IMG/VR virus record: IMGVR_UViG_3300028610_001412
Location: 1 to 42,282 of that record
DNA from: a virus
Reading direction: 5' to 3' (one strand)
DNA length: 42,282 nucleotides
Each line of letters begins with the position of its first letter. Position 1 is the stretch's first letter. Position numbers and translations under genes: made by a program. The notes beneath the pieces are model-generated. The model was not told the origin of the DNA and did not search any database. It was given only the letters and a program-made list of their open reading frames with translations. Positions 1 through 42,282 of the stretch are shown here, one piece after another.

Positions 1-70
1 ACGGGCTGGGAGGAAGGTGTCGAGGGGTCTATGGTGTTGCCCTTTTCTTTTATAGTGTTCATTCTTTCCC
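1..70. other. probable host flank outside the phage right end
   Basis: I see no gene here. If the phage right end is the TG at 71, these 70 bases are host DNA or neighbouring sequence. The last bases before 71 are ttccc. The bases after the proposed other end (42273 onward) are tcccc, so four bases (tccc) agree, which is compatible with a short Mu-style target duplication but is weak because the sequence is C-rich. Confidence 0.4.
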
Positions 71-112
71 TGTTGCGGCGCGCGAAAAGTGTGGGCCCGG
101 ATGCGCGAAAAC
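71..112 (+). repeat. phage right end with transposase-binding-like sites
   Basis: Read inward, the end starts TGTTGCGGCGCGCGAAAAG. As I remember it, the Mu right end starts TGAAGCGGCGCACGAAAAA, so the TG, the GCGGCGC block and the CGAAAA core fall at the same offsets. A second core, TGCGCGAAAACT, follows at 102-113 in the same orientation and matches the TGCGAAAACT core near the opposite end of the window. Mu transposase sites share an RCGAAA core, so these are candidate R1/R2-type sites. The comparison with Mu is from memory; the repeated core is seen directly. Confidence 0.6.
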
Positions 113-338
113 TCGCCGCGCGGAAACGTGTCGCATTGTGAAATAGTGGTTCAAATCCTCTCGCGCCTGGCTTGAAATGCCTCGAAAAGCAGGCCGGATC
201 GCGGGTATTATCCCCCTCCCGAGGCCCTGACAAGGGCACCACGGCCATCTGACAGCGCCGGTTATTGCCAATACCTGAGAATATGCCCGGATTCCTTAGA
301 AACAGGCTAAATAAATGTTATTTTATTGCATTATTTGA
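113..338. other. non-coding spacer inside the right end
   Basis: No open frame with a credible ribosome site is visible. The segment holds a tRNA T-arm-like stretch around 146-165 without a matching 5' half, then AT-rich sequence leading to the promoter of the plus-strand operon. Confidence 0.5.
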
Positions 339-367
339 TTGAATTTGTGCCCCATTTGTGATACAAT
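339..367 (+). promoter_or_regulatory. sigma70-type promoter of the accessory operon
   Basis: The -35 box TTGAAT (339-344) is followed after 17 bases by the -10 box TACAAT (362-367), with a TG one base upstream of the -10 box (extended -10). Transcription should start near 374, just before the hairpin leader at 381. This would let the right-end operon be expressed independently of the phage late promoter, as is usual for morons expressed in a lysogen. It is called by eye. Confidence 0.55.
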
Positions 368-380
368 TAGTTAAGTAGGA

Positions 381-422
381 AGCGGGCCTGGCAGGGCCTT
401 TTAATAACACAAAACATGGAGG
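381..422 (+). repeat. leader repeat, copy A (hairpin plus ribosome site)
   Basis: This 42-base segment matches 2524-2565 at 40 of 42 positions. It contains GGCC arms (385-388, 395-398) around a TGGCAG loop, then an A-rich spacer and the GGAGG ribosome site (418-422) of the first small gene. The conserved hairpin plus ribosome site suggests a structured mRNA leader that could control translation. In phage Mu, Com acts on the mom leader, which is a loose precedent only. Confidence 0.7.
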
Positions 423-430
423 CAAAGACT

Positions 431-574
431 ATGCAAACCACGTGCCAGAACCTACCCAGGACACCCCAAAAAACATCAACACAGAACATAGAACACATGG
501 CCAAGCTTTACGGGCTTACTTTTGAAGATGCCCGCATTCTGTATAGGTTTTTAAACATTAAGGAGGTCAAATAA
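431..574 (+). CDS. small unknown protein, first gene of the accessory operon
   Basis: A 47-residue frame starts at ATG 431, eight bases after a GGAGG site. It runs to TAA at 572-574, and its 3' end carries the AAGGAGG ribosome site of the next gene, whose ATG is one base beyond the stop. The C-terminal half (HMAKLYGLTFEDARILYRFL) reads like a short helical segment, and I recognise no family. The good ribosome site and tight spacing argue that it is translated, perhaps as a leader gene that couples translation of the next. Confidence 0.55.
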   Translation: MQTTCQNLPRTPQKTSTQNIEHMAKLYGLTFEDARILYRFLNIKEVK

Positions 575-575
575 T

Positions 576-932
576 ATGGCGCGCGAGCAGAGCAAATACG
601 GTACCTCAATCAAGCGCCTTGTGTTATGTGTTGAGGCGGCAAAAGAAGGTAAGGATATCTCCTCGGGCATCTGGACTAGCCCGACCTGGACGCCTGAGAA
701 GTTCTGGCAGTGGTTCCATTCATGCCTTAACAGGAAGATCAACCGCAAGGACCGGCGCGAGCGGACATACCGCAAGATGCAAGAGGAGCACAAGCAGTAT
801 ATGAGGCGCGATGCCCGGATCATAAACGACTATGCCCGGCGCGTTATGCGCAGGGGATTAAATGTCTTATCCACACCGGAAATGAGGGCGAAGTATCCGC
901 ATATTAACAACAACATGGGAGAGGAGATTTAG
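576..932 (+). CDS. hypothetical basic protein (118 aa)
   Basis: No family recognised. The protein is rich in Trp near residues 33-46 (IWTSPTWTPEKFWQWF) and then strongly basic and helical (residues 52-95, many Arg/Lys), which could suit nucleic-acid binding, but this is inference only. The start follows AAGGAGG at 559-565. It is followed after four bases by the next gene and belongs to the first of two cassette-like blocks of the plus-strand operon. Confidence 0.65.
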   Translation: MAREQSKYGTSIKRLVLCVEAAKEGKDISSGIWTSPTWTPEKFWQWFHSCLNRKINRKDRRERTYRKMQEEHKQYMRRDARIINDYARRVMRRGLNVLSTPEMRAKYPHINNNMGEEI

Positions 933-936
933 CCAT

Positions 937-1527
937 ATGAAAGCCAAGGAGACATTAAAGAAGATGGGGTTAGAATCCCCAGGGACAGCGGAAGCCACGC
1001 AGGCGATCCTCTGGCCGCTGGTAACAAAGTACACCGGCACAAGCGCCGTACACTTGACAAACGACGGCGAAAAGGCCAAATGCGGAGCCCGTTCATATTA
1101 CAGGAGCGGCATGTTGTATATCACTGACGACCGGGACCGCGTGACATGTAAACGCTGCCTGGGTACGGTTGAAAAAACAAGCGCGATCGCGGAATTAACG
1201 GGGGATTATGTAGGTAAGATATTTACATATTCCTTTGGATATGACATGACCATAAACGTATTTGCCAAGGTGGTCCGGCAGACAAAGAAAACTCTCTTCC
1301 TGCAAGAAGTCGAGATGAGTGTCAGCGATGATTGTGGTCAGGGATCCGGCCGGGCTGAGGCATCGCCCGAGATCACGGAGAATGGAGTCGAATATCCAAT
1401 TATTGAAGGCTCAAAAATCATCAAAGCACAGAAGCGCGTTTATCCTTACGGTGAATACTGGGTCAGCGGCCGTCACCACTGGTATGAATGGGACGGCAAG
1501 CCGAAATATCATAATACCTGGGATTGA
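937..1527 (+). CDS. hypothetical protein with CxxC pair (196 aa)
   Basis: No family recognised. Around residues 49-75 there is a Cys (KCGARSYY) and then a CKRC pair (VTCKRCLG), a pattern that could bind zinc. It is preceded by a HLTND/GARSYY arrangement like those in small phage proteins of the 'knuckle' type. The C-terminal third is rich in Tyr and Trp. The start at 937 follows GGAGAGGA (918-925). A gap of 83 bases separates it from the next gene. Confidence 0.65.
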   Translation: MKAKETLKKMGLESPGTAEATQAILWPLVTKYTGTSAVHLTNDGEKAKCGARSYYRSGMLYITDDRDRVTCKRCLGTVEKTSAIAELTGDYVGKIFTYSFGYDMTINVFAKVVRQTKKTLFLQEVEMSVSDDCGQGSGRAEASPEITENGVEYPIIEGSKIIKAQKRVYPYGEYWVSGRHHWYEWDGKPKYHNTWD

Positions 1528-1610
1528 GCGGGCCGAGTTTTGAGGGTAGGGCTTTAGCCTTGCCCTGAGTGCTTGGATCGCGTATAAATCTATTATGAAA
1601 AGGAGGAGTC

Positions 1611-2504
1611 ATGCACACTGAATTAATAGAACATCAAAAGGTCTCTGCCATTGTGGAGAATGTCAAGCTGGCAATGGATGAGGCCGCGCAAGGTGTGGGC
1701 CTGCTCAACAAGGCCAAAACTAGGCTATTCCATACACTGGGTCAGGCAAATGACAGCCTATGGAATCACCGCTCCGACGTTTCGGACTATTCGTTTGGCG
1801 GTGACGTTTCCAGTGTCCTGGAAAGCATGAATAAAAACATCCGGCGCAATGCCTGGCGGTATCTTCTTAACCAGACCGGATTAATTGCAATGATGAGCCA
1901 GAAGGACCGCGACGAAATAGAAAAACAGGTAGAAGACGGCAAGACGCCCGACGTGACAGAACAAAATATATTTGCTTTTTTTGAGAACATGAGCGAGGAT
2001 CTCCCCGACCTGCTTAACAAGCATGTAAAAGAGGTTTTCGACTGGCTAAAGCCCGGTGCACATATGCACGACTACAAGACAAACAAAAAGTATCGCATCG
2101 GGGCAAAGGTTATTGTCGAATGGATCGCGGAGCATAACTACAGCGGAGGGATGAGGCTGAATTATAGGAGGGAAAATAATATAACAAGTCTGGACAATGT
2201 TTTCAGGCTGATTGAGGGCCGAGGGATAGGCAAGTATCCGGACGATCTGAGGACGCGATTAAATGAAGCTATGAGAGATAATGCAATGCCCTTTGAAGAT
2301 GAATATTTCAGGATCAAATGGTTTAAAAAAGGCACAATGCACCTTGAAATAAAGCGGGCTGACCTACTGAAAGAACTTAACCGTATAGGCGGCGGCGTGG
2401 ACCTACCAGGGCCAGAGCACGAACGGCCGGGAAGAGCGAGCAAGCCAGGCAATGGCAAAGGAAGCGCGGCCACCTTGCTAAAAATGGGAATCAACCAAAA
2501 ATGA
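1611..2504 (+). CDS. DUF4942-like protein (297 aa)
   Basis: The protein resembles the DUF4942 group seen in phages and mobile elements: an N-terminal helical part, a middle segment with SLDNVFRLIEGRG, and the conserved ending YFRIKWFKKGTMHLEIKR followed by a DLLKELN helix (about residues 235-260). DUF4942 domains are often found next to or fused to DNA methyltransferases, but the biochemical role is unknown. The start follows AAAGGAGG. The last codons and the stop (NQK, TGA) lie inside a repeat tag shared with the end of the 3464-3649 gene, and the C-terminal 35 residues are low complexity (Gly, Pro, Lys). Confidence 0.65.
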   Translation: MHTELIEHQKVSAIVENVKLAMDEAAQGVGLLNKAKTRLFHTLGQANDSLWNHRSDVSDYSFGGDVSSVLESMNKNIRRNAWRYLLNQTGLIAMMSQKDRDEIEKQVEDGKTPDVTEQNIFAFFENMSEDLPDLLNKHVKEVFDWLKPGAHMHDYKTNKKYRIGAKVIVEWIAEHNYSGGMRLNYRRENNITSLDNVFRLIEGRGIGKYPDDLRTRLNEAMRDNAMPFEDEYFRIKWFKKGTMHLEIKRADLLKELNRIGGGVDLPGPEHERPGRASKPGNGKGSAATLLKMGINQK

Positions 2505-2519
2505 GCCAGCCATAATTGG
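2489..2519 (+). repeat. 3' tag repeat, single copy closing the first block
   Basis: The sequence AATCAACCAAAAATGAGCCA and onward to AATTGG at 2519 matches the unit repeated four times at 3634-3767, apart from three extra bases in the A-rich part. It overlaps the stop codon of the DUF4942-like gene and ends five bases before the second leader repeat (2524). Each unit contains ATGAGCCAGCCATAA, a four-codon open frame. Confidence 0.75.
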
Positions 2520-2523
2520 GGAC

Positions 2524-2565
2524 AGCGGGCCTGGCAGGGCCTTGTAATAACACTAAACATGGAGG
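2524..2565 (+). repeat. leader repeat, copy B (hairpin plus ribosome site)
   Basis: This is the second copy of the 42-base leader, differing from copy A at two positions in the linker and not in the hairpin or ribosome site. It has GGCC arms around TGGCAG (loop at 2532-2537) and GGAGG at 2561-2565. It feeds the GTG start at 2573. I see no separate promoter directly upstream, so it probably lies within the operon transcript. Confidence 0.7.
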
Positions 2566-2572
2566 TGTGGCC

Positions 2573-2914
2573 GTGAAGGTCGAATTAGCCATAAATCAAG
2601 AAGGGTTTGGAGCGTGTACCGTGTACCGTGAAGAAGGCGATCCTAAATGCTCGGGCGTTGTTAATGCCGCAGGGGAAAGCCGTCTTCTCTATCACATGAA
2701 AAGGATACTAAACGCAGAGGGCCATCGTTTCATAAAAACCCGGATGCACAAGCACGGCCACCTTATGTCAGATATGCAGCAGTACATCTATGACAGACAT
2801 TCAGGGATAGCGATCTATAACGGTTACTGGCAGATACGCGGAGCAGAGGAAGATTTTAATAACGATGGGAAGACCGTATTCGCAGTTGAAAACCTTAAAA
2901 AGGAGGCTGCTTGA
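2573..2914 (+). CDS. hypothetical protein (113 aa), GTG start
   Basis: I chose the GTG at 2573 because it is seven bases after GGAGG of leader copy B; an in-frame ATG at 2516 lies upstream inside the tag repeat and has no ribosome site. No family recognised. The protein has a mixed alpha/beta look with His-rich positions (EGHRFIKTRMHKHGHLMSD) and a Trp near residue 89 (NGYWQIRG), a pattern reminiscent of small phage proteins of unknown role. The next gene begins one base after its stop. Confidence 0.65.
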   Translation: MKVELAINQEGFGACTVYREEGDPKCSGVVNAAGESRLLYHMKRILNAEGHRFIKTRMHKHGHLMSDMQQYIYDRHSGIAIYNGYWQIRGAEEDFNNDGKTVFAVENLKKEAA

Positions 2915-2915
2915 T

Positions 2916-3350
2916 ATGAGAGCTGACCAGGTAAAGACGGCGAAGGGGCGCGCGGGCATTGCCGCCCGGATGTATAAGAATTACAAGTCACTTGGACGAA
3001 CTTTTGATGATTGCTTTGAGATGGGGGACGGCGGCGAAGTTGTGAGACATCTTATCGCTATGGCCATCAAGGATAAAGACCTTGAATATGCCATGAGGTA
3101 CACGCATAGCAGATATACAGGGGAGTCCTGGTTGAAAGCCATTGACCTCCAGGATCCTAGCCATGCTGTCAAGGGGCCTGACTTGAGGCCACTAGTGCAA
3201 CAGTATCCGGAAATGGCTCCAATTGTTAAAGCGATCACTGAGAATGTTGCAAGGACCATAAACGAAACCCCGCTTCACATTGAGCGCTTGACATATGCCA
3301 AAAAGGGCCTGCTAGAGGCGGTTATACAGGAGCTGCAGGAAGCAGTCTAA
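2916..3350 (+). CDS. hypothetical protein (144 aa)
   Basis: The start ATG 2916 is preceded by AAGGAGG inside the previous gene, and the stop of that gene is at 2912-2914, so the two are coupled. No family recognised. The sequence looks soluble and helical: a basic N terminus (RADQVKTAKGRAGIAARMYK), a central acidic stretch and a long C-terminal helix. It belongs to the second block of the operon. Confidence 0.65.
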   Translation: MRADQVKTAKGRAGIAARMYKNYKSLGRTFDDCFEMGDGGEVVRHLIAMAIKDKDLEYAMRYTHSRYTGESWLKAIDLQDPSHAVKGPDLRPLVQQYPEMAPIVKAITENVARTINETPLHIERLTYAKKGLLEAVIQELQEAV

Positions 3351-3376
3351 ACCAACGTATAATAAAGGAGGGAAGA

Positions 3377-3433
3377 AACCGCCCCCGCTGGCAGGCGGGG
3401 ACGGTTAAACATAGAGGCATAGCAAGGCTATGC
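3377..3433 (+). promoter_or_regulatory. third leader: two hairpins upstream of the RHH gene
   Basis: The first hairpin has CCCCGC/GCGGGG arms (3383-3388, 3395-3400) around the same TGGCAG loop found in leader copies A and B, extended by AACCG/CGGTT after one mismatch. As in copies A and B it is followed by AAACATnGAGG (here 3408-3417). A second perfect hairpin, GCATAGC/GCTATGC with a 3-base loop, spans 3417-3433. No T-run follows, so a Rho-independent terminator is unlikely. The different stem with an identical loop points to an RNA element. Confidence 0.55.
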
Positions 3434-3463
3434 TTAACCCATAATATCACCTGAGGAGGGTGC

Positions 3464-3649
3464 ATGTCAAAAGATAAAATCGCAAAGACGAGGGTCTCTG
3501 AGAGAGACAAGGCGAGCATTGATAAAAGGTGGAAGGCTCTCGGGTTCAGGAGCGAGTCAGAGTACCTCCTGGCACTCCTGAAAGCGGATATCCCTGCCAT
3601 GGACCCGGCCAGGGAATTGAAGGGGCTCGATGAGAAAAATCAAAAATGA
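3464..3649 (+). CDS. small ribbon-helix-helix-like protein (61 aa)
   Basis: The protein starts after GAGGAGG. Its middle part (TRVSERDKASIDKRWKALGF, then SESEYLLALL) has the spacing of a ribbon-helix-helix DNA-binding fold like those of small plasmid and phage regulators: a short basic strand, then two helices. It could regulate this operon, as it is its last gene. The C terminus (EKNQK) and stop lie in the first unit of the tandem tag array, as in the DUF4942-like gene, which also ends NQK. Confidence 0.55.
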   Translation: MSKDKIAKTRVSERDKASIDKRWKALGFRSESEYLLALLKADIPAMDPARELKGLDEKNQK

Positions 3650-3767
3650 GCCAGCCATAATTGGCAGAGAAAAATCAATAATGAGCCAGCCATAATTGGT
3701 AGGGAAAAATCAATAATGAGCCAGCCATAATTGGTAGGGAAAAATCAATAATGAGCCAGCCATAATC
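3634..3767. repeat. four tandem 35-base repeats between convergent operons
   Basis: Units begin at 3634, 3669, 3704 and 3739, an exact 35-base period. The core is GAAAAATCAATAATGAGCCA followed by GCCATAATTGGTAGG; unit 1 overlaps the end of the RHH gene and unit 4 ends at the stop codon of the tail gene on the other strand (3766-3768). GCCA/TGGC or GCCA/TGGT arms can form only a weak 4-base stem, so this is not a classical terminator. A fifth, separate copy is at 2489-2519. Confidence 0.85.
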
Positions 3768-5958
3768 AGGACCACCACTCGAGGGCGGTTACTGTGGCTC
3801 GGAACTCGTCAAGGCGCGCGAAGGATTCAATGTAGAATTTCCGGCCAGAGAACAGCCCGCCTGAGATATCCACGGTGTCGCCCGTCTGTAGATCGAAATG
3901 CTCAAAGTACAGAGGGAAGGTGATCGTCATAAGAGGGATCTTGCGCTGTAGGAGGACGTGGGCCAGGACGTTGTCAGCCATAACCGAGTCCCTGATCGAG
4001 AAGAAGTCCACGGTGTCCACATAATCGCCGAACTTTGCCTGGCTGGCAGCGTCTGAGATCTCCGTGGTGCCGTCCCAGTCACCTTCATTGAGGGAGGGCA
4101 GGTAATTGATCTTAAAGCGCCCTGTGAGCACGTTGATCACATCCGTGACGCTTCCCTTCTCAAATTGGAATAAAGCCCGCTCTCCGGCCAGCTCCGACTC
4201 GTCTATGGTCCTCACGGCCGCAGGTGCCACATCGGGGATGAAGTTCAGGAACCATGAGCCCCTGTCATAGCTGATAGTGCTCCGGGCCTCGAAGGCCAGG
4301 CGCTTGAGTTCCTTTGACGGCGTTATCGTCTTGTTGAACACCTGACCGAATTTATACCCGCCCGCGATCTCCGCTGCGTACAGGACGCCAGCGGCGTCAA
4401 AGGACGCCTGGTCTATCTCGGAGAGGGAGAACTCCATGCGGTCGACCAGGAAGTGCTTTATCACGTCCTCCGGGCGCTCGATGAGGACACCGACCCCGCC
4501 GAAATCCCCGGTGCCGTCAACCGCCCAGTCAGCATCGACCGTGATGTCGTCGCCCACCACGATCCTGCTTGTGGCCGTGGCCTCGAGGGACTTGTCCTGG
4601 AGGATCTGCTCGTTGAAATAATTAACGCTCTTTGAAAGCTCCAGAACGTCCATCTGGCCGGTAATGATGATAACCCTTGTCAGGGTATCCCAAAGCCCAT
4701 CATTGTGCGTGTGCGTGACCGTGGCGCTCTCTGACGCCTCGATCGTATGCCTTGTGATCTTGCGGCCGGTGCCGTCCGGATCCGAGGAGATGAGATCGAA
4801 GACGACAGGGTCAGCTCCGCTTGTCTCCACTATCTGAGCGGAGTGTGTCTGTGACACGATATCCCCGAGCGACGTGGACTCATACGACACCCACGCCTGA
4901 TTTAAGGCCGTAGGAAGCAGTGAGACGCCTTCTACCGTGCCATCGGCGACTCTGTCGTCCGAGACTATCTGCGCGGGCTTGCCTTTGGCCACACTCGTAT
5001 TGTCGGCCGAGGGGACGCGATCGCGGTTGACCGTCTTTGAGACCTCGAGCACCCGGATATCCTCGTCAATGGGCACGAGGTTTAAAATGGTCTCCCAGTT
5101 GCCCTGGTCCTGCTCGAGCACAAAGGTGCGACTCTGTCCGGCCGTAACGGTTAGCTTCTTCCTGAACGCCGCGCTCTTTGTCGCCTCGTCAAGCGCCATT
5201 GCGTAGACGCTGCCGTCTGATCCTCCGTCGTTCTGGAGCTGGATAGTGTAGGTCTGTTTTTTCACGACACCTGAGGCAAGCGCAAACGCTGCCCAGGCTA
5301 GCGGAGTCCCCGTCAGGCTCAAAGTGATAAAGCTGGCAGTATCGCCGTCCACCAGCTCGTCGTGAGATGCCTCGTTTATCTCAGCCACAACATCCTCGCC
5401 GGTCTCCCTTATGCTTGCCTGCTCCTGGTTCAGGGCGCGTTGTTTCTCCACGAAAGCCTGCACGTCTATCTCCACGACCGAGAAGCCCGGCCAGTCCGCG
5501 TGCTCGTCGCCAGCCTGGCCGGTGTAGGCCGTAAAATCCTCTGACTGTTTCTTGCCGTCAATGTAGAGGCTGTCGATGGACTTGACCGGCTCCTTGCTTA
5601 CCAGGTAGACGTAATTGTCCCTTGCCTCGTAGACCGTCCTGGATATCCTGTGTTCCGCTGCGGTAGTGCCGTCAAAAGCCCTGGTGACCGTGAACGTCGT
5701 CCCGGCCTTGACGGTCACTCTCATGCGCTCGAAGCCTACCTGGACAGTGAAGGGAGCTGCGGGAAAGCGTGAGGCGTCCTCAACCACGATCGACGTTGCC
5801 GAGGCGGAGACGGCCGCTGCCAGGAATGCGGTAGCACCGCCCACGATGCAGTGGGCCCGGACGCCGTCCACCGTGCCATACCCAAAGTTCGGGCGTCGGC
5901 CGATGTCGGCAAGGTCGATGTTAGGGAAGTCGTCGGCCGACAGGGGAATGGGGATCAT
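3766..5958 (-). CDS. tail tip / receptor-binding region protein (730 aa)
   Basis: This is the last and largest gene of the tail module, which in siphoviruses is the place of the central tail-tip (hub or host-specificity) protein. The N-terminal part (residues 1-150) has a beta-rich, Val/Thr-rich domain; the middle contains two similar stretches (around VLEVSKTVNRD and VLELSKSVNYF, each following a WETILNLVPI or LWDTLTRVIII segment), suggesting an internal duplication. The C terminus (LQTGDTVDISGGLF, then YIESFARLDEFRATVTALEW) is typical of phage tail-tip proteins. The start overlaps the preceding stop (ATGA). The exact role is inferred from position. Confidence 0.6.
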   Translation of the reverse strand: MIPIPLSADDFPNIDLADIGRRPNFGYGTVDGVRAHCIVGGATAFLAAAVSASATSIVVEDASRFPAAPFTVQVGFERMRVTVKAGTTFTVTRAFDGTTAAEHRISRTVYEARDNYVYLVSKEPVKSIDSLYIDGKKQSEDFTAYTGQAGDEHADWPGFSVVEIDVQAFVEKQRALNQEQASIRETGEDVVAEINEASHDELVDGDTASFITLSLTGTPLAWAAFALASGVVKKQTYTIQLQNDGGSDGSVYAMALDEATKSAAFRKKLTVTAGQSRTFVLEQDQGNWETILNLVPIDEDIRVLEVSKTVNRDRVPSADNTSVAKGKPAQIVSDDRVADGTVEGVSLLPTALNQAWVSYESTSLGDIVSQTHSAQIVETSGADPVVFDLISSDPDGTGRKITRHTIEASESATVTHTHNDGLWDTLTRVIIITGQMDVLELSKSVNYFNEQILQDKSLEATATSRIVVGDDITVDADWAVDGTGDFGGVGVLIERPEDVIKHFLVDRMEFSLSEIDQASFDAAGVLYAAEIAGGYKFGQVFNKTITPSKELKRLAFEARSTISYDRGSWFLNFIPDVAPAAVRTIDESELAGERALFQFEKGSVTDVINVLTGRFKINYLPSLNEGDWDGTTEISDAASQAKFGDYVDTVDFFSIRDSVMADNVLAHVLLQRKIPLMTITFPLYFEHFDLQTGDTVDISGGLFSGRKFYIESFARLDEFRATVTALEWWS

Positions 5959-6407
5959 ATTGAATCGCCCACCACCCTGACGGACGTGTCCGAGTTGTCA
6001 ATATCTACTTGGATGGTACCTGCCGCGTCCGAGGTGATCAATAACCTCATCTCAAACGGCACGTCGTCCTCGAGGTCTCCGGCAGGCTCAAATACCACGT
6101 TGGCCTTGCGCTCGATGTTCGTGGGCCATGTGGCGGACGCTGAGGTAAAGATGCTCACCCAGGCCGCCTGTCCGGTCGGCCTTATCTGCCATTCGTAGAC
6201 ATGGTTAGCGGCGGCATTGGAGTTGAATGAATTAAAGGCAAGCTCCGCCTCCATGAAGGTCATAACCCCAACGAGTCCGGGGTTTATCCATGTGCGGAAG
6301 AACTCCTCGTCCGTAAAAGTGCCGATCTTGATTATTGATGTGCTTGCCGCCCCGAGGATCATGTTCGAGTCCAGGGCGTATTGCGTATGATCAAACGGTA
6401 TAGTCAT
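5955..6407 (-). CDS. tail tip-associated protein (150 aa)
   Basis: No family recognised. A beta-rich protein beginning MTIPFDHTQYALDSN and ending in a jelly-roll-like run of alternating hydrophobic residues (PFEMRLLITSDAAGTIQVDI), as in small tail or fibre proteins. The start follows GGAGGATGGA. It overlaps the 730-residue protein by four bases and sits between two tail-tip genes, so a structural role is likely but inferred. Confidence 0.55.
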   Translation of the reverse strand: MTIPFDHTQYALDSNMILGAASTSIIKIGTFTDEEFFRTWINPGLVGVMTFMEAELAFNSFNSNAAANHVYEWQIRPTGQAAWVSIFTSASATWPTNIERKANVVFEPAGDLEDDVPFEMRLLITSDAAGTIQVDIDNSDTSVRVVGDSI

Positions 6408-6416
6408 TCCATCCTC

Positions 6417-6920
6417 CTAAGATCTCAGGTCCGCGAAGAACTCCACGCTCGAGGCCCTGCATGTGAATTCCCTTTTTGTGATCCCTTTGGGCTCGTCAAG
6501 CACGCCCACGAACACTATCTCCGCCTCTGTGGGCAGATTGTCGTCGTCAAGATGCAAGGCGCGCACAGTGACTTTCGCTCCCTCAAATGGATACGTCTCG
6601 CCAGCCTCGATAAGGAAATCGAAAGCCATGAACGGACGGTTTTGAAACAATATCGTCACAGGTGAGTTCAGGGAGTCGGAGTCAACACGCGAGAGTTCCC
6701 TGGCAATGCCGGTCACGGCCAGGAGATATCGCTCGTATCTGTAAATGCTATATTCGAGGTTGCGGTTAGAGAGCCTCAGGACCGGCGCGCCCGCGCCGAG
6801 CAGCTCCACGTCCACGAGCCAGATGATCTTCGCCCTTCGCCTGTTGCGAAGTATCTCCAAGGCGATACCGCCCCAGGGTGCTCCGCCCCAAGGGAATTCG
6901 CCCCATCCGAACGCAGCCAT
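6417..6920 (-). CDS. tail tip/baseplate-like protein (167 aa)
   Basis: The N terminus (AFGWGEFPWGGAPWGGIALE) is Gly/Trp-rich as in several phage tail proteins, followed by a beta-rich domain ending in FVGVLDEPKGITKREFTCRA, which resembles the end of DUF2163-like tail-tip proteins. I chose ATG 6920, which overlaps the preceding stop (TGATG); the upstream TTG has no ribosome site of its own. Its place between the distal genes suggests a hub component. Confidence 0.55.
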   Translation of the reverse strand: MAAFGWGEFPWGGAPWGGIALEILRNRRRAKIIWLVDVELLGAGAPVLRLSNRNLEYSIYRYERYLLAVTGIARELSRVDSDSLNSPVTILFQNRPFMAFDFLIEAGETYPFEGAKVTVRALHLDDDNLPTEAEIVFVGVLDEPKGITKREFTCRASSVEFFADLRS

Positions 6921-7996
6921 CAATCACCTGTCCTGTTAATTGTGAAGTTCATTTCCCTTACAGTGGAAGCGCGAGGAGTACCTGCAAGGTCTCGCATCCT
7001 TACATCGAAATAATCACCGCCCGCAGCTTCTACGATGGGACACCCGAAGGAAGCGTCTCCATAAGTTGTTGCGGCAGTCCCTCTAATGGACCCGGCAGCG
7101 TTTACGATCGCGGCATTATGGAATACGTGTATTTCAATATCCCTTGCTGCGGCGTTTGTGGACTTGTAAGAGACCTTGCCGCAAAGAGAATAATGCCCGC
7201 CACACTCTGAGCATATAGCTATATTTGCCACTGCTGCGCTGATAACGGTGTTATCGAACTCACCGGCAGTCAAGGTGTTTATTATTTCCCATAAACCAGT
7301 TTGCGTCTGCATTGTGATCTCAACGTCGTCGTTATAAACCGTACCATGCGCGTGAGTCAATGCCCCCGAGAGCTCAAATGTTTCACCAGACATGTCTTTG
7401 TAATAAAGAACACTATTATCAAGAGCGTATACTTGACCTCTATTATTCAAAGTTGAGGGGTGAGCTGCCAGCTCTATAAGCTTGGCTGTGTCTGCGGGCT
7501 GCACTGTGTTTGTGGGGCCGGTCTCCATTAATCTGTTTGCTATAAAATCAGATAAGGTCACAAAATTTGCAATAGTGACAGAGTTCCCGATCGTAAGGGA
7601 GTTTGAAAGGTTCAAAGAATTTAATATCAAATCGGCTGTAGTGTCGAGGTCCTGGGGCGTATTGAAGAAGACGCCGCCCGCACCATCGGTCTGAATGGAT
7701 GTCCTGTTGTCTACGCCGGTTATGAAGTCCAGGAGATCTCCGTCCTCGAAACACGAGCCCGAATTAAAGATAGCCAGGCGGTCCGCTGTCATAATTGAAA
7801 CGCGGTTGCAGAAAAAGGTGTCAAGTACCCCGAAGTTGTCCGAGACCTTTGCGCCCCAGCTCGTGCCGGAGTCCCCCACCTGAGGAATGTGCAGGTTGAT
7901 GTTCGACGAGTTCGTAAAGGCGTTCCCGAAATTGGCTATCAGGATAAAAAGAACAAGCAGGATCAAAGCGATAAGATTTCCGTATTTGTTTTTCAA
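6920..7996 (-). CDS. tail fibre-like protein with N-terminal membrane or signal segment (358 aa)
   Basis: The start is TTG at 7996, seven bases after GGAGG and overlapping the preceding stop (TTGA). The protein opens with KNKYG and a strongly hydrophobic segment (NLIALILLVLFILIANFG, about residues 6-24), then GNAF, like a Sec signal or anchor, which is unusual for a virion protein. The middle holds a short repetitive strand region (LSNSLTIGNSVTIANFVTLS). The C-terminal 120 residues are beta-rich with DIEIHVFHNA and YFDVRMRDLAG, resembling C1q/TNF-like head domains of fibres. A receptor-binding role is inferred. Confidence 0.55.
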   Translation of the reverse strand: MKNKYGNLIALILLVLFILIANFGNAFTNSSNINLHIPQVGDSGTSWGAKVSDNFGVLDTFFCNRVSIMTADRLAIFNSGSCFEDGDLLDFITGVDNRTSIQTDGAGGVFFNTPQDLDTTADLILNSLNLSNSLTIGNSVTIANFVTLSDFIANRLMETGPTNTVQPADTAKLIELAAHPSTLNNRGQVYALDNSVLYYKDMSGETFELSGALTHAHGTVYNDDVEITMQTQTGLWEIINTLTAGEFDNTVISAAVANIAICSECGGHYSLCGKVSYKSTNAAARDIEIHVFHNAAIVNAAGSIRGTAATTYGDASFGCPIVEAAGGDYFDVRMRDLAGTPRASTVREMNFTINRTGD

Positions 7997-8739
7997 GGCA
8001 ACACCTCCAGAAAACTGAATGTCGCGCTGTAGCGCTGAAACTGTATCTCGGTTATGGCCATCGCGGCCTCGAGCTTCCCGTATATCCACACGCCGGTGTG
8101 GTCCTTGATAAGGAACGGCTTCTTGCCAAGCCACTCCGCGTTCAGGAGCAGGAGGTTGTCCTTTTGCGCCTCGCTGATATTTGGCAGGAGATATCCCCTG
8201 CGCTTTTTGGAGTCGCCGAACTCGAGGAACCTGTCCTGCCCTCCGGAAGTCAGGGCGTCCTCTACATTGAAGACCTCGTCAAGTAAGCCCGCCGGTCTCG
8301 TGGGCGCTCGCTCGAATGTGTATTTGTCGGAGATGTAAAGTTCAGACAAAGATGGGATCGTGGCCGGAGCCGTGACAATAAACTTCCAATATCGTTTCGT
8401 CACTTCGGCCCATTCCTTTATTATCTGCTCGGCGTCTCCCTGCACGAACTGAGGTGCCGCGTTCGTGTAAACGATGTCGTCGTCCGAGTGTTGGATATCT
8501 ATTGTCATTCCGTTAAGGCCGTGGCCAGCGGGAACGAACATCATTGTCGTGGCCAGGATGGAGGCCGCGCCCTGGTCCACGAATATCTCGAGAGTGGCGG
8601 CGGCCGCAGCCTTGAACAACAGGCCGATGTCCCTGTCGTAAGTACGGTACAGAGGGAATGACGGGTTCTCTGCGCCCTCCGTAAGCGATACCGTGCCGGT
8701 CTCGAGGATATTGATGTATGCCGCGATCACGTCGCTCAT
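7993..8739 (-). CDS. distal tail-like protein (248 aa)
   Basis: The gene directly follows the tape measure gene (ATGA overlap), the position of the distal tail protein or its partner. The sequence starts MSDVIAAYINILETGTVSL, has a discoidin-like beta part (DIGLLFKAAAAATLEIFVDQ) and contains YGKLEAAMAITEIQF near the C terminus, as in proteins that join tube and tip. I chose ATG 8739 over an upstream in-frame ATG because of GGAGGGCGATGG ahead of it and the overlap. Family assignment rests mainly on position. Confidence 0.6.
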   Translation of the reverse strand: MSDVIAAYINILETGTVSLTEGAENPSFPLYRTYDRDIGLLFKAAAAATLEIFVDQGAASILATTMMFVPAGHGLNGMTIDIQHSDDDIVYTNAAPQFVQGDAEQIIKEWAEVTKRYWKFIVTAPATIPSLSELYISDKYTFERAPTRPAGLLDEVFNVEDALTSGGQDRFLEFGDSKKRRGYLLPNISEAQKDNLLLLNAEWLGKKPFLIKDHTGVWIYGKLEAAMAITEIQFQRYSATFSFLEVLP

Positions 8740-10328
8740 TGAGCCATCGCCCTCCTGAGCTGGGACCGGTTGCCTTTCCACAAGACGGCCAGGTCACGGT
8801 CGACCTCCTGCGCCATGGTCGAGGATCCCCCGGAGCCGCCAGTTATCGTCACGTTGAACGTGACGTTCGAGGTGTTCGAGGTCGAAGTCCCTCCGCCTGG
8901 CACAGAAACAGGGACAGGCAGGCTTCCTGCCATCTTTGAGGTCATGGTCTGTATCGTGTTTATCAGGCCACCCGATTTGATCTCTATGCCATGTTTTATT
9001 GTATTCACGAGACCGGGACCGACCTTGTCGAGATCAGAAAGCGGACCTATCTGGGCGGGAGACGATGGCAAATGCGCCCGGATACGAGCAACAAGTCTCT
9101 TCACTGCGTCGATCGCAGCACTTGCTGCCGCTTTAACCCCCCGCGCAAATGACGTTATTAACGATTTGCCAGAATCAAAAGCATCGGATGCGAGTTGTCT
9201 CAAGGAATTCCTCGCATCCTCTGTGAATTCATCCAGTTTCCTGAGGCTGAAATCAACCATATTCTTAAACGCCTTGGAGAGGTTAAATATGTTTCTGTTT
9301 AAATCTTCTACGCCTTTCGCCATCGCATCAATAGGAGACACCACTGCTTTGAACAATTTAGCGAGTTCGATAACAGCTTTTGATACTAGAACAATGGCCT
9401 TGAATATTGTTTGCAGATTACTAGAAAGATCCTCTGCGAATTCCTGAGCCTCGCCGGTCTTGAATGCTTCCCTAATCGAGCCTCTTAATTCGCTTAATCT
9501 CTTTTTAAGGTTGTCGAAAATACCAGCCTCCCCTACTGCCTCCAAAAATTCACGCCAGAGGCTCTTTAGCTCTGCAATGATTCCATCCCATGTTTCAGCT
9601 ATCTTCTCCATCTGCCCCCCGAAGCGTTCTTCGAGACCTTCCAGTATTGCGGCAACCGCCTTTCTTGCATCAATACTCTGCCGTCCTATGTTTGCAACTT
9701 CCTCGGCAGTCAGACCCAATTTCTCTTTAAGGATTTCCATTGCGGGGACCCCGCGTTCCTGTAACTGGAGAAGTTCTTCCGCGCTGGCCTTGCCTTTTGT
9801 CACCATCTGAGCCAATGCCCTGGCGATCCCGTCAAAGGTCTCCTTTGAGCCTCCAAGGGCCGAAGCCGTATCTCCAAGCGTCCTCATTGTTTTAATGCTT
9901 GGATCAAGCCCTCCTGCCTTGAGCTTTATAAAAGCCTCCATAATTTCCTTTATCTGAAAAGGCGTCTCGCGCGCGAACTGGTTTAGATCCGCAAATGCTT
10001 TGGCAGCGGCTTCCGGTGAACCTGTAAGCGTCTCAAGGGTGGCCATAAATTTTTCGGTTTCTGCATTGACATTGATCATGTCACTAATAACACCACGGAT
10101 CTCTGTACCGATACGCCGGAAGATGGACTCAATGACCCTGAATCCCACGAGGCCCTTGATAAAATCAGTTGTCCGGGTGTTGAGGGTGAACATGCTCTTC
10201 GAGGTTTTGTTGATGTCCTTGGAGGCTTTCCCTGCCGACCTGCCGACCGAGTCCAGCTTTTCAGACAAAGATTTGAGCACGTTCCCTGAAACGTCAACGA
10301 CCTTGACTTCTATCTTAGCCTCAGCCAC
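8736..10328 (-). CDS. tail tape measure protein (530 aa)
   Basis: The tape measure protein sets tail length and guides tube assembly. Residues 80-260 carry the typical region (FADLNQFARETPFQIKEIME, ALGGSKETFDGIARALAQM, LLQLQERGVPAMEILKEKLG), the middle is coiled coil, and the end has HLPSSPAQIGPLSDLDKVGP, a common tape measure motif. At about 530 residues it is short, which predicts a tail of roughly 80 nm by the usual 1.5 angstrom per residue rule. I chose GTG 10328, after AGGGGGG and overlapping the stop of the frameshift product. An ATG at 10349 is less likely. Confidence 0.85.
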   Translation of the reverse strand: MAEAKIEVKVVDVSGNVLKSLSEKLDSVGRSAGKASKDINKTSKSMFTLNTRTTDFIKGLVGFRVIESIFRRIGTEIRGVISDMINVNAETEKFMATLETLTGSPEAAAKAFADLNQFARETPFQIKEIMEAFIKLKAGGLDPSIKTMRTLGDTASALGGSKETFDGIARALAQMVTKGKASAEELLQLQERGVPAMEILKEKLGLTAEEVANIGRQSIDARKAVAAILEGLEERFGGQMEKIAETWDGIIAELKSLWREFLEAVGEAGIFDNLKKRLSELRGSIREAFKTGEAQEFAEDLSSNLQTIFKAIVLVSKAVIELAKLFKAVVSPIDAMAKGVEDLNRNIFNLSKAFKNMVDFSLRKLDEFTEDARNSLRQLASDAFDSGKSLITSFARGVKAAASAAIDAVKRLVARIRAHLPSSPAQIGPLSDLDKVGPGLVNTIKHGIEIKSGGLINTIQTMTSKMAGSLPVPVSVPGGGTSTSNTSNVTFNVTITGGSGGSSTMAQEVDRDLAVLWKGNRSQLRRAMAQ

Positions 10329-10994
10329 CTGGCACCCCCCTGAACTCATTCATTTTATTCTCGATGAACGCAAAGGAATGCAGATCCCTTTTTGTCACAT
10401 CGTACATCTCGTGCACCGATCGCCTGTCAACGAGATCCCCGAGGCCCTTCAAGAGCGACCAGACCTCATAAAGCCTCTCAGCTCCCGACGTGAGCTGAGG
10501 TATGGGACACTCGCCTGTCTCGCATTTAGGCAGTATGCCGTCGACGTTGACGATGTCATTGCAACTGTCGCAGTTCTCCCCAGGAAATGTCAGTCGATAC
10601 CTGAGGTGCTCGATTAGTTTTTTTCATCCGCCTCCCGCTCTTGTTCGCCGAAGACTGCGATGTCATTACAGGTGTCCGCAACGAAACTGCCAAACTCAGG
10701 CCACTTTGTCATAAAGAGATCGCGTTTCTCGGCACTGAACGGACAAGGCTTGCCTTTCAGAGTAATGCCCTTCCAGTTTTTGACAACTCTTGCGCCAAGC
10801 TCTAAGGCCGCAGAATCTGAGTCTAGCTTTTCCTTAAATCCGGACTCCCCCTTGCCTGAATAATAAGTCCGGTTCGTATTTTTCTTCATTATCTCTCTGA
10901 CTTCATCAACGCTGAGAAACCCCATGAGTATCTCAGCATCCTGGAATTTGACCCATGTGTCCATAGGGGTCTCCATCAACGCGCTTATTTCCAT
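10321..10994 (-). CDS. tail assembly chaperone, -1 frameshift (GT-type) product
   Basis: A -1 shift at the A-AAA-AAC site (10623-10617) joins the 126-residue chaperone to a second frame that is open from 10617 to a TGA at 10323-10321, giving 224 residues. The extension starts LIEHLRYRLTFPGENCDSCN and has Cys pairs (CDSC, then CETGEC) that could bind zinc, and ends just where the tape measure gene starts. In lambda the GT product links chaperone, tube and tape measure proteins. The open second frame with no start of its own, in the right place, makes a programmed shift very likely. Confidence 0.8.
10614..10994 (-). CDS. tail assembly chaperone, G-type (126 aa)
   Basis: The unshifted product, located between the tube and tape measure genes as in lambda (gpG). 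The central part (LGARVVKNWKGITLKGKPCP, then FSAEKRDLFMTKWPEFGSFV) matches the pattern of phage tail chaperones that coat the tape measure protein before tube polymerisation. The start follows GGAGGGCTAA. It ends ...EADEKN at the slippery run, and the stop TAA is directly after the shift site, which favours shifting. Confidence 0.8.
   Translation of the reverse strand: MEISALMETPMDTWVKFQDAEILMGFLSVDEVREIMKKNTNRTYYSGKGESGFKEKLDSDSAALELGARVVKNWKGITLKGKPCPFSAEKRDLFMTKWPEFGSFVADTCNDIAVFGEQEREADEKN
10617..10623 (-). promoter_or_regulatory. programmed -1 ribosomal frameshift site A-AAA-AAC
   Basis: Read on the minus strand, codons GAA AAA AAC TAA contain the heptamer A-AAA-AAC of the X-XXY-YYZ type. 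Seven A residues in a row and a stop codon next to the site are seen directly. An 18-base stretch upstream has no strong internal ribosome site, and I did not find an obvious strong downstream stem. Confidence 0.8.
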
Positions 10995-11021
10995 TTAGCC
11001 CTCCATTTCAAAAGTGGTCGC

Positions 11022-12062
11022 CTACGCGAGCACGTCCGTGGTCCTTGTGTTTATACTCGTGATCTTCAACGGGTCGGTCACTGCCATCCCTGTCGGAGCG
11101 ACGAGCGCGCCCACGATGTCGAACATGACATCGTTAGAGATAGGTCCCTGGTCCTTCGGGTCGTCCACGTCCTGATAGGCCAGAGCAGGGAACTCGAACA
11201 GCAACTGATAGTCGTTTGCTCCCTCGATAGTCGCGCCGGTGAACGTGATATCACCCTTGTAGAAAGCGCCCGCATCCCAGGCCACAAAATGCGTATTGTC
11301 GTCAAGCCTCGGGAAAGTGAGTTTCAGTGTCATTTGCGGCACTTCCTCAGCGCTTGGCTCGTCAACGACATCCTGTGTCGTTCCGGCTCCGTGCTGTCCG
11401 GCGTGCGGACGCTGTATGTCCAGCTCAAACGCGCTCGGAGTCACAACGTCGGCCGGAGAGGCAAGGGCACCTGCCGATGCCAGGTTCAATCTCCAGACTC
11501 CCTGACGGAAGAGCACCCGGTTGCCGGTGTCCACAAAGGTCACGTTGGCCATAGTCGCCGTCGTGTTCGTGGCGCTGCCCTCGACCATGTCGTCACAGAT
11601 CACCGTGAACTCGAACTCGATAGGCTTGCCCACCTCGCCGGAGATCTTCATCCCGACCACCTTCATGCTTGGGAACTCCTCGACCATTACGTTGAGGTTC
11701 ACGGCTAACGTGGCATACAGGTCCTCGAGCGTGGCAAAGGTGAACGTCTGCGAATATGCCGCAGTCCCGCCTATCTGGGCAGGAGCCCCGCCGGTCGCCC
11801 CCATGATGAGGGCTATCAAAAGATCAAGACCCTCATAGCGCACCCATCCGGGAATAGCGCCTTCACAGGTTATAACATCCGGGTCCGCGAGCTTGGAGTG
11901 GCTCAGGCCCAGGGAGTCGTCGAGGTTGTTCTCTCTTGCCTTCTTTACGGAGTGGGGAAGGATGAGCAAGCCGTCGCCCGCGCCACACGCAACGGGAGTG
12001 CCCCACACTGCTCCTATTTTTACTGCGGCCACAAGGTCGCGGCCGGTAGCTTTGATCGCCAT
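11022..12062 (-). CDS. tail tube protein (346 aa)
   Basis: A major tail tube protein candidate: it precedes the chaperone pair and tape measure, begins MAIKATGRDLVAAVKIGAVW, and has paired beta segments (SQTFTFATLEDLYATLAVNL, MKVVGMKISGEVGKPIEFEF) and ends with alternating strands, all as in long tube proteins of siphoviruses with Mu-type heads. No sheath gene accompanies it, supporting a non-contractile tail. The start is immediately before the stop of the 90-residue upstream gene. Confidence 0.75.
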   Translation of the reverse strand: MAIKATGRDLVAAVKIGAVWGTPVACGAGDGLLILPHSVKKARENNLDDSLGLSHSKLADPDVITCEGAIPGWVRYEGLDLLIALIMGATGGAPAQIGGTAAYSQTFTFATLEDLYATLAVNLNVMVEEFPSMKVVGMKISGEVGKPIEFEFTVICDDMVEGSATNTTATMANVTFVDTGNRVLFRQGVWRLNLASAGALASPADVVTPSAFELDIQRPHAGQHGAGTTQDVVDEPSAEEVPQMTLKLTFPRLDDNTHFVAWDAGAFYKGDITFTGATIEGANDYQLLFEFPALAYQDVDDPKDQGPISNDVMFDIVGALVAPTGMAVTDPLKITSINTRTTDVLA

Positions 12063-12335
12063 TTATTTGACCTCCTCTTTTGCAGCGGTTTTCTTTTCCG
12101 CCAGTTTGTAGATGCCCTTTGCCTGGTCCGCCAGCTTCCTCGGCAGGAAAACAAAATGCCCGTCCGCGAGGTTGAGGCTCGTCAGATTATGGTAGGTGCC
12201 CCCGCCCGCAACGATCTCGTACCAGGCGTGCGTGTCCGAGTCCGGCAGAAACATCCGGGCTTCGTTTAGCTGCTTCCGGTCTTTAACGTACCGGTCTGCG
12301 GGTTTATGTTCCTTGCCTGCCTTTGCCTTGCTCAT
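12063..12335 (-). CDS. hypothetical protein in the connector-tail region (90 aa)
   Basis: No family recognised. A small basic protein with Lys-rich ends and a beta-like centre (HAWYEIVAGGGTYHNLTSLN). It lies directly ahead of the tube gene with no gap, and behind the gp37-like gene. A minor structural or tail-completion role is possible from position only. Confidence 0.6.
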   Translation of the reverse strand: MSKAKAGKEHKPADRYVKDRKQLNEARMFLPDSDTHAWYEIVAGGGTYHNLTSLNLADGHFVFLPRKLADQAKGIYKLAEKKTAAKEEVK

Positions 12336-12344
12336 TTTCCCCTC

Positions 12345-12806
12345 CTATGCGTTCTCGTAGTCCGTGTCGAATGCGTTATTGAATTCAATCCCGTAGATAA
12401 CCAGCCTGTCTGTCATTAGGACCTGGCTCACGCTGACCGGGGACATCCTGAATATCTCTTCACGCCCGAAGTCCTGGTTCGTGAGCGAGAGGAGAACGTC
12501 CTTGACGAGGTCGTAAGCGCCTTTTTTGGAGTTCGCGTTGTCGCCTTTGCGCGCCTTTGCCCTGGATCTCAAGGTCCGGGTCACGCAGAACACGATGAAC
12601 GTCGGCTTCTCGTTCCAGTTCGTGTTGTCCACAAGGCTGAACTCCGAGCCCTGGTACATCGTGAGAGCGGCCGGGAACTTGATGTTGAGCTTCTCTATCT
12701 TCGTAACGATGTCGCTCTCGATCGTCTGCACCGTCTCAACGTAGTTGATGTCCGCTCTGATCTGCGCGAGGATATCATTCTCTATGTCAATAAAAGTGGC
12801 GCTCAT
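12345..12806 (-). CDS. Mu gp37-like tail completion protein (153 aa)
   Basis: The pattern matches the Mu gp37 (DUF1834) group: an N-terminal helix (DIENDILAQIRADINYV), a strand with YQGSEFSLVDNTNWNEKPTF, and a central VFCVTRTLRSRAKAR followed by a helix (GAYDLVKDVLLSL), with the VSQVLMTDRLVIYGIEFNNA ending. In Mu it follows gp36 in the head-tail joining region. Here three extra genes separate the two. Confidence 0.65.
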   Translation of the reverse strand: MSATFIDIENDILAQIRADINYVETVQTIESDIVTKIEKLNIKFPAALTMYQGSEFSLVDNTNWNEKPTFIVFCVTRTLRSRAKARKGDNANSKKGAYDLVKDVLLSLTNQDFGREEIFRMSPVSVSQVLMTDRLVIYGIEFNNAFDTDYENA

Positions 12807-13711
12807 TGGGCCACGTCCTGGAAAACTATCACGTTAAAGTCTTTAGTTAAAGTGAGAGGGTTAGAGACCCCGTCCGCGTCGGTCGAGTAGAACTCTGCGT
12901 CGTACTTGCCTGGGGTGTCCGACTCCACTGCCGTGAAGGTGAAGGTGCCGATGAGGGGGTTAGCCTGTGTGATTGTGGCCTCGCGATCCACCTTCGCGCT
13001 CGCGTCCCCCAGCTCGTCGAACTTGTCGAGCTTCATCATAAAGAAGAGGCGCTTGCCGCCCGAAAGATCCGTGGACGGCGCGTTTATCGTGAGAGTGGCC
13101 ACGTCTCCCCTGGGTATCCTCTGAGTAGAGCCGTCAGCGACAGGGACGTTCGCCTGCAAGACGCCCTCTGCCGACGCGAGCAGGATATCCGCGGCCGTGG
13201 CTCTCGAGGAGATAGCCGCATCAATATTGTCCACAAGCAGCTTGCCGATCGACCCCACTGTCGTGAGCGCTGCTGTGAGCTGGCTCCAAGTGGACCGGCT
13301 AGATACCGTGGCGTTCAGGTTGTCGACGATCAGCTTGCCGATCGACCCTGCGGTCGTGAGCGAGGATGTCAGGGCCTGCCAGACCCGGTTCGCGATCGTG
13401 TCCCGGACGATGAACGAGAACACCCTGTTACCGGGAATCCCGCCAACGGTCGCCCCAACGATCACAGTATAGACGTTGCCCACGGTGTAAGTGGCGATAA
13501 GGGCCTGGACGCGCTTTGCGTAAACGCCCAGAGTCCCCGCGTCGTCAAGTTTATCAAGAGTGCCCGAGGCAACAGCGGCGTCAGTCACGTTCTCGTAGAT
13601 GTCGTAGGTCGGAGCTGAGTCGGCATCTATCTCCCCGCCCGTGTCAGGGTCATGCACGGTTGTGGCGATAACGAAAAAGTCATTAATATTTATCTCGATC
13701 ATCCAGCTCAT
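12803..13711 (-). CDS. structural protein with internal repeats (302 aa)
   Basis: No exact family. Residues 8-100 look like an immunoglobulin-like or baseplate-upper-type beta domain (TVHDPDTGGEIDADSAPTYD; then VGGIPGNRVFSFIVRD). Residues about 115-170 contain two imperfect repeats of 27 residues (LTTAGSIGKLIVDNLNATVS and LTTVGSIGKLLVDNIDAAIS), as found in many phage tail proteins. The C-terminal 110 residues form a second beta domain (SGGKRLFFMMKLDKFDELGD). It overlaps both neighbours by four bases. A decoration or fibre-like role is possible. Confidence 0.55.
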   Translation of the reverse strand: MSWMIEININDFFVIATTVHDPDTGGEIDADSAPTYDIYENVTDAAVASGTLDKLDDAGTLGVYAKRVQALIATYTVGNVYTVIVGATVGGIPGNRVFSFIVRDTIANRVWQALTSSLTTAGSIGKLIVDNLNATVSSRSTWSQLTAALTTVGSIGKLLVDNIDAAISSRATAADILLASAEGVLQANVPVADGSTQRIPRGDVATLTINAPSTDLSGGKRLFFMMKLDKFDELGDASAKVDREATITQANPLIGTFTFTAVESDTPGKYDAEFYSTDADGVSNPLTLTKDFNVIVFQDVAQ

Positions 13712-14709
13712 GCGTGAATTACCCCCTTATGTATCGGACTTGCCAGGCCGCCATCCGCATTAAACCCGGCAATAACCCCGCCATTAAGGCTAAACCTTGG
13801 CGTCCCAAGACCGTCACTGTTCTGATTAGCTATCAACTGGTTAAGGGTCGTGACATTTCTATTAATCATAAAACTAGCCACCTGTGCGTTTGTCTGACCT
13901 GTCACCAGACCACCACCATCAACTTCATAGTCCCAATCAATACTAGAACCGGGATCATTATCTTCTGTAATAGGCCATTGGTCTATTACTTGACCAATGG
14001 CAAGTGGGCTGGGCAAAGACCTCGTGGGGGACGTATCATCATAGGGGGCATTTTGTGTTCCTGTTTTTGCATTAAGGAAATCAAGAAGGCCCAAGACAAC
14101 TAATGAACCTGATGAATCTCCTATAGATAGAAAATCAGCAGCGACCGAATTCAAAGCCGCACCACTGAGCTTATTTACAAACAGTCCAGTGGTTTCATCT
14201 TTAACCCATAAGGTAGCTTGATTAGAAATAATCTTTACAAAAAATTCAGCATTGCGTGTTTTTTCAGTTGTTGTCCCAGGCTCATTGACTGTCCAAATAT
14301 TGGGGTCTACACGCATGTTAAAGAACTTAACCCCATCCCCCAACCCAACATTCATATTGGCAGATGATGGGAAAGCCCATACTTTAAAGTAAGCCAGTAA
14401 GCCAGTTGCGTTAAAATACCCACTTGCAATGCTAGGCCATGTTGTTCTTGCTAATCTTGAAAAGGCTGTTTGGGAAGCCGCAGCCCCAGTGTAAACTATC
14501 TGCCCCTCTCCATTTAAGGTAATAGTTCCCCCAGCGCTTACAGTGTCTACCCAAGCTGGAGAAGTACCCGAAGGAACACTATCCCCATCGAGTTCGACTC
14601 CCCAATTTCCCGCACTTACGCCAACAAGAAGACGCGCAATACCGGCAACCACTTCGGAAGTTATTCCCCCCGACCATGTGGATAAATCTGCTAATGCTTT
14701 TACTGACAT
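13708..14709 (-). CDS. virion-associated beta protein of atypical composition (333 aa)
   Basis: No family recognised with certainty. The core (residues 60-200) has alternating strands like a concanavalin/LamG-type sandwich (GYFNATGLLAYFKVWAFPSS, NAEFFVKIISNQATLWVKDE). The end (FSLNGGVIAGFNADGGLASP) is Gly-rich. By eye the DNA is richer in A and T than its neighbours, suggesting later acquisition. It lies between gp36- and gp37-like genes with four-base overlap, so it is probably a virion surface or fibre protein that binds sugars or cells. Confidence 0.5.
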   Translation of the reverse strand: MSVKALADLSTWSGGITSEVVAGIARLLVGVSAGNWGVELDGDSVPSGTSPAWVDTVSAGGTITLNGEGQIVYTGAAASQTAFSRLARTTWPSIASGYFNATGLLAYFKVWAFPSSANMNVGLGDGVKFFNMRVDPNIWTVNEPGTTTEKTRNAEFFVKIISNQATLWVKDETTGLFVNKLSGAALNSVAADFLSIGDSSGSLVVLGLLDFLNAKTGTQNAPYDDTSPTRSLPSPLAIGQVIDQWPITEDNDPGSSIDWDYEVDGGGLVTGQTNAQVASFMINRNVTTLNQLIANQNSDGLGTPRFSLNGGVIAGFNADGGLASPIHKGVIHA

Positions 14710-15012
14710 TCAGGCTCCTTTATTATTAGCCGGGAGTTCCTCACGGACAGCCTCTATCTCAGGAAACCGCTCGCCTGAATTAAAGTGTTTACGCATCGCG
14801 GCATACTGACCGGGAAGCAAAGACTGTCCGCCAAGATGGGCTTTAATGTCAGCATCGGTAGCCGTGTCCAATGGTTTGCCCACCTGTAGTTTTGCAGCGG
14901 CAATAAACGGCCCCCATTTGTTCGCAAAAGCATTGAGCTCATCCCCGTACTCGTTCCACTCCAACGCTTTTTCTCCTGCCCCTATAAGGACATCCATTCC
15001 CTCGTCAGCCAT
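14710..15012 (-). CDS. hypothetical acidic protein (100 aa)
   Basis: No family recognised. Mostly helical and acidic, with W-rich start (MDVLIGAGEKALEWNEYGDE) and NKWGPFIAAAKLQVG. It ends directly before the atypical 333-residue gene, from which it is not separated by a gap. It could be a head-tail joining or chaperone-like protein for its neighbour, but this is position only. Confidence 0.55.
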   Translation of the reverse strand: MADEGMDVLIGAGEKALEWNEYGDELNAFANKWGPFIAAAKLQVGKPLDTATDADIKAHLGGQSLLPGQYAAMRKHFNSGERFPEIEAVREELPANNKGA

Positions 15013-15041
15013 GTCGATCGCCCCTGTCCTTTCTTTCTCGT

Positions 15042-15488
15042 TTAGAACCCTTCCATGTTGTCACGGGTGAAGGTGCTCTCGTCCTCTGTCTTGTTGCTCT
15101 CCGCGCCGCTCTCCAGTTCTTTAGAATCCGGAAGCGGTTCCACGTCCAGGAAGATCGTCCCCTTGGCTATCTCCTTGAGGGTTTTAATCGCGTCCAGGTA
15201 GCGGTTCCTGCGGACCTCCGGCACGCTCTCGGCGACTCCCCTCGAGTAGAGGTTGTGGATAGCGATGTCCGTGGACAGCTTTGCTACGATGTTGGGGACG
15301 GGCGCGCCCAGCGGCACGCTGTAGCGCACCGCCAGGTACCCGTTCACCTCTGAGTCTGCCTGCGCGATCGCCTCATCCACACGGTCGGAGTTCACGTTGC
15401 CCAGGCTCTCGTCGTCCGTGAGCATTATGATCTCGTCCTCCGGGACCATGTTCGTTATGTCCGTTATCGTGATATAAGGGATCGCCAT
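15042..15488 (-). CDS. Mu gp36-like (DUF1320) head-tail joining protein (148 aa)
   Basis: The N-terminal part matches DUF1320 proteins such as Mu gp36: DITNMVPEDEIIMLTDDESL, RVDEAIAQADSEVNGYLAVR, then YSVPLGAPVPNIVAKLSTDI and AIHNLY. These proteins act in connecting head and tail. The acidic C terminus (residues 125-148) is extra compared with the core. It follows the gp35-like gene after only three bases, as in Mu. Confidence 0.8.
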   Translation of the reverse strand: MAIPYITITDITNMVPEDEIIMLTDDESLGNVNSDRVDEAIAQADSEVNGYLAVRYSVPLGAPVPNIVAKLSTDIAIHNLYSRGVAESVPEVRRNRYLDAIKTLKEIAKGTIFLDVEPLPDSKELESGAESNKTEDESTFTRDNMEGF

Positions 15489-15491
15489 TGT

Positions 15492-15716
15492 TTACTTGCC
15501 TTTCTTCTCAGCGGCCTTGATCGCCTTGACGCTGGCCACGTTTATGACCGGGTCGCCCTTGATCATCTTGAGCTGAGCCTCGTCCACTTTGTAGGACTCA
15601 GGGGCGTTGTCGTCTCCCCTTGGCCAGAATTTCAGCCCGGCCCTGCACCTGGTGCCTCCGGGGCCCGTCGCGTTTACCGCGTGGGCCACTATCTCGTGAG
15701 TCTTCGCTCCTGCCAT
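15492..15716 (-). CDS. Mu gp35-like small protein (74 aa)
   Basis: A small protein just after the major head gene. It resembles Mu gp35-like proteins in ending with a DEAQLKMIKGDPVINVASV segment preceded by a GTRCRAGLKFWPRGDD part. I chose ATG 15716 because of GGAGGT at 15724-15729; an upstream in-frame ATG lacks a site. The function of gp35 is unknown; a head or joining role is assumed from position. Confidence 0.7.
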   Translation of the reverse strand: MAGAKTHEIVAHAVNATGPGGTRCRAGLKFWPRGDDNAPESYKVDEAQLKMIKGDPVINVASVKAIKAAEKKGK

Positions 15717-15811
15717 CTTTATTACCTCCGTTTCGTCACGTCGTTTCAAAAATCAGGGGCGGCCCCCCGGCCAGGCCAAAAAACCGCCCCTGATGCTTTA
15801 ACTGTCAGCCT

Positions 15812-16837
15812 CTACGTTGACGAGATCCAGCGGCTCTCGATGATCTGGACCTCATTGACCCACGGAGTCGCAACGTCTCTGGCGTCAGCGCCAGGCACAA
15901 ACAGTTTCTTGGCCTCTTCCTTGAGCGTCGGAGGCACAAGGATGTGCGTAGGCTTTACGCCGAGAGGCTTGCCCTCGTCGTCGGTGAAGGCCATCATCGC
16001 GTTTCTGCCGATCTTGAAATTGGCGGCGTTGAGCGTGACCTTTGAACCGAAGGCGAGCTGCCAGAGCCCGTACCCTGCGTTGTCTCTGCGATCGGCTCCG
16101 TACTGATATTTCTTCTTGAGGAACACAGCCTCGTCAGTCGGAGAAATTCTCGTGATCAGGTTCGGCTCCTGCCTGGACTGGAAGATAAAGGGCTTCATCT
16201 CCCTTGAGAGGTCAAGCAGATACCAGGGAATGCTGGAGCCTCCGCCGTCGTTGCTTGCCGTGCTGGCGCCGACAGGGTGGTCCGTGTCGAAGAAGAACTG
16301 CCCGTCGTAGCAGACCGTGTCGAACCCGTCGGGGATAAGCGTCCGGAAGATAAGCTCGTCAGGATGAGCGGCGACTGCCCGCGCCATCGTTCTGACAATA
16401 GGATTGTATATCCCCAGGTGGTCGTCCAGGATGTCGTTGCGATCCACCTCAACGGAGGTCTCCCAGTCCTTGTTGATGATCGCATAGTTGAACGCCTGCA
16501 GGTCCTTGAATATGCGATCCCCAAGCCATTCCCTCATCGCCGGGAAAACACCGAGCCAGTTGTACGACTGCTCTCGGCTAGTGGACGGCACTCTCATCGC
16601 GAGCTGTTGCCACTCTGTGGGAGTGTCACTCAACACCTCGTTGAAGATCGCGCTGAACGTGCGGAAGATACCCGCCAAAGTGTTCTGGTTTATGATCATG
16701 CCCACTGCGAGGACCGTAGGCCCCGCGTCGCCATGATCGAACCCCAGACATGCCAGAACACCGTCAGGTTTGAATCCAAAAGCGTACTCCAGGCCGACGA
16801 CAAGAGCTACGGCCAGGAGCGTTAGAAGTCTTTTCAT
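15812..16837 (-). CDS. major capsid protein, Mu gpT-like, with hydrophobic N-terminal extension (341 aa)
   Basis: From residue 47 on (MIINQNTLAGIFRTFSAIFN, SYNWLGVFPAMREWLGDR, CYDGQFFFDTDHP) the protein matches the Mu major head protein T. The start at 16837 has a strong AGGAGA site. The internal ATG at 16699, where Mu T-like homology begins, has no ribosome site. The extra 46 residues start MKRLLTLLAVALVVGLEYAF and look like a signal or membrane segment, resembling the lipoprotein leader at 34081 in its first codons. Such a leader on a capsid protein is unexpected; cleavage in virions is possible. Confidence 0.85.
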   Translation of the reverse strand: MKRLLTLLAVALVVGLEYAFGFKPDGVLACLGFDHGDAGPTVLAVGMIINQNTLAGIFRTFSAIFNEVLSDTPTEWQQLAMRVPSTSREQSYNWLGVFPAMREWLGDRIFKDLQAFNYAIINKDWETSVEVDRNDILDDHLGIYNPIVRTMARAVAAHPDELIFRTLIPDGFDTVCYDGQFFFDTDHPVGASTASNDGGGSSIPWYLLDLSREMKPFIFQSRQEPNLITRISPTDEAVFLKKKYQYGADRRDNAGYGLWQLAFGSKVTLNAANFKIGRNAMMAFTDDEGKPLGVKPTHILVPPTLKEEAKKLFVPGADARDVATPWVNEVQIIESRWISST

Positions 16838-16873
16838 CTCACTATCTCCTTTGTCGTTAAAGTTCATGGCCGT

Positions 16874-17788
16874 TTACTGCGCCGCCCGAGTTACCCAATA
16901 ATGAATCGTCGTACCGCTGCCGCCCGCCGAGTTCATAATGAACGTCACGGTGTCCGTGGACGTGGCCGAGTTATTGATGGCGACCGGATTAGTCGAGCTG
17001 TTGACTATCCCCCACGCCTCGTCAGTGGCAAGCACGCCGGAATGTGTGATAGCGACAATGCCGTCAGCGTCGAGTTCGCCCGGGTCCATCGTGTTCGCGA
17101 AAACGATAATGTGGCTCGGGGTTATCCCCGTGTCTAAGTGTTCGAGGCTGATCGCGTCGTCGGCTACCTTTGTGCCGTCAATTAAATCAGGGGCCAAGTC
17201 CCCGGTAGCAATATCCAGATCAAGGATGTCGCTTGAATTGACAGCTCCGGCACCGTGATCGCCAAGGGCTATCGCGCCGCTCGCGGCGGTCGATCCCTCC
17301 GTGCCGAAGTTCACCCACACCTGCCCTGTCGAGTCCACGTCGTAGACACGGCCTGCGGCAGGACGTGCGCCCGAGAGGTCGGAGAGGTCCACGGTCTGGT
17401 CGTCCACCACGTAGACGGTCTTGCCAATGTCGTCTTTAGAAAAGGTGACAGCGTTGGCAAAGAGGTAAATGCCCGTCCCTATCTCGATGTTCAAGTCTCC
17501 GGCTGCCCCTGATGTGTTGTCCTGCTGCGACTCCGCCCGGCCGATCACTCTCAGAGTGCTGTCGGCCGATGCCCGGACAGCGTAGTTGTCTGAGTTGATA
17601 GCCACCATCGAACCGGCGAATATCTTGTTCGCGATGGCCACTCCCACGCTCATTGAAGCCCCTTCCCTGCGGGGGGAGCTCCTGTCGGTCGTGAGGGCCG
17701 CTCCGAAAGCCAGCGTTGTAGAAAGGACCAGAATAACCAGCACGGCTACAAGTGCAGGCATCCCTCCTTGTTCTCTAAAGGTTTTCAT
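16874..17788 (-). CDS. capsid cement/decoration-like protein with N-terminal signal-like segment (304 aa)
   Basis: Residues 45-160 resemble capsid cement (DUF2190-like) proteins (SVGVAIANKIFAGSMVAINS, RVIGRAESQQDN, GIYLFANAVTFSKDDIGKTV). The C-terminal part is a separate beta domain (HIIVFANTMDPGE; VTFIMNSAGGSGTTIHYWVT). I chose ATG 17788, preceded by GAGGAGGAC. The N terminus has MKTFREQGG and a hydrophobic stretch (MPALVAVLVILVLSTTLAFG) ending AFGA, like a Sec signal or anchor, as in the capsid and fibre proteins here. It sits between the protease/scaffold and capsid genes. Confidence 0.65.
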   Translation of the reverse strand: MKTFREQGGMPALVAVLVILVLSTTLAFGAALTTDRSSPRREGASMSVGVAIANKIFAGSMVAINSDNYAVRASADSTLRVIGRAESQQDNTSGAAGDLNIEIGTGIYLFANAVTFSKDDIGKTVYVVDDQTVDLSDLSGARPAAGRVYDVDSTGQVWVNFGTEGSTAASGAIALGDHGAGAVNSSDILDLDIATGDLAPDLIDGTKVADDAISLEHLDTGITPSHIIVFANTMDPGELDADGIVAITHSGVLATDEAWGIVNSSTNPVAINNSATSTDTVTFIMNSAGGSGTTIHYWVTRAAQ

Positions 17789-17832
17789 CTTGTCTTGTCC
17801 TCCTCTTTCTTTAGGTCCAGTCAAAGTCCGCC

Positions 17833-18417
17833 TTAGACAGCGGGCTTCGCGTCGGGACCGTGTTTGTCCATCGACTCCTGGCTCACGTCGCACATGGCCA
17901 TGATCTGTAAACTCTCCGGAGTCTCCTTTGCCCCGCCTGCGCCCGCTGCGGCCTTTGTCTTGTCGATCTCGCCGTCAGGCGGCTTGACGATCGGAGCTTT
18001 TGCGATGAACTCCTCGAAGGTCTTGCGGTTTTCCTTTGCCACTCCAAGCGCCCAATCCTCCTGAGCGGGAGTGATCTTGCCCTCTTTGATCGCGCTTGCC
18101 ACAAGGGCCTCTACCTCTCCGCCTTCCAGCTCGAGTACGCGGGCCTTGAGGGTGTCCCTCTCTGTGGTCAGAGTCTCAACCCCCGATACGGACTGGCTGA
18201 GGATCATAACCTGCGCCGTGACGGCTGAGGCCGTGTAACCCTCCGGCAGATCCAGGTGACTAGCGATGTCACCCATCGAGGCGATGAGCGGCTCGTGCGT
18301 GATCACCAGATCCTGCGCGGCCTTTAAACTGTCCTTCAACGTCTGTACCGCGACGATCGCGGCATCCTCTCCGGCTCCGGACGCAAGGCCCAGGGCTTCT
18401 AACAACTTTTCGAACAT
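17833..18417 (-). CDS. nested capsid scaffold, Mu Z-like (194 aa)
   Basis: The in-frame ATG at 18417 (MFEKLLEALGLASG) is preceded by AAGGAGG at 18423-18429, a far stronger ribosome site than expected by chance inside a gene. The product is the helical C-terminal part of the protease: coiled-coil region around VSGVETLTTERDTLKARVLE and an Ala/Pro-rich tail. In Mu, scaffold gpZ is made in the same way from within gene I, so a nested scaffold is a confident inference. Confidence 0.75.
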   Translation of the reverse strand: MFEKLLEALGLASGAGEDAAIVAVQTLKDSLKAAQDLVITHEPLIASMGDIASHLDLPEGYTASAVTAQVMILSQSVSGVETLTTERDTLKARVLELEGGEVEALVASAIKEGKITPAQEDWALGVAKENRKTFEEFIAKAPIVKPPDGEIDKTKAAAGAGGAKETPESLQIMAMCDVSQESMDKHGPDAKPAV

Positions 18418-19239
18418 GTTGCCCTCCTTCTGTTGCGCCCCGGTTCCGGGGCTATTTGTACTGGAAGCGATTATTGCGTCTAAAGACCTTATCGCCGGGG
18501 TGTTCGTAAGCGCGGCGCTGATAAGTCTCGTAACTTTTCTACTTTCGGCCTCAAGGAGGAACACAGGACTCAGGTACCTGTACTCCCTGTTTCTCAGAGA
18601 TTCAGCCGCCCTCGGGGTCCATTCTACTTTCCCCCAAACGCCATCGTCCCTTGCCTCAAGCTGTGTGACCCAGGCTGCGGCCGGAGCTTCTTCTCCCGTC
18701 AGCGATTTGTGTTCGTAATCGATCAAAAAGTCCACGTCCTTAAAATCAGTTTTAAAGTGTTCAATTACGTTTAACATCTCCTCGCGATTCATCTCGAAAT
18801 CACCCTTACGAGTTTCGTGTCTGCCAAGCGGTAACATTTGGATCCAATCGGGCGGCTTCTGACCGGTTTGTATCTTCATAGCCACGGAGACCTGGCTGCC
18901 TGCCATCTCGTCCATGTCCACGGCATCAAGGAGCTTCCCGGCCTCCTCGATGATCTCGCCGTCGCCTGACTGCCCGGCTCGCTGCTTGATCGCGACAAGT
19001 GCGGATCTGAACACCTTGCCGTCCTTGCCGTAAGGGAATTTATAAAAACCCTTACTCTGCCGCGAGACTCCGGGCTCCATGCCCAGGTGCCAGAGCGCGA
19101 ACCTCTCGAAGTCCTGCGGATCCCCGAGGATGCGGTTGCCGTCTTCTGGAGTGAAGGACCAGCGCGCGGTCGTGTTGACCTTGCCTTCCTTTATAAGGGA
19201 CATCGCGTGTGCGAAAGCTTTCTTGTTGAACTCAGCCAT
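17833..19239 (-). CDS. Mu I-like prohead protease with N-terminal extra domain (468 aa)
   Basis: The central part (residues 125-260: WIQMLPLGRHETRKGDFEMN, DFLIDYEHKSLTGEEAPAAA, GVWGKVEWTPRAAESLRNRE, then YRYLSPVF) matches Mu gp32 (I), the prohead protease. The first 100 residues are an additional domain (ARWSFTPEDGNRILGDPQDF, KFPYGKDGKVFRSALVAIKQ) also seen fused to other phage proteases. The last 194 residues correspond to the scaffold, made also from an internal start. I chose ATG 19239, nine bases after AGAGGGG, rather than 19248, which has no spacing. Confidence 0.85.
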   Translation of the reverse strand: MAEFNKKAFAHAMSLIKEGKVNTTARWSFTPEDGNRILGDPQDFERFALWHLGMEPGVSRQSKGFYKFPYGKDGKVFRSALVAIKQRAGQSGDGEIIEEAGKLLDAVDMDEMAGSQVSVAMKIQTGQKPPDWIQMLPLGRHETRKGDFEMNREEMLNVIEHFKTDFKDVDFLIDYEHKSLTGEEAPAAAWVTQLEARDDGVWGKVEWTPRAAESLRNREYRYLSPVFLLEAESRKVTRLISAALTNTPAIRSLDAIIASSTNSPGTGAQQKEGNMFEKLLEALGLASGAGEDAAIVAVQTLKDSLKAAQDLVITHEPLIASMGDIASHLDLPEGYTASAVTAQVMILSQSVSGVETLTTERDTLKARVLELEGGEVEALVASAIKEGKITPAQEDWALGVAKENRKTFEEFIAKAPIVKPPDGEIDKTKAAAGAGGAKETPESLQIMAMCDVSQESMDKHGPDAKPAV

Positions 19240-19241
19240 GC

Positions 19242-19691
19242 CTACCATCCCCTCTGTTCTAAAAATCCCTGGATGCCCGCCTCGAATTCCTTGCCAAGGT
19301 CTGTCTTGTCAACACCCTTCTGCAGGAACGGGTTCTTCTTTGTGCCTGGGTGATTTACTTTTCTTGTAAACACCATATTCCCGCCCACCATAAAAGCGAG
19401 CACACCGCCCGGATTCTTCGGCCGGATAACGTGGGGCTTTGTCCCCTCGTGCACGAACAGCGCGTAAGCGGCGGTCGCCTTCAAAACTCCGGTGCGACCG
19501 GAGTCGGTCACAAAAGACGTGATGGAGTTAAGGAGGTTGCTCGTAACCACCGGCACCTCGTCAAGAGAGTGAGCCTCGGCCACGGACAGCACCCTGCTCA
19601 TCCCGGCCTCGAACCCGCCCTTGATATCCCCGCCGAGCCTTTCCAGTAGAGACTTTAATGTCGGAGTTATCTTTATCGTGCTTTCAGCCAT
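19242..19691 (-). CDS. HK97 gp10-like tail completion/minor head protein (149 aa)
   Basis: The middle (YALFVHEGTKPHVIRPKNPG, then FTRKVNHPGTKKNPFL) matches the gp10-type protein family that caps the neck or tail (Mu gpG/gp31 place). The N-terminal helix (LKSLLERLGGDIKGGFEAGM) is usual too. It lies between MuF and protease genes, as Mu gp31 does. It begins at the stop codon of the MuF gene (19691). Confidence 0.75.
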   Translation of the reverse strand: MAESTIKITPTLKSLLERLGGDIKGGFEAGMSRVLSVAEAHSLDEVPVVTSNLLNSITSFVTDSGRTGVLKATAAYALFVHEGTKPHVIRPKNPGGVLAFMVGGNMVFTRKVNHPGTKKNPFLQKGVDKTDLGKEFEAGIQGFLEQRGW

Positions 19692-20605
19692 TAGACCGGT
19701 ATCCTCAACCTTCCCCTGCAGTGAGGATGGAACGGGGGCAGGAAGCCCTCGCCGATGAACCTGTCCAGGTTCTCCAGCTCGGGTTTGTTCTTGTCGACCT
19801 TGAACTGGCTAATAAACTGGTCCTCTGTGAGGGTGTCCAGGAATACGGCACGCCTGACCGCGTCCTTTACCTTTATTATCTTGAGGTGCATTGCCTGGCA
19901 AAAAGGGCATTCGCGCGTTGGCTCGAATATCTGCACGAAGACGGCCGCCGAGGTCTCTATCTGTTGGAGAGACCCACGATTGCGTATTCTTTGAACCGAC
20001 GTTTCAACTATTCGCCTCAGCTCCTGGTTTGTTACCTTTCCGAGCCTGCCGCCTAGCCGTGATTTGAGATCGCGGATAGCGTCCCCGTTGTCTGCGCCGA
20101 ACAGCGCCTCTCCTTTTTCCAGATATTCCTCTTGTAAGAATTTTTTCAGAGTCAGGCTGGTCCCGGAGTTTTTCAGGAACTTACTCAGTACCAGGTTGTC
20201 CGACTCGGCCAGGGCGTTCACGGCCCTCAGGTCAGCTCCTCCGAAAGAGACATCCAGTCCGGGCGGCAATATGTCGGCCGCGTAGTTCCAGTTATACGCC
20301 TCGTCAACAAACCGGCTCGCGACCTCTGTGTTAATCTTCGCGTATTCCTCGCCGAGGATCCTCTCGACTTCCGTAGTGAACTCAAGCTGCGAAGGCACTG
20401 TCGCGCGGGTGCGTATCCACTCGGAGACCTCTTCAAGCGCGGTCTCGGCAAGCTGCTCGAACATTGGCGTCAGGCGCGAGAGATATTCCCCTTCCCATCC
20501 ATCCTCACCGGCCTGCATGACCATGAGTTCGAGGCCCTCAAGCTTGGCAGGGCCGCCGCACTTGCAGCCGTCCACGCACTCTATGCCCTGGTGGATGTGG
20601 ATCAC
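19691..20605 (-). CDS. MuF-like minor head protein, Mu gp30-like (304 aa)
   Basis: Residues 150-304 carry the MuF (phage_Mu_F) domain: long helices, then RECPFCQAMHLKI and PPFHPHCRGRLR, whose Cys and His residues form the usual metal site. The N-terminal CVDGCKC (10-16) is an extra Cys cluster. MuF proteins enter the head and are linked to portal function. ATGA overlap with the portal gene. Confidence 0.85.
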   Translation of the reverse strand: MIHIHQGIECVDGCKCGGPAKLEGLELMVMQAGEDGWEGEYLSRLTPMFEQLAETALEEVSEWIRTRATVPSQLEFTTEVERILGEEYAKINTEVASRFVDEAYNWNYAADILPPGLDVSFGGADLRAVNALAESDNLVLSKFLKNSGTSLTLKKFLQEEYLEKGEALFGADNGDAIRDLKSRLGGRLGKVTNQELRRIVETSVQRIRNRGSLQQIETSAAVFVQIFEPTRECPFCQAMHLKIIKVKDAVRRAVFLDTLTEDQFISQFKVDKNKPELENLDRFIGEGFLPPFHPHCRGRLRIPV

Positions 20606-21936
20606 TCGTCGTCACCGTCCCCATTGTCGTCGTTGTCAATGTCTCCGTTGCCGTTGCCTTTGCCTTTGTCTTCTACGGCAACTCCCTTTGTCGTCTCTTC
20701 GCCATCTTCCGGAGCAGGTATCCCGAATTTTTCCCGGACCCAAGCAACAGGAAGGCTGACACCCATTTCTCCGATTGTTTTAAGAGTCTCGGCCAGCTCC
20801 TTGAGATCTTCCTCATCCCCGAAGTTGAAATTCACTTTCGGCACCGGCACATCCGGGCCGAAATTGAAGGCCACTAGCGGCGAGAGCACGTCGCGCTTTA
20901 ATGTGGACGAGAGCGCCGTCGCGTCCGCACGCACGATATCGTCGCGCACCTCTTCGGCCATGTTCTCGCCCCCGAGCTTCCCGCTCGTGCTCTCGGCCGC
21001 GCCAGTATGCCCGAGCACGGCCTTTGTCATGGCCTTGTCGATGTACTCGGCTAGTTTCTCGAACATCTCCGCGCTGGACTTCTTCCCTTCGCTCTCGATA
21101 ATCTCGATCTCCGTGGCTTCGGAGATTATCGCGGCCGAGTCCGTACCCAGGAAGAAGACGGCCTGCTTGAGGGCCTCACGTTCTGCCTCTGACGCTCCGG
21201 CCATGTACTTACCGAGCCTGAACGGGTTTGCGAATCGTTCATTGAGGATCACCCAGTCTTTGAGCGTGTAGTTCTTGAAAAGATATATCCAGGCTATCGG
21301 CCTGAGCGCGCCCGCCCTGTTGACCATGCCCGACCGCGTTCGCGCCTGGTGAACGACGAACTTGCCCGGCTGGAGCACCTCGCCGTAGACCTGGTTCTCG
21401 TCCGTAATGAGATAAGGGAACTCGGACACGGTGCCGTCCTGTTTCAGGAAAGTGAAAGCCTTCTGGTCCCACCACCTGAGGCCGTCGATGAGGGCCTTGC
21501 CGCTCTTTGTGTTCCAGACTATCTCCGTAACGCTGTAACCCTTGCCCACGGCGTCGAGGATGTCAAAGAACCCGTCCTCGAGGTTCTTTATGGCTTTCAG
21601 GGCGTCGTCGCAGAACTGCGCGACCTCAACATCCCTGGCATCGTCCGAGAACGGGAGCACGTCGAAGGGCAGACCGCTCACCGTCATTTTTCTTGTCTGC
21701 AGGACAGAGCCCAGGTGTGCGTCCTTTTCCTCCATCTCGGTGTAGAGTTCCATGATCGTGCGCATGTCGCCGGTGTCCGCCTGGCGGAAGATCTCCGTCA
21801 GAAACTCCGGGGTCAGGCCCTGAGACGGATAATTCGAGAATTGATTGCGTATCCGGGTCGCCCCGCCGACATCAATGATCTTTGTCTCAGGCTTCTTCCC
21901 GAGGCTTTCCTGGTTGAATGGATTCGTCAGGCCCAT
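20602..21936 (-). CDS. portal protein, Mu gp29-like (DUF935) (444 aa)
   Basis: The pattern matches DUF935 portal proteins: GLTPEFLTEIFRQADTGDMR, MEEKDAHLGSVLQTRKMTVS, GLPFDVLPF, AVGKGYSVTEIVWNTKSGKA, LKDWVILNERFANPFRLGKY and the HTGAAESTSGKLGG region. The portal forms the dodecameric ring through which DNA enters and leaves the head. The C-terminal 25 residues are an Asp/Gly-rich tail (GNGNGDIDNDDNGDGDDE). A 137-base spacer separates it from the terminase gene. Confidence 0.9.
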   Translation of the reverse strand: MGLTNPFNQESLGKKPETKIIDVGGATRIRNQFSNYPSQGLTPEFLTEIFRQADTGDMRTIMELYTEMEEKDAHLGSVLQTRKMTVSGLPFDVLPFSDDARDVEVAQFCDDALKAIKNLEDGFFDILDAVGKGYSVTEIVWNTKSGKALIDGLRWWDQKAFTFLKQDGTVSEFPYLITDENQVYGEVLQPGKFVVHQARTRSGMVNRAGALRPIAWIYLFKNYTLKDWVILNERFANPFRLGKYMAGASEAEREALKQAVFFLGTDSAAIISEATEIEIIESEGKKSSAEMFEKLAEYIDKAMTKAVLGHTGAAESTSGKLGGENMAEEVRDDIVRADATALSSTLKRDVLSPLVAFNFGPDVPVPKVNFNFGDEEDLKELAETLKTIGEMGVSLPVAWVREKFGIPAPEDGEETTKGVAVEDKGKGNGNGDIDNDDNGDGDDE

Positions 21937-22073
21937 TTTCGACTCCTGTTTTCTCTATCCACCATGTTCAGATTGCCTCCAGAGGCGTTCATTTTCGTTT
22001 ATAAACGGGTAAACGGCTCCCGGCGCGAGGGTCGGGTGCTGAAAATCGCCGTTCGTGCCTGAGCGTGGCTCTC
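21937..22073 (-). other. spacer between terminase and portal genes
   Basis: No supported gene. A 21-codon frame on the minus strand (ATG at 22006 region, ending in a TGA that overlaps the portal start) has a GGAGG inside, and could be a leader, but I cannot support it. No terminator-like stem with T-run was found. Confidence 0.4.
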
Positions 22074-23540
22074 CTAGAAACATCCTTTCCTCCCTAATCC
22101 GGACCCTGTGATCACCTTTTCGCCCCTCTTGCGACGCCAGGCCACCTCTTCGGCATCCATGCCCGAGAACGTGGTCCTCGTGCCGAGTCCGAGGTACTCG
22201 ATCGGGCCCGCAGGATTCGATCCCGCGTGCACGGCCAGGGCAAGGGCCCAGAAGCGGTCAGCGTGGCCAGCGTCAGATCTCTGCGCATCGTAACGGACGT
22301 TGCCCGCAGCGGTGACGACCTTCTGAACGCTGTGCAGATCCTCTCTGATCTCCGTGTCCATCGGGACACGAACAACCCTGTCCTGAAAACTCCGGAGAGT
22401 GGTTACGGCTAGGTCCTCTTTTACTGGAGCGGTGAACGTGACCGGCTCCACGCGAGATCCGTATCTGGTGTGGGCCTCCTCGGCAAGCTGCATCCCCAGG
22501 CCGGTTGAATCAATACACGCCCGCTTGATGCCGAGTAAATCCATCAAGCCGTAAAGCCTTTCTCTCTGTGCGGTAAAGGGGGCCTTGTGCATCACGATCA
22601 CGGCGCGTGTCCAGAACACATCGCCCACTTTTTCAAATATCCAGAACACGCTAAGGTCGCGCTTGCGCCCGATGTCCATGCCGAGATATAGCTCCGAATT
22701 AGAAGTTATCCCGTTCCAGTCGGCAAGGTCTTGCGTTGCCATCGTGTCCTCTGCCGCCTGGATCATAAGATAAGTAAGAAGTGCCCTGGCCTCGTCCACG
22801 AACAGGCACTCGAATTCCTGTGCCCAGTCGTCAGGGTGAGACACTCCTCTGCGAAGTTCGTCAAGGTCTACGTCGAGCCCTTCCTTTATTGCAAGGTGGA
22901 TATCCGTAACGTGTTTTGAGAACGGAGAGTCCGGCCTGTTCACGAGGTCGTAGAACATGTTGTTCATCCCGTTGGGTGTCGAGCATATCCTTATCTTGTA
23001 GCCCCTCGTGGTGAAGGGATAGACTGCCTTGTAGATCTCGCGCTGGTTAGCGTGGAAAGCGAACTCGTCGAGATAGATGTTCCCGGTGAATCCCCTGACC
23101 GTGTCCGGGCTTGCCGGGAGTGAGACTATCCTCGATCCGTTCGGCAGCGTGAGGTCCTCAACGTGCTCGTTGATCGCCTCGATCTCCCCGCCGCTTAGGA
23201 TCTTCATGGCCTGCATGTGGTCCTTGACCTTGCGCATGATCTCCCGGCTCTGGCGCTGCGAGCTTGAGAGCACAAGGTTGTCGCATTTCGCGGAGAACGC
23301 TTCGACCAGAGCCTCGAGGCTCAATGCAAATGATTTCCCCACCTGGCGGGAAGCGACCCATATTTTTCTCTTTGAACGGTCGGACACGAAACGCCGCTGG
23401 TACGGCAGGAGTATTTTTCTGACGGCTGGCTGCCCAGTCTTTTTTGTATTGACCTTAGCCGTAGCGCAAACGTGCGGCGGCGGCGGAGCCTCCAGCGGTG
23501 GCGGCGCAATGTCTATTTTATCTTCAATCACCGATACCAT
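22074..23540 (-). CDS. terminase large subunit, Mu gp28-like (488 aa)
   Basis: The ATPase part has a Walker A-like SRQVGKS (64-70) and Walker B IYLDEF (155-160), with an SSQR and STPNG pattern between the motifs. The nuclease part has the Asp residues GMDIG (D289), CIDSTG (D344) and HADR (D428), as in RNase H-fold terminases. A Pro-rich N-terminal stretch (residues 12-23) is not conserved. It packages DNA from the host-linked ends in Mu-like phages. The start overlaps the end of the small subunit gene by 17 bases. Confidence 0.95.
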   Translation of the reverse strand: MVSVIEDKIDIAPPPLEAPPPPHVCATAKVNTKKTGQPAVRKILLPYQRRFVSDRSKRKIWVASRQVGKSFALSLEALVEAFSAKCDNLVLSSSQRQSREIMRKVKDHMQAMKILSGGEIEAINEHVEDLTLPNGSRIVSLPASPDTVRGFTGNIYLDEFAFHANQREIYKAVYPFTTRGYKIRICSTPNGMNNMFYDLVNRPDSPFSKHVTDIHLAIKEGLDVDLDELRRGVSHPDDWAQEFECLFVDEARALLTYLMIQAAEDTMATQDLADWNGITSNSELYLGMDIGRKRDLSVFWIFEKVGDVFWTRAVIVMHKAPFTAQRERLYGLMDLLGIKRACIDSTGLGMQLAEEAHTRYGSRVEPVTFTAPVKEDLAVTTLRSFQDRVVRVPMDTEIREDLHSVQKVVTAAGNVRYDAQRSDAGHADRFWALALAVHAGSNPAGPIEYLGLGTRTTFSGMDAEEVAWRRKRGEKVITGSGLGRKGCF

Positions 23541-23994
23541 AAACGTCCCTCAATATCTCCTGCGCCTTTTTCTTCACGTCCTGGTCCGGCATCTTCTCGT
23601 CTTCCTTTATGTAGTCCAGTTTTCTCAAGTACATCCGGAGATGGCCTGTGATGCTGGCGTAAGCGTAAACCGCCTGATCATCCGGCTTTCCCTTATCGCT
23701 TAAAAACTCAGGGGATTCAAAATAATTCTCGTATTGCCTCATCAACCTGAGATAACCGCCCACCGCCTTTGTCCAGGCAGTGTCGACTGCGTCCTTGTCA
23801 GCCTGGCGCTTTGCGTCCACCTCGATACGCCGGGTTTTGAACTTATATTTCTTTATCCATTCATTGAGGCTCTTGCGCGTGAGGCTGAGGCCCATTTCGG
23901 TCTTGAGCCTCCTGCGCGTGCGCTCGGCGTTGCCGCCTTCCTCGCAGTAGACGATGAAAGCCTGGTCCCTGTTATCGCGAGTGGCCTTCCCCAC
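23524..23994 (-). CDS. terminase small subunit, Mu gp27-like (156 aa)
   Basis: An N-terminal helix-turn-helix-like part (AFIVYCEEGGNAERTRRRLK; SLTRKSLNEWIKKYKFKTR) and a helical C-terminal part, just ahead of the large subunit, match the DNA-recognition subunit in Mu gp27-like genes. The start is GATAACAGGGAC-containing frame at 23994. It overlaps with the preceding gene's stop region. Confidence 0.75.
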   Translation of the reverse strand: MGKATRDNRDQAFIVYCEEGGNAERTRRRLKTEMGLSLTRKSLNEWIKKYKFKTRRIEVDAKRQADKDAVDTAWTKAVGGYLRLMRQYENYFESPEFLSDKGKPDDQAVYAYASITGHLRMYLRKLDYIKEDEKMPDQDVKKKAQEILRDVYGIGD

Positions 23995-23996
23995 GG

Positions 23997-24302
23997 CTAG
24001 GGCCCCACGAACACGCCGGGGTCTTCGATGAACTTGTCGTGCAGGTCAGTCCCTTTGGCGGTTATCTTCACCATCTTGATGTTGTAGCTCTTGCCTTTGG
24101 GGTTCATCAGCTCGACGTAACCCTTCTCTTTCAGATAAACAAGATGGCTGTTCAGCTCGTGAGCGCTGATCGTGTGTTCCATGTCGTCGAGCACCCTTAA
24201 AACGACATGAACGTCAACCGCTTTGGGGTGCTCGTGGATGAGGGAGCCCAATATCAAGCCCCGCACGATCCTGAAATGTTCTTTTTCCGGATCAGTCTGC
24301 AT
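23997..24302 (-). CDS. Mu gp26-like winged-helix protein (101 aa)
   Basis: A winged-helix-like small protein: helices (HFRIVRGLILGSLIHEHPKA), then LNSHLVYLKEKGYVELMNPK and a wing, ending VKITAKGTDLHDKFIEDPGV, which is a pattern common in Mu gp26-like proteins. In Mu the gene lies directly before gp27. It is probably involved in DNA packaging or late regulation; this is unknown. Confidence 0.65.
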   Translation of the reverse strand: MQTDPEKEHFRIVRGLILGSLIHEHPKAVDVHVVLRVLDDMEHTISAHELNSHLVYLKEKGYVELMNPKGKSYNIKMVKITAKGTDLHDKFIEDPGVFVGP

Positions 24303-24666
24303 CTGGTCCTCCTTTTACGTCCCTGACTTCCTGTCTGAGTTCGTCTACGTTGACATTCAAATCATTTATGCTCTTGCCGAGATCGCCGAGTGTGTGTTTT
24401 ATTGTCTCGCTGCCCTTGACCGCGAATTTCATTAATATCCGCATCTCAGAGTGGTCTCCGTTGTCGCGCATAATGAACTCGCCGATGGAGTTGGTAAGCC
24501 CGGTCATTGCCGTTGCCTGTGAGGCCAGAGACTTTGCCTGGTCCTGCTGGGCCTTAATGAATTCGAGTCCGAAATCACGCATCAACTTATAAAGGCCCAA
24601 AAGGATAACGAGCGCAATTATCAGGCCGGGGGCCTGTACCACCAGCTTGGCCCATACCTCGTTCAT
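24292..24666 (-). CDS. membrane protein with coiled coil, spanin-like candidate (124 aa)
   Basis: One N-terminal membrane segment (LVVQAPGLIIALVILLGLYK) and a long helical region (KAQQDQAKSLASQATAMTGL; LGDLGKSINDLNVNVDELRQ). This is the shape of an inner-membrane spanin subunit, and it follows a holin-like gene. No outer-membrane partner was found in a second frame, so the assignment is uncertain. I chose ATG 24666, as the longer frame has no ribosome site. Confidence 0.5.
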   Translation of the reverse strand: MNEVWAKLVVQAPGLIIALVILLGLYKLMRDFGLEFIKAQQDQAKSLASQATAMTGLTNSIGEFIMRDNGDHSEMRILMKFAVKGSETIKHTLGDLGKSINDLNVNVDELRQEVRDVKGGPDAD

Positions 24667-24676
24667 GTTAATGAAG

Positions 24677-24997
24677 CTACCCAAGCTGTTTCTTCTCCCT
24701 GTTAGTGAAGCCGAACAATGAGAGTCCGCCGCCGTAGACCGAAAGGAAGTCAAGGCCCTGGATCACATAATCGGTGATCTGGACTATCTGCACGTCCGTT
24801 ATGTCCAGGCCCGCGAGCAAGGCACTGGCGATCTGCGCGATCACGGCTATCGCTACGCCAACGAACCTGCGGGAGAGGTACCACGGCCGCCTGAACTTGT
24901 TCAGTTTCTTTTTTACATCCTCGGTGACTTCCTTGCCAACGGAACTCTGGAAGAAAAGCCCCGCCATTTGAAGTATGCTTGTCAGGCCAATAATCAT
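24677..24997 (-). CDS. holin-like membrane protein (106 aa)
   Basis: An amphipathic N terminus, a basic segment (KKKLNKFRRPWYLSRR) and two hydrophobic segments (FVGVAIAVIAQIASALLAGL; YVIQGLDFLSVYGGGLSLFG). Together with the preceding endolysin-like gene and the GGAGGGG site at their border it forms a lysis module, as in Mu upstream of the terminase genes. The family could not be named exactly. Confidence 0.6.
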   Translation of the reverse strand: MIIGLTSILQMAGLFFQSSVGKEVTEDVKKKLNKFRRPWYLSRRFVGVAIAVIAQIASALLAGLDITDVQIVQITDYVIQGLDFLSVYGGGLSLFGFTNREKKQLG

Positions 24998-25000
24998 CTC

Positions 25001-25630
25001 TCACCCCTCCGTTTTAAGTGCGTCGTTTGTCTCGCAGAAAGCCTCTATGTTCTTGAAGCGGCGGCGCACGTCGTCCGGACGCTCGCGCCCCCACTTTGTG
25101 TGATTAAGCTTGAAGTTGAGGATGTTTTTCGGATCCACCTCCCACCGTGCAGTGATCATCAGGCTTTTAAGATGTCTGTGCAGCTTGCCGCCTTCCGACA
25201 TGTAGAGCTGACTGTGATAGTCCACTATATGGAGGAAGGTCTCGACGCTCGAGAGCTTGATGTCTGAGTCTTCTATGAGCCTCTTGCAGTGCTCGACCGA
25301 CTCGACAGTGTGAAGCATGTCGAACCTGTCCACCACGTATGACTTCCCCTCGAGCTTTATGTTCAGGTCGGAGATGGGCCCCTTCTGTTCAAAGAGCCGG
25401 TCGAGGTCCTTCGGCCTGAAACCGCAGGCGCGGAGGCAGTCGATCGCTGTCCAGTTGTTCTCGATGTCGAACTGGACGCGGCCGAAGGAGTACCCGGACT
25501 TCCCGCTCTCTACCCCGTCCGGGTCAGAGAAACAATATGCCTTGCTCCTGTCCGACCCTATCTCGTTCCGGGTCAGCACCTCGAGCATGAACTTGGCAAG
25601 CTCAATATCAGTCAGATTTGTTTCCAGCAT
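25001..25630 (-). CDS. endolysin-like protein, lysozyme-superfamily candidate (209 aa)
   Basis: The N-terminal part (FMLEVLTRNEIGSDRSKAYC, then SGKSGYSFGRVQFDIENN) looks like a lysozyme or transglycosylase fold: a Glu near residue 22, then a Ser/Gly/Gln-rich active-site edge. The rest is helical, and the C terminus is basic. It is followed closely by a holin-like gene. No signal peptide is seen, so it depends on the holin. Chosen ATG 25630; a longer frame upstream lacks a ribosome site. The enzyme type is uncertain. Confidence 0.55.
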   Translation of the reverse strand: MLETNLTDIELAKFMLEVLTRNEIGSDRSKAYCFSDPDGVESGKSGYSFGRVQFDIENNWTAIDCLRACGFRPKDLDRLFEQKGPISDLNIKLEGKSYVVDRFDMLHTVESVEHCKRLIEDSDIKLSSVETFLHIVDYHSQLYMSEGGKLHRHLKSLMITARWEVDPKNILNFKLNHTKWGRERPDDVRRRFKNIEAFCETNDALKTEG

Positions 25631-25787
25631 TTTGCTCGTGCGCCTCCTTTGCGGCCTCAAAACATTTACGACAGATTTCGTCTTCCCTCAGAGGAATGCA
25701 GGCACCGCCGCCCTTTGTGCATTTGTCGCCGAACCTGAGCCTGCCTACTGCCCACTGCTCGTAGCTGAATCTTTTGTCCGCGCTCAT
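25608..25787 (-). CDS. small zinc-finger-like protein (59 aa)
   Basis: ATG 25787 follows GGAGG by seven bases. Cysteines in FGDKCTKGGGACIP and EICRKCFEA give a four-Cys pattern like a small zinc ribbon. It is the first gene downstream of the late control region and overlaps the endolysin start. A regulatory RNA- or DNA-binding role, like that of Mu Com, is only a possibility. Confidence 0.55.
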   Translation of the reverse strand: MSADKRFSYEQWAVGRLRFGDKCTKGGGACIPLREDEICRKCFEAAKEAHEQNAGNKSD

Positions 25788-25820
25788 CCATCGTCCTCCA
25801 CTTCTAAACAAGAGGCGGGT

Positions 25821-25848
25821 GCCCCGGACGTGCCCGAACGTCCGGGGC
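25821..25848. promoter_or_regulatory. perfect 11-base inverted repeat ahead of the late genes
   Basis: GCCCCGGACGT (25821-25831) and ACGTCCGGGGC (25838-25848) with a 6-base loop. No T-run follows on either strand, so it is not a standard Rho-independent terminator. It lies in the leader of the late operon, 34 bases ahead of the first late gene, and could be an mRNA hairpin or a protein site. Confidence 0.6.
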
Positions 25849-25913
25849 ATAGGGGAGTGGAGATTGTTGCGGTCTTTGATATTGCTATCTGAAATTTATG
25901 TTTAAGCATAGCT

Positions 25914-25928
25914 TTATGCTACGCATAA
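25914..25928. promoter_or_regulatory. TTAT-N7-ATAA dyad, candidate activator site of the late promoter
   Basis: The dyad TTATGCTACGCATAA lies between the Mor/C-like gene and the late operon. Mu C is known to recognise an interrupted palindrome of the TTAT...ATAA type, so this is a plausible site for the phage's own activator, with an A/T-rich -10-like stretch (CATAAAT on the minus strand, about 25896-25902) downstream. A further GCATA/TATGC pair adjoins it. Inference from sequence pattern and place. Confidence 0.45.
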
Positions 25929-25977
25929 GCAGGGGGGATAGTAACATGACAAAGTAACGTGACAATGTCACGGAGGG

Positions 25978-26283
25978 TTAAAGCTGGAGGGACTCCTGGA
26001 GCGCGGCGACTCTCTCGTCTTCTTCTTTGTTCCTGATCCTCAATATCTGGCGGTCGGAGTATTTTGTTTTTCTTCTCAGGTCGCGCACTCTCATTTTCGG
26101 GTTGTCTAAAATGAACCTGCGTTTCGCGGCCGCGATCACGCTCGTGGCCTGCGGGAGGTAGATCTCGCCTCCGCCGAACTCCTCGGAGAGCGTGAGCGTG
26201 GCCTCGATGCCTATCTCGGCCGCGATCTCGCGCAAGGGCTCCGGCAGGTCCTCGGGCTTTATCTTGTCAGTCCAGTTTTTCAT
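25978..26283 (-). CDS. Mor/C-family late transcription activator (101 aa)
   Basis: The pattern matches Mor/C activators: PEPLREIAAEIGIEATLTLS, then FGGGEIYLPQATSVIAA and a helix-turn-helix end (NPKMRVRDLRRKTKYSDRQI). In Mu, Mor turns on middle and C late genes; here only one such gene is found, placed at the end of the early operon and right before the late control region. Start at 26283 after GGGAAGG, overlapping the stop of the preceding gene. Confidence 0.85.
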   Translation of the reverse strand: MKNWTDKIKPEDLPEPLREIAAEIGIEATLTLSEEFGGGEIYLPQATSVIAAAKRRFILDNPKMRVRDLRRKTKYSDRQILRIRNKEEDERVAALQESLQL

Positions 26284-26579
26284 TATACCTTCCCGTTCCT
26301 GACAGTCCAGCATATCATTTCAAAGCTCACAATGGCTCCGCGCTTGTAGAGATATTCAATGGCTTTTAGCGTTTTTTCCATGTCCCCTGTAACTCCGTAT
26401 GCTGCTAAGACCATGGATGAGGTTGCTGTGGAGATATTAAGCTTTTCGGACATATTCATAATGTCGTCTATCACGCCATCCGTTATTCTCTCTACGGTGA
26501 AACCATAATGCCGCATGAGGCTCGTGCGCACGCAGTCGCGCCGGAAGCGCCGCCACCAGGCTTTGATCGCTTTTATCAT
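26283..26579 (-). CDS. hypothetical protein (98 aa)
   Basis: No family recognised. A basic, Trp-containing N terminus (MIKAIKAWWRRFRRDCVRTS) followed by helical segments (ITDGVIDDIMNMSEKLNIST; MVLAAYGVTGDMEKTLKAIE). Overlaps the genes on both sides by a few bases, so it is part of the same translation-coupled run that ends in the activator. Confidence 0.6.
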   Translation of the reverse strand: MIKAIKAWWRRFRRDCVRTSLMRHYGFTVERITDGVIDDIMNMSEKLNISTATSSMVLAAYGVTGDMEKTLKAIEYLYKRGAIVSFEMICWTVRNGKV

Positions 26580-26794
26580 AGTAACCCCCGAGCCTTCAAG
26601 CTCCTGATCTTCGCGATCAGCTCCGCTCGTCTCATTCTTTTCAATATTTCCCCGAAGCCAGCCCAGGCATATTCGCGCAGCTCCAAGGCGGCGGCTCTCA
26701 TGCCTTTCTGGAAGTTCTCCAATATGGCCTGCTCACGGTCAGCGTGAATGAACCTGCCAAGGCGTTCGGGGTCGATCTTAACCTTAACTTTCAT
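26576..26794 (-). CDS. hypothetical small basic protein (72 aa)
   Basis: No family recognised. It reads as a single helix-rich protein with many Arg and Lys (FQKGMRAAALELREYAWAGF; LKRMRRAELIAKIRSLKARG). Stop-start overlaps with both neighbours. Confidence 0.6.
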   Translation of the reverse strand: MKVKVKIDPERLGRFIHADREQAILENFQKGMRAAALELREYAWAGFGEILKRMRRAELIAKIRSLKARGLL

Positions 26795-27201
26795 TTGTTC
26801 ATCCAGTCGTATTTGCCCACGCCTTCGTAACGCATGTCTTCGAGCCAGGCGCGCATCAAAGCGTTCACGTCCACGCCGTCGTTAATGTAGACCTGGCAAA
26901 GGAGCCGGTTCCATTTGTCGCGACCTTGTGTAAAGATATAGATCTTGTTACCGCTCCAGTCGAAGATCGCGGTGAGTCTCTGCTTTGCGGCCTCGTAGAG
27001 CTTGGGATTCTCTTTTTTCTCAGGAGCGTTGTAGCCCAGCATCCGGCATCTGTCCTCCACTCCGTTATTGAAAACGAAAGTGTCGCCGTCCACAACGCGC
27101 TTGACGTGCGTGGACATCCAGAGGTCTGCCGCCAGGAGCGGAGACACTGAGATCAGTAACATGATCACTGCCGCCGTGATGTAGAATATTTTCATCTTCA
27201 T
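26791..27201 (-). CDS. secreted thermonuclease-like (SNase) protein (136 aa)
   Basis: A Sec-type signal peptide (MKMKIFYITAAVIMLLISVS, cleavage likely after PLLAA) and the staphylococcal-nuclease fold: VVDGDTFVF, RCRMLGYNAPEKKE and DKWNRLLCQVYIN, which hold the Arg/Glu/Arg catalytic set. Known members cleave DNA and RNA with Ca2+. The product should act in the periplasm, so it may degrade incoming DNA, for instance from competing phages, or help nucleotide scavenging. Chosen ATG 27201 after GGAGGG. Confidence 0.8.
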   Translation of the reverse strand: MKMKIFYITAAVIMLLISVSPLLAADLWMSTHVKRVVDGDTFVFNNGVEDRCRMLGYNAPEKKENPKLYEAAKQRLTAIFDWSGNKIYIFTQGRDKWNRLLCQVYINDGVDVNALMRAWLEDMRYEGVGKYDWMNK

Positions 27202-27217
27202 ATTTCCCTCCATTTGA

Positions 27218-27580
27218 TTATAGTTTTTTTCCGCAGTGCGGGCAATAGCTCAGCCTCAACGCCAACAAGTTCACTGAGTGCGGGCACTGGAACTTGAACG
27301 TGACAATTGAAGTGCCGAGCAACAATGCCTGGAGGCTCAAAAGACAACAGTCGTCCCTTTCCTTGAGTTCAGGGGACAGTGCCATCATTTCCTTAAAATC
27401 ACGCCTCGACTTCGAGATATCCGCGAGCACAGAGTCTATCTGAACTGTCGCCCGCCCATCGGGCATCGCCTCCCTGATCGCGTCGCTCACCGGCGTCTGA
27501 GTCTCCGGCTTCTTTTTAAGCTCCTCGTGCATCCTCCTCGATTCCTCGTCCAGGTGTGGCAGCTTACCTTGATCAGACAT
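27218..27580 (-). CDS. hypothetical protein with C-terminal zinc ribbon-like end (120 aa)
   Basis: No family recognised. The N-terminal half is charged and helical; the C-terminal part has FKFQCPHSVNLLALRLSYCP followed by HCGKKL, which gives a CPH...CPHC pair typical of zinc binding. It overlaps the GemA gene by eight bases. Confidence 0.6.
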   Translation of the reverse strand: MSDQGKLPHLDEESRRMHEELKKKPETQTPVSDAIREAMPDGRATVQIDSVLADISKSRRDFKEMMALSPELKERDDCCLLSLQALLLGTSIVTFKFQCPHSVNLLALRLSYCPHCGKKL

Positions 27581-28031
27581 TCTCTCCCGCCTTTCTCTGC
27601 TGGGTTTCCTTCATCTTTTTGAGATACTCGATCAACCTGCTCGCCTCGCCGATCGACTGTGGCCACGCGACCCCGAGCATCCTCAGGCAGTACCCCTTCA
27701 ACCCCCGGACCTTGCCCTCGCGCCATTTGATATCGTTCGCCAGGGCGTCTATCTTCCCCTTCTGCTCGGGCGTGGGAAAGTCGGCCATGCTCTGCGGTTT
27801 CTTTTTCGTCCGGATCCCGCGCTCCCTGGCCTCGAGCTTCTTAGCAAGCAGGCCGATGAACTTCCGGCGCTCGTCGGCTGTGAGGTCTGCCGAAGAGCTG
27901 CTCCAGAAATTATCCAGCATGAAGTTCCTGTATTCCTCGTCCCCAAAGCCGATGTCTTTCTTGAGGATGTGGATCCTCGCCAGGTCGGCGCGCCTCTGGT
28001 CCTCCGGGCTCCTCTGAGTTCGCGCGCTCAC
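27573..28031 (-). CDS. gemA: GemA-like regulator, Mu gp16-like (152 aa)
   Basis: The protein matches the GemA (DUF1018) pattern: LARIHILKKDIGFGDEEYRN, ADLTADERRKFIGLLAKKLE, then ALANDIKWREGKVRGLKGYC and MLGVAWPQSIGEASRLIEYL. GemA of Mu changes host gene expression and DNA supercoiling during infection. The start is GTG 28031, overlapping the stop of the preceding gene (GTGA). Confidence 0.85.
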   Translation of the reverse strand: MSARTQRSPEDQRRADLARIHILKKDIGFGDEEYRNFMLDNFWSSSSADLTADERRKFIGLLAKKLEARERGIRTKKKPQSMADFPTPEQKGKIDALANDIKWREGKVRGLKGYCLRMLGVAWPQSIGEASRLIEYLKKMKETQQRKAGENV

Positions 28032-28504
28032 AGCTCACCCGTCGCCCTTGCGCAAGAGCGGATATAAAAAACGGAGCTTGCGGTAAGGCCCGTTTTTTGC
28101 GAGATGATCTTGTTCGTATATTTTTTCTTTGCGAGTTCGACGACTATTCGTTTGTCCTCGACCGATATCCTCGGGGTCGGTTTTGTCAGGCTCGCCTTTT
28201 GCCTGTAATAATCCACGGCCGCCTCGCTGACTCCGAGCGCCAGGGCGATGTCCATTCTGCCTTTTCCCTGCTTGACCATTTCTTTTATGCGCTCCCTTTT
28301 CTCCGGCGAGTAGCGTTTGCCCTGGGCTCCTGGGACGAGGGTGTTGCGGTCTGATATTTCGATCTTCGCGCCCAGGTACCAGACGTACCCGCAGAAGCAC
28401 TCGAGCGATCGAGGCTTGCCGTTGCCGCCGACCGGGATAAGCGACATATGGTCGTGCGGGCAGATGAGCTGTCCGTCTTCCTTGATAGGTTCTCTAATGC
28501 CCAT
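28028..28504 (-). CDS. helix-turn-helix protein with N-terminal zinc site (158 aa)
   Basis: An N-terminal CPHDH...CFCG pattern (residues 17-41), then a basic helix-turn-helix region (YSPEKRERIKEMVKQGKGRM, DIALALGVSEAAVDYYRQKA) and a second one (IVVELAKKKYTNKIISQKTG). The two DNA-binding motifs recall resolvase-like or transcription regulators. I chose ATG 28504 after GAGGATGAAGAA. The specific role is unknown. Confidence 0.65.
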   Translation of the reverse strand: MGIREPIKEDGQLICPHDHMSLIPVGGNGKPRSLECFCGYVWYLGAKIEISDRNTLVPGAQGKRYSPEKRERIKEMVKQGKGRMDIALALGVSEAAVDYYRQKASLTKPTPRISVEDKRIVVELAKKKYTNKIISQKTGLTASSVFYIRSCARATGEL

Positions 28505-28865
28505 GTTCTTCATCCTCAATTCTGAGTTGCCCGAGCAGCTCGTCAAAGCTCACCCGCTTGAGCGAAGCCATCCTGTGCAGAGTCGACATCGCCCTGTTTC
28601 TGAGATTTACTAAAGCCTCGTCCAGCTCGTCCTCGTTTGAGACGAGATAGTAACCGGCGGGCTGCTTGCTCGTGGAGCCGATCGGCTTTTTGTGGTCCAC
28701 TATCAGATGGTGGATTATGGACTGCAGGGTACGGGTAGGGATGCCCGCCCGCTCGGCGAGATAAGGCATCGGCCTGGCGTTGCCCCTTCCGTGCTCGAGA
28801 TACTCCATAATCAACAATTCCTCCTTCGTGAACCCGTCCGGGCCCTTGCCCTCAAAATCTATCAT
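28494..28865 (-). CDS. winged-helix DNA-binding-like protein (123 aa)
   Basis: The N-terminal part (TKEELLIMEYLEHGRGNARP, MPYLAERAGIPTRTLQSIIH, HLIVDHKKPIGSTSKQPAGY) reads as a winged helix like those in small phage regulators that ends in YYLV and a helical tail. It overlaps the next gene's start. Its target cannot be deduced. Confidence 0.65.
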   Translation of the reverse strand: MIDFEGKGPDGFTKEELLIMEYLEHGRGNARPMPYLAERAGIPTRTLQSIIHHLIVDHKKPIGSTSKQPAGYYLVSNEDELDEALVNLRNRAMSTLHRMASLKRVSFDELLGQLRIEDEEHGH

Positions 28866-28879
28866 GCCCTGGTCAGAAC

Positions 28880-29758
28880 TCAGAACAATGCCTCCTGTTT
28901 TCTCTCGTCGTCACGATAGACATATTCATCAAATGGGATATGCTCGTGCCACGACAGTCTTGACCAATATTGCATCAGCCTCAGCATTTCAATCTCCGCT
29001 TTTTCGCGGGATCTGTATTCGTGAATCCACTGTTCAGGAAGATATTCGTTTTTCTTGAGGGCATAAAGCGGCTGATATCTCATCGGGTTAGGACGGATAC
29101 CTAGAACGTCCTTGACAAACGTCAGCCTGTAAAGATCATCCTCAGGCGATGAGTCATATCCAACGAGGGTATAAACACCTATGTTTTTGAGCCCGTAACG
29201 TCGCGCAACGATGATCGTATCTTCAAGGTCATGCTGACGAATTGAATTGTCAAAAGCGAACCTGATTTTCACGTTGTTCAGCTCTGTAAGTTTCTCTGCG
29301 TGTTCAGAGTTAAAAAGGCTAGAATCAAAGCCCTGATTGAAGTCCACGAAAGGAAGCGTTTTCAACGAGTCCACGACCTTGTTGAAATGTTTCATTGACG
29401 CGGCAGTAAGGTTGTTGTCGCAGACGATCGGCCGGATATCCCACTTCTTGAGTTCTATCAGTCCGCCCTCGATCGAGGGCACAGCACAGAATCCGCAGAC
29501 ATTCGGACATCCTCGAGTGGTGAACGTTGCCATTGGATTATGAAACGCCAGGGCAGGAAATACTGTGGACGCCTGGACATCTGCCACGTCGCCCAAGTAG
29601 TCCGGCATTAACATTACGGCCGGGCCGCCTGCAACGACCCGCTTTTTGCTTGTCTCGGCGATCTCACGAGCCCTCGGAAGGTCCCAGGTGAACACGACTG
29701 AGAGATAGAGCGTGTCCTTCGCAGTCCACTGTGCAATATCTTTCCGCCATTTATACAT
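28880..29758 (-). CDS. radical-SAM enzyme with B12-domain-like N terminus (292 aa)
   Basis: The motif RGCPNVCGFC (CX3CX2C, residues about 83-92) identifies a radical-SAM protein that binds a 4Fe-4S cluster. Before it, LSVVFTWDLPRAREIAETSK and VVAGGPAVMLMPDYLGD recall the Rossmann part of B12-dependent radical-SAM enzymes, but shortened. The start codon follows directly after the stop of the methyltransferase part, with GGAGGCGCG as ribosome site, so both are likely made together. It may modify a base, a nucleotide or a peptide; a joint role with the methyltransferase in DNA modification is inference. Confidence 0.8.
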   Translation of the reverse strand: MYKWRKDIAQWTAKDTLYLSVVFTWDLPRAREIAETSKKRVVAGGPAVMLMPDYLGDVADVQASTVFPALAFHNPMATFTTRGCPNVCGFCAVPSIEGGLIELKKWDIRPIVCDNNLTAASMKHFNKVVDSLKTLPFVDFNQGFDSSLFNSEHAEKLTELNNVKIRFAFDNSIRQHDLEDTIIVARRYGLKNIGVYTLVGYDSSPEDDLYRLTFVKDVLGIRPNPMRYQPLYALKKNEYLPEQWIHEYRSREKAEIEMLRLMQYWSRLSWHEHIPFDEYVYRDDERKQEALF

Positions 29759-30739
29759 TCACCGCGCCTCCATATTTAATAAAATGGCCTTGACCTTGCT
29801 TTGAGCTACCTGGCCGTTGCCGATGGCCTTGAGGCGGTTCGTGCGGTGTTCCTTGATCGTGGTGAGCCTCGGGTATATCAGCTCGAGGCAATGCCACGCC
29901 ATTGCGATTCTACCCGTTAATTCAAGGCCACCTTTTTTAGAATAGTAAAATGGCGTTCCGTGGCTAGGCCACCAGTTATTGAATTGCCTCTCCCACATTG
30001 CCCACACCTCGAGAGGAAGAGGCTCGAGCGATGTCCATCCCGGAGGCCAGCCCATAAGGCACTCCGTCCAGTCCGGGTTGAGCTGGCCACCTACTGGTTC
30101 ATTTTCCTTTATTACTGCTGTAAGATAAAATCTACCTAATTGATGCTTGTGGCTTTTAGTTCCTTTAGAACTTCTACTATTACCTTCCGACGCCCTGGGC
30201 GTCGGAAGCTGTTTTTCCGGCCAGAACTTTTCATTGATTCCCTGAACCTGGTCGCGCAATTTATAATGGCCAGTTTTATCTTTATACATTTGCATTATGC
30301 CGCCTTCGCCGTCGCTTGATGCTGGAGTGCGCCAATGCCTTTCGCCCGCGTCGACCGCTATCTGGTCTCTTAGATTATTCGGCGACTTCCGGCCTTTTCT
30401 GTGAGTGTATTCATAGTCAAGGGCCTTCTGTGATTTGCCCGGCATCCCGTCCATGCAATTCGGCGTCATATACATTTCAGAGTGGGGCCCTCTACCCTCG
30501 AGCTCGAGCACCTTGCCTGTGAGCGTGCGTCCGGAGGTGGGCCCCGTCCGTCCCTTGTCCGGCTTCCCGCAGAATCCGGCCGAGTCCATCACGGAGGGCG
30601 TCGGAATTATTCCACGATCTCTCATAACAACCTGGTCAGCTAAACGGACTTGCTGGTTTGATCGAGCCGTACCATTTAAAAGACATTTCGATGGTGTTGC
30701 CACATTATCTTTAGATCCTGAATCGGGAGTCCTCCACAT
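29759..30739 (-). CDS. C5 cytosine methyltransferase, C-terminal (TRD) part (326 aa)
   Basis: It starts at ATG 30739, ten bases after GGAGG and one base beyond the stop of the N-terminal part. The start (MWRTPDSGSK), GGQLNPDWTECLMGWPPGW (a stretch common near the end of phage cytosine methyltransferases), and the final NRLKAIGNGQVAQ (motif X) show that it holds the target recognition domain and the last motif. It lacks the SAM-binding and catalytic motifs and must act with the 210-residue partner. The overlapping upstream frame (to 31369) is a shadow of the N-terminal gene. Confidence 0.8.
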   Translation of the reverse strand: MWRTPDSGSKDNVATPSKCLLNGTARSNQQVRLADQVVMRDRGIIPTPSVMDSAGFCGKPDKGRTGPTSGRTLTGKVLELEGRGPHSEMYMTPNCMDGMPGKSQKALDYEYTHRKGRKSPNNLRDQIAVDAGERHWRTPASSDGEGGIMQMYKDKTGHYKLRDQVQGINEKFWPEKQLPTPRASEGNSRSSKGTKSHKHQLGRFYLTAVIKENEPVGGQLNPDWTECLMGWPPGWTSLEPLPLEVWAMWERQFNNWWPSHGTPFYYSKKGGLELTGRIAMAWHCLELIYPRLTTIKEHRTNRLKAIGNGQVAQSKVKAILLNMEAR

Positions 30740-30740
30740 A

Positions 30741-31373
30741 TTATTCGCGCCTCCAGGCCCAGATCCAGAGCCGCTTGCGTCTGTGGTTTGCTCCGGCGTC
30801 GTCAGCTCCCAGCACACACCATCGAGCATCATACCCCGCTTCGGCCAGGTCTCCCAGTACTCGTCCGAAGTAGCGGAGCCCCATAACCTTGAGCACGAAA
30901 CGAACGAAGCGCCCACCGCCCGGCTTACAATCTCCCGCGCCAAAAAGATCGAGCTGCCGAATTTTCTCCAGAGCGACGAGGGCGAATGCTTGCCCTGCGG
31001 AGAGCAACCCGGAGACGTTCTCCAGCTCCGCGTAGAGCGGTCGTATGATGCGAATGCACTCGATCGTTGGAGGCCACATGTTTCGCGGGTCGTTCTCTGC
31101 TTCGCCCTTGCCAGCCACGCTAAACGGCTGACAGGGAAAACCCGCTGAGATGATATCAACCAGGCCCTTATGCGCTTCGGCGTACCCTTCTTTAATGAAT
31201 GTTTTGATATCGCCGTATATCGGGGCCAGCGGCAATATGCCGTCCCGGATTCGCTGACGCAAGACTCTCTGTGGATAATCCTCGAACTCGACGTACCCGA
31301 CTGTAGTCCATCCCAGGCGATGGCTTGCAAGTAATCCTCCGCCCGCCCCTGTGAATAACGAGAGTTCATTCAC
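30741..31373 (-). CDS. C5 cytosine methyltransferase, N-terminal catalytic part (210 aa)
   Basis: Motifs I (LSLFTGAGGG), IV (GFPCQPFSVAGKGE with the catalytic Cys), VI (ELENVSG) and VIII (GANHRRKRLWI) appear in order; then the frame stops (TAA at 30741) and a second gene follows. This is like M.AquI, an enzyme known to be made of two chains. It transfers a methyl group from SAM to cytosine in DNA; the target is unknown. Split by stop codon, with its own ribosome site for the second chain, rather than a plain frameshift remnant, since both parts keep all motifs. Confidence 0.85.
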   Translation of the reverse strand: MNELSLFTGAGGGLLASHRLGWTTVGYVEFEDYPQRVLRQRIRDGILPLAPIYGDIKTFIKEGYAEAHKGLVDIISAGFPCQPFSVAGKGEAENDPRNMWPPTIECIRIIRPLYAELENVSGLLSAGQAFALVALEKIRQLDLFGAGDCKPGGGRFVRFVLKVMGLRYFGRVLGDLAEAGYDARWCVLGADDAGANHRRKRLWIWAWRRE

Positions 31374-31383
31374 CGCGCCTCCG

Positions 31384-31692
31384 TCATTTCAGCCTCAGGA
31401 ACTTCCTGAACGAGCTTTTAAATGCGTTCAATTCCTCATAATAATTCCTGCGCTTTTGAATCCCGCCAAGGCATGATTTTATAATGAGCATCCCTTCAAG
31501 GGACTCCCATTCAGGAGCAATAAATTCGAGGTGCTTGACAGCCTCGTCTATTGTGTTAAACCCTGCAAGCGATCTATTCAGATCCCCGCTGTAGCAAACA
31601 ACGTACTCAAATTCAGGGTTGAGATCAAACTGGCAATTGTAGCTCCTGTACTCTTCCGGGATCGCGGTTATGTGTTCCGATATCTCGCTCAT
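31384..31692 (-). CDS. hypothetical protein (102 aa)
   Basis: No family recognised. It has a Cys/Tyr/Trp-rich soluble sequence (YRSYNCQFDLNPEFEYVVCY; LEFIAPEWESLEGMLIIKSC). I chose ATG 31692, which overlaps the stop of the upstream gene and follows GAGGACGAGGG. The next gene starts after a short gap. Confidence 0.6.
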   Translation of the reverse strand: MSEISEHITAIPEEYRSYNCQFDLNPEFEYVVCYSGDLNRSLAGFNTIDEAVKHLEFIAPEWESLEGMLIIKSCLGGIQKRRNYYEELNAFKSSFRKFLRLK

Positions 31693-32069
31693 CCCTCGTC
31701 CTCCAGCTCGAAGTGCGAGCAATAATCCGTGGCTTTTGTGTTGATGTTTTTGCCCTCCTGTTTTTCATTGCGGCCCCACACCCGAAGCGGACAATTGTTT
31801 GTGCCCTTTTTCCCGCAAGACGAGCATGTGCGCAATTCCAATGAATCTCCCATTTCTCCGCTGAACTTGCCCTCTGTGAGAGCCTTCATAAAATCGTCCA
31901 GCTCGTACACTTCGACGCTGATCCCGGCGCGCTCGAGTATTTTGAAGTACGCTTCGTCCTCAAGGGTTCCAGTGTAGATCAGGACCTGTTGACCGTTGCC
32001 GTCGTCCTCAAATACATGAAAACTGCCCTCTGCTCCACCTCCGGTGCTGTCGATCATTAAATACTTCAT
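31689..32069 (-). CDS. hypothetical protein with Cys-rich C terminus (126 aa)
   Basis: No family recognised. The first half (MKYLMIDSTGGGAEGSFHVF, GTLEDEAYFKILERAGISVE) is alpha/beta; the C terminus has CSSCGKKGTNNCP and DYCSHF, four to five Cys likely to bind a metal. It overlaps both neighbours. Confidence 0.6.
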   Translation of the reverse strand: MKYLMIDSTGGGAEGSFHVFEDDGNGQQVLIYTGTLEDEAYFKILERAGISVEVYELDDFMKALTEGKFSGEMGDSLELRTCSSCGKKGTNNCPLRVWGRNEKQEGKNINTKATDYCSHFELEDEG

Positions 32070-32527
32070 ACCTTCACCTTCTTTCTTTTCGTCCTGGTTC
32101 TGGCTATCTCGTCCGCCTCTGCGCAGAGACAGTCGATCTCATTACAGTCAAGGCAGACTTCTTTGCGTAGTCTGAACCTGATCACCCACATTTCAGTGCC
32201 GTCGAGACGCCACTGGTTGAATCCGGCCGGGCTGACATCAAACGGCATCGAGGCGGGGATCAGCTCCGGGTGCTCGTGAAGATAAGAGAAGCCCTCTTTG
32301 TAATAGTCGCTCTCGAGCATATTTGCCATGGGCTCTTTGACGGGATACTCGGTGAGTTCGATGTAAGCGATCCGCTTGCCGCCGTAGCGCGGGTCCTTGT
32401 CGTATGCCTGGCAGATGTCGCCCTTTTTGAACCTCCGGGCCCAACTGTCTTTCCAGTCCCTGCGCGTAACCGTCTTCGCCCCGGCCAGGAGCGCGGGCGA
32501 TGTCCATCCAAAAGAGATTATCCTCAT
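32066..32527 (-). CDS. ASCH domain-like protein (153 aa)
   Basis: The start (MRIISFGWTSPALLAGAKTV, TRRDWKDSWARRFKKGD, QAYDKDPRYGGKRIAYIELT) matches the ASCH-like pattern (WT..A...G.KTVTRR.W), a small domain implicated in RNA or nucleotide binding. The C terminus is basic with a CLDCNEIDCLC cluster (four Cys) like a zinc knuckle. Phage ASCH proteins occur next to nucleotide-metabolism genes, but the function is unknown. Confidence 0.7.
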   Translation of the reverse strand: MRIISFGWTSPALLAGAKTVTRRDWKDSWARRFKKGDICQAYDKDPRYGGKRIAYIELTEYPVKEPMANMLESDYYKEGFSYLHEHPELIPASMPFDVSPAGFNQWRLDGTEMWVIRFRLRKEVCLDCNEIDCLCAEADEIARTRTKRKKVKV

Positions 32528-32730
32528 CCGTCCTCCGTGAACAGTTCATCAATACTCAGATCCAGAATGTCCGCGAGTACGATCAGATCAGTAACAGAGA
32601 ACCCGGAGCAGCCTCTTTCTATCAGAGAGAAAGCCCCCTGGGATATAATTAACCGCTCAGAGACCTCAGCCTGCGTCAGGCCCAACTCTATCCGTCTCAT
32701 CTTTATAGCTTCATGCGCGAATCTCATCAT
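32524..32730 (-). CDS. XRE-type helix-turn-helix regulator (68 aa)
   Basis: A minimal Cro/C1-type domain: MRRIELGLTQAEVSERLIIS, QGAFSLIERGCSGFSVTDLI, VLADILDLSIDELF. Nothing else is present. It sits inside the early operon and overlaps the neighbours by four bases; it could set expression within the operon. Confidence 0.8.
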   Translation of the reverse strand: MMRFAHEAIKMRRIELGLTQAEVSERLIISQGAFSLIERGCSGFSVTDLIVLADILDLSIDELFTEDG

Positions 32731-33131
32731 GTCGGGTTCACCACGTCTTTCGTGTTGAAGAAAGCAGTGCTTTTTATTCGACCTGGGACGGAACGCTCAT
32801 AATGTTTTTTGAGGTTATCCCAACACACTGGACAGATATCAAACCCAGCATTCGGCGTCATGTCATATTTCGAGTCGTAAAGCCCGCAGGTGTCGCAAGG
32901 CACCATCGGCTCTCCCCTGAGGACCTTGACGATCGCCCTGGGGCCCGTCACGAGCAAAGCTCCCGCCTTGAGGGCCCTGTTGCGCGAGCGTGTGGTGGTG
33001 AGGTCGTAGTGCGGCCTCTCGGGCTTGTCCTGAAACCACTCGCGCCTGAGGCCGATGGAACGCGCGAAGACGTGCAGCTCGTTCTCGTGCCCGTCCGTGA
33101 CCAGATGCCCTTTCTCGTCAACGTAGATCAT
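32727..33131 (-). CDS. DUF4031-containing protein with zinc-like C terminus (134 aa)
   Basis: ATG 33131 overlaps the stop of the MazG-like gene (ATGA). The N-terminal part (MIYVDEKGHLVTDGHENELH, VFARSIGLRREWFQDKPERP, HYDLTTTRSRNRALKAGALL) is the DUF4031 pattern; the C terminus has CDTCGLYDSK...CPVCW, probably zinc-binding. The role of DUF4031 is unknown. Confidence 0.75.
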   Translation of the reverse strand: MIYVDEKGHLVTDGHENELHVFARSIGLRREWFQDKPERPHYDLTTTRSRNRALKAGALLVTGPRAIVKVLRGEPMVPCDTCGLYDSKYDMTPNAGFDICPVCWDNLKKHYERSVPGRIKSTAFFNTKDVVNPT

Positions 33132-33583
33132 TCCGCTAACCCCACCGACTTCGCGTAGACACGCGAGATAATAACGGTCCTCTTGATAATGTCCAAAATA
33201 CACTGGTCCTTTAGAAGCCTGGCCCACGCGCCCTTTATTTTGAGCGAAATATACTCGCCGTCTTCCTTGCGCTCGGTGAAGGAGAACACCTTATGTGTAG
33301 TTCCTTCCGCCTTGATTTCAATCGGCTGTCCTTCGGTTGTAATTGTGCAGTCTTGGACAAACATAACCGCCATCGCCGCGATTTGTATTGCTTCCCTGTG
33401 TAAGCTCTCCAGCGAGGGATCTTCGCTTTTGATCTCAGTCCATAGCTCGTCGAGTTCTTCTTTTATAGCCGCATATCCTTCGTGATTAGAATTGAAACCA
33501 TTATATTTATCACGAGCGCGGATCAGTTCTTCTTTTATTTCCGCCAGCACGTCATTTATCGCATTATGTTCAGATCCGTTCAT
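33128..33583 (-). CDS. MazG-like nucleotide pyrophosphohydrolase-like protein (151 aa)
   Basis: Residues 10-75 (RDKYNGFNSNHEGYAAIKEE, LDELWTEIKSEDPS, LHREAIQIAAMAVMFVQ) resemble phage MazG/all-alpha NTP-pyrophosphatase domains with the EExxE-like EELDELW metal site. The C-terminal half is an added beta-like part. In phages these enzymes clean the nucleotide pool or change (p)ppGpp-like signals. It could supply or protect nucleotides for replication. Confidence 0.6.
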   Translation of the reverse strand: MNGSEHNAINDVLAEIKEELIRARDKYNGFNSNHEGYAAIKEELDELWTEIKSEDPSLESLHREAIQIAAMAVMFVQDCTITTEGQPIEIKAEGTTHKVFSFTERKEDGEYISLKIKGAWARLLKDQCILDIIKRTVIISRVYAKSVGLAE

Positions 33584-33592
33584 AATGCCTCC

Positions 33593-33724
33593 TCAGGTAT
33601 TCGGTAGGAGGGCTATCACATGTTCGATCGCCGAGCGGTCTAAGTCGCCATTCTCCGAGTCCTCCAGTAATTCAAGAAGGACTTCCTTTGCCGTTGCTAC
33701 TCTCTGTAAGACATCAATACACAT
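33593..33724 (-). CDS. small hypothetical protein (43 aa)
   Basis: A short frame with a strong GAGGAGGGG site, beginning MCIDVLQRVATAKEVLLELL and ending SAIEHVIALLPNT. The stop overlaps the GAGGAGG site of the next gene. It is probably an amphipathic helix hairpin; no family recognised. Confidence 0.55.
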   Translation of the reverse strand: MCIDVLQRVATAKEVLLELLEDSENGDLDRSAIEHVIALLPNT

Positions 33725-33733
33725 AACCCCTCC

Positions 33734-34081
33734 TCACCTGTTGAGACAGCGTTTTATGTTCGAGGTAAATAATGAGTCCTTCATTCCACTAAGGAAACGC
33801 ATCTCCTCGAGCGTTATCCTGGTCGCCTCTGTTTCAAAGAGACTGGCCTGCACGGTTACTTTCTGCTGGCAATCATCGAGCCATTCATACCCTTCGTCGC
33901 TAAGGCTGTCTCCTCTGGTTGTCAAAAACTTTTCGAGGTCCAATGCAATGCTATCCAACTTTTGAACATTCCCCCTCAAGCTCCTGTTGCTGTCAAGCGC
34001 CTCCTCAACGCATTTGCGCTCGACGCCCGCGCAGCTCGCGAGCACGGCCACAGCCGCTAGCACTATCAAAAGTCTTTTCAT
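33734..34081 (-). CDS. phage lipoprotein (115 aa)
   Basis: ATG 34081 follows GAGGAGGAG. The N terminus MKRLLIVLAAVAVLASC is a lipoprotein signal with the lipobox LASC, so residue Cys17 should be lipidated. The mature part is helical and charged (KLDSIALDLEKFLTTRGDSL) with two more Cys. In prophages, such early-region lipoproteins often block superinfection or change the cell surface. The first codons resemble those of the major capsid leader. The function is not proven. Confidence 0.75.
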   Translation of the reverse strand: MKRLLIVLAAVAVLASCAGVERKCVEEALDSNRSLRGNVQKLDSIALDLEKFLTTRGDSLSDEGYEWLDDCQQKVTVQASLFETEATRITLEEMRFLSGMKDSLFTSNIKRCLNR

Positions 34082-34314
34082 TGTGATTTCTCCTCCTCGT
34101 AGACCGGCCTGCCGTGCTTGTCGTGCTGGAGGCACATTGTGTGCTGCCACTGGCCGGGTTCGTATCCCAGCTTTACGCTCTCCCTGAGTTCTGTCTCCGA
34201 AGACCTCCAGAAGACGAGGTCAACCCACTCGCGGTCGTGGACCTTGATAATCTTCGCCGCTGCGGCCTCTCCCGTCTCCGGGATCCTGTAAATAATGTTC
34301 GACCCTAAAAGCAT
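34078..34314 (-). CDS. hypothetical protein (78 aa)
   Basis: Chosen ATG 34314 follows AAAGGAT. The N-terminal part (SNIIYRIPETGEAAAAKIIK, VHDREWVDLVFW) reads as a small beta-rich SH3-like or Tudor-like fold; the C terminus is acidic and basic by turns. The gene overlaps the lipoprotein start. No family recognised. Confidence 0.55.
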   Translation of the reverse strand: MLLGSNIIYRIPETGEAAAAKIIKVHDREWVDLVFWRSSETELRESVKLGYEPGQWQHTMCLQHDKHGRPVYEEEKSQ

Positions 34315-34535
34315 TGAGATATCCTTTCCAATAATGTTGCAGGTTGTCTGAAAACGGCCGCGCCCTTCATCACGTAATGAGGGCAGAGGAACGGAGAGTT
34401 TTCGGGGTAGAGGCACGTCCTCTTTTCCCCTGTTACCTCACAGGAGAATTCGGCTATGAACATCCCACCAGCCTCCGAACTCGTGAAGAGCAGCCGCTCG
34501 CATTTTTCTATCACGCACTCCGGCCTGAGGTTCAT
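34305..34535 (-). CDS. hypothetical Cys-rich protein (76 aa)
   Basis: No family recognised. It contains six Cys (RPECVIEKCERLLFTS; AEFSCEVTG; RTCLYPENSPFLCPHYV; QCF), possibly metal-binding. It overlaps the next gene by ten bases and its own upstream gene by four. Confidence 0.55.
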   Translation of the reverse strand: MNLRPECVIEKCERLLFTSSEAGGMFIAEFSCEVTGEKRTCLYPENSPFLCPHYVMKGAAVFRQPATLLERISQCF

Positions 34536-34726
34536 GTCGCCCTCACGGCCGTGAATTCATCGCGCGCAGCCTGGAGAGTCCCTATCCACGCATCGAAATC
34601 ATCTACGTTCTTGAACTCCATCTCATCGTGAAAGACCCTCACGATGGTGGGTTTGAGCGGTGTATCCGGAACCTCAATATCCAGAATGCCGTCACCCGTT
34701 CTGAACCCCGCAAACCTTGTTCTCAT
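34532..34726 (-). CDS. hypothetical protein (64 aa)
   Basis: No family recognised. A small protein with beta strands then a helix (ILDIEVPDTPLKPTIVRVFH; FDAWIGTLQAARDEFTAV). Stop-start overlap with both neighbours. Confidence 0.55.
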   Translation of the reverse strand: MRTRFAGFRTGDGILDIEVPDTPLKPTIVRVFHDEMEFKNVDDFDAWIGTLQAARDEFTAVRAT

Positions 34727-34917
34727 TTGTCACCTATCCATTCGATATCGATGTTGAGCCCTCTACAGACCTTCTCGACCTTCTTCCTGGCCACGCTCTT
34801 TTTATCTTTCAGCGGGCCCACTATCTTGCACCCGCCGCCGAGCGAGACCGCGCCCTGGAACTTGATCTCGCCGTTCTCCTTGTGCGTGTGCTTGAGGACC
34901 AGGCCCTTCTTTTTCAT
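34723..34917 (-). CDS. hypothetical basic protein (64 aa)
   Basis: No family recognised. Lys-rich with a Gly-rich turn (IKFQGAVSLGGGCKIVGPLK) and a C-terminal helix. Overlaps both neighbours by four bases. Confidence 0.55.
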   Translation of the reverse strand: MKKKGLVLKHTHKENGEIKFQGAVSLGGGCKIVGPLKDKKSVARKKVEKVCRGLNIDIEWIGDK

Positions 34918-35417
34918 CGCGCGCTTACCTCCGCGTTCTTGAGAGCCTGCTTGACGATCTTCGCGGCCTGGGTGTCTATCAGCTTCGCAAACGCAACATC
35001 GCCGTCCTCAACCACGTTTACGCTGATCTTCTTCGCCTGCTCGACCGTGAGCTTTGCAACAGCGTCCTTGCTCACCGCTTCCTTTTTAATGATGAGCTGC
35101 GAGACCAGCTTCGGCAGGTGCTTCTTGATGAGCTTTATCGTCTTTTCCTCGTCAGGCACTTCGACCTTGCCGGTCTTCTTCTGAAACCCGTACTTCCACC
35201 CGAGGAGCTTCTGGCTCCGGGGCTTGTCAAATGCCTCGGGGTGTGCCTTGACCTCTTTAAGCAGAGCCGCCTCTGCGTCTGCCCTTTTCTTTGCAGCCCT
35301 TTTTAACAGCGGGACGTAATGGACAAGGAGCTTCATGTGGGCAGTGTTGAACCTGTCAGCCTTTTCCTTTAGCTCCCTGTGCGCGTTGAACAATGTTTTT
35401 GCCAGCTTATCGAACAC
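34914..35417 (-). CDS. Gam-like host-nuclease inhibitor candidate (167 aa)
   Basis: The N-terminal helices (LFNAHRELKEKADRFNTAHM) and the central part (AFDKPRSQKLLGWKYGFQKK, TGKVEVPDEEKTIKLIKKHL) match the layout of Gam-like proteins, which bind DNA ends and guard phage DNA from RecBCD. In Mu, gam is also in the early region after the transposition genes. The similarity is only at the pattern level, and another DNA-binding role is possible. Confidence 0.5.
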   Translation of the reverse strand: MFDKLAKTLFNAHRELKEKADRFNTAHMKLLVHYVPLLKRAAKKRADAEAALLKEVKAHPEAFDKPRSQKLLGWKYGFQKKTGKVEVPDEEKTIKLIKKHLPKLVSQLIIKKEAVSKDAVAKLTVEQAKKISVNVVEDGDVAFAKLIDTQAAKIVKQALKNAEVSAR

Positions 35418-35433
35418 TATATTTGTCCTCCTT

Positions 35434-35640
35434 TCAGTAATGGTTTATGCCGTAAGAGAATCCGAGCAGGAAGATCAGGGCGGCCACCACCGCAAAGAGC
35501 GCGATCACCGCGCTCACGAAGTTCAGCCGCCTCTCGAGCGCAACGGCAATCCTGTCAGGAAGTTCTTCAAGCTCCTTGCCCAGTTTCTGCATTGTCTCGC
35601 TCCACTGCTCCCCCAGGCTCTTCATTTTCTTTACGCTCAT
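35434..35640 (-). CDS. small membrane protein (68 aa)
   Basis: A helical N-terminal part (MKSLGEQWSETMQKLGKELE), then one membrane segment (FVSAVIALFAVVAALIFLLG). ATG 35640 overlaps the stop of the upstream gene. Role unknown; it may act in immunity, exclusion or lysis. Confidence 0.6.
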   Translation of the reverse strand: MSVKKMKSLGEQWSETMQKLGKELEELPDRIAVALERRLNFVSAVIALFAVVAALIFLLGFSYGINHY

Positions 35641-35939
35641 TTTTTGGCCTTGCAATTCGGGCAGACTTCCTCCCCAGGATCAACCCATCCCCCACATGAA
35701 CCACATTTACCTTTCCCTTTAATCTTTTCCTCTACCTGGCCCTGCATATGATTTACATTATTTCCCGCAAGACCCAGTTTTCCTCGAACAACGTGCATGT
35801 CTCTAGGCTCATCTGTTTGTATCAGTGTGCTTGCCGAGCTGAGGACACTCAAAGCAAGATCAATGAGGTCAGCAGTGTTATAAATATGCATCCCCCACGG
35901 AGTCCTTATAACGTCACCTTTTTTAGGTGGCTTTTTCAT
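35637..35939 (-). CDS. hypothetical protein with zinc ribbon (100 aa)
   Basis: The C-terminal 30 residues (GKCGSCGGWVDPGEEVCPNC) form a clear CxxC...CxxC zinc ribbon. The first part (PWGMHIYNTADLIDLALSVL) is helical. It overlaps the neighbouring genes at both ends. Confidence 0.65.
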   Translation of the reverse strand: MKKPPKKGDVIRTPWGMHIYNTADLIDLALSVLSSASTLIQTDEPRDMHVVRGKLGLAGNNVNHMQGQVEEKIKGKGKCGSCGGWVDPGEEVCPNCKAKK

Positions 35940-36115
35940 TTATCCCCTTCCTTTCCTTTTTCCGGCTTGTCGTGACCGAGCGGGCACGCCTTGAGCATGT
36001 CCTTCGGCCTCGCGCTCGTGAGCGCCTTGCACGAGCTGACGCCCCTCACCTTCTCCGAGTATTCGCAGAGCCCGAGTTCCTTCACATCCGTATCCGCGAA
36101 AATGCACCAGTTCAC
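35936..36115 (-). CDS. small Cys-rich protein, GTG start (59 aa)
   Basis: GTG 36115 shares a base with the stop of the upstream gene (TAGTG) and follows AAAGGAG; the stop shares bases with the downstream start (ATGA). The sequence starts VNWCIFADTDVKELGLCEYS and has SSCKALT, then KACPLGHDK. Four Cys plus His suggest a zinc-binding protein. A second open frame in the same place (ATG 36122) lacks this coupling and has a shadow-like composition. Confidence 0.65.
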   Translation of the reverse strand: MNWCIFADTDVKELGLCEYSEKVRGVSSCKALTSARPKDMLKACPLGHDKPEKGKEGDK

Positions 36116-36378
36116 TAGCCATCTCCTTTAACTTCTTTCTTTTCAGGCCAGGGTGTCGTCCCTGACAAGGATATGGGATACGTTGTTCTCGCCCAAATAT
36201 GTAGCCATATCTTGCCGGTCTTCGCTATTTCCTCCAGTTCCTCCTTCGACGGTTCCCAACAGGAGACCATATGCTCCTCGTCAGGATCGCTGTACACTGG
36301 AAGGGCTCCAACTTTTTCCTCCAAGCCTAGAGGTGCTTTTAACTCTTCGTTGCTTTGTTTGAAGTTAATTGGTTTCAT
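36115..36378 (-). CDS. hypothetical acidic protein (87 aa)
   Basis: No family recognised. A mostly acidic protein (EELKAPLGLEEKVGALPVYS, KEELEEIAKTGKIWLHIWAR) coming directly after MuB. Possibly a helper for early replication, from position only. Confidence 0.6.
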   Translation of the reverse strand: MKPINFKQSNEELKAPLGLEEKVGALPVYSDPDEEHMVSCWEPSKEELEEIAKTGKIWLHIWARTTYPISLSGTTPWPEKKEVKGDG

Positions 36379-37572
36379 CTACCACACCAGACTTTCGACA
36401 ACGGCCTTCGTGACCTTTTCCTCGCCCACGCGCGCGGCCTCGTTCATGGCCTTGACCATGATGTTGTTTACGATAAGCGGGAAGGCCATGGACCTCACCA
36501 CCTTGCCGTCCTTCATCACCACCAGCTTGGATTGCATTTCCTCCAGGCCCCCCGGAGTAATGACCTTATGCAGGTTCACCTTTATCTTTTTGAACTTGTG
36601 CGCCAGATACGCTTCGAACGAGCCATTCAGCCCCTGTATCCGCGTCAGATGGCAGCGCGCGATAAAAGGCTCAAGCTCCGGGTGGTTTGTCTTGTTCAGG
36701 AGCTGGTCTTCGAGTTCGAGCTGACCGATGAGCACGATGCCGATCGTCTTGCTGAATCCATCCTCTATCTCGTAGAGCGCCTTCAAGAGCAGCACGGCCT
36801 TTGGCGTGAGCATGTGCGCCTCGTCAATGATGATCGCGACCTTTTCCCCGGCTCTGTATTTGTCGACCAGGATGCGCTCGAGCTGGCGCGCGCGCCTCTC
36901 AGTGCCGGACGCGGAGTTCCTGCCCACGATGTCCTGCATGATCGCGTCGGCCAGGGCCTTCTCGGTTATCTTGCTCTTGTCCAGGCTCCTGGGGCGGACC
37001 ACGCAGATGCTGTCGTCTTTGTCCAGCTCTGCCAACAGCCACTTGAGCGCGTTCGTCTTCCCGGACCCGACGTGGCCTGATATGCCCATCAGCCCCTGGC
37101 TCGTTGCCGCGCTCTTTATCGCGAGGAAGATGAAGTTCGTCTCCGCGCTTAAAAAGAGATCGTCCACACCGTTGATGTCCCGGTCGAACGGGTCCTTAGG
37201 TAGCCCCCACTTATCTAATGCTTTTTTCTCTAACAATTCCGCCTCCTTCCCGATGTCCTCGGGGTCGCAGCCCTTGGCCGCGCCCTGGTCCACCGTGTTG
37301 CCATGTTCGTCCACCATGTCCCACAAGTCACTGAGCCTCAATCCCATCCTCTCGAGGCAGGGTTCTATCTCCTGCTTGTCTACGAGGAAGTTCTCCACCT
37401 TCTGGCGGAAGGCTCCGGGCTTTTCCCTTGTGGGCAGGTCCCCTGTGTCCAGCACCTTGAATATGGTCGCCTTGGAGTAAGCACCCTTGCCTCCCGGCTT
37501 GAGGATGCCTTTGCCAAGCGCGGCCATGCTCACATTGCATTTAATCATCACAGACTTGAGTCTTAGGGGCAC
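36379..37572 (-). CDS. MuB-like AAA+ ATPase, transposition target protein (397 aa)
   Basis: The ATPase core has Walker A GHVGSGKT (166-173) and Walker B VAIIIDEAH (245-253). An N-terminal part (KPGGKGAYSKATIFKVLDTG) and helical middle suggest a DNA-binding HTH as in MuB/TniB-like proteins. In Mu-type phages MuB binds target DNA with ATP and delivers it to MuA. Its place directly after the transposase gene supports this. It ends beside the early operon's small genes. Confidence 0.9.
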   Translation of the reverse strand: MPLRLKSVMIKCNVSMAALGKGILKPGGKGAYSKATIFKVLDTGDLPTREKPGAFRQKVENFLVDKQEIEPCLERMGLRLSDLWDMVDEHGNTVDQGAAKGCDPEDIGKEAELLEKKALDKWGLPKDPFDRDINGVDDLFLSAETNFIFLAIKSAATSQGLMGISGHVGSGKTNALKWLLAELDKDDSICVVRPRSLDKSKITEKALADAIMQDIVGRNSASGTERRARQLERILVDKYRAGEKVAIIIDEAHMLTPKAVLLLKALYEIEDGFSKTIGIVLIGQLELEDQLLNKTNHPELEPFIARCHLTRIQGLNGSFEAYLAHKFKKIKVNLHKVITPGGLEEMQSKLVVMKDGKVVRSMAFPLIVNNIMVKAMNEAARVGEEKVTKAVVESLVW

Positions 37573-37590
37573 ACTCCACCTCCTGTTTTG

Positions 37591-39306
37591 CTAAACCGCC
37601 TCCAATTGATTCGCCTCGCCGTGGTCCGTGTCGAGCAGACGGCCGAGGCGTTCGTATCTTTCAGCTAGTTCCTGCAGGTCTCCGGACTTGACCTGGTCTC
37701 CGCATTCAGCTTTTATCCTCCTGTTGAGTTCCGGGCTTACCTCTCCAAGCGCGCCCGCCACGAGCTTTATCAGGTCCATAACCGGCAAGAGGGTCTCGCC
37801 GATCTCCCTGTCGATCTCGATCGTGTGGCCCTTGCGCGGCAGATAGACGCGGTTCCCAAGCTTGTCCGCATGTATGTTGAAAGCGACCGTCCCGGCGTAG
37901 GGGATCGAGTCTCTTTTACGGCCGTCCTCGCCGTATGCCGCGTTCTCGATGCTCTTCTTTGTTTTTTGAATGACAGTCTCGGGCGTGGACTTGAATTCCT
38001 GACCGGCGACAGCGTCGTATTCTGTAAAGCGGCCGTCCACTAGCTGGACGGGCTTTGCCTCGTAGCTCTGGCCCTGATATTCGACAGCGATAACCGGGGC
38101 TATCCAGGGCTTGAGGATCGCCTGGACCTTGGCCTTTCTGTAGACTCCAGGAATGTGTTTGATGTTGTACTCTTCGCCCCTGAACCGGATGTGATAGCGA
38201 CCGTCCACAAGGCAGGTCTGCGCCGGGTTAGCAAACAGGTCCTGCATTATCTCAGGCGCGGGGATCTCGCGGAGCTGGTCCGGCTTTATCTGGATCCAAC
38301 TCTCTGTCCGCGTCATTTTTGTACGGGTGTGGATGCGCTCCGCATTGTGCCAGATCGCGAAGTCCAGGGCCCATTCGTTAAGGGTCTCTATGTCGTAGGC
38401 TGGCTCGACCCTGAGAGCACTCTCAAAACACCCTTCAAGCTGGTTATGAAACCCCTCGACCGACCCCCTGGTCCTCGCGTTGCCGGGCATCGTGGGAGGT
38501 ATCTGAACGTCGAGGTGTTCGAGCATCGCAAGCACGGCTCTTGACTTGTTCGCCGAGCCCGCGTCCATCATTAAGATTGAAGGTACGCCCCTGAACGGAT
38601 ATCGCTCGTCTTCCTTGTGTCCCCAGGCCCTCTGCAGGAAGTCAAAGAGGTTGATCTGGTTCTCGCCTTTGGCGTCGTAATAATAGAAGAAGAACGCGCC
38701 GCTGAAATGGTCTACGAGCACGTAGCGGTAGAGCCTGGTTTTTTGTTTGAGATAGTTCTCGGGCTTGTTCTTGTTGAACTCGCTCTCGCGCATAATTCCG
38801 AGCTTCCCGTTCCTGAGATAATATTGGATGCAGATGGACGGGTCAAACTGGTGGACGTGGTTAGGATGCAGGGATCGGAGACCGATGTGGGCGTCTTCGG
38901 TCGCAAGATGCATCTTCGAGAGCTTCCTTTCTTTTAATATCCGGTTTAAGGTCTCGACAGTGACCTGCCCGCGCTCAATTATCCCGTTGTCCTCTGCCAT
39001 TTGAAGTGCGCGCCAGGTGGGCATTATCGAGCCTTTTATTTCACGCCGCGTCTCGTAGCGCAGACCCACGATATATTCGATCTGCTGGTCCGTGATATCG
39101 CACTTTGATTCGCCCTTGTCTTTGCGCTTTTTCCGACCCGACCAGAATCCAAGTTTATTTGCTATCCGGTAGAGCTGGGAGACCGATTTCCCGGTCAGCG
39201 TCTGGTATTCCTTAATAATGGCCGCGCGCGCGCCTGGTGCGGCCGCGATCAACCTGTCTGCAAAAGCTGCCTGCCAGTTGGCGGCTACTTCTTGGCCGGA
39301 TGCCAT
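37591..39306 (-). CDS. MuA-like DDE transposase (571 aa)
   Basis: An N-terminal DNA-binding part (RIANKLGFWSGRKKRKDKGE; IMPTWRALQMAEDNGIIERG) precedes the catalytic RNase H fold. The acidic triad is likely Asp155 (PNHVHQFD), Asp248 (ILMMDAGSAN) and Glu284 (RGSVEGFH), with VLVDHFSGAFFF between. A beta barrel-like domain follows (KVQAILKPWIAPVIAVEYQG), with a C-terminal helical tail (MuB contact in Mu). It joins phage ends to target DNA for replication or integration. The start overlaps the preceding gene by 22 bases. Confidence 0.92.
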   Translation of the reverse strand: MASGQEVAANWQAAFADRLIAAAPGARAAIIKEYQTLTGKSVSQLYRIANKLGFWSGRKKRKDKGESKCDITDQQIEYIVGLRYETRREIKGSIMPTWRALQMAEDNGIIERGQVTVETLNRILKERKLSKMHLATEDAHIGLRSLHPNHVHQFDPSICIQYYLRNGKLGIMRESEFNKNKPENYLKQKTRLYRYVLVDHFSGAFFFYYYDAKGENQINLFDFLQRAWGHKEDERYPFRGVPSILMMDAGSANKSRAVLAMLEHLDVQIPPTMPGNARTRGSVEGFHNQLEGCFESALRVEPAYDIETLNEWALDFAIWHNAERIHTRTKMTRTESWIQIKPDQLREIPAPEIMQDLFANPAQTCLVDGRYHIRFRGEEYNIKHIPGVYRKAKVQAILKPWIAPVIAVEYQGQSYEAKPVQLVDGRFTEYDAVAGQEFKSTPETVIQKTKKSIENAAYGEDGRKRDSIPYAGTVAFNIHADKLGNRVYLPRKGHTIEIDREIGETLLPVMDLIKLVAGALGEVSPELNRRIKAECGDQVKSGDLQELAERYERLGRLLDTDHGEANQLEAV

Positions 39307-40139
39307 GTCTTGCCTTTCTCTGTGAGTCCCTGGCCGTATTTATCAACGGCCTGTTGGTAGAGCAGCTCTCCGTGGTCCCGCATGTATTTGATCGTGTTCA
39401 GGAGGTCTGCGCGCTTGCGCGGTGTCATGTCCTCGGCCTCTTCCTCCATCGCGTCAACCGAGGCCGCGATCGCCCATCCGTCGAACCCGGTTTTTATCTT
39501 GTCCATGTACTCGCTGAACGCGACCTCTTCCTCGGGGATGCCCCATTGCTCGGCCTTGCGCTCGTGCTTGTCAAGCTTCTTGATGAGGTTTTTATTCTGA
39601 GTTGCTTTTTCTTTTGCAATCCGTTCGTGCGCTCGCGCCTCGCTGTGCGCGTCGTCAACTATTCTTTTAAGTGCGTCCTCAAGTTCCTTTGCGTGACCGG
39701 GATCCAGGGGGATCTCGTCGCCTCCGATGAGGACTACGCCGTCCACGACTTTAACGCCCCCGTCGTGGGATATCTGCCTGAGTTCCCGCATTTGCCTATA
39801 TCCAAGCCCCAAATTGGAGACCGTCTCCAAAAAATCCTGGCCGAATTCATTGAGGTTCAGGAGGTCCTCGTCTACGGTTCTGCGGTCTAACCCTATGTAT
39901 TTACAGTATTCCGGCCATGTTCCGAGCAGCTTGTAAGCCTTGGTATCCTTGACCTGCCGTAACCACAATAAAGTGGCTACGTTGCCATATTTGGCGAACA
40001 TGTCCGCCGTCTCAATGCGACCGGCCATTCTCCCCAGGCTCATCGCGTGTTCGATGAGGTCTTGTTTGTTGATCTTGCTCACGTCCCCCTTGGCGATCGC
40101 CAGAGCTGCGGCCGACTCGTGGTCAGGTGCTTTGCTCAT
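39285..40139 (-). CDS. early phage protein of unknown role (284 aa)
   Basis: No certain family. The N-terminal 100 residues (LGRMAGRIETADMFAKYGNV, ATLLWLRQVKDTKAYKLLGT, then WPEYCKYIGLDRRTVDEDLL) recall helix-turn-helix early proteins of phages; residues 155-215 are a long charged helix (ALKRIVDDAHSEARAHERIA). It comes between the regulators and transposase, so it may act in replication or regulate early genes. Confidence 0.6.
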   Translation of the reverse strand: MSKAPDHESAAALAIAKGDVSKINKQDLIEHAMSLGRMAGRIETADMFAKYGNVATLLWLRQVKDTKAYKLLGTWPEYCKYIGLDRRTVDEDLLNLNEFGQDFLETVSNLGLGYRQMRELRQISHDGGVKVVDGVVLIGGDEIPLDPGHAKELEDALKRIVDDAHSEARAHERIAKEKATQNKNLIKKLDKHERKAEQWGIPEEEVAFSEYMDKIKTGFDGWAIAASVDAMEEEAEDMTPRKRADLLNTIKYMRDHGELLYQQAVDKYGQGLTEKGKTWHPAKK

Positions 40140-40192
40140 TTAGAAACCTCCTGGTATTTGTCCAGCGCCTCCAGGGCGCGTTCTTCTTCTGA
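40136..40192 (-). repeat. 57-base duplication, copy 1
   Basis: Matches 40330-40386 at 54 of 57 positions; the three differences are all synonymous. It encodes the shared C terminus, the ribosome site and start codon of the following gene (GGAGGTTTCTAAATGA). Confidence 0.85.
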
Positions 40193-40333
40193 CACGTCTA
40201 ACCTGGCGCGCTTGCGGCTCTCTATTCGAGACATCAACTTTTTGCGGTCAAGACTGAGTATCTCTTGGAGGGGGCCTCTGTAGAAATTTGCACGCCCATC
40301 TTTAAGGCTCAAACCAAAAAAGAGTGTTCTCAT
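40136..40333 (-). CDS. small protein, tandem paralogue 2 (65 aa)
   Basis: Its 18-residue C terminus (SEEERALEALDKYQEVSK) is the same as that of the upstream neighbour, while the N-terminal part differs. No known family; the N terminus has a beta-like start (MRTLFFGLSLKDGRANFYRG), then a basic region. The stop region holds the GGAGG site of the next gene. Confidence 0.65.
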   Translation of the reverse strand: MRTLFFGLSLKDGRANFYRGPLQEILSLDRKKLMSRIESRKRARLDVSEEERALEALDKYQEVSK

Positions 40334-40386
40334 TTAGAGACCTCCTGATATTTGTCCAGCGCCTCAAGGGCGCGTTCTTCTTCTGA
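40330..40386 (-). repeat. 57-base duplication, copy 2
   Basis: Second copy of the 57-base block; see 40136-40192. It ends gene 40330-40581 and supplies the ribosome site and start of 40136-40333. Confidence 0.85.
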
Positions 40387-40581
40387 GGTGTCAGAGTTGA
40401 GACGCCTTATGTTCTTTATCCGAGAAATCAAGGATTCTCTTGAGAAACAGATTTCAGAATAAGAGCGGGCTTCAATTTGGCCTACCGAATTAATCGTAAA
40501 TAGATGATTGATAAACCCTTTGTCAAAAAGAGCGACTGGTCCCCACCCGCGCTCTTCGATGCCTAAGAATTTGACTGCCAT
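40330..40581 (-). CDS. small protein, tandem paralogue 1 (83 aa)
   Basis: ATG 40581 is preceded by GGAGGTGA. The N-terminal part (MAVKFLGIEERGWGPVALFD, SVGQIEARSYSEICFSRESL) is beta-like; the last 18 residues match those of the following gene. A longer frame upstream overlaps the previous gene and lacks a ribosome site. No family recognised. Confidence 0.65.
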   Translation of the reverse strand: MAVKFLGIEERGWGPVALFDKGFINHLFTINSVGQIEARSYSEICFSRESLISRIKNIRRLNSDTSEEERALEALDKYQEVSK

Positions 40582-40874
40582 CACTTCACCTCCAGGGATT
40601 CGTTTTCCGCCGTCAGATTTTCCAGCTTGACTTCGAGGTTTGCTTTGTACCTGGACCAGATCGCGGCAAGGCCCACGTCCAGTTCGTAATGCTCGCCGAC
40701 CTTGCGGAGCCAGTGGCACCCCACGAGCGTGTTGACGATCCTTAATACCGCGTTCTTGTTAATGTCCGTTGCCTTCGAGATATCCGCAAGTGACATCGGG
40801 CTGTTGTTTGCGGATATCATCTGAATAACTTCAACTGCTTTTAGGAGCGTCTTGCCTGGTTTATCTGCACTCAC
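40581..40874 (-). CDS. IclR-type helix-turn-helix protein (97 aa)
   Basis: GTG 40874 follows GGAGG by seven bases. The sequence (KTLLKAVEVIQMISANNSPM, SLADISKATDINKNAVLRIV, NTLVGCHWLRKVGEHYEL) is the N-terminal winged helix of IclR proteins without the effector domain. Such genes are common in the first part of the early operon of Mu-like phages. It likely binds DNA or acts with transposition proteins. Confidence 0.75.
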   Translation of the reverse strand: MSADKPGKTLLKAVEVIQMISANNSPMSLADISKATDINKNAVLRIVNTLVGCHWLRKVGEHYELDVGLAAIWSRYKANLEVKLENLTAENESLEVK

Positions 40875-41142
40875 TGAGTAGCCTCCAAAAATAGAGATAT
40901 GAGCATAAAAGACATGGGGCCCACCTGCGGTGAATATTCACAAAGCACGCCGAGAAATTCGGGCGCGGGCACTTTGTGTTTGCTATCCTGTCCTGCGCCA
41001 TCTGCTCTGCGCCTTTTCTGGTATTTTCGATCGGGGGTTCGGGTTGCTGGCTTTCGTGTTCTTCAAGTATTAATATGCCTACCCTGTTTCTTTCGTCCTT
41101 CCCTCTGCTCCGGCTTCTTCTCGTCCCTTTACGCATTGCCAA
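40861..41142 (-). CDS. doubtful frame between Ner-like and IclR-like genes (93 aa)
   Basis: The gap 40875-41186 is about 310 bases. One frame is open, starting TTG 41142 or ATG 41136 with a weak AAAGG. The first half is basic and polar as in real small early proteins (MRKGTRRSRSRGKDERNRVG), but the second half (CFVNIHRRWAPCLLCSYLYF) looks like non-coding translation. Another frame, ending at TGA 40871 and overlapping the GTG start of the next gene, reads PAPEFLGVLCEYSPQVGP from GTG 40972 region. Perhaps a frameshifted small gene. Confidence 0.3.
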   Translation of the reverse strand: MAMRKGTRRSRSRGKDERNRVGILILEEHESQQPEPPIENTRKGAEQMAQDRIANTKCPRPNFSACFVNIHRRWAPCLLCSYLYFWRLLSECR

Positions 41143-41186
41143 AGTGCCTTTTTGCGTCTATAATGGATGTCATGGGCCCCATTCCT

Positions 41187-41414
41187 TTAAGCAGCCGTCT
41201 CGTCGCTGATCCAGAAGTCCGATATCTTCATGCCCAGGCGTCGGGCGATGTATCTCATAATCCGCCTGGACTTCTTCTTCCCAGACACGACACCGCAAAC
41301 TGTGCTCCGAGTAATATCGAGGTTCCGGGCAACCTCAGCCTGGCTCAGACCCGCTTGTATCATCAGAGCCTTGCGCCTCTTTTTTTGCGTCTCCCTGTCA
41401 AACATGTTAGACAT
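41187..41414 (-). CDS. Ner/Cro-like regulator (75 aa)
   Basis: A small helix-turn-helix protein (RKALMIQAGLSQAEVARNLD, ITRSTVCGVVSGKKKSRRIM, YIARRLGMKISDFW) at the start of the early operon, where Mu has ner. Mu Ner limits early transcription and the repressor gene. ATG 41414 coincides with the predicted transcript start of the early promoter, so the mRNA could be leaderless; ATG 41405 is an alternative. Confidence 0.75.
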   Translation of the reverse strand: MSNMFDRETQKKRRKALMIQAGLSQAEVARNLDITRSTVCGVVSGKKKSRRIMRYIARRLGMKISDFWISDETAA

Positions 41415-41449
41415 ATGACTAATAAACCACATATGTGATGATATGTCAA
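41410..41449. promoter_or_regulatory. divergent control region: early promoter and operators
   Basis: On the minus strand, TTGACA (41449-41444) and TTTATT (41426-41421) are 17 bases apart and predict a start at about 41414. The perfect palindrome CACATATGTG (41428-41437) lies in the spacer between them, and GACATATGAC (41410-41419) is a related half-site pair 18 bases away; a third ATATGTC overlaps the repressor start. These fit operators for the repressor and Ner. The repressor's own promoter could not be found by eye. Confidence 0.55.
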
Positions 41450-41823
41450 GCGAAAAAATTATAAATGTCATTTCAAGGCTCAAGGAAGCCCTTTATATAA
41501 GCAATGATAATGAACTCGCAACTCGGCTTGGAATAAGCAATACTGCCTTTGCTCAACGTAAATTGAGGGGGAGTATACCAGTTGACAAAATACGGATATT
41601 ATGCGAGAAGGAGCTTATAAATGTGGACTGGGTGTTATCCGGCGAGGGGGATATCCGCCCTCAGGGAGTGAGGCAGGAAGACCCTGTCTTTTTTGAGGCC
41701 GTTTTTTGTAGAATGATGGACAGGCTCAAGCGTATATATAAGGAAGGCGATTTTAAGAAGCTCTCCGCGCTCCAGAGCACTCTCGAGGTCTTTGACCCAG
41801 GAGAGGATGAGGAGGGGGATTAA
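41443..41823 (+). CDS. CI-type phage repressor (126 aa)
   Basis: Residues 5-70 (VISRLKEALYISNDNELATR, LGISNTAFAQRKLRGSIPVD, then ELINVDWVLSGEGDI) match the CI-repressor helix-turn-helix domain (Phage_CI_repr). No peptidase (LexA-like) domain follows; the tail is a charged helix. It is therefore not a self-cleaving repressor, as in Mu c. Divergent from the Ner-like gene, it should keep the early promoter off in lysogens. Confidence 0.8.
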   Translation: MSSEKIINVISRLKEALYISNDNELATRLGISNTAFAQRKLRGSIPVDKIRILCEKELINVDWVLSGEGDIRPQGVRQEDPVFFEAVFCRMMDRLKRIYKEGDFKKLSALQSTLEVFDPGEDEEGD

Positions 41824-41825
41824 AC

Positions 41826-42149
41826 ATGAGGGTGAAAATTTTATTAAGCGCGGCCGTAATTATTTTATGCCTGTCTTCGTTGACGGCCTGGGCCGGTCCG
41901 GTCGAGATAGATGGGATATGGGTCTCTGATTATATGACCGTTGAGATCAACGTAGAGAAGGGGATTTACAAGGGCGTTAATATGGGCAAGCAATTCTCAA
42001 AGACCGTCAGGCTGGTTGACCAATATGCTAACGTCTTTGTTTTAAGCGCGGCCGACGGGAAAATCACTATCCAGATCGGTCGGGATGGGAGTATTTTGCT
42101 GACCGAGGAAGGCGGAAGTCCAGACTTTCTTATGAGATTTAAAGACTGA
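41826..42149 (+). CDS. small secreted protein (107 aa)
   Basis: ATG 41826 follows GAGGAGGGGG in the end of the repressor gene, so the two are co-transcribed. The N terminus (MRVKILLSAAVIILCLSSLT, then AWAG) is a Sec signal peptide with an AxA-type site. The mature part (IDGIWVSDYMTVEINVEKGI) is beta-rich with lipocalin-like repeats. Expressed with the repressor, it is a likely lysogenic-conversion (moron) product of unknown role. Confidence 0.7.
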   Translation: MRVKILLSAAVIILCLSSLTAWAGPVEIDGIWVSDYMTVEINVEKGIYKGVNMGKQFSKTVRLVDQYANVFVLSAADGKITIQIGRDGSILLTEEGGSPDFLMRFKD

Positions 42150-42272
42150 CTGACAAAGACACGGATCCTTTCTGACACATTGTTTCATAAATACACCTTA
42201 TTCTCCTTTGTACCCTTTTTGTCCCCTTCTTCGGAACAAAGTTTTCGCATTTTCAAGCCTTTTCCTTTCTCA
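42150..42272 (-). repeat. phage left end with transposase-binding-like site
   Basis: Read inward on the minus strand, a TG at 42272 begins a sequence with GGCTTGAAAATGCGAAAACT, whose TGCGAAAACT core (42240-42249) repeats the core at the right end in the same orientation. A CTTGAAnnnnCGAAAA arrangement also occurs near the Mu left end as I remember it. The exact terminus may be at 42272 or at the window's last CA (42281-42282). Confidence 0.5.
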
Positions 42273-42282
42273 TCCCCCCCCA

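Follow-up and report, generated by a model that had tools for sequence, protein, structure and literature searches.

Two short accessory operons of a transposable phage are framed by the same sequences: each begins with a 42-bp leader and ends in a tag that overlaps the stop codon of its last gene, and the genes in between are unrelated. The phage is IMG/VR record IMGVR_UViG_3300028610_001412, a virus contig whose 42,282 bp were analyzed in full (the window). Positions 381-3766 appear to be a moron-type accessory region of foreign-looking composition, made up of these two operons. We tentatively favor, at a little less than even chances, an origin in which general or short-homology recombination at the boundary sequences brought the two blocks side by side and the array of tags that follows block 2 arose by slippage.

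Genome setting of the accessory region

Judged from its genes, the contig is a Mu/B3-like transposable phage, in line with the preliminary description, which had treated it as Mu-like. It encodes transposase A at 37591-39306 (profile match to phrog_310, 1.1e-58), ATPase B (phrog_296, 4.3e-28), a Mu-type major head protein (phrog_371, 3.4e-103), GemA (2.6e-12) and Mor (9.6e-8), together with a Gam-like protein and portal, capsid and tape-measure proteins. The transposase is only about 30% identical to those of the B3 group. Head and tail genes occupy the minus strand, and the repressor is divergent.

The blocks occupy the record end distal to the repressor; they lie beyond the tail genes and are encoded on the strand opposite to them. 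The last gene of the late operon (3766-5958, - strand) encodes a 730-aa tail fibre-like protein and is convergent with the blocks. The record ends read TGGGAGG (from base 7) and, reversed, TGGGGGG, and they have short words in common; scored as Mu-type ends, they do no better than shuffles. Because the ends are only weakly Mu-like, it is gene order and the contact between the tag array and the tail gene that argue for placing the region inside the phage. Tandem GCGCGAAAA words, 23 bp apart at the window ends (1-200 and 42080-42282), are possible transposase end sites, likewise at chance level.

The early region contains another repeat. Two adjacent genes on the minus strand, 40136-40333 and 40330-40581, encode proteins that share their final 18 residues, SEEERALEALDKYQEVSK; their 3' 58 bp are 95% identical and hold the next gene's ribosome-binding site and an ATGA overlap. 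Since the similarity extends over about 40 residues, the pair likely arose by tandem duplication, with the 3' end conserved.

A leader precedes both blocks

The leader occurs at 381-422 and 2524-2565 on the plus strand, exactly where it had been reported, and the two copies are identical at 40 of 42 positions (chance expectation 0.00 in 100 shuffles). Identity begins at GGA(C)AGCGGG, with a GGA / GGAC edge, and stops at the Shine-Dalgarno sequence GGAGG, 7-8 bases upstream of each block's first start codon. Between these limits lie a small GC hairpin and an AT-rich linker. No further copy exists in the 42,282-bp window, and so the leader precedes no other phage gene; a third, degenerate leader before P7, the last gene of block 2, was not supported. 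Upstream of leader 1 is a sigma-70-like promoter (339-367, + strand; TTGAAT-17-TACAAT with TG before the -10), a consensus match only and weak by itself, given that the same scan of the region returns 8 such sites versus 4.6 expected.

This arrangement is what one would see if the leader were a repeated expression element under selection, a 5' untranslated hairpin with a ribosome-binding site that places both operons under the same control, and the tag were a separate matter. The spacing of GGAGG from the starts, the promoter-like site before the leader in block 1, and the fact that both differences fall outside the hairpin and Shine-Dalgarno sequence are consistent with this idea, and there is precedent: the SAS/ESAS of cluster K mycobacteriophages is a repeated noncoding element found before the starts of unrelated genes (PMC3203893). 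Like the SAS/ESAS, the leader is noncoding and stands directly before the start codons of unrelated genes. In contrast, it has a different sequence, is 42 bp long rather than 13, occurs in two copies only and is linked with a 3' tag. The 13-bp SAS consensus GGGATAGGAGCCC has two 2-mismatch matches in our sequence, which is the chance level, and neither is at the leader.

A relaxed search of viral contigs for the leader hairpin plus Shine-Dalgarno sequence returned six matches, roughly the number expected by chance by our estimate, and most of them lie inside longer open frames. Two, in the unrelated viral contigs L019 (1436-1466) and L022 (1899-1925), place the hairpin GGCCTGGCAGGGCC before the starts of ner-like genes. 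The same hairpin before start codons would favor an expression element, but the near-chance total does not, and neither does the predicted fold of the leader, which is no stronger than that of shuffled sequence (z 0.3 and 0.7). The leader also precedes only two genes of the phage, and an expression element leaves the tag at both block ends unexplained. We consider this account possible but fairly unlikely.

The leader cannot be read as a late promoter, since no copy is next to mor, and the same reading of the tag fails in the same way, no tag copy adjoining mor. A hairpin with GCTATGCTTAA does lie just downstream of mor (25896-25920, - strand), the expected place of a Mor-dependent promoter. 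It resembles a hairpin ahead of P7 (3412-3443, + strand), a similarity that is not significant across the window.

A tag closes both blocks

The tag is present in five copies, one closing block 1 (2493-2519) and four in a tandem array with a period of 35 bp (3634-3769), all on the plus strand. Its core, ATGAGCCAGCCATAATTGG, starts at 2501, 3646, 3681 and 3716, and with 2 mismatches at 3751 (chance 0.03). The window holds no additional copy, and there was no support for a degenerate one ahead of leader 1. As originally described, the tag ends each block by covering the last codons and stop of its final gene, P4 (1611-2504) or P7 (3464-3649), so that both proteins finish NQK within it. The spacing between the blocks needs a small correction: four bases, not five, separate tag 1 from leader 2 (2520-2523, GGAC).

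Tandem Repeats Finder agrees with the reported 35-base period, giving 3.9 copies over 3632-3766. The count of four holds with the reservation that the last copy is truncated at its 3' end, where it meets the tail gene's stop codon (3766-3768). The adjacent array copies 2 and 3 match at all 35 positions. The preliminary description had suggested that extra tags are scars of lost blocks; near-identical head-to-tail units are what replication slippage makes, and slippage is the most likely source of the array, with no need for lost blocks. The number of 35-bp copies is probably less certain than the rest of the assembly.

The tag is too weak to be an intrinsic terminator: individual tags have folding energies of -4 to -6 kcal/mol (z from -2.0 to 0.8) and no U run on the plus strand. 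Indeed, no plus-strand terminator was found at the block ends, and a search of Rfam gave no match.

Direct-repeat arrays beside ribbon-helix-helix-type genes are common on plasmids, and P7 is a putative protein of this class. The tags could thus be operators of P7 that belong to block 2 alone, the copy before leader 2 controlling the block and the array binding P7 with high affinity or titrating it. In favor of this, P7 matches NikA weakly (E 0.0055), a helix-helix pair is predicted behind its basic N terminus (monomer model, pLDDT 69), and array copies 2 and 3 contain an imperfect dyad, CAATAATG-N7-CATAATTG (p ~0.05). In the other two array copies (1 and 4) and the tag of block 1, however, the dyad is at chance level; a structure search with P7 gave no significant match; and the promoter scan places no site over the 2493 tag. 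Operators also would not explain why the tag lies over the stop codon of P4. For these reasons we regard this role for the tag as unlikely. Both it and the expression-element role of the leader can be compatible with a recombinational origin of the blocks.

The two blocks contain unrelated genes of similar composition

The two blocks have the same layout: behind the leader come small genes, then an intergenic stretch with strong folding, and finally a gene that ends in the tag. In block 1, P1 (431-574, 47 aa) has no assigned function and P2 (576-932, 118 aa) has no true relative that we could find, its matches in IMG/VR being spurious and inside a 608-aa frame that resembles ribonucleotide reductase. 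P3 (937-1527, 196 aa) is a phage-type protein whose C-terminal half shares 34% identity with a MedDCM phage protein; pairs of Cys residues, picked out by eye, suggest a zinc site. After an intergenic stretch with a strong hairpin (1528-1610, z -4.0) comes P4, a 297-aa DUF4942 protein (E 1.8e-44) from a family that is frequent on plasmids and found in phages too. Block 2 opens with P5 (2573-2914, 113 aa, GTG start), again without an assigned function, followed by P6 (2916-3350, 144 aa), predicted with low confidence to be all-helical. An intergenic stretch with two strong hairpins (3351-3463, z -3.9) then leads to the 61-aa P7. All seven genes are on the plus strand.

The start of P7 also carries a strong promoter-like site on the minus strand (3470-3441; TTGACA-18-TATTAT, 11/12, extended -10), one of two of this strength in the window versus 0.3 expected. 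Two hairpins follow, the second of which (3398-3379) is terminator-like with a T run; 3470-3379 may encode a small RNA antisense to the 5' part of P7.

No protein homology was detected between the genes of block 1 and those of block 2. In composition, the blocks resemble each other and differ from the rest of the phage. Their GC content is 49.2%, lower than in every stretch of equal length elsewhere in the record (minimum 50.6%), and the trinucleotide distance is 0.13 between the blocks and 0.20 and 0.21 from each to the phage core.

Because their genes are unrelated, simple duplication is insufficient to account for the two blocks. Tandem duplication of one leader-gene-tag operon would have to be followed by gene replacement or complete divergence in one copy, as well as slippage of the last tag. 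Leader and tag have diverged to a similar small extent (2 of 42 positions between the leaders, 1 of 27 between the nearest tag copies), as such a duplication would predict, and the early gene pair at 40136-40581 looks like another tandem duplication in this phage that kept its 3' end. Yet with ends that are 95% identical, homologous genes should still be recognizable, and none are; we judge this course of events improbable. The similar divergence of leader and tag could also mean that both ends date from one event.

The least probable explanation, and a very improbable one, is an assembly artefact that fused two phage variants at short common sequences. The record appears to be metagenome-derived, given that close kin are absent from the genome collections searched, and repeats of 27-42 bp are about as long as the words used in assembly. 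But two positions distinguish the leader copies, and collapsed repeats could not have created the junction tag-GGAC-leader, a unique sequence; the one feature at risk is how many copies the 140-bp array contains.

Searches for relatives

An exact-match search of 2.9 million viral contigs (IMG/VR) returned neither leader nor tag, and the DNA of both gave no significant match among phage and plasmid records or in 398 genomes of the phylum of L006. In the collections searched, we found neither sequence with other genes between the ends, nor a related genome with one block, no block or a different block. A relaxed search for tag pairs gave one match, which was unrelated. At the protein level, blastn/tblastn against phages and plasmids gave matches for just two proteins, the DUF4942 protein P4 and P3 (C-terminal half, 34%), and the block and tail proteins had no usable relative in IMG/VR. 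The genome L043 encodes a distant relative of the tail protein and has no such accessory region. L043 also carries a reverse transcriptase-like gene (2924-3949) beside a 118-bp imperfect repeat (4083-4200, 4645-4762), together looking like a diversity-generating retroelement.

As a baseline for the repeats themselves, we compared five transposable phages, Mu, D3112, B3, RcapMu and Komp_PAO1_1. None of them has a comparable non-tandem direct repeat longer than the 33 bp found in RcapMu; by their position, the repeats of RcapMu and Komp, which are at least partly intergenic, may be late promoters. Relative to these five genomes only, the combination of a 42-bp leader pair and a 3' tag is unusual.

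Origin of the blocks

How could two unrelated operons come to have both ends in common? In the recombinational origin that we favor, both operons are probably read from the promoter-like site at 339-367, convergent with the late genes. The leader brings a ribosome-binding site for each first gene, and the tag the final codons and stop of each last one; general or short-homology recombination at these boundaries would have joined one block to another. The simplest route would be for a leader-genes-tag unit to recombine with a resident tag, after which slippage of the last tag would yield the array. We infer the insertion, its direction and its agent from the arrangement of these sequences; selection on function could instead have kept the shared ends.

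As for the agent, the record has no match to the tyrosine recombinase family PF00589, for which control genomes were positive, or to the serine recombinase family PF00239, and no RecT was found in the window. General host recombination is therefore the likelier agent. The preliminary description had the blocks added by recombination or duplication, and of these recombination remains plausible and has a precedent. In phage Island3, gene 68 lies between ~50-bp repeats of the 3' end of a neighboring gene and is absent from Brujita, and its gain or loss was explained by general recombination (PMC3029335). As in Island3, genes here sit between repeated 3' ends of a neighbor gene, so that C-terminal residues are shared. 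Island3 differs in having a single gene, a 3' repeat only and an available relative without the gene, whereas here there are two multigene blocks, a common 5' leader and a tandem tag array.

The idea of an active cassette array is not supported, as site-specific recombinases and RecT are undetectable and the leader and tag were not found elsewhere with other genes. Integron gene cassettes, in which a gene is followed by a repeated 3' sequence, in series, offer a resemblance only; the window has no integrase, the tag is not an attC-like folded site, and the blocks are multigene with a leader of their own. It is quite unlikely, if somewhat less so than a duplicated operon, that this is a true modular array, with leader and tag as docking ends between which interchangeable multigene blocks are gained, stacked and lost.

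In Mu-like phages, the acquisition of accessory genes has been called 'mysterious', with no shared flanking target found (PMC4378225). The present region is like the morons and regions of genomic plasticity described there: low-GC accessory genes sit between conserved phage genes. Composition sets the blocks apart from their neighbors as in morons, and the consensus match at 339-367 is a candidate promoter of their own, but no intrinsic terminator was found at the block end and, unlike those morons, they have a common flanking sequence. Two unrelated blocks in the same phage with both ends in common point to short-homology recombination at boundaries that are neutral for expression. The leader and tag are concrete sequences to seek in relatives, and the question becomes directly testable if relatives hold other genes between the same ends. 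Were the array truly modular, each new block would receive its expression start and stop at once, and this would answer how Mu-like phages gain accessory genes without a dedicated integrase.

Follow-up and report, generated by a model that had tools for sequence, protein, structure and literature searches.

The closest described counterparts of the locus reported here are M.AquI and M.EcoHK31I, two C5 methyltransferases made as two chains. The genes of M.AquI are consecutive and barely overlap; the small chain of M.EcoHK31I is read in another frame from inside the large-chain gene. The C5-methylase-type enzyme of the CmoA/CmoX/CmoY system is a single chain. Artificially split M.SssI is reported to be most active when the break falls after motif VIII and before the recognition domain (PMC3404938). 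The CmoA/CmoX/CmoY enzyme begins a multi-step change of cytosine in phage DNA (PMC12783734), and for the Cumys/phiMa radical-SAM module of Thermus phages an unknown DNA modification has been suggested (PMC11437467). In the open-access literature searched, covered mostly by titles and the beginnings of abstracts, neither a C5-methylase/radical-SAM pair nor an overlapping-frame phage C5 methylase was found, and no C5 methylase case was seen in the available parts of papers on frame transitions (PMC3711429) and viral overlaps (PMC8903798).

The window (the whole stretch of DNA analysed, 42,282 nucleotides of IMG/VR record IMGVR_UViG_3300028610_001412) belongs to a Mu-like phage. Its cassette is very probably best explained as a two-chain, overlapping-frame C5 methyltransferase that most likely shields phage DNA, together with a stop-start-coupled radical-SAM gene of the phrog_9298 family. 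The features are as follows.

30741..31373 (-), chain A (alpha): C5 methyltransferase catalytic chain, 210 aa, motifs I-VIII, GTG start (PF00145, phrog_363, alignment A3)
29759..31369 (-), chain B (beta): open frame of 536 codons, shifted by +1 from chain A, with recognition region and motifs IX and X (phrog_1008, stop-avoidance and conservation tests)
31367..31373 (-), GTGAATG: overlapping starts of chains A and B, 4 bases apart (same offset in relatives; Asn2 codon usage)
31128..31142 (-), GFPCQ of motif IV, which includes Cys81, the catalytic cysteine of chain A (sequence; invariant in alignment A3)
30870..30995 (-), insertion of about 42 codons that separates motif VI from FGRVLGD in chain A and that chain B reads through in frame (alignment A3)
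30746..30754 (-), GGAGGCGCG ahead of the internal ATG 30739 (sequence count)
30035..30079 (-), NPDWTECLMGWPPGW: motif IX, present in chain B and not in chain A (pattern; better-predicted segment 432-465 of the chain-B model)
29807..29836 (-), motif X, RLKAIGNGQV, in chain B (pattern)
29756..29771 (-), GGAGGCGCGGTGAATG: ribosome-binding site and stop-start junction of chain B and radical-SAM gene (identical copy at 31367-31382)
28880..29758 (-), 292-aa radical-SAM protein of the phrog_9298 family (profile, alignments A1 and A8, structure model)
29486..29509 (-), CX3CX2C [4Fe-4S] motif, Cys84/Cys88/Cys91 (sequence, family alignment)

The preliminary description had read three ORFs here, at 30741-31373 (-) (210 aa, GTG), 29759-30739 (-) (326 aa from ATG 30739) and 28880-29758 (-) (292 aa). 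These are found as described; the chain-A TAA and ATG 30739 lie one base apart, and the radical-SAM ATG directly follows the chain-B TGA. The second frame, however, does not begin at the position given for it: it is open from ATG 31369 under all of chain A.

Chain A matches PF00145 in Pfam (1.3e-26, 94.2 bits against a cut-off of 22) and the PHROG family phrog_363 'DNA methyltransferase' (1e-48). It carries FTGAGGG, GFPCQ, ENV and HRRKR (motifs I, IV, VI and VIII), and in the window it ends after motif VIII, where split M.SssI works best. The recognition region and motif X lie in chain B, in agreement with the two-chain enzyme originally proposed; by pattern, chain B also holds motif IX, which had not been named. 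An insertion at the same place as that in chain A of the window is also present in L179.

From ATG 31369, 4 bases inside the GTG start of chain A, the chain-B frame runs through 536 codons without a stop, and therefore the split is an overlap of some 630 bases and not a simple break. Its score against phrog_1008 'DNA methyltransferase' is 51.1 bits for 29759-30739 alone and 76.1 bits for the whole frame; in Pfam no match for chain B was found at E<=1. As a query, 29759-30739 found nothing in viral contigs and matched one phage in another search, and the 536-aa frame had no match in plasmids. Under chain A of the window, the +1 frame has no stop in 210 codons against 4.86 expected, except for the TGA within the start GTGAAT. 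Among the nearest relatives of the window, 77 of 79 loci were used; 9 stops were counted in their +1 frame against 363.1 expected from synonymous permutation, and 72 of these loci had no +1 stop at all (1.18 expected), with 887 stops against 873.7 in the +2 frame as control. A set of 88 loci, from which the partial loci L069, L070 and L094 were omitted for stops, start offset and Asn2 codon alike, had 82 stops in the +1 frame after codon 70 (421.6 expected) and 1065 in the +2 frame (1037.7 expected). Locus set 1 was chosen by similarity to L019 and is no random sample. In view of the synonymous permutation and the +2 control, the idea that the +1 opening is a by-product of chain-A conservation was rejected. 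A sequencing error at 30741 was likewise rejected, as 12 of 83 other rows have the same arrangement with a long chain B.

The +1 frame is conserved as well as open. Compared with 67 partners (thinned from 80, with L196 and L245 left out), that of the window gave a mean z of 3.53 against the null, and the +2 frame 1.37. The values peak at z 3.48 for chain-A codons 169-189 and z 2.44 for codons 106-126, segments that coincide with the better-predicted strands of the chain-B model, residues 105-117 and 179-188; as a whole the model is of low quality (mean pLDDT 51, pTM 0.29), and its fold search returned only helix matches.

As the start of chain B, ATG 31369 is favoured over the later TTG 31159 and ATG 30739. 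The earliest possible start lies exactly 4 bases past that of chain A in 74 of 88 related loci, and the Asn2 codon of chain A is AAT in 83 of 83 (elsewhere Asn is AAT 373 times and AAC 517 times). GGAGG is spaced 8 bases from ATG 31369, as it is from the radical-SAM ATG, and only 4 from the chain-A GTG. The block GGAGGCGCGGTGAATG, already noticed as shared by two starts, has exactly two copies, against 0.05 expected at <=2 mismatches; the final ATG of the first (31367-31382) is the chain-B start itself, and the repeated 16 bases are explained as a ribosome site plus coupled start. GGAGGCGCG is indeed present in three copies (0.73 expected; 5 of 100 shuffles reach 3). The exact start is less firm than the frame, because over codons 1-42 of the window's chain A the +1 frame is not conserved beyond the null (z 0.29 and -0.18) and because, among 84 rows of the nearest relatives, the first chain-B start is 4 bases in for only 24.

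Were chain B instead read from ATG 30739, the enzyme would have a simple break of the M.AquI type, and the upstream +1 opening would be the relic of an ancestor with a longer overlap. A separate GGAGG does stand 10 bases before this ATG, as first described, and the break is located where split M.SssI is reported to tolerate it best (PMC3404938). However, the gain in phrog_1008 score once the upstream frame is added, the two conserved +1 segments and the lack of +1 stops under chain A all argue against this reading, which we regard as improbable.

The placement of motif IX, assessed by pattern, likewise separates the two frames. In the nearest relatives it was found in chain B in 50 of 84 rows and in chain A in none, with no match in 34; in the set of 88 it was in chain B in 78, in chain A in one (L018, a single-chain enzyme) and unmatched in 9. 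In most relatives chain B stops near the chain-A stop and motif X is in chain A; in the window and 12 of its nearest-relative rows chain B runs far past chain A. A programmed frameshift near 30750, fusing chains A and B into one canonical enzyme, would give the order I-VIII, recognition region, IX, X and would recall the single chain of L018, but is very improbable because most relatives, with chain B ending near the chain-A stop and motif X in chain A, would obtain no canonical product from it.

With two overlapping chains as the preferred reading, chain A would supply the AdoMet site and catalytic cysteine, and chain B motifs IX and X together with the strands that recognise the target. Once assembled, the two chains would methylate cytosines within one specific sequence, most likely shielding phage DNA against host restriction. 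The radical-SAM protein would be translated from the next gene through its stop-start coupling to chain B.

This third gene contains CPNVCGFC and matches phrog_9298 'radical SAM domain protein' (5.6e-28), a broad phage family to which the L239 gene also belongs. In the whole-family alignment A1 no stretch is conserved well enough to serve as a scanning profile. Pfam alone does not place it in the radical-SAM class (16.7 bits against a cut-off of 29.5); phrog_9298 and the structure model settle the class in favour of the original assignment. Cys84 and Cys88 are invariant in the phrog_9298 alignment of 54 sequences, and Cys91 is present in 90% or more; Cys113 is the sole cysteine of the protein outside CX3CX2C. 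The model (m204a2ee8d147, pLDDT 95) predicts a MiaB/MgmA/AprD4-type fold whose B12-like part is incomplete; VIA matched it to MgmA (Z 16.2; 258 aligned, 3.9 A), AprD4 (Z 16.1; 259 aligned, 3.5 A), TsrM (Z 15.2; 275 aligned, 4.6 A) and MiaB (Z 14.4; 246 aligned, 3.6 A). The shortened B12-like part pointed out in the preliminary description is a trait of the whole window sub-family: alignments A1 and A8 and the model agree that the first beta-alpha unit of the phrog_9298 N-terminal domain is missing. Pfam B12-binding reaches 0.059, with residues 15-64 on profile positions 53-114 of 121, and the complete B12-binding Rossmann domain of cobalamin-dependent radical-SAM enzymes is absent from the protein. 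In the MiaB/RimO methylthiotransferases, three N-terminal cysteines hold a second [4Fe-4S] cluster; these are also absent here, the only cysteines being Cys84, 88, 91 and 113.

The proposed coupling of this gene to the methylase stood in part. The trio recurs in other phages, as the radical-SAM gene directly adjoins an overlapping-frame C5 pair in L148, L180, L239 and L268 and in the window, five divergent phages in all. Over the family, however, the gene is largely found away from such enzymes, contrary to the expectation that it would not regularly be so: a C5 methylase lies within the fetched flanks of 11 of 87 loci (L148 included), and the close relatives L002 and L100 have none. The radical-SAM gene is present in 0 of 80 loci of one C5 set and 2 of 79 of another, and of the 10 loci retrieved from genome contigs by one radical-SAM scan, L265 alone had a C5-methylase match. 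N6/N4 methylases are commoner neighbours than C5 (28 of 87), in a survey that overlooked the L148 C5 gene because the gene picker chose the overlapping frame.

When the 87 loci were thinned to 75 and their neighbours sampled (150 of 209 near genes and 150 of 296 far ones), DNA-methylase Pfams made up 13 of 150 genes within 1 kb and 2 of 150 beyond 3 kb (p 0.006); with duplicate loci kept in, 35 of 380 genes under 2 kb and 14 of 437 beyond were DNA methylases (p 3e-4). ParB and PAPS-reductase genes also stood beside the radical-SAM gene (5 and 4 of the 150 near) and were absent from the 25 far-sample families listed. Because of these neighbours elsewhere, phosphorothioation of the DndC type was considered; it was rejected, as no such gene lies beside the window cassette among the scanned proteins. 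The findings speak neither for nor against the suggested replacement of Mu Mom: no Mom-named family was present among the PHROG matches of the window proteins scanned, which were part of the ORFs.

The radical-SAM enzyme has slightly less than an even chance of acting on something other than DNA, be it a tRNA, a host protein or a metabolite, and of sharing only the early region with the methylases. Its best folds include enzymes for tRNA (MiaB), protein (MgmA) and an aminoglycoside (AprD4), and the adjoining ParB and PAPS-reductase genes are in keeping with this; the proximity of DNA methylases, which exceeds that over the rest of the locus even if duplicates enter the larger count, argues against it. 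As a single guess, a nucleic-acid base is the likeliest substrate, and a role in hypermodification is possible. That the enzyme further alters the cytosine marked by the methylase, as originally suggested, appears rather unlikely. The five direct contacts and the methylase enrichment within 1 kb speak for it, as does the precedent that known phage C5 enzymes feed hypermodification through CmoX/CmoY (PMC12783734); the low C5 count in the family, the commoner N6/N4 methylases and the close relatives with no C5 methylase speak against it. Less likely again is the specific version in which the cassette first methylates cytosine and afterwards changes the added C5 methyl group by radical chemistry, giving an undescribed cytosine, and was assembled several times (window, L148, L180, L239, L268).

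None of 11 annotated records of such genes that were inspected lists both full frames. The second frame is usually missing, and half of such enzymes is therefore overlooked: a needed part (motif IX, joined in the window by motif X and the recognition region) is encoded in a frame left out or called separately. Expressed by itself, the annotated gene should yield an inactive enzyme, and phage methylomes would be wrongly assigned. That two halves of one catalytic unit share the same DNA is unusual and allows the evolution of overlapping frames to be tested directly, and the radical-SAM gene that recurs next to them offers a definite starting point in the search for a new DNA modification.

Several described families and systems share parts of this arrangement. 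The library does not mark phrog_363 (chain A) and phrog_1008 (chain B) as overlapping-frame halves of one enzyme, and the window sub-family differs from phrog_9298 at large by its missing N-terminal unit. MgmA, AprD4, TsrM and MiaB share the fold of the radical-SAM protein at 14-17% sequence identity; unlike them, it lacks second-cluster cysteines and has an incomplete N-terminal Rossmann part. The text on CmoA/CmoX/CmoY has no match to 'radical' and describes no radical SAM in the system (PMC12783734), and the Cumys/phiMa module, compared by its description, has a DUF483 gene and not a C5 methylase as companion (PMC11437467). The M.AquI precedent first invoked holds for the distribution of motifs, I-VIII in one chain and IX-X in the other (PMC3404938), but not for the long +1 overlap: the chain-B frame of the window overlaps all of chain A, and is open and conserved there. 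In this it is like M.EcoHK31I, whose second chain is in another frame overlapping the first. The small chain of M.EcoHK31I carries motif IX alone, as in most relatives of the window (PMC3404938). Unlike M.EcoHK31I, the window has its recognition region as well as motif X in chain B, with chain A ending after VIII, so that its layout resembles M.EcoHK31I and M.AquI combined.

The phage is Mu-like, and its record of 42,282 bases also holds portal, terminase and tape-measure genes. The preliminary description had delimited three ORFs, two methyltransferase chains and a radical-SAM gene, and all three were found at those positions. The features referred to here are:

37591-39306, minus strand, transposase (phrog_310)
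36379-37572, minus strand, transposition protein (phrog_296)
34914-35417, minus strand, weak match to Gam
30741-31373, minus strand, chain A, the catalytic chain, with a GTG start
29759-31369, minus strand, frame of chain B, +1 relative to chain A
28880-29758, minus strand, radical-SAM gene (292 aa), starting at the chain B stop
27573-28031, minus strand, match to GemA

Near the end opposite the transposase, a plus-strand gene (1611-2504) encodes a DUF4942 protein (PF13708, 1.8e-44; also phrog_6263, 'DNA methyltransferase', 1.5e-10). In Mu, mom occupies the corresponding end.

By family profiles and alignment, chain A is a C5 methyltransferase as far as motif VIII. A second chain is present in the frame assigned to it previously, but its start had very probably been placed too far downstream, at ATG 30739. 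Read from there only, chain B matches phrog_1008 with 51.1 bits; the frame is open upstream as far as ATG 31369, and the 536-residue reading scores 76.1 bits against the same family, in three stretches. ATG 31369 is located inside GTGAATG, 4 bases within the chain A start and 8 bases downstream of GGAGG, the same spacing as that before the radical-SAM start.

In each of the 10 related loci examined first, the catalytic gene was overlain by an ORF in the +1 frame. The comparison was then made in 88 of 91 loci (the window and L010-L099, minus three partial loci; 80 were chosen by similarity to L019), with expected stops derived by permuting synonymous codons within each gene. Past codon 70, the +1 frame held 82 stops against 421.6 expected, whereas the +2 control held 1065 against 1037.7. 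Many of the 82 can be natural ends of chain B, since chain B stops before chain A in 73/88. In the nearest relatives of the window (L179-L257; 77/79 tested), 9 stops were seen in the +1 frame for 363.1 expected, and 887 in the +2 frame for 873.7. The first possible chain B start in the 88 loci was exactly 4 bases past the chain A start in 74, upstream in 8 and later in 6. The Asn2 codon of chain A was AAT in 83/83 (other Asn codons: 373 AAT, 517 AAC), and AAT alone preserves the second ATG at this position. In a hand count of an 84-row table (near relatives plus the window, L010 and L012-L014), only 24 rows had the first start 4 bases in. The start arrangement common to relatives, together with the ribosome-site spacing, argues for a chain B start at 31369.

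Because relatedness alone raises z in both frames, the difference between the +1 and +2 frames was used as the conservation signal. Translated in +1, the window resembled its relatives more than permuted sequences did, with a mean z of 4.37 versus 1.83 in +2 (87 loci), and 3.53 and 1.37, respectively, against 67 thinned near relatives. The signal was localised to two segments of chain A, codons 106-126 (z 2.44) and codons 169-189 (z 3.48), and was absent at codons 1-42 in the comparison of the window with its relatives. The predicted model of chain B is poor overall (pLDDT 51); strands of better confidence lie at residues 105-117 and 179-188, both within the overlap, and the stretch at motif IX is also better predicted. 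Given this signal and these strands, chain B very probably extends back to about residue 100.

Motif IX was found in chain B in 78/88 loci and in chain A in one, the single-chain enzyme of L018; it was not found in 9. Motif X was in chain A in 85 and in chain B in one, the window. In the 84-row set, motif IX was in chain A in 0 rows and in chain B in 50, and in the other 34 the pattern did not detect it. In 13/84 rows chain B extends >300 bases beyond the end of chain A, the window among them, and in 10 of these 13 motif X was seen in chain B. The closest layout is that of L179 (chains of 230 and 494 aa; chain A 57% identity, with an insertion at the position matching the window's), whose chain B carries recognition repeats, an IX-like segment and motif X. 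From this distribution and layout, there are two forms of one plan: a chain A with X and a nested chain B with IX, or a chain A ending past VIII with the remainder in chain B. The methylase is a conserved two-chain enzyme in overlapping frames, a stronger case than was originally made for it.

The second half of this enzyme has been overlooked by annotation. Among 11 annotated records, chain A only is annotated in ABMM1, S72, L015, L019, E. coli PT62 and Salmonella phage S9-5, and chain B only in SOVA965, L016 and L017; the Dorothy record has chain A and a chain B of truncated length, and the L018 record is single-chain. A prophage region of E. coli PT62 (L269, pigeon) has two cytosine methylase genes ~2 kb apart, each annotated as one gene.

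The radical-SAM protein belongs to phrog_9298, with 12 phage records matched, every one at <60% identity; 80 viral loci were kept of 278 confirmed. The CX3CX2C cysteines, DNN and DFNQG are kept in an alignment of 54 sequences (A5). The window protein is without the first beta-alpha unit found in L003-L009. Its predicted model (pLDDT 95.1) resembles in fold MiaB (Foldseek 1.9e-5; VIA Z 14.4), AprD4 (3.6e-5; 16.1), MgmA (Z 16.2) and TsrM (Z 15.2), the top three Z values lying within ~1. The protein contains four cysteines in total and its Rossmann domain is incomplete; one would accordingly expect neither a MiaB-like second cluster nor ordinary cobalamin binding. One family member (L104 2927-3802) has serine for the third cluster cysteine (CPNRCEFS; alignment A8) and lies directly behind a C5 methylase of 527 aa.

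The proposed coupling of methylase and radical-SAM gene held only in part. A C5-methylase match was present in the fetched flanks of 11/87 family loci (window excluded), in none of the neighbourhoods of the close relatives L002 and L100, and in 1/10 bacterial-genome loci. Conversely, a radical-SAM gene was nearby in 0/80 of L020-L099 and 2/79 of L179-L257. These two in 159 C5 loci compare with 0.015 expected at a rough family rate, itself a minimum, of 278 per 2.9 million contigs (P 1e-4, or 0.01 were the family ten times as common). The gene lies directly behind an overlapping-frame C5 pair in L148, L180 and L268 and directly ahead of one in L239; another C5 methylase touches it in L104 and L168. 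DNA-methylase Pfams were found in 13/150 sampled genes at <1 kb versus 2/150 at >3 kb (p 0.006); the 13 comprised 8 N6/N4, 3 C5 and 2 Dam. The near sample also held ParB (5) and PAPS reductase (4), neither among the 25 families listed for the far sample. These flank counts and the near enrichment indicate that the radical-SAM gene generally accompanies phage DNA methylases, mostly those of the N6/N4 class; its link to C5 chemistry is only hypothetical. The hypermodification cassette suggested previously has a weaker case than was presented: it is a reasonable hypothesis, but one that we consider rather unlikely.

Other genes recur near this family. L114, L117 and L122 repeat a row of radical-SAM gene, ParB-like gene(s) and PAPS-reductase-like gene, resembling IbrA/IbrB pairs. 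In L148 (4509-7589) the overlapping C5 pair, the radical-SAM gene and an N6/N4-type methylase form a single row. DUF5131 genes (PF07505), which hold their own clustered-cysteine stretch, occur within 6.5 kb in 10/87 radical-SAM loci (e.g. L171 3713-4456).

In C5 methylases, motifs I-VIII supply the catalytic loop and AdoMet site, and the variable region, IX and X recognise the base and also form part of the fold. Chains A and B would assemble into one enzyme, which presumably has methylase activity, a target site and a protective role. Assembly is the natural reading, since chain A ends after motif VIII and before the recognition domain, the place at which a break gave split M.SssI its highest activity (PMC3404938), and since M.AquI and M.EcoHK31I occur naturally as two chains (PMC3404938).
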